Assembly (NCBI GenBank): GCA_022842995.1
Contig: JALHOM010000011.1
Coordinates: 1 to 45,193, forward strand
Direction of reading: 5' to 3'
Origin: Candidatus Saccharimonadota bacterium
GTDB taxonomy: Bacteria > Patescibacteriota > Saccharimonadia > Saccharimonadales > 2-12-FULL-41-12
Length of the DNA: 45,193 nucleotides
The notes beneath the pieces were generated by a model that did no database searches, had not been told where the DNA came from, and was given only the letters and a program-made list of their open reading frames with translations. This document shows positions 1 to 45,193 of the stretch, one piece after another; positions within the stretch are counted from its first letter, which is position 1, and each line of letters starts with the position of its first letter. Made by a program: the position numbers and the translations under genes.

Positions 1-81
1 TCGATAAAAGCCATTTTATACGATTATGTTTATATTAGCACAAGCTTAAAAAAATGTCAATTTTATGAATTTATTGTTCGC

Positions 82-801
82 TTACCGATGTGCATCATTA
101 GCTGGCGCCAGAGAGAAGTGTTGTCGAATATACGAAATCACTACACTGCCGAGGCGGTCTTCTAATCTGTCTACTTGATTTTCCGGTCGTGGGCTTAGTG
201 TCCCGGCATCGTGCCTGCTAAGGACTGTCCTGGTTGATATCCTTCTGCCGTTTTCCATAAAGCGTTCGCTTGCTACGCCGCTCCTGAAGCCGGGGTGCCT
301 AGAGGAATGCATAAAGTTTGCAGGGGTATTTAGGTCGGTTTTGGTAGAAATTCCATGCAGAGGGTCGTTGGTCTGTAGGCAATAAGCGACGTTGGTTGAT
401 AGCTTCGACGCAACAAAGCGAGAGGCCCTAGACTCGGCTGCGCGCAGATTCGGCCGGCTCATCTCAAAGCGGGAAAGAAGACTTACCGGGGTAAATCTCA
501 TCTCGGTAACTGGCAGTTGTCCAGGTTGGCGTTGCAAAGCCCGTCGGCATATGCGTTCGTAGGTCTGCTGGTAGCATCCGTAGATGAACTCTGTAGCAAG
601 ATTTGTGCATGTATCGTTAGGGATGACTAGTATATCCTGGCTTGGCAAGCGGGAAAGCTGTGCTGCTCTTTGGTCGATATTGCGCTCTAAGGCTTCGACT
701 GGGGGTGAAATGAATTTTGCGCCCACTGCTGAACCTGTAAATAATGATCCTGCTGCTGCGAACGTGGCTATCAGGGGAATCGCGCAACTTTTATTTCGCA
801 T
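82..801 (-). CDS. Exported hypothetical protein with N-terminal signal peptide
   Basis: 239-aa ORF; hydrophobic N-terminus MRNKSCAIPLIATFAAAGSLFTGSAVGA; upstream minus-strand TTGACA-N17-TATGGT and an AAGGA Shine-Dalgarno. Confidence 0.6.
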   Translation of the reverse strand: MRNKSCAIPLIATFAAAGSLFTGSAVGAKFISPPVEALERNIDQRAAQLSRLPSQDILVIPNDTCTNLATEFIYGCYQQTYERICRRALQRQPGQLPVTEMRFTPVSLLSRFEMSRPNLRAAESRASRFVASKLSTNVAYCLQTNDPLHGISTKTDLNTPANFMHSSRHPGFRSGVASERFMENGRRISTRTVLSRHDAGTLSPRPENQVDRLEDRLGSVVISYIRQHFSLAPANDAHR

Positions 802-919
802 ATTATAAGTTCCTTCTTAGCTATGCTTTTTTGATAATGAAATTAACCATACTCTTATGTAGACGCGGTGTCAATTAATGGTAGAAATATTTACAACATG
901 GCCTGGTATTATTAGTTAA

Positions 920-2131
920 ATGATCAAGAAGTTGTTCGCTGACCCTATCCATAAGAGGCTATTGCCGCTCTATTTATCACGGTTTTTCGGCGGGATAGTG
1001 CTCTGGTACGCGGTTGAAAAAGTTTATATGAGCTCTATCGGCTTTGACGCTACCTTGATCGGGATTTCGGCGGCTGTTTTATCTGTTGGGATACTTGTGT
1101 TTGAAGTACCCTTAGGCATACTGGCCGATCGCTGGAGTCGAAAAGGCGTGATGTTGATCGGCGAAGGGTCGTTGATTTTAGCGACTATTGGCCTAGGTCT
1201 GTCCGAGTCGGTTTTGCCGTATATTCTATGTAGTTTGTTTTATTCGTTCTATATCTCATCTAACTCTGGGGCGGTCGATTCCGTTGTATACGACACGTTG
1301 CTTGAGGAAAAAGGCTCGAGAAAGGGCTTCGAGAGATATTACGGCTATGTGCAAATGATCCAAGGCGCCGGCTTGGTTTTGGGCGGTTTGGTAAGCGCGC
1401 TGGTGCTGAGTTTTGATAGCGTGCGCTCAACGTATTTCTGGACGCTTATTCCGCTGGCTTTATCAGTTTTTTTACTCAGTTTCTATAGAGAGCCACGGTT
1501 ACATAAACAAGGTGACGTTGAAAAAATCTTTACTCAGTTTAAGGGCACGCTTAAGATATTGTTTTTTCAGAGAGAATTATTGAAAATCATGATCTTTATG
1601 GCACTTTGTATGACGCTACTCGAGGTTATATACGAAATGGATCAGTTATGGCCTCTGGCTCTGGCCATGCCTTTGATCTGGTACGGTCCACTTAATTCTC
1701 TGCTATTACTCGGCGATGCGCTCAGTGGTCCGTTGGCTGCAAAAATCGCCGATCATAAAAAGTGGTTTATGTTGGCGGTAGCTTTGGTATTGCCGGGGCT
1801 CGCTGCCTTGCAGATAAAAAATATGGTCGTGATAGGACTGGTGTTTTTCATCTTGGTGGCAATCTATAACGCGTTTTATATATATGGACAAGGGGTTATC
1901 CATGACGGGGTGTCGTCTGCCAGACGAACGGGTGCTTCGTCCTTGGCATCGATGTTTTCTAGCTTGGTGATTGTGCCTATGATTATCGGTTTTGGGTATT
2001 TGGTAGACGAGGACTCTATCTTTAGTGCGGCCCTGTGGTTGTTGCCTGTCGGGGCGATTTTGATCGTTGTTAGTATGAGCTTCGAACATCGTAGTAAGCG
2101 GGCTAATTCCATTGTAGAAAATACAGCTTAA
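920..2131 (+). CDS. MFS-type transporter
   Basis: 403 aa, about 12 hydrophobic segments, GILADRWSRKGVM loop typical of MFS. Confidence 0.85.
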   Translation: MIKKLFADPIHKRLLPLYLSRFFGGIVLWYAVEKVYMSSIGFDATLIGISAAVLSVGILVFEVPLGILADRWSRKGVMLIGEGSLILATIGLGLSESVLPYILCSLFYSFYISSNSGAVDSVVYDTLLEEKGSRKGFERYYGYVQMIQGAGLVLGGLVSALVLSFDSVRSTYFWTLIPLALSVFLLSFYREPRLHKQGDVEKIFTQFKGTLKILFFQRELLKIMIFMALCMTLLEVIYEMDQLWPLALAMPLIWYGPLNSLLLLGDALSGPLAAKIADHKKWFMLAVALVLPGLAALQIKNMVVIGLVFFILVAIYNAFYIYGQGVIHDGVSSARRTGASSLASMFSSLVIVPMIIGFGYLVDEDSIFSAALWLLPVGAILIVVSMSFEHRSKRANSIVENTA

Positions 2132-2203
2132 AATAATTGCGCTACGCTCGCTTATGCTTATACTTATATGTAGTCGAAACGACAAACAAAAAAGACAATT
2201 ATA

Positions 2204-2231
2204 TTGACAAAATTACAAAAGCAAGTATAAT
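2204..2231 (+). promoter_or_regulatory. Sigma70-like promoter (TTGACA-N16-TATAAT)
   Basis: TTGACA 2204-2209, TATAAT 2226-2231, upstream of a small ORF. Confidence 0.6.
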
Positions 2232-2289
2232 TGCGTATGTTAGTCGACTAAAACAAACACTATCAAAAACTAACAAGCAGGGGATAACC

Positions 2290-2379
2290 ATGAAATCTGT
2301 ATTTATGGCTTATCAGCTGGAAGATTCCGACGACCCTCTTATCAGAGCGGTTGACGCTATTCTAGCTAAAATCGTATAG
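2290..2379 (+). CDS. Putative 29-aa microprotein MKSVFMAYQLEDSDDPLIRAVDAILAKIV
   Basis: ATG preceded by GGGGATAACC; own promoter and terminator. Confidence 0.45.
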   Translation: MKSVFMAYQLEDSDDPLIRAVDAILAKIV

Positions 2380-2417
2380 CTGACCTCTTGTCAGGTCAAC
2401 ATATCAAAATACGTTTT

Positions 2418-2452
2418 AATAACCTCCATTTCTAGAATGGGGGTTATTTTTT
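2418..2452 (+). terminator. Rho-independent-type terminator
   Basis: AATAACCtCCATT-tctag-AATGGgGGTTATT followed by T-run. Confidence 0.7.
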
Positions 2453-2567
2453 GCTTGTCGCCGCGGAGCTTTGTTAGAATAACAGTTGAATTTAATTTTT
2501 CTCTTCCTTGGATTTAGGGAAAGTGCCTTGCAGGGCTGTATTTTGGTCTGTGAGGAAGTGGAGTTTT

Positions 2568-5624
<3,057 letters not shown>

Positions 5625-5671
5625 GAAACACTATTATAACAGAGGTAGATCGGAGTGGTATAATCATTACT

Positions 5672-5848
5672 ATGCAATCGTTAAAAATAATTATTGCTGG
5701 CATGTTGTTGACGCTAGCTTTTGCTTACTCGGACACGAAAGATCATCGATTCCGGCCTGGCACGCCTTTCAAGAAGAATATACTCCCGAGTGCTATACGT
5801 GTTGTCGTAGTCCTCTTTGGTGCTCTTTGGGTTATACCGAGAATCTGA
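5672..5848 (+). CDS. Small (58 aa) membrane protein, apparently leaderless
   Basis: MQSLKIIIAGMLLTLAFAYSDTKDHRFRPGTPFKKNILPSAIRVVVVLFGALWVIPRI; TATAAT at 5659-5664, 7 nt before ATG; too short for the supplied ORF track. Confidence 0.45.
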   Translation: MQSLKIIIAGMLLTLAFAYSDTKDHRFRPGTPFKKNILPSAIRVVVVLFGALWVIPRI

Positions 5849-5869
5849 ACACCGAGTCACTCGATTGGT

Positions 5870-5896
5870 TTTTGGTAGCGGTGACAGGATTTGAAC
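5870..5896 (-). pseudogene. tRNA 3'-end fragment (T-loop + acceptor + CCA)
   Basis: Minus strand GGTTCAAATCCTGTCACCGCTACCAAAA resembles the tRNA-Met 3' end 59 bp away (..GTTCAAATCTCGCCCCTGCTACCAAAA). Confidence 0.6.
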
Positions 5897-5931
5897 CAAA
5901 TTAAACTATGATTCGATTCATTTATTTTTTT

Positions 5932-6008
5932 TGGTAGCAGGGGCGAGATTTGAACTCGCGACCCCAGGCTTATGAGTCCTGTGCTCTAACCAACTGAGCT
6001 ACCCTGCC
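5932..6008 (-). tRNA. tRNA-Met (CAT), CCA encoded
   Basis: GGCAGGGTAGCTCAGTTGGTTAGAGCACAGGACTCATAAGCCTGGGGTCGCGAGTTCAAATCTCGCCCCTGCTACCA folds as a 77-nt cloverleaf. Confidence 0.95.
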
Positions 6009-6127
6009 TTACCAAAAGAAATAAATGAACTAAGTGTAGAATCACGGCTTATATAGCTTCGCGCAATGAATCTATTTTTTCAAGGAGCGATTCTTTGGCT
6101 CTGCATATAATTTTACTGACCGTAAAA

Positions 6128-6166
6128 TTATGAGTCCTGTGCTCTAACCAACTGAGCTACGCTGCC
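6128..6166 (-). pseudogene. tRNA-Met 5'-half copy ending in the anticodon loop
   Basis: 38/39 nt identical to 5970-6008; followed (minus strand) by palindrome CATAATTTTACggtcaGTAAAATTAT instead of the 3' half. Confidence 0.75.
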
Positions 6167-6201
6167 CCCAAAAAGAAATCTAAACTGTTAAATATCCTAA
6201 G

Positions 6202-6270
6202 GCTCTAACCTCCGCTGACTAGCGGTTGACCGTCCGACGAAGCCTTGGCGAAGTCGGAAGCTACGCTGCC
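6202..6270 (-). pseudogene. Second degenerate tRNA-Met 5' fragment interrupted in the D-loop by a hairpin segment
   Basis: gctctaacc (6202-6210) and agctacgctgcc (6259-6270) match the tRNA; 48 nt with CCGCT/AGCGG and TCCGAC/GTCGGA stems between them. Confidence 0.5.
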
Positions 6271-6391
6271 AAACATAAAGATACAAATAATTATGAATCT
6301 CTGAAGGCTAAATATCTGGAAATACGCTTGCTAATATATCACGTTTTACATCTGTTATCCAGTATCTCGCGTGCAAGTAAAGGGGAAATCG

Positions 6392-7558
6392 TTATTTCTG
6401 GTTTTTATACCATTCGGTAAATTCTTGCCAGACTGGTTCGTCAATGTTGAGCAAATCGGGGTTTTTTGACCAGGTATCTTGCAGGGAATCGCTAGATCCC
6501 TCCTCGGAAATGCTTTTTAGGAGGCTAATTCCCGGTCCGCTCGACGGGCTACTACGGAAAACGTAGCGACTGCGACCGGTAAAAACTTTGGTTTCTTCTC
6601 CGTTCACGAAGCAGAGTTTCGACACCAGAAAGATTTCTTTATTGGGCTTATCGCGAACCAGAGCCAGCCAATCATCGGCCGAAAACCATTGATTGACATG
6701 TTTTGTATAGGCGCCCGGAAAGCCGTTAAGCGCAGGGATTTCCCAAAAATGGTCATTGACCAACACGGCCCTCTGGACTTTTTCGTAAACTTTGCGAGAT
6801 TTATCCTGGATCAATTCGTCGGCGTTGGTAGACTGAATTTCGTTAACTTCGACAGGGTTTTGAACGAGGTCTATGCCTTTGACAGAACAGATGCGTTTGC
6901 CAACTCTAAATTTAATCTCGTTGGTGGTGCAGTAAAGTAGCGCGTTGGTTTGTTCTTTGGGGAAATAATCTGGATTTTCGCGAAGTACTTCCTTCAAACT
7001 CGACCATAGTTCACTAACTTCGTCCGATAAAGCAATTTTCGAATCCTTGGCCGCAATTAGCATCTCGGGAGTTATGTTAAATACCCGGTAGCCTTTCCCC
7101 TCGGAAAGTACGTTCAAGATGTCTGGCATAATCTTGTCGAGGGCGTATATAAATCGACTTTCAGGGCTGTCTCGTTTTTCATAATTGTCTATTGCTTGCA
7201 GGCCTTCGGGGAAATCGTGCCATAGTTCGGACAGCGTTTGTAGCGCCAGATGTTCGCGCTCTCTCTTTCTCATTTCGGCCTCGGGGGTGCGACCTATGAC
7301 CATTTCGTCCCCAGCATAAATTTCCACAAAGTCATGAACGAGGGCATATTTAATCAAGAGTTCTTTGCTTAGGTGGGGGTAGAAATCCCCGAGGAACCAG
7401 GCTGCCATGGCCAAGGCGAAGCTGTGTTCGACATCGTTTTCGTAGTAGTCGCTCGTTTTGCGGTCTGGATAGGGCATGCGTCTCTTAATTTGAGCAAGGT
7501 CAATAATTTGACTCTGCAGGTCAATGAGGCGTTGAAGCCTATCGCTAATGTCGGTCAT
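6392..7558 (-). CDS. HD-domain phosphohydrolase (YfbR/HD_3-like) fused to a Ham1/ITPase-like domain
   Basis: N-terminal ENDVEHSFALAMAAWFL..ALVHDFVEIYAGD; C-terminal LYCTTNEIKFRVGKRI..VEVNEIQS..VLVNDHFWEIPALNGFPGAYTKHV matches the RdgB/Ham1 pattern. Confidence 0.75.
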   Translation of the reverse strand: MTDISDRLQRLIDLQSQIIDLAQIKRRMPYPDRKTSDYYENDVEHSFALAMAAWFLGDFYPHLSKELLIKYALVHDFVEIYAGDEMVIGRTPEAEMRKREREHLALQTLSELWHDFPEGLQAIDNYEKRDSPESRFIYALDKIMPDILNVLSEGKGYRVFNITPEMLIAAKDSKIALSDEVSELWSSLKEVLRENPDYFPKEQTNALLYCTTNEIKFRVGKRICSVKGIDLVQNPVEVNEIQSTNADELIQDKSRKVYEKVQRAVLVNDHFWEIPALNGFPGAYTKHVNQWFSADDWLALVRDKPNKEIFLVSKLCFVNGEETKVFTGRSRYVFRSSPSSGPGISLLKSISEEGSSDSLQDTWSKNPDLLNIDEPVWQEFTEWYKNQK

Positions 7559-7571
7559 AATTTATGATTAT

Positions 7572-8468
7572 ATGGTGAAAATCAGCCTTAAACCAGGTAC
7601 ATATGTTTTAGCGGTCTCTGGCGGTGTCGACTCCGTCGTACTCTTGCACCTCATAACTCATGACTCATATCTCATGACTCAATGCCAATTTATCGTTGCT
7701 CATTTCGATCATGGCATCCGCTCAAACTCGGCCGACGACGAGAAATTTGTGCGCAAATTGGCCTCACAATACGGTTTAGTGTTTGAATCATCGAAAGGTG
7801 ATCTCGGGCCTGAAGCCTCTGAAGCGCTTGCTCGCCAGAAACGATATGAATTCTTGCGAAAAGCGGCCGTTAAACACCGTGCAGATGGCATAATTACCGC
7901 TCATCATAAAGACGACGCTATAGAAACGGCAATCCTCAATATACTCCGGGGGACAGATCGGCTTGGACTGAGTAGTTTGCGTCCAGAAAGCGGCGATTTG
8001 CACAGGCCACTGCTAGGGGTTTATAAAAAAGAAATCTTGGCCTACGCCAAGACTAACAGCATCTCATGGGTAGAGGACGAAACGAATTCCTCGGATAAAT
8101 ATCTTCGTAACCGTGTACGGAAAGCACTAGATAAAGCTAACCCAGAAGTAAAATCGGCTTTCGAAGCCTGGCTCGCCGGCATGGAGCGACTCAATGACCA
8201 GATAGATCTGTTAATGGGTGATTTTTTAAAGCAAAACTTGGACGCTAACGGCGATGTTGTGAGGTCAAAATTCATCGCACTCGACCATAATCTGGCCAGA
8301 GAATTCGTGGCCGTATGGCTAAGAATGTTCGAGATAGAGTTCGATCGGAAACTTCTCGAAAAACTGGTAATTGATCTAAAAGTCGGCAAAATTCACGCCG
8401 AGTTCGATATCGATAAACATCATTATTTTTCCCTCGGGAGTAAACAGATTAGCCTTCGGAGGCGATGA
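7572..8468 (+). CDS. tilS: tRNA(Ile)-lysidine synthase
   Basis: VSGGVDSVVLLHL PP-loop, AHFDHGIR, TAHHKDDAIETAILNILRGT. Confidence 0.93.
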   Translation: MVKISLKPGTYVLAVSGGVDSVVLLHLITHDSYLMTQCQFIVAHFDHGIRSNSADDEKFVRKLASQYGLVFESSKGDLGPEASEALARQKRYEFLRKAAVKHRADGIITAHHKDDAIETAILNILRGTDRLGLSSLRPESGDLHRPLLGVYKKEILAYAKTNSISWVEDETNSSDKYLRNRVRKALDKANPEVKSAFEAWLAGMERLNDQIDLLMGDFLKQNLDANGDVVRSKFIALDHNLAREFVAVWLRMFEIEFDRKLLEKLVIDLKVGKIHAEFDIDKHHYFSLGSKQISLRRR

Positions 8469-8581
8469 TCTGTATAATGACTAGGCACTGGGTTATTTGC
8501 GCCTCGCATTTATATAGGTGCGGCAGATCTACCTTCATTAGAGATTATATTTATTTGAATTAAGCGAGTTTTGAATTTTTT

Positions 8582-10468
8582 ATGGCAAAGAAATCATTAA
8601 ATTTGAATCAAAAAAAGTCGGGGAAAAACGATGATTCCCGCAAAAAAAACATAAAAAACATTGGGTTCGTTGTAATACTGTTAATTGTTGGATTAATAAT
8701 TTTTGCATCAACCAACCGCTCGGATAATTTAAAAGATGTTGCCCTGTCTGACGTTGTTACTCGTGCCAATAACGGTGAGGTTAAAAAAATTGAGATTAGC
8801 GGTAACGACCTCAAGATCACGAAACAAGAAGAAGATAAGCCGAGTGAAAAGAGCCGCAAGGAAGCTGGATCTAGTATCTATGAGCAGGGGCTTAATCTTG
8901 ATACGAAGGCCGAAGTTAAAGTAAATGAACCATCTAACAGTGGCAGCCTCATAACCACTGCGTTAATCACGGTGCTGTTGCCGGTTTTGGTCATTGTGCT
9001 AGTCATGATGTGGATGTTTAAGAGCGCTCAAGGCCAGGGCAATCAAGCGATGAGCTTTGGTAAAAGTCGTGCACGGCTGTACGGTAACCAAAAAGACAAA
9101 GTTTCATTTAAAGATATTGCTGGTAGCGATGAAGCCAAGCAAGACCTTCAAGAAGTTGTTGAGTTTCTGAAGTTTCCAAAGAAGTTCGAAGACGTAGGCG
9201 CCAAGATTCCAAAAGGTGTACTTTTAGTAGGTCCTCCGGGAACCGGTAAGACTATGTTGGCTCGTGCTACAGCCGGCGAAGCGAATGCACCGTTCTTTAG
9301 TATCTCTGGTTCAGAATTCGTAGAAATGTTTGTTGGTGTTGGTGCGTCTCGCGTACGAGATCTGTTTGCCAAGGCAAAAAAGAACGCTCCATGTATTATT
9401 TTCGTTGACGAAATCGACGCCGTTGGTCGCAAGCGTGGCTCTGGTATGGGTGGTGGTCATGACGAACGTGAGCAAACACTAAACCAGATATTGGTAGAGA
9501 TGGACGGCTTCGAACAAGGCGAAAACGTTATTGTCCTCGCGGCAACCAACCGAGCCGATGTTTTAGACCCAGCGTTATTGCGCCCTGGACGATTTGACCG
9601 ACGAGTTAATATCGGTTTGCCGGATAGACAAGACCGAGAGGCTATTTTGAAAGTGCATTTTGAAAAGAAGCCGCTCGATAAAGCGGTTGATCTTAATGCA
9701 TTGGCCGCCAAGACTGCTGGTAGTTCTGGCGCGGATCTGTCGAACATCGCTAACGAATCGGCAATCCTGGCTGCTCGTAAGGGCTCCAAGACCATTACCA
9801 ATGACATTGTCACTGAAGCCTTTGAAAAAGTTGCTATTGGCCCAGAGCGTAAGAGCAAGATCATGTCTGATTTTGAAAAGCAGCTCACTGCCTATCACGA
9901 AGCAGGTCATGCTTTGGTGGGGCACGTTTTACCGGAGAGCGATCTTGTGCATAAAGTCACTATCATTCCTCGCGGTGGCACGGGTGGTGTAACGTGGTTT
10001 ATTCCACCAGAAGACAAGAGCTATCACTCGATCTTGGAATATAAAGATGTGCTTGCCAGAATGTTAGGCGGACGCATAGCCGAAGAAGTTATCTACGGCA
10101 AAGACCGCGTGACTACTGGTGCTGGATCTGATTTGCAGAAAGCCGCTGAACTGGCGCGCGAAATGATCATTAACCAAGGTATGGGCAAGAAGCTTCGCGA
10201 CCAAGTATTCCATGTCGAGACGGGCATCATGTTCGAGCGTGTGACGCACGAGCGACAATATTCAGAAGAAACGGCCAAAGTTATCGACGACGAGATCGAA
10301 GATTTGATCTCAGAAGCTGCACGGCGTGCTCGTGAAGTGATCAAGGCTAACATGACGTATCTAGAGAAACTCAAAGATGCCCTTCTCGAGAAAGAGACTG
10401 TCGAGGCCGATGAAGTTATCCGGCTCTTCGAAGGTACGCAGATGCCTAAGTCCGCATCACTCGAATAG
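8582..10468 (+). CDS. ftsH: ATP-dependent zinc metalloprotease FtsH
   Basis: [27 protein letters not shown] region, [10 protein letters not shown]. Confidence 0.98.
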
Positions 10469-10512
10469 TTATCGCTCAGCATTTAGCCTGTTAATAATCT
10501 GGTAACACGCCT

Positions 10513-10543
10513 ATAATATTGAGCATAGAATCTATGCAATATT
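10513..10543 (+). promoter_or_regulatory. TATAAT -10 overlapping the palindrome AATATTgaGCATAGAaTCTATGCAATATT
   Basis: Stems read directly; lies between ftsH and murJ. Confidence 0.45.
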
Positions 10544-10601
10544 CGTGCTGTTTATCTGGTATTGAAATGTCTCCTGCCTCCGGTGCTGATCGGAGGCGGT
10601 T

Positions 10602-12197
10602 TTGAGTCGTTCTCGGCGTATTTTGGCCAAGGCTAACCAGCGTATAAGTCTGGGTAGTGCGGCTGCGCTTTTGATCGGAGCTTCTCTGATAGGGCAGTTG
10701 CTGGGATTCCTTCGCATTAAGTTGGTTAATGCCAACTTTCCAGCGCTTGGCCCGGAAAGCACCGATGCATATTTTGCTGCTTTTAAAATACCTGATCTAT
10801 TTTTCTTTACTCTGGCTGCGGGGGCACTAGGTGTCGCCTTCATGCCGTTTCTAGCCGAGCATCTGCACCGAGGGGATAAAAAAGGTGTCTGGGAGTTGTC
10901 AAACAGTCTTCTGAACCTGCTGGCAATTGTAATGGCTGTAATCGGGGTGATTATATTCGTGTTTGCCGAGCCGCTTCTCCAGTATGTGGTGGCTCCAAAT
11001 ATGAGTCCCGAACAAATGCACAATGCTACTACGATTATGCGTTTGATCGCCTTTAATCCATTGCTCTTTACTATTGCCGGAATTTTAACCAGTGTTCAGC
11101 AGACTTTTGGAAGATTTTTCTTTTATGCCGCTGCACCGCTTTTTTATAACCTAACGATCATATTCAGTATTTATTTGTTTAAAGACGACCTAGGATTGAT
11201 TGGCTTAGGTGTTGGCGCGCTTATCGGCGCTATATTACAAGTTTTTATCGCCTTGCTTGGCTACATTGGCTTGAAATACAAATATAGTGTCAGAATCGCC
11301 TGGCAAAACCCTGATTTCAAGCAAATACTACGTCAGTTGCCACCTCGCTCGATTGATCAAGGTATTGATTCGATTAACAGTGTGGTAGAAACTAATTTAG
11401 CTCGCAGATTAGGCGAGGGAAAGCTGACTTATTATGAGAACGCTTATGCTCTTCAGAGTGCTCCTTCGCTTTTGATTGGGACCACTATTTCTACAGCAGC
11501 ATTTCCACGACTCACTGAACGCTTGGCTCAGGGTCGCAGAGATTTATTTAGAAAAGAATTTTTGCAGATTCTGCGAACCATGATCTGGATTATTTTGCCG
11601 ATTGTGGTGATTGCCTATTTCTTGAGAGGCTACCTAGCGCGTCTGATTTTTGCTAATGACGCACCTCAGATTGCTCTGATTTTTGGATTTTTTGCCGGGG
11701 CGATTTTCTTCAGAACAATTTACGCTCTGATTTCGCGTTGGTTTTATGCCCAAAAAGATAGTCGGACGCCTCTATATGTTTCGATCTTTTCTATCGGGCT
11801 GAATATTATCTTGGCGTATGCATTGTCTCGACCGAGTGCCTACGACATTGCTGGTTTGGCTATGGCGCAGTCTTTCGTGGCGGCGGCTGAAGTGCTTATC
11901 TTGCTGGCTATTATGTTCATCCGTGATCGCAAAATGCTCGATAAAGACTTTTGGATTGGGATATATCGTATTTTGTCAGTGACAGGTTTTGCGGTTGTGA
12001 CTGCATATATAATGCTTTCGATATACCCGTTACTTAGTACGGATCGAGGCTTCTTTACTCTCGGCGGGAAGCTGCTTGCAATCGTGATACCGACCTTCAC
12101 GGTTTACGTCGTTATGTCGATTTTGTTTGGCCTGAGTGAGCCAAAACCGGTACTGCGGAAGGTTAAAGCAATTATTCTCAAACCAATCAGAATTTGA
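10602..12197 (+). CDS. murJ: MurJ/MviN-type lipid II flippase (TTG start)
   Basis: 531 aa, SLIGQLLGFLRIKLVNANFP..STDAYFAAFKIPDLFFFTLAAGALGVAFMPF. Confidence 0.9.
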   Translation: MSRSRRILAKANQRISLGSAAALLIGASLIGQLLGFLRIKLVNANFPALGPESTDAYFAAFKIPDLFFFTLAAGALGVAFMPFLAEHLHRGDKKGVWELSNSLLNLLAIVMAVIGVIIFVFAEPLLQYVVAPNMSPEQMHNATTIMRLIAFNPLLFTIAGILTSVQQTFGRFFFYAAAPLFYNLTIIFSIYLFKDDLGLIGLGVGALIGAILQVFIALLGYIGLKYKYSVRIAWQNPDFKQILRQLPPRSIDQGIDSINSVVETNLARRLGEGKLTYYENAYALQSAPSLLIGTTISTAAFPRLTERLAQGRRDLFRKEFLQILRTMIWIILPIVVIAYFLRGYLARLIFANDAPQIALIFGFFAGAIFFRTIYALISRWFYAQKDSRTPLYVSIFSIGLNIILAYALSRPSAYDIAGLAMAQSFVAAAEVLILLAIMFIRDRKMLDKDFWIGIYRILSVTGFAVVTAYIMLSIYPLLSTDRGFFTLGGKLLAIVIPTFTVYVVMSILFGLSEPKPVLRKVKAIILKPIRI

Positions 12198-14440
12198 TTG
12201 TTAATCATAACCATGTTACGATCCGTGGTAATAGGACACGTGAGGGATTCGTGGTTTCGCTCAAAAAAGCAAAAGACAAGCAAATCAAACAGCCAGTACA
12301 TTTTAACCGGGCAGGGTTTTTCCTGTCGGATAGTCAGCGTCGTCGTGTCGGAAAGCGTAATCTGGTTTTCGGTTCTCGTTTGGTCGTGTTGATATCGGGT
12401 TTTATACTACTATCTTCCGTTGGTGTCGGCGCATTTTTCCTCAATAAATCCGAAACATCTTCTGCCGCGGCCTATTATTACACTCCAGTTTCGGCGGTGA
12501 ATCCGCCCGGAACGATGGTAGTCGGCCAGACTGCAGTAGTGACATATGTACTTAGAAATGATGGCTCGACCGCCTGGTACGGCGAAGGTTCTGCAAACCC
12601 CACAAGACTTGGAACATCGAGTCCGAATGAACGTGCTAGTCCATTTTACTCCGTTGACGCTGCTTGGATAGGGCAAACCAGGATTCGTATGCAGGAAAGC
12701 GTCGTTAATCCAGGACAGAACGCTACCTTTCGGTTCGTAGTCACTGCGCGCACGCAAGGCTCCTTCAATGAGAACTTTAACCTTGTAACGGATGGCATTG
12801 CATGGCACCCAAGCAGGGGATTATTTTTTGCTGTCAATGTCCCGCCTCCAACTTATACGTATGACCCTGTTTCGGCTGTAAATCCTCCTGGTACGATGGA
12901 AACAGGCCAGACTGCAAATGCTAGTGTTACTGTCAGAAATACCGGTAACTATGTATGGTACGGAGAAGGTAGTCCGAACCCCGTGAGACTTGCAACTTCA
13001 TCTCCAAACGATCGTGCTAGCGGTTTTGCAGTCCCGGGCCAAGGCTGGCTCAGCCCAAGTCGAATTCGTTTATCTAACGGGCCTGTTCTCCCTGGGCAGA
13101 ATGCTGTCTTTAATTTTACGGTGGAGGCGCCTCTTGTCGATGGAAGTTCGAGCTTTGATGCACAATTAAGTATCACCGAACGTTTCAACGTCGTAGCAGA
13201 AGGCAAAGCCTGGATGCCTGACAGAGGGCTCTTCTTTACTATAAATACCTTAGGGGTTTCAGCCGACTTAGGGATTTCTGCATGTTTGGATAATTTTAGT
13301 CTTCTAACAAATTTTCTTGAAGCAGAAAAAGGTGTCAGAGGAGGAAATAACGGGATAATTAGTGATTCGGCTGCGCCTGGCAATTGTCGAGCCGTGGCGT
13401 TATATGGAACTGGCTCATATGTTGAACAAACTCTTATAGTCAGTGATAGTGGTACGTATCAATTGTACTTCACGGCAAGGGGTAGATCCTTTAACGATAT
13501 TAGCCCAACAGTGACGGTTAGTAGTACTGTCACAACACCAACAGGTATTAATCGGTCTCGAACCCAGAACATTCAACTTAATAACCCTGATCATCGTACA
13601 TACTTAGTTGATAACCCGCTTAATGGCACTTTTACAGCTGATTATCCCGCAGGGTCAAAAGTCAAGATTAGGGTAACCTTCGTTAATGATGCGAGTACAC
13701 GAGATGCTTTCGTGGATAGCTTTTCGTTGTTGCCGATCGACACCTCAGTATGGATTAGCAATGAAACATATAGGAATTTCGACATGCCGGATCAAACAAA
13801 TTCGCCCAGGGTTCATGTTGTTTATGCAGTTCCGGCATCTGGAGCGAAAGACCGTAAATTTGACATAAACGGGTCATTAATCACTTCTCTTAAGGCGGGG
13901 AATAACTGGCTTAAACAAAAGTCAGGCAAATCTGTTCGCTTCGATCAGCATCAGGGGAAAATCGACATTAGTTATTTTCAGTTGCAGCATCCCGCGAGCT
14001 ATTATCAAGACAGACAGACTTTACGTAAAATATATAACGAGGTTTATTACACGTACCGAAAGCCCAATGTTACATATTTAATTTTTGCTGAGGTCAATGG
14101 ACCGGAAAGAACTTGTGGTGAAGCGTTTAATAATAGTAAGTACGCACTTGTTTACTTGAAACCAACATCGTCAACTGGTTGTTTTCAGAGGAGTTTTGCG
14201 ACTAGCGAGAGTAAATATTCGGCTTACCCTGATTTGATCGCGTACCACGAGCTAGTTCATGCCGCGGGCCATGTTAAGAATTGTGCTCCGAACGCATTTA
14301 AAGGGAGGGGTCACGTCAAAGATGACCCCACCGACTTAATGTATAATTTTAGGATAGGCCACAATCTCGACGTCGATAGGAAGGATTATATGAGTTCAGG
14401 CTCTTGTGGTGGTTTCATGGGCGCTCCATTCCTGCAGTAA
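12194..14440 (+). CDS. Large exported protein: shared N-terminal motif, two Ig-like repeats, CBM-like region, C-terminal HExxH metalloprotease-like domain
   Basis: Repeats VSAVNPPGTMxxGQTAxxxYxxRNxGxxxWYGEGSxNPxRLxTSSPNxRAS; HELVHAAGH at 14246-14272 then PTDLMY. Start uncertain (TTG 12194 or downstream). Confidence 0.7.
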   Translation: MIVNHNHVTIRGNRTREGFVVSLKKAKDKQIKQPVHFNRAGFFLSDSQRRRVGKRNLVFGSRLVVLISGFILLSSVGVGAFFLNKSETSSAAAYYYTPVSAVNPPGTMVVGQTAVVTYVLRNDGSTAWYGEGSANPTRLGTSSPNERASPFYSVDAAWIGQTRIRMQESVVNPGQNATFRFVVTARTQGSFNENFNLVTDGIAWHPSRGLFFAVNVPPPTYTYDPVSAVNPPGTMETGQTANASVTVRNTGNYVWYGEGSPNPVRLATSSPNDRASGFAVPGQGWLSPSRIRLSNGPVLPGQNAVFNFTVEAPLVDGSSSFDAQLSITERFNVVAEGKAWMPDRGLFFTINTLGVSADLGISACLDNFSLLTNFLEAEKGVRGGNNGIISDSAAPGNCRAVALYGTGSYVEQTLIVSDSGTYQLYFTARGRSFNDISPTVTVSSTVTTPTGINRSRTQNIQLNNPDHRTYLVDNPLNGTFTADYPAGSKVKIRVTFVNDASTRDAFVDSFSLLPIDTSVWISNETYRNFDMPDQTNSPRVHVVYAVPASGAKDRKFDINGSLITSLKAGNNWLKQKSGKSVRFDQHQGKIDISYFQLQHPASYYQDRQTLRKIYNEVYYTYRKPNVTYLIFAEVNGPERTCGEAFNNSKYALVYLKPTSSTGCFQRSFATSESKYSAYPDLIAYHELVHAAGHVKNCAPNAFKGRGHVKDDPTDLMYNFRIGHNLDVDRKDYMSSGSCGGFMGAPFLQ

Positions 14441-14480
14441 CTTAATATCCCTCTTCTCAATCTGTTATAATTCCATCTAA

Positions 14481-14702
14481 ATGGAGAAAATTAGAAACTT
14501 TTGTATTATTGCTCATATTGACCTCCATGAGACACCCATTCTGGGTTTCTATAGCTTCACGGAAGGTAATCCTTTTATTTCTAATGAGCGGCTTAGCTCT
14601 GGTTCTGCATATATTCGGCGCTCATCGCTTCGAATATCATCGCGCCATGCTCGGAATGAATCCGAGCGTGGGCTGCTCTTCCCAGTTGGGGGTGGACTAT
14701 GA
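14481..14702 (+). CDS. 73-aa leader ORF beginning with a copy of the LepA N-terminus
   Basis: MEKIRNFCIIAHID matches LepA ENIRNFCIIAHID; TATAAT 14466-14471; stop TGA overlaps lepA ATG (ATGA). Confidence 0.5.
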   Translation: MEKIRNFCIIAHIDLHETPILGFYSFTEGNPFISNERLSSGSAYIRRSSLRISSRHARNESERGLLFPVGGGL

Positions 14703-16606
14703 GTAGGGAGAATATACGAAACTTTTGCATAATTGCTCATATTGATCATGGGAAGTCGACTTTGGCTGACCGTTTGCTTGAAATGACGGGTACCGTTCAG
14801 AAGCGCGATATGAAGGCGCAGTTACTCGACAAGATGGATTTGGAGCGCGAGAAGGGGATTACCATTAAATTAGCCCCCGTCCGCATGGGCTATGACTACT
14901 GTGTTTCGCGAATTGCTGTGTCTGATTTTCCAGAAGGCAGTCACGGTATATTAAATACCGCTTCTTTGCCTGCTTCAAATCATCCTTGCACTTCATCAAA
15001 ACACAGCAGTCATTTGTGTGGTGGCTATCAGTTAAATTTGATTGATACGCCCGGGCATGTCGACTTCAGCTATGAAGTTTCGCGTTCTCTGGAAGCATGC
15101 GAGGGAGCAATTTTGGTTGTTGACGCGTCGCAAGGCATTCAAGCTCAGACACTTGCCAACGTCTATTTGGCAATGGGAGCTGATCTCAAGATTATCCCGG
15201 TTCTAAACAAGATTGATTTGCCGGCTGCCGACGTACCGAAGGTTACCAAAGAGGTTATCAGTTTACTCGGTTGCGACGAGAGCGAAATTCTACACATCAG
15301 CGCCAAAACAGGGGAAGGCGTCGACAAAGTTTTAGAAGCAGTTGTCGAGAGGATTGACCCACCAAAAGAACTTGATTCGACTCAGACGCGAGCTTTAATT
15401 TTTGATAGTTATTACGATGATTACCGGGGTGTCATTCTCTACGTCAGAGTCATAGACGGCACCATAAAGAAAAACGAACAGATCAAGATGTGCGCCACCG
15501 ACGCGACCGGGCTGGCTCTTGAGGTAGGGCATCTCTCGCCAGTTATGCAACCGGACGCCAAGCTCGAAGCAGGCGAAATCGGCTACATCGTAACGAACCT
15601 CCGAACAACGCGGGATGCAAAAGTCGGTGATACCGTAACGCTGGCCTCGGCTTCCGGCACTAAGCCTCTGCCTGGCTATAAAGACGTTAAGCCGTTTGTG
15701 TACGCTGGCTTTTTCCCGGAAAGCAACGAGTATTATCAGGACCTAAAAGACGCAATCGAAAAACTTAGCCTGAGTGACTCGGCCTTGCAGTATGATCTAG
15801 AGAATTCACCGGTTTTGGGTTTCGGTGTGCGTATCGGCTTTTTGGGGCTCCTTCATATGGATATCGTGCGCGAGCGACTAGAGAGGGAATACGACCTCGA
15901 ACTGATAGTCACCAACCCCAGCACCGACTATCAGGTAAAACTCATGAACGGCGAGAATATCGAGATCAAGAGTGCCGCCGACTTACCGGATGTTTCAAAG
16001 GTGGCCGAGATTGCTGAACCGTGGATCAAGGGCGAGATTGTCGTTCCCAAAGATTACGTTGGCGCGGTGATACAGCTTATTTCTAATAAACGCGGTGTCC
16101 AAAAGAATATTAGTTTTGTCGATGAGCAGTTGGCTCTGATCAGTTTTGACGCGCCGCTGGCAAACTTGCTGACTGACTTTTATGACCTGCTAAAAAGCGC
16201 AACCAGCGGCTACGGAAGCTTTAATTACGAGCTAGATAATTACCGGGTAGAGAGTCTTGTTCGGCTCGATTTCTATGTTGGTGGAGAAATAGTTAACGCG
16301 TTAAGTATAATGGTTCACCGTTCTGAAGCCGAGTCCCTGGGGAGAGAAATCGTTGCCAAGCTCAAAGAAGTGATACCGCGCCAGAACTTCCAGGTGGCCC
16401 TCCAGGCGGCTATCGGTGGTCGATTTATCGCCCGCGAAGACGTTAAGGCCTACCGTAAAGACGTTACAGCCAAGTTATATGGTGGAGACGTTTCCCGGCG
16501 CAAAAAACTTCTTGCCAAACAGAAAAAAGGTAAAGCCCGTGCCAAACGATTTGGAAATATAGATATTCCAGCCGAAGCCTTTACCGTATTATTAAAGCGG
16601 GATTAA
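14699..16606 (+). CDS. lepA: Elongation factor 4 (LepA GTPase) with a 45-codon in-frame insertion
   Basis: AHIDHGKSTLADR, LNLIDTPGHVDFSYEVSRSL, C-terminal CTD; insertion 14894-15028. Confidence 0.95.
   Translation: MSRENIRNFCIIAHIDHGKSTLADRLLEMTGTVQKRDMKAQLLDKMDLEREKGITIKLAPVRMGYDYCVSRIAVSDFPEGSHGILNTASLPASNHPCTSSKHSSHLCGGYQLNLIDTPGHVDFSYEVSRSLEACEGAILVVDASQGIQAQTLANVYLAMGADLKIIPVLNKIDLPAADVPKVTKEVISLLGCDESEILHISAKTGEGVDKVLEAVVERIDPPKELDSTQTRALIFDSYYDDYRGVILYVRVIDGTIKKNEQIKMCATDATGLALEVGHLSPVMQPDAKLEAGEIGYIVTNLRTTRDAKVGDTVTLASASGTKPLPGYKDVKPFVYAGFFPESNEYYQDLKDAIEKLSLSDSALQYDLENSPVLGFGVRIGFLGLLHMDIVRERLEREYDLELIVTNPSTDYQVKLMNGENIEIKSAADLPDVSKVAEIAEPWIKGEIVVPKDYVGAVIQLISNKRGVQKNISFVDEQLALISFDAPLANLLTDFYDLLKSATSGYGSFNYELDNYRVESLVRLDFYVGGEIVNALSIMVHRSEAESLGREIVAKLKEVIPRQNFQVALQAAIGGRFIAREDVKAYRKDVTAKLYGGDVSRRKKLLAKQKKGKARAKRFGNIDIPAEAFTVLLKRD
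14894..15028. mobile_element. Palindromic element inserted in-frame in lepA
   Basis: GGCTAT at 14888-14893 repeated at 15023-15028; terminal inverted repeats GACTACTGTGT (14894-14904)/ACACAGCAGTC (15001-15011); inner hairpin CGGTATattaaATACCG. Confidence 0.65.
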
Positions 16607-16630
16607 TATTTCTAATAGAATCAATACGTC

Positions 16631-17362
16631 ATGGGACAAAGATTTTTAACCGAACCCGAAGCGGCTGAATACAGGCAAATCCTGCAGTCGTATCACCCTA
16701 ACGGCCAGGTAGTGTTTGATTTTGCCAAGAGCCGATTCGGTACATTAGACGGCCCAACTGGAGCCGGTAAAGATACTCTCAGGACCAAACTTTTAAGTAA
16801 CTACCCTGATCTGTATTCAATCGTACTTTCTACTACTTCTCGACCACTCCGTGATGGTGAAACCGATGGTGTGCAGTATCATTTTAGGGATTTAGATTAC
16901 ATTCAGGTTGGTTTAGACGAAAGAAGATTTTTACAGGCCGAGTTGATCCACGACCAACAAATTTCTGGCTTAGATTTTGGGGATGTGGAGGCACTGAACC
17001 CGGCTCATTTCGGCGTGGCGATCCTGAATGTCGAGGCGGTAAAGGGGCTTCGTAAGCTAAACCCCGATATGAAAACGGTCTTTGTCGTGCCCCCTAGTTA
17101 CGAAGAACTGATGCGGCGGCTAGATGCCTCGCGCTCGATGAAACTGGACGAAGTTAATAGGCGTTTATTGGCAGCTGAAACCGAGCTGACAACTGCGCTC
17201 AAAGACGAGGCTTATTATTTGGTGACCAACGACGATCTCGACCGATGTATCAAACTCATTCATGATTATTACCAGATAGGTCAGGTAGATAGCGTTGAAG
17301 AAGAACGAACCAAAGAAGTCATAAATAAATTACTTAACGCGTTAAGCAGTAGGAGTGCATAG
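16631..17362 (+). CDS. Guanylate kinase-like protein
   Basis: GPTGAGKDTLRTKLL, STTSRPLRDGETDGVQYHF, FVVPPSYEELMRRL. Confidence 0.75.
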   Translation: MGQRFLTEPEAAEYRQILQSYHPNGQVVFDFAKSRFGTLDGPTGAGKDTLRTKLLSNYPDLYSIVLSTTSRPLRDGETDGVQYHFRDLDYIQVGLDERRFLQAELIHDQQISGLDFGDVEALNPAHFGVAILNVEAVKGLRKLNPDMKTVFVVPPSYEELMRRLDASRSMKLDEVNRRLLAAETELTTALKDEAYYLVTNDDLDRCIKLIHDYYQIGQVDSVEEERTKEVINKLLNALSSRSA

Positions 17363-17622
17363 TGAAAAACAAGGACCTTGTGCCATTTACCAAGGCCGAA
17401 GAAAAATTAATCGAAAAAGTTATCGAAAAACGTATTCAAGCCGAGAAAAAATTCCCGATTGTTATTACGCTGGCGGCTACTTTTGGGTTTGTGTCGGTGT
17501 TGTATGGCTTCGAGAAGATGATCGACAGTGTTGATCTGTTCGTTAATCACCCATCTATTCTGCTCGGAATAGGCCTTATTACACTTGGAATTACCGGTTC
17601 TCTGTATAAAAAACTCAACTAG
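17362..17622 (+). CDS. Small membrane protein (GTG start)
   Basis: 86 aa with hydrophobic segments; overlaps the preceding stop. Confidence 0.6.
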   Translation: MKNKDLVPFTKAEEKLIEKVIEKRIQAEKKFPIVITLAATFGFVSVLYGFEKMIDSVDLFVNHPSILLGIGLITLGITGSLYKKLN

Positions 17623-18073
17623 ACTGTAAGCATTTTAACTCGTCGATGATTTCTTTAGCGTGCTTAACAGGGTTGGCTTTGGGGTACGTTTTGACGATCT
17701 TGCCACTAGGGTTGATGATGTGTGTCATGCGTTGGATGCCCATGTATTTTTTGCCAAACATTGATTTTTCTTGCCAGGCACCGTAAGCGTTTATCATGTC
17801 GGTCGATTCGTCGCTGAGCAGGATGAAATTCAGTTTATGTTTGTCGGCAAATTTCTTGTGTGAGGCTACCGAGTCTTTGCTGACACCGACGACGGTGCAG
17901 TTGCCAAGCTCCGCAATAATACTTTCGGCGTCGCGGAAATTGCAAGCTTCGACGGTGCAGCCAGGCGTATCGTCCTTGGGGTAAAAATATAGCACCACCC
18001 ACTTGCCTTTTAGGTCGTCAAGGGTCCATGTCTTGCCGTTTTGATCTGGGAGCGAAAAGTTTGGTGCTTGCAT
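17615..18073 (-). CDS. bcp: Peroxiredoxin, Bcp/PrxQ type
   Basis: APNFSLPDQNGKTWTLDDLKGKWVVLYFYPKDDTPGCTVEACNFRD. Confidence 0.93.
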   Translation of the reverse strand: MQAPNFSLPDQNGKTWTLDDLKGKWVVLYFYPKDDTPGCTVEACNFRDAESIIAELGNCTVVGVSKDSVASHKKFADKHKLNFILLSDESTDMINAYGAWQEKSMFGKKYMGIQRMTHIINPSGKIVKTYPKANPVKHAKEIIDELKCLQSS

Positions 18074-18135
18074 GTGCTTATTATCCCATCTGTTACGCCG
18101 TGGTACAATATAAAGATAAAAAGGTGCCTCACACA

Positions 18136-18867
18136 ATGAAAGTAGAACTCAAGCGTAAAGATGAGTTTCATAAAGTACTCGAGGAATACGAGCCATCTGA
18201 TGACGCAAAACAAACATTGCGTCAAATCAAACTTGTTATTTTATTGGGGATAACGGGTGCCGGTCGCAACACTATCATTAATCATTTGATAGATACCGAT
18301 AGATATCATTTCATTGTTTCTGATACGACCAGGCCGCCAAAGGTCAGAGACGGAAAACTGGAAGAAAACGGGGTGCATTACTTCTTCAGGTCGGAAGATG
18401 AAATACTTGCGGATTTGAAGGACGGAAAATACCTCGAAGCCGAAGTCTTGCATGAGCAACAGGTATCAGGCATCAGCATTAGAGAACTCGAGCAGTCAGC
18501 GGCGTCTGGAAAAATTTCAATCAATGAGGTGGATTTCTTGGGTACCGTTAATATTATGAAATACAAGCCAGATGCGTTTATGTTCTTCATCGTACCGCCA
18601 AGCTTTGATGAATGGCTGAGAAGACTTAACTCTCGAGAAGAAATGTCCGATGAAGAGTTTAAGAATCGGGCAAAAACGGCTGTAAATATTCTGCAGCAAG
18701 CATTGGCGAGCGATAAATATCACTTCGTTATCAACGACTCTTCCATGGATTCGGCGATATTTATAGATCGATGGGTTCACGGCGACCACGATCCAGCCCA
18801 CGATATAGCAACGAGAGAAATCGCTAAAGAGATCCTCGTTCAACTTCAAAGTCATCTAGATATTTAG
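18136..18867 (+). CDS. Guanylate kinase-like paralogue with altered P-loop (GITGAGRNT)
   Basis: Similar layout to 16631-17362; SDTTRPPKVRDGKLEENGVHYFF, FFIVPPSFDEWLRRL; ATG at 18136. Confidence 0.7.
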   Translation: MKVELKRKDEFHKVLEEYEPSDDAKQTLRQIKLVILLGITGAGRNTIINHLIDTDRYHFIVSDTTRPPKVRDGKLEENGVHYFFRSEDEILADLKDGKYLEAEVLHEQQVSGISIRELEQSAASGKISINEVDFLGTVNIMKYKPDAFMFFIVPPSFDEWLRRLNSREEMSDEEFKNRAKTAVNILQQALASDKYHFVINDSSMDSAIFIDRWVHGDHDPAHDIATREIAKEILVQLQSHLDI

Positions 18868-18872
18868 CTCTT

Positions 18873-18899
18873 CTGGCACTCTTTACTTCAGAGTGCTAA
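18873..18899. promoter_or_regulatory. CIRCE operator upstream of hrcA
   Basis: CTGGCACTC-N9-GAGTGCTAA; TATAAT 18905-18910. Confidence 0.93.
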
Positions 18900-18920
18900 A
18901 AGAGTATAATCAAGAGCATT

Positions 18921-19631
18921 ATGACGCCTCGTCAAATACAGATTTTGCGCGCTATTATCGAGCAGTATGCCGAGGTAGCTGCACCGGTTGGTAGCTCTTT
19001 GCTCGCCAAGGTTTTTGGCGTTTCTAGTGCGACTATCCGTTCCGAAATGGCTGAGCTCGAGAGGCTTGGATTTATTGAGCAACCCCATACTTCTGCCGGA
19101 CGCGTACCGACAGACAAAGGCTATAGGCTGTACGTCAATCAAGTTACCGAGGCCGATGAACAACCACTACTCGACAGACGTGCCGAACGAGCTTTAGCTG
19201 CGCGTGTTGAAAGTGGCGTATTGCCGGAACGAGTAATCAAAAACGCCGTTGATACTTTGGTGGATTTAACGCACAACCTGGGGCTTGCTACCATCGGTGA
19301 TCGCTTGTACATGGCTGGCCTCACGAATCTGTTTACACAGCCAGAGTTTAGTCGTGGCGAACACGTGCGTGATGTTGCCCAGTTGCTAGATAACCTTGAA
19401 CCGTGGCTGCGCGAGGCAGCTCCGAACGAGCCTCTCAGCGTCTATATCGGCGCCGAAAACCCGATTGGTCGCGAAAGTGGTTGCAGTCTGATAATTAGCC
19501 GGTTCAGAAGCCCCTACAGTGATAAAAGCTACGTTGGCGTACTGGGTCCAACCAGGCAAAGTTATGGCCAGGTAATGCAGCTGGTCAAGCGAACAGGTGA
19601 AGCATTGGAGGAAGCAATTTATGACAGATAA
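18921..19631 (+). CDS. hrcA: Heat-inducible transcription repressor HrcA (short form)
   Basis: N-terminal winged HTH SSATIRSEMAELERLGFIEQPHTSAGRVPTDKGYRLYV; 236 aa. Confidence 0.93.
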   Translation: MTPRQIQILRAIIEQYAEVAAPVGSSLLAKVFGVSSATIRSEMAELERLGFIEQPHTSAGRVPTDKGYRLYVNQVTEADEQPLLDRRAERALAARVESGVLPERVIKNAVDTLVDLTHNLGLATIGDRLYMAGLTNLFTQPEFSRGEHVRDVAQLLDNLEPWLREAAPNEPLSVYIGAENPIGRESGCSLIISRFRSPYSDKSYVGVLGPTRQSYGQVMQLVKRTGEALEEAIYDR

Positions 19632-20130
19632 ACAGGGCAAATCTTCTAAAAAATCCCCGAAAGACGACCTAGGGCAAATGATCGCCGTGAACGAGCAGTT
19701 GACCCAAGAAGTGGCTTCGCTCACAGAGGCTTTGCAACGTGAACGTGCCGACGTCATGAACGTCCGCAGACGGCATGACGAGCAGATGGCAAGCTTACGA
19801 AATGCCGTCAAGGCGCAAGTTGTACGAGAGTTATTGCCGAGTATCGATAATCTAGAGCGCGCGCTGAGGCACGTTCCGGCAGATATCGCCGAGCATGATT
19901 ACGCCAAAGGTGTTGCCGGTGTGGTCAAGCAGTTCGAGAAGGCCTTTGCAGATCTTGGTGTTGTTCGTATAAATACCGTTGGCGAGCCGTTTAATGCCGA
20001 GTTTCACGAAGCAGTAGCAATGGAAGAAGGCGATGGAGACCAAGAAGTCGTCTGCGAAGAATTACAGTCTGGCTATATCTTGGGCGACGAAGTTATTCGC
20101 CATGCCATGGTCAAGGTTAAGTCCGCTTAG
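19621..20130 (+). CDS. grpE: Nucleotide exchange factor GrpE
   Basis: LLPSIDNLERAL..GVAGVVKQFEKAFADLGV..GEPFNAEFHEAVAM. Confidence 0.93.
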   Translation: MTDKQGKSSKKSPKDDLGQMIAVNEQLTQEVASLTEALQRERADVMNVRRRHDEQMASLRNAVKAQVVRELLPSIDNLERALRHVPADIAEHDYAKGVAGVVKQFEKAFADLGVVRINTVGEPFNAEFHEAVAMEEGDGDQEVVCEELQSGYILGDEVIRHAMVKVKSA

Positions 20131-20226
20131 AATCATCTTTTTAACGTAAAATTTACAAAATTGTTGAATTCTACAACTATTCGGATCATAATTTCAAGTT
20201 ATTAATTAAATAGATATTGAAGAACA

Positions 20227-20424
20227 ATGCCAAAACTTACTGCCGAACAGTTAGCCGAATTAGTAAGGTCCAAACCAGGGGGCGATATTGGGAGTATTTC
20301 AACAGAACCCGACAATACTCGACAAATGCTCTCAGGGGCGCCAAGAATAATTTCGGCGATAATTGAGGCGTCGATTGGTAGCCCTTCGCCAGCTCAGACT
20401 AATGTCCCCAAAACATTAAAATAA
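20227..20424 (+). CDS. Small hypothetical protein
   Basis: 65-aa ORF after grpE. Confidence 0.45.
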   Translation: MPKLTAEQLAELVRSKPGGDIGSISTEPDNTRQMLSGAPRIISAIIEASIGSPSPAQTNVPKTLK

Positions 20425-20519
20425 GTACGGTCAAGCCCGCAGATAATATGCATTGTAAATAAAAGCCTATTTTTAGAGGTTTTTTCGGCGTATTATGAAA
20501 AAAACGTGAAAGGTAAATT

Positions 20520-21308
20520 TTGGGCAACCTCACTTCGGCTCAGATACTTGTTGGTGCAAGACAGACTATTGAAGCCCTTCGACTAGGCGGTGATTTTGAT
20601 GAGTTGATTAATGTTTTGCCTGGAGATGGTGCCCATTCTCAGCGGCTTGCCGTTATCTCTGGATATGTAGGTATGATGGTGACGGGTAGTGAAGAATATG
20701 GGTTGCGGGTTGCGGCCCAGGGCTTGGTCCATGATATCGGTAAAAAAGATAAGGACATCGCTCCCGTTGTTGCCCTTGACCGTGTTTTAACTTCAGCTGA
20801 ACGTAGGATAGTTCGTCGCCACTCTCAAGAAGGTGCAAATCTTATCAGCTCCAAAGTAAAAAGACGTACGCCTGCTGATAAGAAGAGCATGTATAGATCG
20901 ATGGTCTTATCTACCTTAAGGCATCATGCGCCGATCGAGTTTTTGGCTGGGAATGCCGGGCGGGACTCGGCTCACTTGGCGTCCGCGATTATCGGGATTG
21001 TCGATTCGCTCGACGCAAGGTACGACGAATCCAGGATTAGATATAAAAATAGAGTTCCAGCCCCGGATGATGATATTAATCTCAGAGGAAATTTAATAGT
21101 CGGAAGAGTCTTGGGTCTAAGTTTCAGTAGCAGATCTTTTGAGGAACGGTCTCAGTTACTCGGATTGCCTATGGGTAAAAGGAAATTACACGATGTTTTG
21201 GATTACGCTCATTGTATATGGAGTAGGGTTAACGAAGAAGTAACTCCCCAGGAGCTTAGATTTTTGTCGGGAACTATAGCGGTAGATTCGGCGGTAAGTC
21301 GGATTTAG
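20520..21308 (+). CDS. HD/HD-GYP-like phosphohydrolase (TTG start)
   Basis: VHDIGKKDKDI, RRHSQEGANLI, LRHHAPIEFL, IVDSLDARYDESR. Confidence 0.75.
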   Translation: MGNLTSAQILVGARQTIEALRLGGDFDELINVLPGDGAHSQRLAVISGYVGMMVTGSEEYGLRVAAQGLVHDIGKKDKDIAPVVALDRVLTSAERRIVRRHSQEGANLISSKVKRRTPADKKSMYRSMVLSTLRHHAPIEFLAGNAGRDSAHLASAIIGIVDSLDARYDESRIRYKNRVPAPDDDINLRGNLIVGRVLGLSFSSRSFEERSQLLGLPMGKRKLHDVLDYAHCIWSRVNEEVTPQELRFLSGTIAVDSAVSRI

Positions 21309-21370
21309 GCAAAATAGAGCTTGTTTTCTTAAGAAAATATAAACTAGAGAATTTTGAGAAAATTAGAGAA

Positions 21371-21514
21371 CGCACTCTTGATAGGCGTGCCAAGAGTACT
21401 AATTTTTTGATCCCAAACGTAAATTTTCCACCAATAGTCTAACTATTTTGCCGAAATTCACCTCAGCGTACTAAAAGTACGCTTCAGTCGGATTTAGGCA
21501 AAATAGCGACTCTT
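21371..21514. repeat. Palindromic repeat unit A (period about 180 bp)
   Basis: cgcactcttgataggcgtgccaagagtactaattttttgatcccaaacg..agcgtactaaaagtacgct..ggcaaaatagcgactcttg. Confidence 0.9.
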
Positions 21515-21550
21515 GTTTCTGTCTGGTATCTGGCGGGGGAAATGTGGCGA

Positions 21551-21692
21551 CGCACTCTTGATAAGCGTGCCAAGAGTGCTAATTTTTTGATCCCAAAAGC
21601 TAATTTTGCTCCAATAATCTATCTATTTTTCGAAAATTCACCGAAGCGTACTAGAGTACGCATCGCTCGGATTTTACGAAAAATAGCGACTG
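21551..21692. repeat. Palindromic repeat unit B (diverged, compensatory changes)
   Basis: Same layout as A; inner stem CTATTTTTCG/CGAAAAATAG replaces CTATTTTGCC/GGCAAAATAG. Confidence 0.88.
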
Positions 21693-21728
21693 ATATCTTC
21701 AGAAAGTATCGCTAGGAGGTCTTCAGAG

Positions 21729-21924
21729 CGCACTCTTGACGGCGTGTCACGAGTGCTAATTTTTTGATCCCAAACGTAAATTTTCCACCAATAGTCTAAC
21801 TATTTTGCCGAAATTCACCTCAGCGTACTAAAAGTACGCTTCAGTCGGATTTAGGCAAAATAGCGACTCTTGAAGCAAAATTTATCGTTTGGGAGAAACA
21901 AAAAATTAGCACTCTTGACACGCG
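21729..21924. repeat. Palindromic repeat unit C with complete right arm (concentric palindrome)
   Basis: Arms 21741-21766/21899-21924, CCCAAACG/CGTTTGGG, CTATTTTGCC/GGCAAAATAG, AGCGTACT-aaa-AGTACGCT. Confidence 0.9.
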
Positions 21925-21941
21925 ACTGCCAATTATATAAA

Positions 21942-21968
21942 CTAGCACCCAGAGCATGTAAGTGCTAG
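21942..21968. promoter_or_regulatory. CIRCE operator upstream of dnaK
   Basis: CTAGCACCC-N9-AAGTGCTAG; TTGACA at 21915-21920 and TATAAA at 21936-21941 immediately upstream. Confidence 0.88.
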
Positions 21969-22049
21969 ATTTTTACAAACCTTGATAATTAAACTTTTTG
22001 CGTCCAGATGTTTGCGGCATTTCGTGGCGCGAGCATATGGAGGTAAGAA

Positions 22050-23960
22050 GTGGGAAAAATTATAGGAATTGACTTAGGCACGACTAACAGCGCCATGGCC
22101 GTCATGCAATCTGGCAAGCCAGAGATTATCGCCAACAGCGAAGGTAACCGTACTACGCCAAGCGTTGTTGCTATTAACAAGAACGACGAACGACTGGTTG
22201 GCCAGGTAGCTAACCGTCAGCGTGTTACTAACCCGACGGACACTATTTTTGGCGTCAAGCGACTGATTGGTCGTAAATTTAGCGACAAAGAGGTCCAAAA
22301 AGACATTGACCTCATGCCGTATAAGATAGAGAAAAAAGGTACCGGTGTAACGGTTGTTATGAAGGGCAAGGGCTATAGCCCAGAAGAAGTTTCGGCTATG
22401 ATACTTTCTAAGCTCAAAGCCGACGCCGAGGCTTTCTTGGGTGAACCAGTTACCGAAGCGGTCATCACTGTGCCTGCGTATTTTGACGATTCTCAGCGCC
22501 AGGCTACTAAAGACGCTGGTAAGATTGCGGGACTCGAAGTTAAGCGAATTATTAACGAGCCAACCGCCGCAGCACTTGCCTACGGTCTTGATAAAGGCAA
22601 GGAAGAAAAAATTGCCGTCTTTGACCTTGGTGGTGGTACGTTTGACGTATCTATTTTGCAACTCGGTGACGGTGTCTTTGAAGTACTTTCAACCAATGGT
22701 GATACGCACCTTGGCGGTGAAGACTTTGACCTTCGCATCGTGAACCATTTTGTTGAAGAGTTCAAAAAAGAGTCAGGCATCGATGTAAAAGACGACAAGG
22801 CCGCTATGCAGCGCCTTAAAGAAGAAGCCGAAAAAGCCAAAAAAGAGCTCTCAACTACCGAAGTTGCCGACATTAACCTGCCATTCCTTACTGCCGACGC
22901 CGATGGTCCGAAGCACTTTGAATACAAGCTAACGCGCGCTAAGCTCATTGAACTAGTTGGTGATTTAATCGACGCTACTGCTATACCATGCGAAAAGGCG
23001 CTGAAAGACGCTAAGTTAAAGGCCAGCGATATTAACGAAGTCGTTTTGGTCGGTGGTATGACCCGAATGCCGGCCGTTATCGACAAGGTAAAGCAGATTT
23101 TTGGTAAAGATCCGAAGCAAGGCGTGAACCCAGACGAAGTTGTGGCCGTTGGTGCTGCGATCCAGGGTGCTGTTTTGCAGGGCGATAGCTCAGTTAAAGA
23201 TATTTTGTTGCTCGACGTTACGCCATTGAGCCTTGGTATTGAGACTATGGGTGGTATTGCCACCAAGCTTATCGAGCGTAACTCGGCTATCCCAACCTCA
23301 AAGAGCGAGACTTTCTCGACTGCTGCAGATAATCAGCCTCAGGTTGAGATCCATGTTGTTCAGGGTGAGCGCGAAATGGTTGCCGACAACAAATCACTTG
23401 GTCGTTTTGTGCTAGACGGAATCCCACCAGCCCCACGTGGCGTGCCCCAGATCGAAGTTAGCTTTAACCTCGACTCTAATGGTATCTTGAGCGTTACTGC
23501 CAAGGATAAAGGTTCTGGCAAAGAACAGAGCATTACCATCCAGAACAGTGGTAATTTGTCTAAAGACGAAGTCGAAAAGGCTGCCAAAGAAGCCGAAGCC
23601 CACGCCGAAGAAGATAAGAAAAAGCGTGAAGCAGTAGAGATTCGTAACACTCTTGAAAACGCCATTTACCAGGCCGAGAAGCTAAAGACAGAGCACAAGG
23701 ACAAAATTTCTGAAGAAGACGTCAAGACGATAGACGAAGCCGTAGAAGCTGCCAAGAAAGTCCAGTCTGACGACAAAGCAGACAAGGATGCATTAGAGGC
23801 AGCTGCCAAGGAGCTTTCGGAGAAGATTATGCCTATTGGTGCCAAGATGTACGAATCAAAAGAAGACGAAGCGAAGCCTGAAGGCGCTGAAGAGAGCGAC
23901 AAGAAGTCTTCAACGAAGTCGGATGAGGCTGTTGAGGGCGAAGTAGTGGATGAAAAGTAG
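22050..23960 (+). CDS. dnaK: Chaperone DnaK (GTG start)
   Basis: [44 protein letters not shown]. Confidence 0.98.
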
Positions 23961-24036
23961 TTCAGACACTACGAAGTCTTTCGTGGCTTTAGCGAAGATG
24001 GATGAACTAGTAGATGAACAGTAGATAAAAATTCTG

Positions 24037-24789
24037 GTGGGAAAGAAATCAGCTAACAGATCCATCATCAGATGCTCGTTGTGTCTAAGTGAACAGCTCG
24101 GGATAGACGCTCACATTATGCCCAGGGGTCTTCTTCGATTATTGGGCTTCAAGGATGATCAAATGTTTAACGCTATATCCGAGCAATATAGGGTTAAAAG
24201 GCCAGGCGGAACTTATGACCCTCGGATTCTGTGTAATAGCTGTGACGAAAAATTAGGGATTTATGATGAATATGCCAAAGCTTTTTTAAGTAGACGAGAC
24301 TATATATACACAGATGGATGTCCGGGCTTTGTATTTTTAGATAACGCCGATGTTAATAAAATCAGTATTTTTATTGCATCATACATCTGGCGTGCATCGC
24401 TAACTACTTTCAAGGAGTTTTCTAGTGTCAATCTAGGAATAAGACATACCGAAAATTTGCGAAAAATATTTGTTGCTGACCGACCTACTTTAGATTGTAG
24501 TGACTACGAAGTAATTCTGGCGAAATATTCTTTGGATGGATTGACTAAACCAGTCGAACGGCAGGTTTTGTTGCCGACAATGTCGCGAGCTTTCAGTCAT
24601 GGTATAAACTGCTATGAAGGTCTACTCCCGGGATTATATAAATTTTGGTTAAAAGTTGATCAAAGAAAGTTTCCGGATCATCTGAATATATTTTATAGTC
24701 CAAATTCTACTCAAGCTAAAGTATGGGATAAAGGCAATTTTATTGATTCTAAAGATTTTGCGATCTTGAAGAAGCTTATAAATCAATGA
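24037..24789 (+). CDS. Hypothetical protein with HNH/treble-clef-like zinc motif (GTG start)
   Basis: RCSLCLSEQLGIDAHIMPRGL ... ILCNSCDEKLG. Confidence 0.5.
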   Translation: MGKKSANRSIIRCSLCLSEQLGIDAHIMPRGLLRLLGFKDDQMFNAISEQYRVKRPGGTYDPRILCNSCDEKLGIYDEYAKAFLSRRDYIYTDGCPGFVFLDNADVNKISIFIASYIWRASLTTFKEFSSVNLGIRHTENLRKIFVADRPTLDCSDYEVILAKYSLDGLTKPVERQVLLPTMSRAFSHGINCYEGLLPGLYKFWLKVDQRKFPDHLNIFYSPNSTQAKVWDKGNFIDSKDFAILKKLINQ

Positions 24790-24790
24790 C

Positions 24791-25017
24791 TGAGGCGGGT
24801 CGTAGGACCCGCCTCACTTACTTTTGACTGTAGGTTCAAAAGTAAGCAAAAACCCCACGGCAGATTTGAGGTTCTTTATTGTCTCGTCGTCGGAATTTAC
24901 AATGCAAGGAGAACTAGCAAATTTCTTATTAATTTTTATAGGCAAAATTTGCTTCGAACAGCTCCTTGCTTTTGAATTGTAAATCCGACACTCGCCAATC
25001 AGGAACCTCAAAACGCC
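24791..25017. repeat. Two perfect hairpins followed by a concentric palindrome
   Basis: TGAGGCGGGTC/GACCCGCCTCA; CTTACTTTTG/CAAAAGTAAG; then four nested stems from 24859 to 25017. Confidence 0.9.
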
Positions 25018-25197
25018 GCTCACCCGGGACCGGCTGATATTCGTGGATGCCCGTAAGTGCTCGACGAAGGATCAAGGGCAGATTCACTTTTGCTTTTATA
25101 GCGTGGTAGCATATGGCGTGAATTTGGGATAATGGATTTAAATGTGGAATTAATCCCGGTGGGTAATATAATCTAGTATGTTAAAGAGGTAAAAAAG

Positions 25198-25401
25198 ATG
25201 GCATGGATAGGTGAAGGATCGACTTCGGGTACAGATTGGAAGGAGGTTCAGAAGCAACTTGATCTGAGGGCCGATTCAACCGAAGAGGATCGAGCTCCGC
25301 ATGCCGCCGGCAATATTCTGGGTCCTGTGGTTTTGGAATTTGCTAGGATTTTAGATTCTGAAACTCAGGAACAAGAAGGGCAAACGGCGGAAGAGCGGTG
25401 A
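25198..25401 (+). CDS. Small hypothetical protein
   Basis: 67-aa ORF with upstream AGAGG; overlaps the NUDIX gene start. Confidence 0.5.
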   Translation: MAWIGEGSTSGTDWKEVQKQLDLRADSTEEDRAPHAAGNILGPVVLEFARILDSETQEQEGQTAEER

Positions 25402-25793
25402 CGAGGGATGTGGCTAGGTGTGTAATCCGTAGTGAAAGTGGTGAGGTTTTGCTTCTTCGGCGGGTTCGGGGTGAGAATGTTCAGTGGGAGATGCCTGGAG
25501 GCAAGGTAGAGCAGGGCGAGAGCCCAGCTCAGGCGGCGGCGGGGGAAGTCGCGGAAGAGCTTGGGGTTTCTGTTGAAATAGGCGAAAAAATTGGTCAAGC
25601 CGAGTTTGTTTTTGACGGCCAGAATTGGTTGTATCATTGGTTCGAGGCCAAAATTATATCTGGAGAGCCTCAAATTATGGAACCGAGCAAGTTTGACGTA
25701 ATGCAGTATTTTAGCACTCAACAAATGAAAAATGACCTTGAGCAAATGTCGTCTAATTTACGTAATTACCTTTCTTTCCTTGACCAGAAATAA
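25398..25793 (+). CDS. NUDIX hydrolase
   Basis: GGKVEQGESPAQAAAGEVAEELGV Nudix box (canonical Arg replaced by Gly). Confidence 0.88.
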   Translation: MTRDVARCVIRSESGEVLLLRRVRGENVQWEMPGGKVEQGESPAQAAAGEVAEELGVSVEIGEKIGQAEFVFDGQNWLYHWFEAKIISGEPQIMEPSKFDVMQYFSTQQMKNDLEQMSSNLRNYLSFLDQK

Positions 25794-25817
25794 GCAGTGT
25801 TATATAAAAGACTGATC

Positions 25818-26270
25818 ATGGCAAGAATTCAAACATTTCGCGAAGAGTCCGATCTTCCACGATTACAGTTTATAGAATTAGAAAAAGGCTTGCTTGAAAT
25901 GCCACTTGAGCGACCAGCGATCGGTGAGCTGGTGGGGGTTCCGGTAGAGGTAAAAAGGATCAAGAAAGATAACCGTATAGGCAATAATGGATTTAATTCC
26001 GTCGGGCCACGTCATGAGATTTTACTACCTGGACATATGAACGGTAGTTTGATACAAAGAATCGGTAGCTTGACCTTGCCGGACGCTGGAATAGGATTGT
26101 TGAAAGGCTTTATGTTGGTCGAAGGTGATCGTACCCCTAGTTCAGTACTTGGGGTTGGTCCGAACCCTCGGTATGATTACATCGATTTACCTCCACAAAT
26201 TACAGTTTTCTTGAGGCCATTCTTGGTCAGCGCAGTCGTGGATGAACGACGAGCAGAAATAGCTAAATAG
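25818..26270 (+). CDS. Hypothetical protein
   Basis: ORF starting MARIQTFREES. Confidence 0.55.
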   Translation: MARIQTFREESDLPRLQFIELEKGLLEMPLERPAIGELVGVPVEVKRIKKDNRIGNNGFNSVGPRHEILLPGHMNGSLIQRIGSLTLPDAGIGLLKGFMLVEGDRTPSSVLGVGPNPRYDYIDLPPQITVFLRPFLVSAVVDERRAEIAK

Positions 26271-26356
26271 AAAACTGCAATACACACGGCGCACAATTGA
26301 GCTCTCGAAAAACTATTGACTAAACGCTTTCGGCGTTGTATGATATTCGCTTATTT

Positions 26357-26830
26357 ATGAGTCAAACCAACCCCTCATTTGAGGGTTTGTTCTATTTTGG
26401 GCTAGAGCGCAATGTAGACCGAACCCTAAACATCCCTGCAGGCGAGCCTGACGGGAAGCTAGAAATAGTTTCTTCGACTCTAGCTTTTGAGCAATGGGAA
26501 CCCGGCTCAAAAATGTATACAATTCATCTAACTTCTATCGATGGATTATCGCCGGAGGGCTTTAATTTTTCATCAATCGGTGGCGTGCGGCTTGGAAATG
26601 GTAATCGTCAAATTATAGGTTTCCAGCTCAATTTACATGAAAATGTAGGACTGGAAAATAAGATTGTTTCCGAAAGTCCTCTTAAAGTGATACACTACCT
26701 GGACGAAAGTTTAACTGCGTTAGAGTCTTTATTTAGGCATTTATCTCGATTAGCTGAAGCGGACCCAGTCACGCCGGCTATTTGGCACCAACAAAAGATC
26801 CCAGCGGGTTGTATGCCTCAATATAACTAG
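26357..26830 (+). CDS. Hypothetical protein
   Basis: ORF starting MSQTNPSFEG; TATGAT -10-like upstream. Confidence 0.55.
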   Translation: MSQTNPSFEGLFYFGLERNVDRTLNIPAGEPDGKLEIVSSTLAFEQWEPGSKMYTIHLTSIDGLSPEGFNFSSIGGVRLGNGNRQIIGFQLNLHENVGLENKIVSESPLKVIHYLDESLTALESLFRHLSRLAEADPVTPAIWHQQKIPAGCMPQYN

Positions 26831-26832
26831 GT

Positions 26833-27402
26833 TTATTTGAGTTTTTTGTTGAGAAGTACCATGGCTATCTGTACGCCCAAGAGGCCACCGATGATTGGGC
26901 CGATGAGCGAGTAGAATGACACCATTTCGTAGCCGAGGGCTACTGCGGGGTTGAGGACTCCGCCGAACATTGCACCAAGCATGAGTGAGCCACCGATAGC
27001 TACCGCCAGCTTAAGGCCACTTAGCTTGTGTAGTAAGGCCGCCGTGATTCCAAATAAGAATATGGCTGCTCCGACAATCTCTATAACCAAAACTTTGCCA
27101 TCAAGATCGGTGAAGTTGTAGCTTAGATTGACGTCACCTTTGATGTAGCCGTAGAGTATGCGGGCAAAAATTGCGCCGAGGATTTGTGCGATCCAGAACT
27201 GAACCATGCGCTCCACGCTCAGTTTTTTGACGCTTGCCATGGCGGCCGAAACGGCTGGGTTGACATGGGCTCCCGAAATTCCTCCAATCAAAAGCACTAA
27301 TATACCGAGCGCAATAAAGGGATTGGCTCCCATTAAAACGGCACCCGTTAGCAAAAAGGTGCCGATAAATTCTGCGACAAGAATTGCATTATTTTTACTC
27401 AC
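26833..27402 (-). CDS. MIP/aquaporin-family channel (short)
   Basis: Two NPA motifs: SGAHVNPAVSAAM and GGVLNPAVALGYE. Confidence 0.82.
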   Translation of the reverse strand: MSKNNAILVAEFIGTFLLTGAVLMGANPFIALGILVLLIGGISGAHVNPAVSAAMASVKKLSVERMVQFWIAQILGAIFARILYGYIKGDVNLSYNFTDLDGKVLVIEIVGAAIFLFGITAALLHKLSGLKLAVAIGGSLMLGAMFGGVLNPAVALGYEMVSFYSLIGPIIGGLLGVQIAMVLLNKKLK

Positions 27403-27493
27403 CGCATTTCTCCTCTTGTTATGTAGTAATTAAAATTAACCATAAGCCTAAACTAAAAGCAATACTCTTACCGTTCCTGTATCTACAAAGAAG

Positions 27494-27546
27494 TTAAATG
27501 TCTGTACAAGTGTCTGTATAAGGACTGTCCTTGTACAGACATTTAA
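27494..27546. repeat. 17-bp perfect inverted repeat upstream of dnaJ
   Basis: TTAAATGTCTGTACAAG / CTTGTACAGACATTTAA, 19-nt loop. Confidence 0.9.
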
Positions 27547-27560
27547 AGACATCAGAAATA

Positions 27561-27587
27561 CTGGCACTCAGGGGCAAAGAGTGCTAA
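27561..27587. promoter_or_regulatory. CIRCE operator upstream of dnaJ
   Basis: CTGGCACTC-N9-GAGTGCTAA. Confidence 0.93.
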
Positions 27588-27645
27588 AATGATAAATTAG
27601 AAATTAGTAATTCGAAAATTGAAATTAGATAACAGGTACTAATTA

Positions 27646-28749
27646 ATGGCGAAACGAGATTATTACGAAGTTTTAGGGGTCGGGAAGACTGCTTCTGACG
27701 ACGAGATCAAGAAGGCTTTTCGCAGAAAAGCTGTCGAGCATCACCCCGATAAAACCGGCGGCAATGATACTGCATTCAAAGAAATAAACGAGGCCTACGA
27801 AGTCTTAAAAGATCAACAAAAGCGTCAGCGCTATGATCAGTTCGGCCACGCGGGTGTTGGGTCGAGTGCTGCCAGTGACGGCGGTAATCCTTTTGCTGGC
27901 TTTAGTGGTTTTGAGGGCTTCGGCGGACAGGACATGCACTTCGATTTCGGCGATATTTTGGGCAGTTTCTTTGGCGGTGGAGCGGGCGGTGGTCGAAAGG
28001 ATGCCAGGGGCAACGACGTCGAGACGGCTATTGAGCTCAGTTTCGAAGAAGCAATTTTCGGTATCGAACGTGATCTGAAAATAACCCTCGAAGACACTTG
28101 TAGTCATTGTAAGGGAACAACCGCTGAGCCTGGGCACGAGCTAAAGACCTGCTCGACATGCGGAGGTTCTGGGCAGGTTGTTCAGCAGATGCAGACGATC
28201 TTTGGCAATATACAGCAGGCAGCCGTCTGTAAAGACTGCAAAGGTAGCGGTAAAGTGCCTGAGATGATCTGTTCGGTATGCCATGGCAAGGGGACACAGC
28301 GTCGCGCTCAAGAAATTAAACTCAAAGTACCTGCAGGGATCGATGATGGTACGACCGTTCGGCTCAGTGGCCGGGGTGAAGCCATCGCAAACGGCCCGAA
28401 AGGTGACTTATATGTACATATCCGAGTAAAGGCTCACAAAAAATTCACGCGCGAAGGCCAACTTATTTTAAGCGCCGAGCATATTGATATGGTTGACGCC
28501 GCACTGGGTACAGAAATAAAGGTAGAGACCGTTGATGGCCCGGTAGTTATGAAGATTCCATCGGGCACGCAAAGTGGCACCGACTTTAAGTTGTCTGGAC
28601 ACGGAGTCCCACATATCAAAACAGGTCAGCGGGGCGCACACATCGTAACTGTAGTAGTGGATACGCCTACAAAGCTGAGCAAAGACCAGAAAGAACTTCT
28701 CGAGAAGTTTAAAAACTCCGGTGGGAAAAAAGGTTTTTTCGGTCTTTAG
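27646..28749 (+). CDS. dnaJ: Chaperone DnaJ
   Basis: J domain HPDKTGG, Gly-rich region, four CxxCxGxG-type zinc repeats. Confidence 0.97.
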   Translation: MAKRDYYEVLGVGKTASDDEIKKAFRRKAVEHHPDKTGGNDTAFKEINEAYEVLKDQQKRQRYDQFGHAGVGSSAASDGGNPFAGFSGFEGFGGQDMHFDFGDILGSFFGGGAGGGRKDARGNDVETAIELSFEEAIFGIERDLKITLEDTCSHCKGTTAEPGHELKTCSTCGGSGQVVQQMQTIFGNIQQAAVCKDCKGSGKVPEMICSVCHGKGTQRRAQEIKLKVPAGIDDGTTVRLSGRGEAIANGPKGDLYVHIRVKAHKKFTREGQLILSAEHIDMVDAALGTEIKVETVDGPVVMKIPSGTQSGTDFKLSGHGVPHIKTGQRGAHIVTVVVDTPTKLSKDQKELLEKFKNSGGKKGFFGL

Positions 28750-28782
28750 ACCTACTTTTTGATTGAATGAAGTGCTTGAGGA

Positions 28783-30462
28783 TTAAGGTCGAAACCTTGA
28801 AAATATTGCGCTCATAAGTCCGAATTTTCTTTGCAGTAAATAACCCGCAAAGCCGGCTGACACCAGGCCGGTTAGCCCGAAGCTTGTTGTAGCTGCAATT
28901 TTTGGGACCTTCACTTCGCCAACAAAAGGCGTGACAATACTGACGTTCTTGGAATCGGCTTTTATCATGCCTCCGAGGAAGGCTTTTTCTGCCTGTGGAG
29001 TTTCGCGTGAGACGATTTCTGACAGAGGGTCTATTTTGCCGTCGGCGTTCGTGTCTTTAGCGATTTCTTGAATTCCATCATTGTTAAAATCTCCTACAAC
29101 AGTGCCGTCGGCTTGTTGCACAGCACCACTATTCGCGATAGGTACGGGTTCGTTATTGACTGCAGAGCCGCCAGTTGACAAGTTAGAGGATGGACTATTG
29201 CCCGTGGTGTTTGGTGGTGTGGTTGTGGTAGCTCCTGGTTTCGGCGTTGGTGTCGGCGTGGGAGGTGGGCTTGGTGTCGGTGTAGGAGTTGGTGCAGGAG
29301 GTGGCGCTGGCGCAGGAGCAGTGATTGGTGGTATGGCGTCTCTCGGGTGTTGGGCTGCGAGGCTGACGACGGCGTTTGTATAATTGCCTTTCGTACTGTC
29401 GTCGCTTCTTAGAATTCCAAAATAGTGCTCTCTGTTGGTAGATGCGCCTGTCGCGCGTTGATCGTTGGCCTGAAATTGCATGTACGCTCTTATGCGGTTG
29501 GCATAAGGTTTGGATTTTATGAGGTTGATTTTTTGGTTTAGCGTTGAACTTGCCTGATCATACGTCAAGTTCGTCGGCCAGCCGTAGTTGTTACTCAGTG
29601 TCCGACCATTATCTGTAGAAATTCCATCTTCTGTAATAAAGATAGGTGCCGAGGTTACTCCTTTTGCTGCTAGATTGGCTACCATTCTGTCCATTTTGCC
29701 TGTCTGCGGGCCATAAGGGTGGACTGTCCAGCCTGCTACGAGCGTATGAAGGGTTGGTGTTGCGGCAAACATAGTATCGATCCAGGTGGTTGTTAACGAG
29801 TCGCCGTCTTCTCCTTGGACGAGTAAACCGATATTGGGGTTGGCTGTTTTCATGGCTTGGGCAGCGGCAAGAGCTGATCTGCCATAGGTCCCACCGGCGC
29901 TACCGCCAGGTTTGTTGCCGTAAGAATAGCTTGTTTCGTTACCCCATTCAATCCAGCGGGGAGCGTATTGCTCATAGCCCGCGCCTGGTTGTCCGGCCTG
30001 CCAGAAAGTTCCGCCTTTTCCAAACCGAGCTGCAACCGCACCGGCATTGCCCGCATCAGTAGTTCTTCCCATGTCGTCATCATCAATAAGGATGACCGGT
30101 TCGACGCCTTTTCTGACGGCATTCAAAACTTGGTTATCTAGCAAGGTTGGATTATCGGCCCTGCCGATTTCATAAAATCGAGCCAATCCGATACCGAGAG
30201 AAGCCGCAGTATTGACGCCGCGGTTTGTGTCGCTACCGGTGACTATGCCGTATTGTAGGCCGCCCGTTGCAGCGCTTGAACTGCGAGAAATTTGCAACAA
30301 CAGCAAGCCGCTTACGGCCGATAAAATGACGGCTACAAAGATCAGTGTCATGTACAGAGTCGAACCGAAGCGAAGCGAGGATCGCCCAATGTGCTGTCGT
30401 TCAGAATTAGAAATATACTTACTACGTGTTCGAAGGGTCTTATGAGGTGTGTTTTTGGGCAT
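28783..30462 (-). CDS. Exported glycoside hydrolase-like protein with P/T linker, EF-hand-like segment and C-terminal TM
   Basis: RWIEWGNETSYSYG and PIFITEDGIS (clan GH-A-like acid/base and nucleophile candidates); DFNNDGIQEIAKDTNADGKID; N-terminal YISNSERQHIGRSSLRFGS. Confidence 0.65.
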   Translation of the reverse strand: MPKNTPHKTLRTRSKYISNSERQHIGRSSLRFGSTLYMTLIFVAVILSAVSGLLLLQISRSSSAATGGLQYGIVTGSDTNRGVNTAASLGIGLARFYEIGRADNPTLLDNQVLNAVRKGVEPVILIDDDDMGRTTDAGNAGAVAARFGKGGTFWQAGQPGAGYEQYAPRWIEWGNETSYSYGNKPGGSAGGTYGRSALAAAQAMKTANPNIGLLVQGEDGDSLTTTWIDTMFAATPTLHTLVAGWTVHPYGPQTGKMDRMVANLAAKGVTSAPIFITEDGISTDNGRTLSNNYGWPTNLTYDQASSTLNQKINLIKSKPYANRIRAYMQFQANDQRATGASTNREHYFGILRSDDSTKGNYTNAVVSLAAQHPRDAIPPITAPAPAPPPAPTPTPTPSPPPTPTPTPKPGATTTTPPNTTGNSPSSNLSTGGSAVNNEPVPIANSGAVQQADGTVVGDFNNDGIQEIAKDTNADGKIDPLSEIVSRETPQAEKAFLGGMIKADSKNVSIVTPFVGEVKVPKIAATTSFGLTGLVSAGFAGYLLQRKFGLMSAIFSRFRP

Positions 30463-30539
30463 GGGATAATTAATTCATGAGTTCAGGCTAGTATTAATTC
30501 AAGTTTTTAACGACTGTGTCATGTGTAATAATAATGCTT

Positions 30540-30650
30540 ATGAATGGTGGTCGCAACCAACAAGGCTTTATAACGATGCTGCTTTTATTTTTGGTAGTCA
30601 TTATTGTGGTAATTGGTTTTGCCTATTATCGAGTAATTTCCAGTAATTAA
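30540..30650 (+). CDS. 36-aa single-TM small protein
   Basis: MNGGRNQQGFITMLLLFLVVIIVVIGFAYYRVISSN; followed by hairpin GATGATCCCAG/CTGGGATCATC. Confidence 0.4.
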   Translation: MNGGRNQQGFITMLLLFLVVIIVVIGFAYYRVISSN

Positions 30651-30664
30651 TCTCTGCCAAGAAA

Positions 30665-30696
30665 GATGATCCCAGATACTGTCGGCTGGGATCATC
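30665..30696. terminator. Hairpin, possible (bidirectional) terminator
   Basis: GATGATCCCAG-N10-CTGGGATCATC between convergent genes. Confidence 0.5.
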
Positions 30697-30735
30697 TATT
30701 GTTTGAGAAACGGGAAAGGAAAATCTAGAAAAGGT

Positions 30736-33060
30736 TTAAAGTTTGACAAGTCGGAACTGATCCACGTAGGCGTTCCGGTCATTTGTGCTGTTGCCTCTTT
30801 GGAAAGGTATAAGGTTACCCCACTTGTCATTGGTAAATGTGACTTTGAGGGTGTGACTGCCAGCCGACAGCTCCTTCTCGATATATTTGTAGGTGAATGA
30901 GCTTGGAGATAAGGCAACCCCCGAAGCGACCTTGTTGCCGTTTAGAAATACGTCCACTTTTGCATCACCACGGTAGCTTTGAGATCGCATTATATACCCG
31001 AGGCGGTAGTTGCCCGCAGTATCGACGTTGAATCTCTGTGTGACTGAATCACCGGTGTTTGTAAGAGCCGTAAACTTACCTCCATTAGCTCCAGATGCAC
31101 TCCATGTCCAAACTCCTTGAGAACAGTAATAGGTGAAGGTTTTTCTAATGACGCATGATGTAGCATTTTCAGCTTCTACCGTCAGGAGAGAAGTTCCGGT
31201 AGTCGGTGAAGGAGTTGGGGTTGGAGTCGGCGTAGGTGTTGGCGTTGGGGCAGGGGTGGCGACAGTGTTAGAAACACTCGCACTGACATCCGATGAGGAT
31301 TTGGTATTACCGGCGGCGTCTCTCGCAACTGCTTTTATAGTGTAATTTCCGTTGGCCACGCTGGCGCTATTCCAGCTGATGTTGTATGGTGACGTCGTGT
31401 CTTCAGACCCTACTTGTGATCCGTTGACATAGAATTTAACGCCTGCCACCCTGACATTATCTGATGCGCTTGCAGATAGGCTGGTAGTGCCCGAAAGCCT
31501 TGCGCCCCCGCTAGGGGAAGTTAGGGTTACGCTTGGTGCAGTTGTGTCGCGCGTAGGCGTAGGTGTTGGCGTTGGGGCAGGGGTGGTGACGGTATTGTTG
31601 ACGCTTATTGAAATCGCAGCAGAAGTTTTGGTATTGCCTGATGCGTCACGTGCGACTGCCGTAATTGAGTATGTTCCGTTGGCAACAGAAGTGCTGTTCC
31701 AAGACAAACTGTATGGGGCGGTCTTATCTTCAGGACCGGAATTATTTCCATTAATCTTGAACTGTACACCGCTGATACCCACATTATCGGAAGCACTTGC
31801 CGAAATGGTTGTTGTGCCAGACACCGTTGAGCCATTTGCAGGGGATGATATGTTTACCGTAGGCGCTGTTGTATCGGTTGTTGGCGTAGGTGCTGTGTCT
31901 GAAGGTGGCGGTGGAGGCGTAGGTGCCGGTGTCGGTATAGGATTTGTTGTTGGTGGTGCAGAATTTCCCGTAGGCCCGTAACCGGCGCATGGACTACCAG
32001 GCTGTAGTCTGAAGTCTTTCGCGGCAGCGTTAATATACATTGGGTCCGACACAATTTTATTGTTTCTTTCCGTAAAGCCACCGTTAGAGAGGTTGATATT
32101 TTTAGTTCCTGCTAAGCAGTTGTTTTCAGCTATGTTCCCCGAACCTTTAGTTCCTCCGAACCAAGATTCAATATTCGATCCGATGCCGGTATTGTAGGTA
32201 ATGATGTTATTGCGAACGATATTGCCGCTTGAGGTGTATTTACCTTCTCCAGAGAATGTAACGCCTCGTTTGTTGTTGTGGACGACATTATTTTCAAATA
32301 TAGAATTTTTTGCACTTGGGTAAAATTGTATTCCAAAGTCAGGCCCATCATAAATATAGTTGTTACGTATGACCGCGTTCCTGACATACTCAAGATAAAC
32401 TCCCTGGTCATGAACAATCGCACCACAGTTGAAGATTCTGTTTCCTTCTAGCGTTATTCCTTGTACTTCATCGCCGATTTCAGTTTCGCCAATCGCGAAA
32501 CAAATACCTCTTTTCGAGCTTGTATTAGTCACCCAGTTACCTTGAAAATAGGCATTGTCTCCGAGTACATGTGGGCTGACAATAATGCCTCTCCCGTCTA
32601 GGTAAAGGCCGATAACGCGTACGTTCGAGGCGCTCGATGATATTTTGAATTGTCCATTTATCCTTGCTTGTTGTCCTGGTTTCGACGCAATCGTTACGCC
32701 GGATTTGGTTACATTAACGCTAGTTTGAAATGTTCCTTCTAGACATAGTGTTTGGCCAGCAGACAGTCCATTGACGAGGTTATTGAGTTTCATATTTAGA
32801 TTAGCCGAGGAGATTGTTTGCGTGCAAGTGACTGGGATAGGTTCTCCTACAGCTATGGCGGCCTTGGACTCTCGTGACTGTTGAACTATGGCAATACTAG
32901 CTACAATGGAAGCGATTATCAGTACTGCAGCCAATAGTGTGACGCGCTTTGAGCCAGACAGCAGCGCCAATTTGCCCGTTCCTTTACGTTGGCTATTCGA
33001 CTGGAAATACGAAACTCGTGATTTTGCGGACTTTTTTGTTGTTTGTTTCTTCTTTTTCAT
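30736..33060 (-). CDS. Exported parallel beta-helix protein with two Ig-like domains, PT linkers and C-terminal CBM-like domain
   Basis: NosD-like helix repeats (NAVIRNNYIYDGPDFGIQFYPSAKNSIFENNVVHNN); DTTAPTVxxxSPxxGxxxSGTT..; C-terminal VEAENATSC..DAKVDVFLNG. Confidence 0.78.
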   Translation of the reverse strand: MKKKKQTTKKSAKSRVSYFQSNSQRKGTGKLALLSGSKRVTLLAAVLIIASIVASIAIVQQSRESKAAIAVGEPIPVTCTQTISSANLNMKLNNLVNGLSAGQTLCLEGTFQTSVNVTKSGVTIASKPGQQARINGQFKISSSASNVRVIGLYLDGRGIIVSPHVLGDNAYFQGNWVTNTSSKRGICFAIGETEIGDEVQGITLEGNRIFNCGAIVHDQGVYLEYVRNAVIRNNYIYDGPDFGIQFYPSAKNSIFENNVVHNNKRGVTFSGEGKYTSSGNIVRNNIITYNTGIGSNIESWFGGTKGSGNIAENNCLAGTKNINLSNGGFTERNNKIVSDPMYINAAAKDFRLQPGSPCAGYGPTGNSAPPTTNPIPTPAPTPPPPPSDTAPTPTTDTTAPTVNISSPANGSTVSGTTTISASASDNVGISGVQFKINGNNSGPEDKTAPYSLSWNSTSVANGTYSITAVARDASGNTKTSAAISISVNNTVTTPAPTPTPTPTRDTTAPSVTLTSPSGGARLSGTTSLSASASDNVRVAGVKFYVNGSQVGSEDTTSPYNISWNSASVANGNYTIKAVARDAAGNTKSSSDVSASVSNTVATPAPTPTPTPTPTPTPSPTTGTSLLTVEAENATSCVIRKTFTYYCSQGVWTWSASGANGGKFTALTNTGDSVTQRFNVDTAGNYRLGYIMRSQSYRGDAKVDVFLNGNKVASGVALSPSSFTYKYIEKELSAGSHTLKVTFTNDKWGNLIPFQRGNSTNDRNAYVDQFRLVKL

Positions 33061-33160
33061 GGTTTTTATTTTGTCTCATTTTTGTTTTTTCGTTACGGAT
33101 ATTTTTATTTTATCATATAGCTTTAATTATGCAAACAAAGACGTTTTTATTATGAAGTTA

Positions 33161-35443
33161 CTAAAGTCGTACGAGTCTAAACTGATCGATCCATGCATTG
33201 CGGTCATTTGTTGTGTTGCAACTTTCGCGTGGGACAGTATTACCACACTTGTCGTTGATGTAAACAAAGCGAATTGAGTGACTGCCGGCGGGGAGATTTT
33301 GGGTAAGCGTATAGAAGGTAAATGCGCTTGGGCTGAGAGTGAAGCCTGTAGATACTTTAACGTTGTTTAGAAATACATCAACTTTTGCATCGCCACGGTA
33401 GCTCTTTGATCTTGCGACAAAGCCGAATTTGTACGTCCCGTCTGTAGGTGTATTGAAATTCTGAGTGATACTGTTGTTGTTGCTGGAGAGCACTACAAAG
33501 TTGTTGTTGACTGCTCCGACGCCGCTCAAAGAAGTAACGCTACTAGAGCATCGCGTGGACGACCAATTGAACCTACAGCTTGTGGCATTCTGGGCTTCGA
33601 TGGTGCTCAGAACGGTTTCTGGAACAGGATTGTTGACACTAACTGTTACCTGATTTGACGTAGATACATTTCCTGCTTCGTCACGGGCAACGGCGGTGAT
33701 GCTGTAACTGCCATTGGCTACTGAAGTGGTGTTCCAGGTAGTGCCGTATGGGGCCGTGGTATCTTCGACTCCGAGATTATTGCCATTGAGCTTAAATTGT
33801 ACTCCACTGACTGATATATTGTCGGTAGCATTTGCGGTAATCGATACTGAACTGCCCGAAACGGTCGTATTTGTGCTTGGCGCAGTAATCTGAACCGACG
33901 GCGGTTCGACATCGATGTCGGACGGCGGAATTGGGGCGTTGTTGATGCTTACATTGACCGCTGTAGAGGTGCTGGAATTGCCGGAAGCGTCTCTTGCTAC
34001 CGCAGTTATGACGTATGGGCCGTTAGCAAGCGGAAGGGTGTCCCATGATATTTGATATGGGGGGGCTGTAATTTCGGTTCCTAGATTGACGTTGTTAATC
34101 TTGAATTGTACACCTACTACCCCTATATTGTCGGTAGCATTTGCCGCTATAGAAATCACATCAGTAACCAATGATCCTTCATTAGGCGTCGTGATATTTA
34201 CTGTAGGGGCGATAGTATCTGTGGTTGGTGTTGGCGGGACAGCTGCGACCGGGCCTTTACCTATGCAAGGGCTCGCAGGCAGTAACGTGAAATCTTTTGT
34301 AAGGGCGTCGCCACCCGGAACGGCGTTAGTGTATAGTGGGTCACCCGTTGGGATGTCGATATTTCCAGATTTTGTATAGCCTGGGTTCGTGCCAGATTTG
34401 TAGAGGCCATACCTGCCGTTGATGACACAGTTGTCATTGGCCTGGTTGCCAGTTCCAACGGTCCCGCCCCACCAGTGTCCGATGCTTCTTTCGCTCGCGG
34501 CGGCGGTTATGGCATTACCATATTGATTATGGCCAGTGTTGCTGACTATGTTGTTTCTGAAGATGTTATCCCTCGAGTACTGCGTAGCACTAGATCCAGA
34601 GAACGTTATTCCTGCAGCATTTCTGTCGAATAAGTTATTTTCCACTACGGCACCATGGCTGTCGGGATAGAATTGTAGTCCGAACATAGGATTGTCAAAC
34701 ACGATATTATTGGTGACCCTAGCGAATTGGTTGTTCGAGAGATATATTGCTTGGTCAAACTTTCCCCAACCACAATTAAAAATCTTGTTTCGATCTATTA
34801 AGGTATTTTTTGGCCCAACTGCTGCCGTACTGGTTCCTCCTGTGCCGATATTTAGGCACACTCCTTGCCTGTCATTTTGGCTTGTCGAGGCTTTATTCTG
34901 TGCCGTACTGGTTATGTCGTTACCCTGAATAATTGTATTGTCGGTGCCATTCGGGGTGAGGATGGTTCCTGAGTTGTCTCCAAGTCCGTCAATAAATAAG
35001 TTCAAGATGCGGTTGTCGTCCCCATAAATGGTGAATTTTCCAAGAATTCTTGCCTTGCCCCCGGTCGAGAGTTTGCTAGGCGTAGTCGTCACGGTAGCAT
35101 TATTCGTATACATTGTTATAAGGCCACCAGTTATGTTATAAGTCCCAGGATTAAGGCACAAAATTTCGCCATTGCTCACCTCGAAAGTATTGGTAGGGTC
35201 AATTGTCCGCGTGCATTGGCTGTCTTGCAAAACAATGGGTTCAGTAACCGCTGCCTTAGACTCCTTACTCTGTTGCAGAATGCCTAGCCCAGCAAAGGCC
35301 GAGCCAAGAACCATCACCGCCATCAATACAGTCGTACGGGCAGATCCGAACTTGAGACTCTGTTTGCCGACTTTGTTTCTTTGGCTGTGAGAGATATAGA
35401 CTGGTGCTTTTGACTTCTTATTTTTTGAAGAGGATTTTGGCAT
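33161..35443 (-). CDS. Paralogue of 30736-33060 (beta-helix + Ig-like + CBM-like exported protein)
   Basis: Same architecture; C-termini KVDVFLNN..NDRNAWIDQFRLVRL and KVDVFLNG..NDRNAYVDQFRLVKL. Confidence 0.78.
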   Translation of the reverse strand: MPKSSSKNKKSKAPVYISHSQRNKVGKQSLKFGSARTTVLMAVMVLGSAFAGLGILQQSKESKAAVTEPIVLQDSQCTRTIDPTNTFEVSNGEILCLNPGTYNITGGLITMYTNNATVTTTPSKLSTGGKARILGKFTIYGDDNRILNLFIDGLGDNSGTILTPNGTDNTIIQGNDITSTAQNKASTSQNDRQGVCLNIGTGGTSTAAVGPKNTLIDRNKIFNCGWGKFDQAIYLSNNQFARVTNNIVFDNPMFGLQFYPDSHGAVVENNLFDRNAAGITFSGSSATQYSRDNIFRNNIVSNTGHNQYGNAITAAASERSIGHWWGGTVGTGNQANDNCVINGRYGLYKSGTNPGYTKSGNIDIPTGDPLYTNAVPGGDALTKDFTLLPASPCIGKGPVAAVPPTPTTDTIAPTVNITTPNEGSLVTDVISIAANATDNIGVVGVQFKINNVNLGTEITAPPYQISWDTLPLANGPYVITAVARDASGNSSTSTAVNVSINNAPIPPSDIDVEPPSVQITAPSTNTTVSGSSVSITANATDNISVSGVQFKLNGNNLGVEDTTAPYGTTWNTTSVANGSYSITAVARDEAGNVSTSNQVTVSVNNPVPETVLSTIEAQNATSCRFNWSSTRCSSSVTSLSGVGAVNNNFVVLSSNNNSITQNFNTPTDGTYKFGFVARSKSYRGDAKVDVFLNNVKVSTGFTLSPSAFTFYTLTQNLPAGSHSIRFVYINDKCGNTVPRESCNTTNDRNAWIDQFRLVRL

Positions 35444-35684
35444 TGTTGCGAGGCCTTTTTATCGAGTTAATTTAATAATTACTTACGCTAACCGTACCAT
35501 TAGACTTAACAGCCTGCAATAATTATTGTAGAAAAAACTTTTCCATCACCTTTTCTAAATGCGCCTCAGTGAACAAAGAGCAGGCAGCGTGGCGTCATTA
35601 TTGACTTCATCAAAAACGAGCTCGGTGCCAAAAAAACTCAAGAAATCTTGCAAAATGACGATGCTTATGCTATAATATTAAAGA

Positions 35685-37019
35685 ATGAAAAAAGCAAACA
35701 AAATAGATCTGATTGGACCGTCGGCAGCAGTAGATTTCGTGTCGCACGACATTTTTAATGTGCCCGCCAAAATAGATACCGGTGCGGACTCCTCTTCCGT
35801 TTGGGCGACAGAAGTCAACGAAGAAAATGGTGTTTTGTCTTTTGTTTTGTTTGACTCGCTTTCTGTTTGGTATACCGGAGAGGTTATTTCAACCAAACAA
35901 TACCAGCTCAGTTCTATCAAAAACTCTTTCGGTGTGGCGGAATTTCGCTATAAAGTGCCGATCACTGTTCGGATTGGTGGCAAGCAGATCAAGGCGCGCT
36001 TTACGCTGTCTGACAGGTCAAATAATCAGTACCCAATATTAATTGGGCGGCGCACCATAAAAAATCGTTTTGTAGTAGATGTTGGCCTGACAGAGGATGA
36101 TACGAATAAGAAGTATCGCGTTCTCATGATTTCCACCAAAAAAACTCCCGTCACGCAAAAATATGCTGAAAATATTGCTTCACACGGCAAATTAGACGTT
36201 ACTTATATATCTTATGCTGATTTGTTGTACGAGACAGGCGAAGGCGGCAATAAAATTACACTGCTAAGTACGGGAGAAGACGTTGCGACGTTTGATCTGG
36301 TGTACTTTAAGACCTCGGCGCGTTATTCAGATGTTGCGGCAGCTATTGCCAATTACTTGTCGGTCAGGAAGAGATTGTTTATTGATACTGCTCTTTTGGA
36401 TTGTACGGTTTCGAGCAAGCTTCTGCAGTATATAAAGCTCACTGATCAGAAAATACTTGTTCCGCGGTCGGTTTTTCTGCTTCCTGACACTTTGGCTGCT
36501 AATTTTCAGTTAGTAAAAGAAAAACTCGGCGTGCCGTTTGTCCTCAAAGACATCCATGGCAACCGAGGTGAGCATAATTATCTGATTACTTCTGAGGCGG
36601 AATTCAATACGGCTAACGATGAGCTGATAAATGATGGGGTCCAGGCGGTTGCGCAGGGCTTTATCGACAATGACGGGGACTTCCGCGTGCTGGTTTTTGG
36701 CAAAAGAATTTATCTTGTCGTGGAACGTACCCGAACCAATAAATCAACTCACTTAAATAATACGTCTCAGGGCGCATCTGCCACGTTGATCGATAGCTCT
36801 CGGTTACCTGCCGAGGTAAAGCAGGACTGCCTGAAGGCCGCCGACTTGTTTAACAGGGAAATCTCAGGTGTAGATATTGTCAAAGACAAAACCAGGGATG
36901 TGTGGTATTGTCTTGAGGTTAACGATGGTCCACAGCTTGCGAGCGGTAGTTTTGTCGAACAAAAGCATACCGGGGTTGCCGAGTATTTGTACAGGAAGAT
37001 AGGAAAGTACGGTTTGTAA
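35685..37019 (+). CDS. Retropepsin-like (RimB/Zn_protease family) domain fused to ATP-grasp ligase
   Basis: N-terminal VPAKIDTGADSSSVWA..YPILIGRRTIKNRFVVDV; C-terminal FVLKDIHGNRGEHNYLI..VDIVKDKTRDVWYCLEVNDGPQ. Confidence 0.75.
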   Translation: MKKANKIDLIGPSAAVDFVSHDIFNVPAKIDTGADSSSVWATEVNEENGVLSFVLFDSLSVWYTGEVISTKQYQLSSIKNSFGVAEFRYKVPITVRIGGKQIKARFTLSDRSNNQYPILIGRRTIKNRFVVDVGLTEDDTNKKYRVLMISTKKTPVTQKYAENIASHGKLDVTYISYADLLYETGEGGNKITLLSTGEDVATFDLVYFKTSARYSDVAAAIANYLSVRKRLFIDTALLDCTVSSKLLQYIKLTDQKILVPRSVFLLPDTLAANFQLVKEKLGVPFVLKDIHGNRGEHNYLITSEAEFNTANDELINDGVQAVAQGFIDNDGDFRVLVFGKRIYLVVERTRTNKSTHLNNTSQGASATLIDSSRLPAEVKQDCLKAADLFNREISGVDIVKDKTRDVWYCLEVNDGPQLASGSFVEQKHTGVAEYLYRKIGKYGL

Positions 37020-37924
37020 TGAGAATAGCCATTTTATCTAAAGGTTCTGCCAATTATTCCACTCGACGACTCAAGGAAGAGGCAGAAGCGCGTGGTCACG
37101 AAGTTAAGGTGATTAATTACGCCAAATGTTACGTGACTATTCAAAAGAACACGCCGGTTATTCGCTACAAAGGTAAGGATCTATCCGGATTTGATGCCAT
37201 TATTCCTCGTATCGCTACCAGTCTGACAAAATACGGCACGGCAATGGTTCGCCAGTTCGAAAACCAAGAGGCTTTTTCGACGGCCAGTTCGATTGCGATT
37301 GTGCGTTCACGCGATAAACTGCGCAGTATGCAGATTCTGGCGCGTTACGGTGTAAATATCCCAAAAACCGTATTTGCGCGTGAGACAGCTGATCTTGAAG
37401 ACGTTATTCTGCAAGCTGGCGGAGCACCACTCATTATTAAGGTGGCTCGTGGTACGCACGGCAACGGGGTAGTACTAGCCGAAACCAAAAAAGCAGCTCA
37501 AGCGGTAATGCAGGCCTTTTATGTTGAGGGTGTGAGCTTTTTGGTACAAGAATTTATCAAAGAATCTGCTGGTACTGATATTCGTGCCTTCGTCGTTGGC
37601 GGCAAGGTAGTTGCTAGTATTCAACGGCAAAGTTTGGATGATGATTTTAGGGCCAATACTCATCAAGGCGGCGTTGGTACGCCGATCAAACTAACCGATG
37701 AAGAGCGAAGAGCCGCCCAAAAAGCTGCCCGCGCAATGGGTCTTTCGGTTTGCGGTGTTGACTTGATGCGCTCTAACAGAGGTCCATTAGTGCTTGAAGT
37801 GAACTCATCGGCCAGCCTTAAAACACCAGAGATTGTAACGGGTGTAAATGTGGCAGGCAGAATCATCGATTACATAGAGCAAAATGCAAAAGGCCGACGC
37901 AAAAAAGACAAAGTCGGCGCCTAG
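37019..37924 (+). CDS. RimK-like ATP-grasp ligase
   Basis: MRIAILSKGSANYSTRRLKEEAEARGHEVKVINYAKCYV..TIKL-type core ..VCGVDLMRSNRGPLVLEVNSSASLKTPEIVTGVNVA. Confidence 0.85.
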   Translation: MRIAILSKGSANYSTRRLKEEAEARGHEVKVINYAKCYVTIQKNTPVIRYKGKDLSGFDAIIPRIATSLTKYGTAMVRQFENQEAFSTASSIAIVRSRDKLRSMQILARYGVNIPKTVFARETADLEDVILQAGGAPLIIKVARGTHGNGVVLAETKKAAQAVMQAFYVEGVSFLVQEFIKESAGTDIRAFVVGGKVVASIQRQSLDDDFRANTHQGGVGTPIKLTDEERRAAQKAARAMGLSVCGVDLMRSNRGPLVLEVNSSASLKTPEIVTGVNVAGRIIDYIEQNAKGRRKKDKVGA

Positions 37925-38396
37925 GCTACTCCTTGCTCTGATGGGCCTAGGGGTAGTATTTGGTATTGGATATTATTTATTTTTGCGTGCCGATGAACGA
38001 CCGGTGGTAAATACGGTTCCTGTGCGGACATTGCAAACGACTTGTTTAGTGACGAGTGAATCATCATGTGGTGTGACATTAGAAATTGCAGCCGATGATC
38101 AGTCGCGGATGAAGGGTCTCTCGGGTCGGCAATCTATGTCTGATGATCGAGGTATGTTATTTGTTGCAGATCAAGTTGAAACGCAGTGTTTTTGGATGAA
38201 GGATATGAATTTTTCTCTCGATTTAATATGGCTCGGCGAAGACAAGCGCATTACAAAGCTAGAGGAGGGGCTTGCTCCTGAGTCCTATCCAAACCAATAC
38301 TGTTCACCTGTGCCTGATAAATATGTTATCGAATTAACCGAAGGGTCGATTGACCGTTTGGGGCTAGAACTCGGCGAACAACTAGTCTGGAATTAG
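37884..38396 (+). CDS. DUF192 family exported/membrane-anchored protein
   Basis: LEIAADDQSRMKGLSGRQSMSDDRGMLFVADQVETQCFWMKDMNFSLDLIWL. Confidence 0.85.
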   Translation: MQKADAKKTKSAPRLLLALMGLGVVFGIGYYLFLRADERPVVNTVPVRTLQTTCLVTSESSCGVTLEIAADDQSRMKGLSGRQSMSDDRGMLFVADQVETQCFWMKDMNFSLDLIWLGEDKRITKLEEGLAPESYPNQYCSPVPDKYVIELTEGSIDRLGLELGEQLVWN

Positions 38397-38437
38397 ATAT
38401 TGAAAGCTTACCTAAGGGGGTATGCTAGACTACGCTT

Positions 38438-38920
38438 ATGGCTATCGAAAGTATAGTACTGGTTGTCGTTGTGCTCGCTGTGGCGGTAGGTTTGTTGGTT
38501 TTGCGAGTGCCGGTATTTGCGGCGCTTTTTAGTTTGTTGGTGGGCCAAGTCTTATCAATGCAGGCTTCTAGCGATGTTTATGGCTTTGTCGCTAGTCTCA
38601 GCGGATTTTTGACGTATCAGTATGTTCAGGCGGGACTGTTGATTTTGCCGCTCGCGTTGACGATGTTTTTCTTGAAAGGCAGGATGGACAAAAGTCGAAT
38701 TGTGTTTGAGGCGATTCCGGCGTTATTTGTCGGGGTGATGGGACTGTTGCTTCTTTACCCGCTTTTGCCGTTTGTGGCGAATTTGCTAGATATGGGCACT
38801 GAGGGCCAGATCAAGAATTTTCGGTCTTTGGCTTTGATCTCAGCGTCTATATTGGGCCTTGTCAGCGTCTGGATCAGTGTGCCTAAAAAACACGTTGAAT
38901 CCAAGCATCACGATAAATAA
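38438..38920 (+). CDS. Hypothetical membrane protein
   Basis: Four predicted hydrophobic segments. Confidence 0.6.
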   Translation: MAIESIVLVVVVLAVAVGLLVLRVPVFAALFSLLVGQVLSMQASSDVYGFVASLSGFLTYQYVQAGLLILPLALTMFFLKGRMDKSRIVFEAIPALFVGVMGLLLLYPLLPFVANLLDMGTEGQIKNFRSLALISASILGLVSVWISVPKKHVESKHHDK

Positions 38921-38941
38921 TCAGAAAATGCCGGCACTGAG

Positions 38942-39103
38942 CTACTGCGTTGGTGCTGGCGGAACGTCGGTTGGGTCTTCTGGGGCGGAACTAGAGATAG
39001 GTGGTTCAGGAAGAGACACCTGGGATGGTTCAGGTGCCGGCACCGCCTCGATATCTGGTTGATTTGGCGTTGAATTTTGCGTGGCTTTTTCATCACTATC
39101 CAT
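38942..39103 (-). CDS. Pro-rich 53-aa small protein, possibly leaderless
   Basis: MDSDEKATQNSTPNQPDIEAVPAPEPSQVSLPEPPISSSAPEDPTDVPPAPTQ; TATACT 9 nt before ATG. Confidence 0.4.
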   Translation of the reverse strand: MDSDEKATQNSTPNQPDIEAVPAPEPSQVSLPEPPISSSAPEDPTDVPPAPTQ

Positions 39104-39232
39104 ATACCACTTAGTATAGCTTAAATGGTTAGGTGTTGCTGTGGTCGTTTTTCCCCTTCAGTGAAACGGTTTAGATACTATAGTTATTTCATAAAATCCA
39201 TGAATTTTGAGGATGATATAATCCGAATATAA

Positions 39233-39541
39233 ATGATCTCAAATAAAGCATTAAAGATTTTGCTAACTATCCAGTCTGCTGCATACTTGTTAGCGATCTG
39301 GATTATTTTTGATACTTCAAAAGACGAGCCAGACGACTTTTCGGGAATAGCGGCATTTTTTCCTATGACATTGTTTAATTTGCTATGGTTCGTTAATCTG
39401 GTATTTTTAATTTCGTATTTAGTCAAATTATTCAAAAAGAAAGCTTCCTTGGACGTTTTACTGATCACGCTCGCTGTTATTAATACTTTGTTTTTCGTTT
39501 TTTACACTCCTTTGGTTAACTTTTTCTGGTCAATTAATTAG
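39233..39541 (+). CDS. Hypothetical membrane protein
   Basis: 102 aa, about three hydrophobic segments. Confidence 0.55.
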   Translation: MISNKALKILLTIQSAAYLLAIWIIFDTSKDEPDDFSGIAAFFPMTLFNLLWFVNLVFLISYLVKLFKKKASLDVLLITLAVINTLFFVFYTPLVNFFWSIN

Positions 39542-40015
39542 AAAGAGGGTAGTGGGGCTCGCTCACATTCTGCAATCACGTTCCGTGACCCCGAGATTTC
39601 ATTCAATCAAACACAGTTTGATGAAGAAAGTCTCCTTGCAATGAGCCACAGGCTCATCTCACCCGAAACTTCGTCTTTGCAAACCAGTTTGCAAGAGAAG
39701 ATTTCCTTGCGATCTCGCTATCCAGCGGAGCCACAGGCATTTCTCACCACTCCACCCTCTGGGTGTCGTAAGTTCGAGCCCAATTCTCCAAGAAAAAACT
39801 CCACATAAAGTGGAGTCTATTCTTGGAGGGTCCAGTGGGGCTCGGTCACCTCTGGCGACCTTAGAAAAACGTCTTTGAAAACCAGTTTTCAAGAGTTTAT
39901 TCTCGTCCAAACTGCCACTGGCAGTTTTCCCCACGACACCCTTTTGGCGTGTCGCGGATTCGATCTCCAATTGGCTCTGCCAATTAAAAACCGCCCGAGA
40001 AGGACGGTTTTTAAA
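39541..40015. repeat. Hairpin-rich array of tRNA-Lys 3'-end derived units
   Basis: ggagggt(cc)agtggggctcg at 39544-39561, 39824-39844 and in the tRNA; covarying hairpins at 39606-39622, 39677-39694 and 39875-39892. Confidence 0.8.
39986..40013 (-). terminator. Terminator-like hairpin 3' of tRNA-Lys
   Basis: AAAAACCGcCCgagaaGGaCGGTTTTT. Confidence 0.65.
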
Positions 40016-40092
40016 TGGAGGGTCCAGTGGGGCTCGAACCCACGACACCCTGCTTAAAAGGCAGGTGCTCTAACCGGCTGAGCTATGGACCC
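40016..40092 (-). tRNA. tRNA-Lys (TTT), CCA encoded
   Basis: GGGTCCATAGCTCAGCCGGTTAGAGCACCTGCCTTTTAAGCAGGGTGTCGTGGGTTCGAGCCCCACTGGACCCTCCA cloverleaf. Confidence 0.96.
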
Positions 40093-40272
40093 GTAGAGTA
40101 TCTACTATTGGCTAGAGATTTCAAAAATAACTGAGGTAATTATAGCGATTTTCGCAAAAATGTCAATGCTTATACGGATCTTATTGTTACGCGAGAGGAG
40201 TTGCGATACGACTATGATTAACAGGGGTAATGTGGTATAATTTTATGAAATCAGGAAAGGAAAACTTTTGGC

Positions 40273-41001
40273 ATGTCTGGACATAGTAAATGGGCAAAAA
40301 TTCACCGTGGTAAGGCAATAGAAGATGCAAAACGTGGTGCAGTATTTACAAAACTTGGTAACTCAATAGCTTTGGCGGCTAAAGCCGGTGCCGATCCCGA
40401 TATGAACTTTGCGTTAAGGTTGGCAATAGATAAGGCAAAGGCGGCAAACATGCCGGCTAACAATATTCAGCGCGCAATTGACCGAGGTTCAGGGAAATTG
40501 GGTGGCGACCAGATTCAGGAAGTTATGTATGAAGGCTACGGTCCTGGCGGTTCGGCTGTCATCGTAGAGTGTGCGACCGATAACGTTAATCGTACATATC
40601 CAGAAGTACGTTTGGCTTTTTCTAAACACGGTGGCAATATCGCCGAAAAGGGCTCGGTGGCATTTCAGTTTGAGCGAAAAGGCGTCATTACCGTGAAAGG
40701 CTCAGGTGAGGATTTGTTAATGCAAGTGCTTGATGCTGGTGCAGATGATGCCGAAGATGATGACGGTGAAATTACCGTCTATACTGACCCGAAGCAACTA
40801 AATGCTGTTAGGGATAATTTAAAAGCCGCTGGCATCGAGTTAGTAGATTCAGAAATTAGTTTTGTCCCAAAGAATACCGTGCTGATTGACGACGAAGCTA
40901 CGGCCGGCAAGATTTCTCGGATGATGGATGCTTTGGAGGGGTTGGATGATGTTTCGGCGACGCACACCAACTTTGAATTTGCCGACGGTCTAGAGCTGTA
41001 A
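40273..41001 (+). CDS. yebC: YebC/PmpR family protein
   Basis: MSGHSKWAKIHRGKAIEDAKRGAVFTKLGN. Confidence 0.95.
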   Translation: MSGHSKWAKIHRGKAIEDAKRGAVFTKLGNSIALAAKAGADPDMNFALRLAIDKAKAANMPANNIQRAIDRGSGKLGGDQIQEVMYEGYGPGGSAVIVECATDNVNRTYPEVRLAFSKHGGNIAEKGSVAFQFERKGVITVKGSGEDLLMQVLDAGADDAEDDDGEITVYTDPKQLNAVRDNLKAAGIELVDSEISFVPKNTVLIDDEATAGKISRMMDALEGLDDVSATHTNFEFADGLEL

Positions 41002-41120
41002 ACTTTTTTAGAATGCACATTTTTGCCCAAAGCCTTCCGTTTCGCACTCACCGTATTTTAATACGGCTCGTTTGCGATACTCAGTCATTGAACAAAACTG
41101 CACTATTCTAAAGAAAGTTT
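41000..41120. repeat. Concentric palindrome overlapping the yebC stop codon
   Basis: AAACTTT/AAAGTTT, TTAGAAT/ATTCTAA, core CCGTATTttAATACGG. Confidence 0.8.
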
Positions 41121-41237
41121 CACTTGGCCGGAGTTGTTAAGTTGCGCATTGGAAGTGAAATTTCAATCCTTTTCTTTCTTTACTGAGTAGAATATTATTG
41201 CTGAAATTGAAGCCTTGGTTCATGGTAGAGTAGTGAA

Positions 41238-41879
41238 ATGAGGTTGTATTTATCTTCAGAAAATGTTGGTGATCACGCTGAGCGATTGGTTCGGATGGTT
41301 GGCGATAAGAAACGTGTGGCCTATATTCCTAACGCACGTGATTTTTGGGAAGACAAAATTGCTAGTGATGAAAAAACTCAAACACACCGACAGCAGTTTC
41401 AGGATCTTGGTTTCGACTTCGACGTTTTTGATTTGAAGAAATATTTTGGTGAGAAGAAGCTTTCAGTCGATATGTTTAAAGACTTCGGACTTATCTGGGC
41501 TCCGGGTGGAAATACTTTTTTACTGAGACGGGCAATGCATGACAGCGGTTTAGACGAAGTTTTAATGGAGCTGTTAGGGAAAGATGCTCTGGTGTATGGT
41601 GGTTCGAGTGCCGGCGCAATAATCTCCACGCCGTCATTACACGGTACTGATATCGGTGACAGGCCGCAAGATGTTGAGCAGATATATGGCAAGGAAATAC
41701 TCTGGGACGGTTTGGGCTTAATTAATGTCTATCTGTCAGTACATGTTGGCACCGAGTGGTTTTTGGAAGAGTCTAAAAGAGTAAGTCAGTATTTCGAACA
41801 TAAGAATCTGCCCTTCATCGAGCTTCAGGATGGTCATGTCCTGGTGGTAGAAGGTGAAACTCAAGAGGTTTTGCGTTGA
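41238..41879 (+). CDS. Peptidase E-like (family S51)
   Basis: APGGNTFLL, YGGSSAGAIISTPSL. Confidence 0.85.
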   Translation: MRLYLSSENVGDHAERLVRMVGDKKRVAYIPNARDFWEDKIASDEKTQTHRQQFQDLGFDFDVFDLKKYFGEKKLSVDMFKDFGLIWAPGGNTFLLRRAMHDSGLDEVLMELLGKDALVYGGSSAGAIISTPSLHGTDIGDRPQDVEQIYGKEILWDGLGLINVYLSVHVGTEWFLEESKRVSQYFEHKNLPFIELQDGHVLVVEGETQEVLR

Positions 41880-42355
41880 GAATTTTAGGGATTGACCCGG
41901 GGACGGGGATTTTGGGGTTTGGCGTTATTGATGCGCCGGGACCCGGCAAGGCTCATCTTGTTGACGCTGGGGTAATTCGAACGCCTGTTAAGCAAGAAGA
42001 TAGTTTACGCCTAATGACTATTTATGACGAGCTGACCGAGATAATTGAAGAGTTTAAGCCAGACACTATGTCAGTTGAGAAGTTGTTTTTTGCACAAAAC
42101 GTTACAACGGCTATGAGTGTTTCTCAGGCTCGCGGGGTTGTACTACTGGCCGGAGTAAAGAACGGTCTTGAGCTTTTTGAATACACGCCCCTTCAAATCA
42201 AGCAGGCTTTAACGGGTTATGGACGAGCCGACAAAAAACAGATGCAAGAAATGGTTCGAGTAATACTGGCTCTTAAAGATGTGCCGAAACCGGATGATTG
42301 CGCAGATGCCTTGGCTGCCGCCATTTGCCACGGCATGACTGCCCGTTTCGCCTGA
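41876..42355 (+). CDS. ruvC: Holliday junction endonuclease RuvC (TTG start)
   Basis: RILGIDPGTGILGFGVID, VEKLFFAQNVTTAMSVSQARGV. Confidence 0.95.
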   Translation: MRILGIDPGTGILGFGVIDAPGPGKAHLVDAGVIRTPVKQEDSLRLMTIYDELTEIIEEFKPDTMSVEKLFFAQNVTTAMSVSQARGVVLLAGVKNGLELFEYTPLQIKQALTGYGRADKKQMQEMVRVILALKDVPKPDDCADALAAAICHGMTARFA

Positions 42356-42399
42356 TAAACATTCTAGGGCCCTCCAGCCCCTCCCTCTATGTCAACCCC

Positions 42400-42440
42400 C
42401 TTATCCTTTGCGCAGGGTCTGACCCTGCGCAAAGGATAAG
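42400..42440. repeat. REP-like perfect hairpin left of RAYT
   Basis: CTTATCCTTTGCGCAGGGTC-T-GACCCTGCGCAAAGGATAAG, 20-bp arms. Confidence 0.95.
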
Positions 42441-42450
42441 CACTATTTAT

Positions 42451-43074
42451 TTAGATATCGTTTGCTAGCTCCCACTTCAGTTCATCTAAGAGTTGTTTGT
42501 TTTCTTCGTAATCTTCAACAAACTGAATATATTCTTTTCTGTTTTCAAAGAGATCTAGTATTGCAGTAGGATCTAGCCAGGTTGCGTCTTTCGAGCCTTT
42601 GTAATATGCAATGCTTGAATAGGGATAAGATTTCCATTTGTCTCCTGGATTAAGGTGTATGTATCTCGAAATATGATGCAAATAAGAGTCTTTGTCGATC
42701 AGTGATGCTTTAAATGGTGATTCAAAAAGTGCGCCCGAACGATCGTATTTTCTGTTGAAGTACATTGTGTAGCTTGTTTGTATCGATCTCATCAGGTTGG
42801 TCATCGCACGTTCCTCGTGTTGATATAACAGTATATGCGCATGATTCTTCATCAAGCAAAATGCAGATAGAGTAATGTCTTCTGAATAATTTGGATACAA
42901 TCCGTGTCTTGAACTCGTTTGTTCAGATGAAGGGGAGAGATATCTTTTGAACAGCTGGAGATAATATCCAAAATCCTGCTCATCTATAAATGTAATTTGT
43001 TTGTTTATACCCCTCGTATATATATGATAGAAGCGATCTTTTGAATATTGCTTTATTACGTTTTTTCGGGGCAT
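42451..43074 (-). mobile_element. REP-associated tyrosine transposase (RAYT, Y1_Tnp/IS200-like)
   Basis: YHIYTRGINKQ, FCLMKNHAHILLYQ (HUH), YLHHISRYIHLNPG. Confidence 0.92.
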
Positions 43075-43083
43075 GAGTTTATT

Positions 43084-43110
43084 ATTGCGCAGGGTCAGAC
43101 CCTGCGCAAT
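43084..43110. repeat. REP-like hairpin right of RAYT, mirror orientation
   Basis: ATTGCGCAGGGTC-A-GACCCTGCGCAAT; central A versus central T on the left. Confidence 0.95.
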
Positions 43111-43135
43111 AGAGGAGGTGGGATAATAGAGGGTG

Positions 43136-43717
43136 ATGATTCGATATTTATTTGGGGAAGTAGCAGAAAAGAACTTGGACGAGGTGACTATTGAGGTGGC
43201 TGGCGTTGGCTATGGAGTAAAAGTCTCAGCTTATGATTATGAGTCGTTTATCTTAGGGCAGAAAATCAAAGTTTTCGTGTATGAAAATATCAAGGAAGAT
43301 ACGTATGATCTGTATGGGTCTACTCGGCCAGAAGTTATGGTTTTGTTTCGGCAGCTTTTGAGCGTCAAGAATGTTGGTCCGAAGGTTGCCATGGCTTTAC
43401 TTGGTCTGGGGTCTGACAAAACTGTTAAAGAGGCCATAGCCGGTGGTGATGTCAAAAAGCTTCAGTCGGCTAAAGGAGTTGGTAAGCGTGCTGCCGAGCA
43501 GATTATTGTTGAATTGCGCGATAAAGTTGGCTTAATTGCCAGCGAAGACGCAGAAGGCGTTGTGACTCGGGGTGGCGTTGACGTTAGTGACGAGGCGGTA
43601 CAAGCCCTGGTTGCTCTTGGTTATAGTGAATATGACGCTCAGTCGGCGCTTAAGCATACCGATCCGGGATTATCGACCGAGGATCGCATAAAACAGGCCT
43701 TGAAAGGAAAATTCTAA
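43136..43717 (+). CDS. ruvA: Holliday junction helicase subunit RuvA
   Basis: LLSVKNVGPKVAMALLG, SAKGVGKRAAEQIIVELRDK. Confidence 0.95.
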   Translation: MIRYLFGEVAEKNLDEVTIEVAGVGYGVKVSAYDYESFILGQKIKVFVYENIKEDTYDLYGSTRPEVMVLFRQLLSVKNVGPKVAMALLGLGSDKTVKEAIAGGDVKKLQSAKGVGKRAAEQIIVELRDKVGLIASEDAEGVVTRGGVDVSDEAVQALVALGYSEYDAQSALKHTDPGLSTEDRIKQALKGKF

Positions 43718-43718
43718 A

Positions 43719-44387
43719 ATGATTGTTATTACTGGAGCAAGTGATGGTTTGGGGGCGGAATTAGCCAAGCAGTTGACTAAAACTGGCAAAAAGGTTATAT
43801 GTCTGTCCAGGACAAAGCCGAATGATTTAAATATCGAGTGGATGCAGCTTGATATACAAGATCCTGACTCGATATCAAGTGCGTGTGAAATTCTTTTATC
43901 GAAAGAAGATAACATCGAAGCGCTGATTAATTCGGCTGCTATCGTGAGCTACGAGGCTATGAATAAACTATCCCCTAAGGCCCTCGATGACATGTTCAAG
44001 ACCAATGTCACGGGACCGATGTTATTGATTTCTGGCCTTCTGGATAGAATGAAAAAAGACCGTTCCGACATTATTAATATCGGTGCAACGATTGCCCTAA
44101 AGGCCGGCGGTCCCGACCAGTCAACCTACTCAACGGTCAAATGGGCAATGAGAGGCTTTACGGAAAACTTGCAAAAAGAATTGAAGAGTACTCAGTGCAG
44201 GGTTATTAATTTTTTGGTTGGCGGTTTTCAGTCTAGATTGCACGAAAAAGTTACAGGTGAGCAACTGGATAAACCTGAAGAATGGATGCCTGTTGAAGAT
44301 GTGGCTTATTGTCTAGTTCAGTTACTACAGATGCCTAAGTCAATGGAGATCAGCGAGATAGTAGTTAACAGAAAGACAAATGTTTAG
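43719..44387 (+). CDS. Short-chain dehydrogenase/reductase
   Basis: ITGASDGLGAELAKQL; YSTVKWAMRG (YxxxK). Confidence 0.87.
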   Translation: MIVITGASDGLGAELAKQLTKTGKKVICLSRTKPNDLNIEWMQLDIQDPDSISSACEILLSKEDNIEALINSAAIVSYEAMNKLSPKALDDMFKTNVTGPMLLISGLLDRMKKDRSDIINIGATIALKAGGPDQSTYSTVKWAMRGFTENLQKELKSTQCRVINFLVGGFQSRLHEKVTGEQLDKPEEWMPVEDVAYCLVQLLQMPKSMEISEIVVNRKTNV

Positions 44388-44389
44388 GT

Positions 44390-44857
44390 ATGGCGGTTGA
44401 TGTTGAGAAAACGGTTCGCGAAAATATCGACAGGACGCTACATATGTCACTGGCGACGGTTCGCGAAAACAAACCGTGGATCTGTGAGCTGCACTTTGCG
44501 TATGACGACGAGCTAAATTTGTACTTTATATCTCTGGAAGACAAAAGACATAGTCAAGAAATTGTACGGAATGCTAACGTTGCCGGGAGTATCATTGATA
44601 ATTACGCCATCGATGCACAGGCGCCGGTTGGGGTCTATTTTGAGGGAGCTGCCGTCATCGTTAATGACACGAATGAGATAGAAAAAGCAGCCGAACTATT
44701 ATTTGCGCGCAATAAAACCGACAAACAATACGTTATAGATGAAGCTTGTCGAGAAAAAGGCCATCGAGTGTACAAAGTTTCTGTAAATCGGTGGGCAGTA
44801 TTTGGTAGATTTGAAGAAAAGCACGGGACAAAACATGAATTGGAGTGGAATACGTAA
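44390..44857 (+). CDS. Pyridoxamine 5'-phosphate oxidase-like (FMN-binding split barrel)
   Basis: [40 protein letters not shown]. Confidence 0.75.
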
Positions 44858-45193
44858 TGGCGGTTGAGCGGATTGTTAATGGGGCGGTGCCGGTTGATGA
44901 TTCTTTTGAGGAAGAGATTGAGGTAACGCTAAGGCCGAAGGATTTTTCGGGCTATATTGGTCAAGAACGGCTTAAGAATGCACTAAAACTTGCGATTGAG
45001 GCGGCTAAAAAACGGGGTGAGCCGATAGACCATGTGCTTTTATATGGGCCTCCCGGACTTGGTAAGACTACAATGGCATCTGTTATTGCTCACGAAATGG
45101 GTGCAAATATTCGCATAACATCGGGTCCGGCAATCGAGCGAGCTGGTGACTTAGCGAGTTTGCTGACTAACTTACAAGACGGCGACATTTTAT
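44857..45193 (+). CDS. ruvB: Holliday junction helicase RuvB (truncated by window end)
   Basis: [54 protein letters not shown]. Confidence 0.95.

Follow-up and report, generated by a model that had tools for sequence, protein, structure and literature searches.

The LepA protein encoded in the 45,193-nt stretch of Saccharibacteria DNA analysed here (the window) carries an insert within its GTPase domain, and this raises the question of where the insert came from and what becomes of it in the protein. The gene is complete, and the family model TIGR01393 matches its product in two stretches (E 2.1e-253), with the insert lying between the G2 (GITIKLAPVRM) and G3 (DTPGHVDF) motifs. Among Saccharibacteria LepA sequences, the closest of which are 73-83% identical to the LepA of the window, insert-free members align in this region as GITIKLAPVRM-xYxxY-[EQ]LNLIDTPGH, that is, with a five-residue turn. 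Specifically, of 34 insert-free relatives 33 have 6 residues between VRM and LNLIDTPGH and one has 10, as opposed to 48 in the present protein, and the net insert therefore amounts to 42 residues or 126 nt. The two nearest relatives (G001 and G002) have the short loop. A previous sequence-only reading had described about 45 extra residues from switch I to G3, encoded by 135 nt that leave the frame open; the insert, its open frame and its translation (YCVSRIAVSDFPEGSHGILNTASLPASNHPCTSSK) stand as described, but the loop length of the relatives reduces its size to the values given above. The features of the gene on which the following argument draws are these:

14699-16606, + strand: lepA (elongation factor 4), 635 aa, complete, with the insert between G2 and G3
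14897-15022, + strand: net insert, 126 nt or 42 codons, its boundaries deduced from the loop length of relatives
14888-14893, + strand: first GGCTAT, probably native loop codons (Gly-Tyr), from the loop pattern in relatives
15023-15028, + strand: second GGCTAT, probably native loop codons (Gly-Tyr), on the same grounds
14892-15013, + strand: imperfect palindrome of 122 nt forming one long hairpin, with the inner hairpin CGGTAT-ATTAA-ATACCG at 14944-14960
14888-15015, + strand: full-length match to the R1 family, by a covariance model and a profile HMM that were both built without the LepA copy

Outside the insert, LepA is covered by solved EF4 structures (2ywe, 3cb4 and others). An AlphaFold model of the protein was poor (pLDDT 58.5) and served only to view the insert, which appears in it as a disordered segment between two strands. 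With respect to the surroundings of the gene, the DNA directly upstream (14500-14680) contains TTTGTATTATTGCTCATATTGACCTCCATG, which resembles the beginning of lepA (TTTTGCATAATTGCTCATATTGATCATGGG near 14723) in the manner of a decayed partial duplicate.

The two GGCTAT copies had been read as a 6-bp target duplication, an interpretation that the loop length in relatives does not support: it would leave an empty site with two loop codons, and relatives have five. The residues G-Y-D-G-Y, on the other hand, match the native loop pattern x-Y-x-[GD]-Y (for example NYQGYQ and AYKGYE in relatives). Because G-Y-D-G-Y is a normal loop and a duplication would fall three codons short, both copies are probably native codons that flank the 126-nt insert. 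The target site duplication typical of MITEs was not found at the lepA insert, as GGCTAT conflicts with it and no other clean duplication was seen.

The DNA of the insert is strongly palindromic. Folded as a single hairpin, 14892-15013 has a minimum free energy of -38.2 kcal/mol, compared with -21.8 +/- 3.2 kcal/mol in 1000 dinucleotide shuffles, none of which was as low, and its self-complementarity score of 40 exceeds the maximum of 28 among 2000 shuffles. The terminal arms (14894-14904 and 15001-15011, 10/11 complementary) and the inner hairpin are present as originally described, and pairing extends further than the arms that were named, to 14892 and 15013, with 14 of 15 bases matched between 14892-14906 and 14999-15013. 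A scan of the genome based on folding energy was too lax to discriminate; a self-complementarity scan in 4-nt steps, used instead, placed strong 122-nt palindromes at 140 loci, only 20 of which fall inside ORFs of at least 150 aa although such ORFs make up 81% of the DNA. The LepA insert is the strongest of these genomic palindromes within a convincing protein gene. A single palindrome inside an ORF is stronger, and that ORF is a spurious one drawn across RNA-like hairpins; in all, four in-ORF palindromes other than the LepA insert were dismissed as ordinary coding sequence or a spurious ORF. For the other proteins of this genome, the search for in-frame inserts looked for palindromes, and degraded copies would escape it.

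In terms of origin, the insert belongs on model-based evidence to a dispersed family of palindromes, here called R1. A BLAST search of the genome with the insert returned only the insert itself, and nhmmer with the insert alone gave one weak relative (E 3e-4); its kinship to R1 is carried by profile and covariance models. Palindromes centred on GTAT-n-ATAC have the same build as the LepA insert, and a covariance model made from 19 other palindromes of the genome, LepA left out, was searched against both strands of 1.08 Mb, or 97% of the 1.11-Mb genome. This search recovered about 25 copies of some 120 nt each and found the LepA insert at full length with 46.1 bits (E 1.5e-7, R1 E-values being rough), where the first doubtful matches score 18.9 bits. 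The match lies on the same strand as the gene and keeps 21 of the 23 consensus pairs. A profile HMM from nine of the GTAT-n-ATAC palindromes, again without LepA, also recovers the insert (E 3.9e-6), and its best match in the reversed genome reached 8.3 bits. Since a model built without LepA finds the insert over its full length, the insert is a member of the R1 family. The genome in which this R1-derived insert was found is a single one, and its assembly is fragmented into 30 contigs.

The window holds a second R1 element, as well as two hairpins with a weaker likeness to the family:

40273-40998: yebC (YebC by NCBIfam)
40995-41122, + strand: second R1 element, intergenic, beginning at the yebC stop codon; 103.1 bits as a member of the model's seed
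21409-21538, + strand: R1-like hairpin upstream of dnaK; weak (HMM E 0.035, CM 0.73 for the core only), palindrome score 41
21766-21895, + strand: second copy of this hairpin, nearer dnaK; weak R1 likeness by HMM and CM, palindrome score 50

Upstream of dnaK (22050-23960), the stretch 21250-22050 is built of three units in tandem, in each of which a CIRCE-like GCACTC...GAGTGCTAA operator accompanies a long hairpin; two of these hairpins are identical across about 100 nt.

The R1 family also bears the mark of a conserved RNA fold. RNAalifold applied to an R1 alignment returned six inner pairs only, since stem positions shift, and a structure set by hand then formed the basis of the covariance model. 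Across 53 elements (52 distinct) from other genomes, in an alignment fitted to that model, 86.6% of cells are paired as compared with 65.3% after shuffling, and double changes number 265 versus 87 +/- 7; sliding the pairs by 1-3 columns lowers pairing from 87% to 28-52%. R1 was detected in 33 of 61 Saccharibacteria genomes of the order, at 0 to 34 copies each. Rfam gave no match at R1 elements, and R1 is unreported in the open-access literature searched, itself an incomplete body. Taken together, the covariation, the presence in 33 of 61 genomes and the lack of an Rfam entry make R1 look like an undescribed structured element.

Our preferred reading, which we consider very probable, is that the LepA insert is a decayed copy of R1 that entered the gene after the split from the closest sampled sister and is read through as a loop. 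A tree of LepA built without the insert places insert-free G001 as sister to the present LepA, with support of 96/71 for the uniting branch. In mechanistic terms, a small palindromic R1 element would have been copied into the beta2-beta3 turn of the GTPase domain once the two lineages had parted, and such insertions would persist where their length is a multiple of three, they are free of stops and the turn lies on the surface. As the insert is in frame and without stops, the ribosome most likely reads through it, and the product would be a disordered 42-residue loop that extends the beta-hairpin of an otherwise intact LepA. We infer that R1 moved in the manner of an element, that the protein retains the peptide and that LepA is still functional. 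Tolerance of such inserts is plausible because E. coli grows without obvious defect under standard conditions when lepA is deleted (PMC4245954) and no LepA N-terminus was recovered from some of the genomes surveyed.

The nature of the R1 family is a separate matter, and here the genomic positions of its copies are informative. Apart from the lepA copy, R1 elements in this genome are nearly all intergenic, often directly after stop codons, and no second coding copy was found in the 1.08 Mb covered; R1 is therefore not a specialised coding element. In three samples comprising 63 elements, around which ORFs were called with a simple length rule, 51 have an upstream neighbour on the same strand, and 28 start between -3 and +6 nt from the stop codon of a same-strand gene. 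The genes that R1 follows or adjoins in this genome include ssb, khpA, tsf, secY, secA, class II RNR, RNase Y and yebC, and the position after ssb is occupied by a copy in at least eight genomes. These positions, along with the strong covariation, suggest that R1 may well serve as a 3'-end RNA structure. They also favour a stricter version of that idea, in which R1 is a functional, non-mobile 3'-end structure of housekeeping genes that spread by ordinary duplication and left a stray copy in lepA. We regard this version as a tenable but lesser possibility. For 39 elements of other genomes with a homologous neighbour here, R1 stands at the matching place in 13, many of them after ssb, but is absent from it in 26; copy number ranges widely between genomes, several copies form tandem pairs, and the insertion within lepA itself also speaks against immobility. 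By these comparisons some R1 copies keep their place and others turn over. A role at 3' ends concerns the family as a whole and is compatible with derivation of the LepA insert from R1.

The LepA turn has been entered more than once. An insert-free LepA probe was run against 393 genomes of the order; split matches were flagged, and inspection of the sequences then identified inserts at exactly the beta2-beta3 turn in 20 genomes, with one further locus (L037). All of them are 16-74 residues long, multiples of three in nucleotides and stop-free, and loop lengths are sharply bimodal at 6 (once 10) or 22-80 residues. The LepA tree requires at least 12 gains or losses, seven of them forced by well-supported branches. 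The inserts are mostly unrelated to each other and many are palindromic. R1 was considered as their source and rejected, as its model matches the LepA insert of the present genome alone. Insert queries from seven genomes (G316, G131, G378, G393, G083, G110 and G077) gave 14-23 matches in their own genomes, counts that refer to a concatenated query, and several inserts at the LepA turn are, by sequence, copies of repeats dispersed in the respective genome. The same turn would thus have been struck repeatedly in Saccharibacteria, by each genome's own, mostly unrelated repeats, because the turn is tolerant and the gene often dispensable.

The clearest such case is G316, whose LepA palindrome has 13 relatives in its genome at 79-94% identity. 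Seven of these lie on the coding strand of long conserved ORFs (transketolase, MurC, MetG, TypA, a TsaC-TrmB fusion ORF, UppS and PheT), so that with lepA the family stands in frame in eight genes; one more is antisense in RecG. The coding copies share a peptide close to SARLSKDGERVSDEPRDDGREERRGS, and in a translated search this frame carries no stop in any of the 14 copies. The pheT gene of this genome (L190) has, beside the palindromic insert, an apparent second and different insert of low complexity (AAAMTEPRNDGREGVV) near the N-terminus, at residues ~30-75. A far-reaching extension of these findings would hold that unrelated palindrome families colonise Saccharibacteria genes in frame, that the LepA turn is preferred or selected and its loop useful, and that R1 is a new structured element found order-wide, both spreading and acting as a 3'-end RNA. 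As a whole we consider this extension unlikely.

Several further observations were made on LepA in these genomes. At a number of loci (L004, L005, L117, L118, L122, L126 and others) the insert closes on its 3' side with an inverted repetition of the native lepA codons next to it, as in CAAGTTGAG-TATGAA-CTCAACTTG, and changes on one side are matched on the other, a pattern suggestive of fold-back copying during insertion or of correction guided by the hairpin. Two separate genes encode LepA at L115, L119, L120, L124, L125 and L127 (in G135, G316, G230, G172, G109 and G284, respectively) and also in G275, G312 and G385. The N-terminal ORF stops just past VGDTVTL, at the end of domains I-II, and a C-terminal ORF of ~320-350 aa follows on the same contig and strand some 0.5 to 6 kb downstream, an arrangement suggestive of gene fission where domains II and III meet. 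The LepA N-terminus was not found in several fairly complete genomes (G005, G016, G031, G052, G064, G094, G106 and others), for which gene loss or assembly gaps are possible reasons.

With respect to what might move such elements, the genome contains five RAYT-like Y1 genes, one of them in the window and 1.3 kb from an R1 element:

42451-43074, - strand: Y1/REP-type tyrosine transposase gene (PF01797 over cut-off; NF047646 REP_Tyr_transpos at E 3e-9, below its cut-off)

A perfect palindrome around GCGCAGGGTC-GACCCTGCGC occurs on both flanks of this gene. Y1 transposases are candidate movers of palindromic elements, and R1 and the other palindromes could have been moved by these HUH enzymes in the way RAYTs move REPs. 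The counts lean in this direction, with R1 in 14 of 19 Y1-bearing genomes versus 19 of 42 others (compared without a formal test). We nonetheless consider it distinctly doubtful, as four of the five Y1 genes have their own short, perfect or near-perfect palindromes close by, which differ from gene to gene and are not R1, and G051, which lacks a Y1 match, has 34 copies of R1. R1 flanks none of the five Y1 genes in this genome and is not supported as the RAYT's own REP.

It is also conceivable that the LepA insert is an ordinary lineage-specific loop expansion whose hairpin is accidental, given that the loop varies across Saccharibacteria and that E. coli does without lepA, as noted above. The match of an R1 model made without the insert, a hairpin beyond all shuffles, the bimodal loop lengths and the derivation of inserts in other genomes from their dispersed repeats render this explanation very improbable. 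That the ribosome bypasses the insert, with GGCTAT for take-off and landing, or that it is removed from the RNA, is scarcely credible despite a hairpin lying between matching codons GGC TAT, as 21 of 21 inserts keep the frame without a stop, neither of which bypassing or splicing needs, and both GGCTAT copies are accounted for as native codons.

The probable R1 copy in lepA invites comparison with palindromic elements known from other bacteria. The sequence-only reading had likened the insert to Rickettsia palindromic elements (RPEs), in a CPR-like genome, and its view of an in-frame palindromic element is upheld by the insert-free nearest relatives and the membership in R1. Ogata et al. (2002; cited in PMC10969869) called protein-coding palindromes a unique feature of Rickettsia in their title. 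Their occurrence in Saccharibacteria, distant organisms with equally small genomes, would mark the process as more general than Rickettsia and its relatives, and the repeated hits at the LepA site supply a natural insertion series with empty-site relatives, in which tolerance, usefulness or a route to gene loss becomes testable.

RPEs are dispersed palindromes of 105-146 bp that lie partly in frame within conserved protein genes and are read through (PMC2229807, PMC10969869). The 122-nt hairpin, the ~25 dispersed R1 copies and the in-frame placement in lepA resemble them, and the G316 family comes close, with one conserved peptide in many genes as in RPEs. R1 differs in being nearly always intergenic at gene 3' ends, with a single coding copy in this genome, and in having its host in a different phylum. 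A search of the insert peptides against NCBIfam, RPE models included, returned nothing at a threshold as lax as E 10, and in our analysis the LepA insert is RPE-like in behaviour, with no relation to RPEs seen in its peptide sequence. MITEs such as ERIC, NEMIS and RUP are ~100-200 bp long, with terminal inverted repeats, long stem-loop transcripts, mostly intergenic locations and some in-frame fusions (PMC2229807). R1 shares their size, terminal inverted repeats and mostly intergenic placement; however, its stems vary with covariation whereas MITE copies are near-identical, it shows no target site duplication or TA ends, and the Y1 genes lack R1 flanks. REPs are palindromes of 20-40 bp (PMC3733652), many of which carry GTAG or CGTC as a tag at one terminus, whereas inspection of the aligned R1 members revealed no terminal tag of this kind. 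R1 is longer, at ~120 nt with internal loops, and does not flank the RAYT-like genes, but it resembles REPs and BIMEs in comprising extragenic palindromes after stop codons, partly as tandem pairs, in a genome that has RAYT-like genes.
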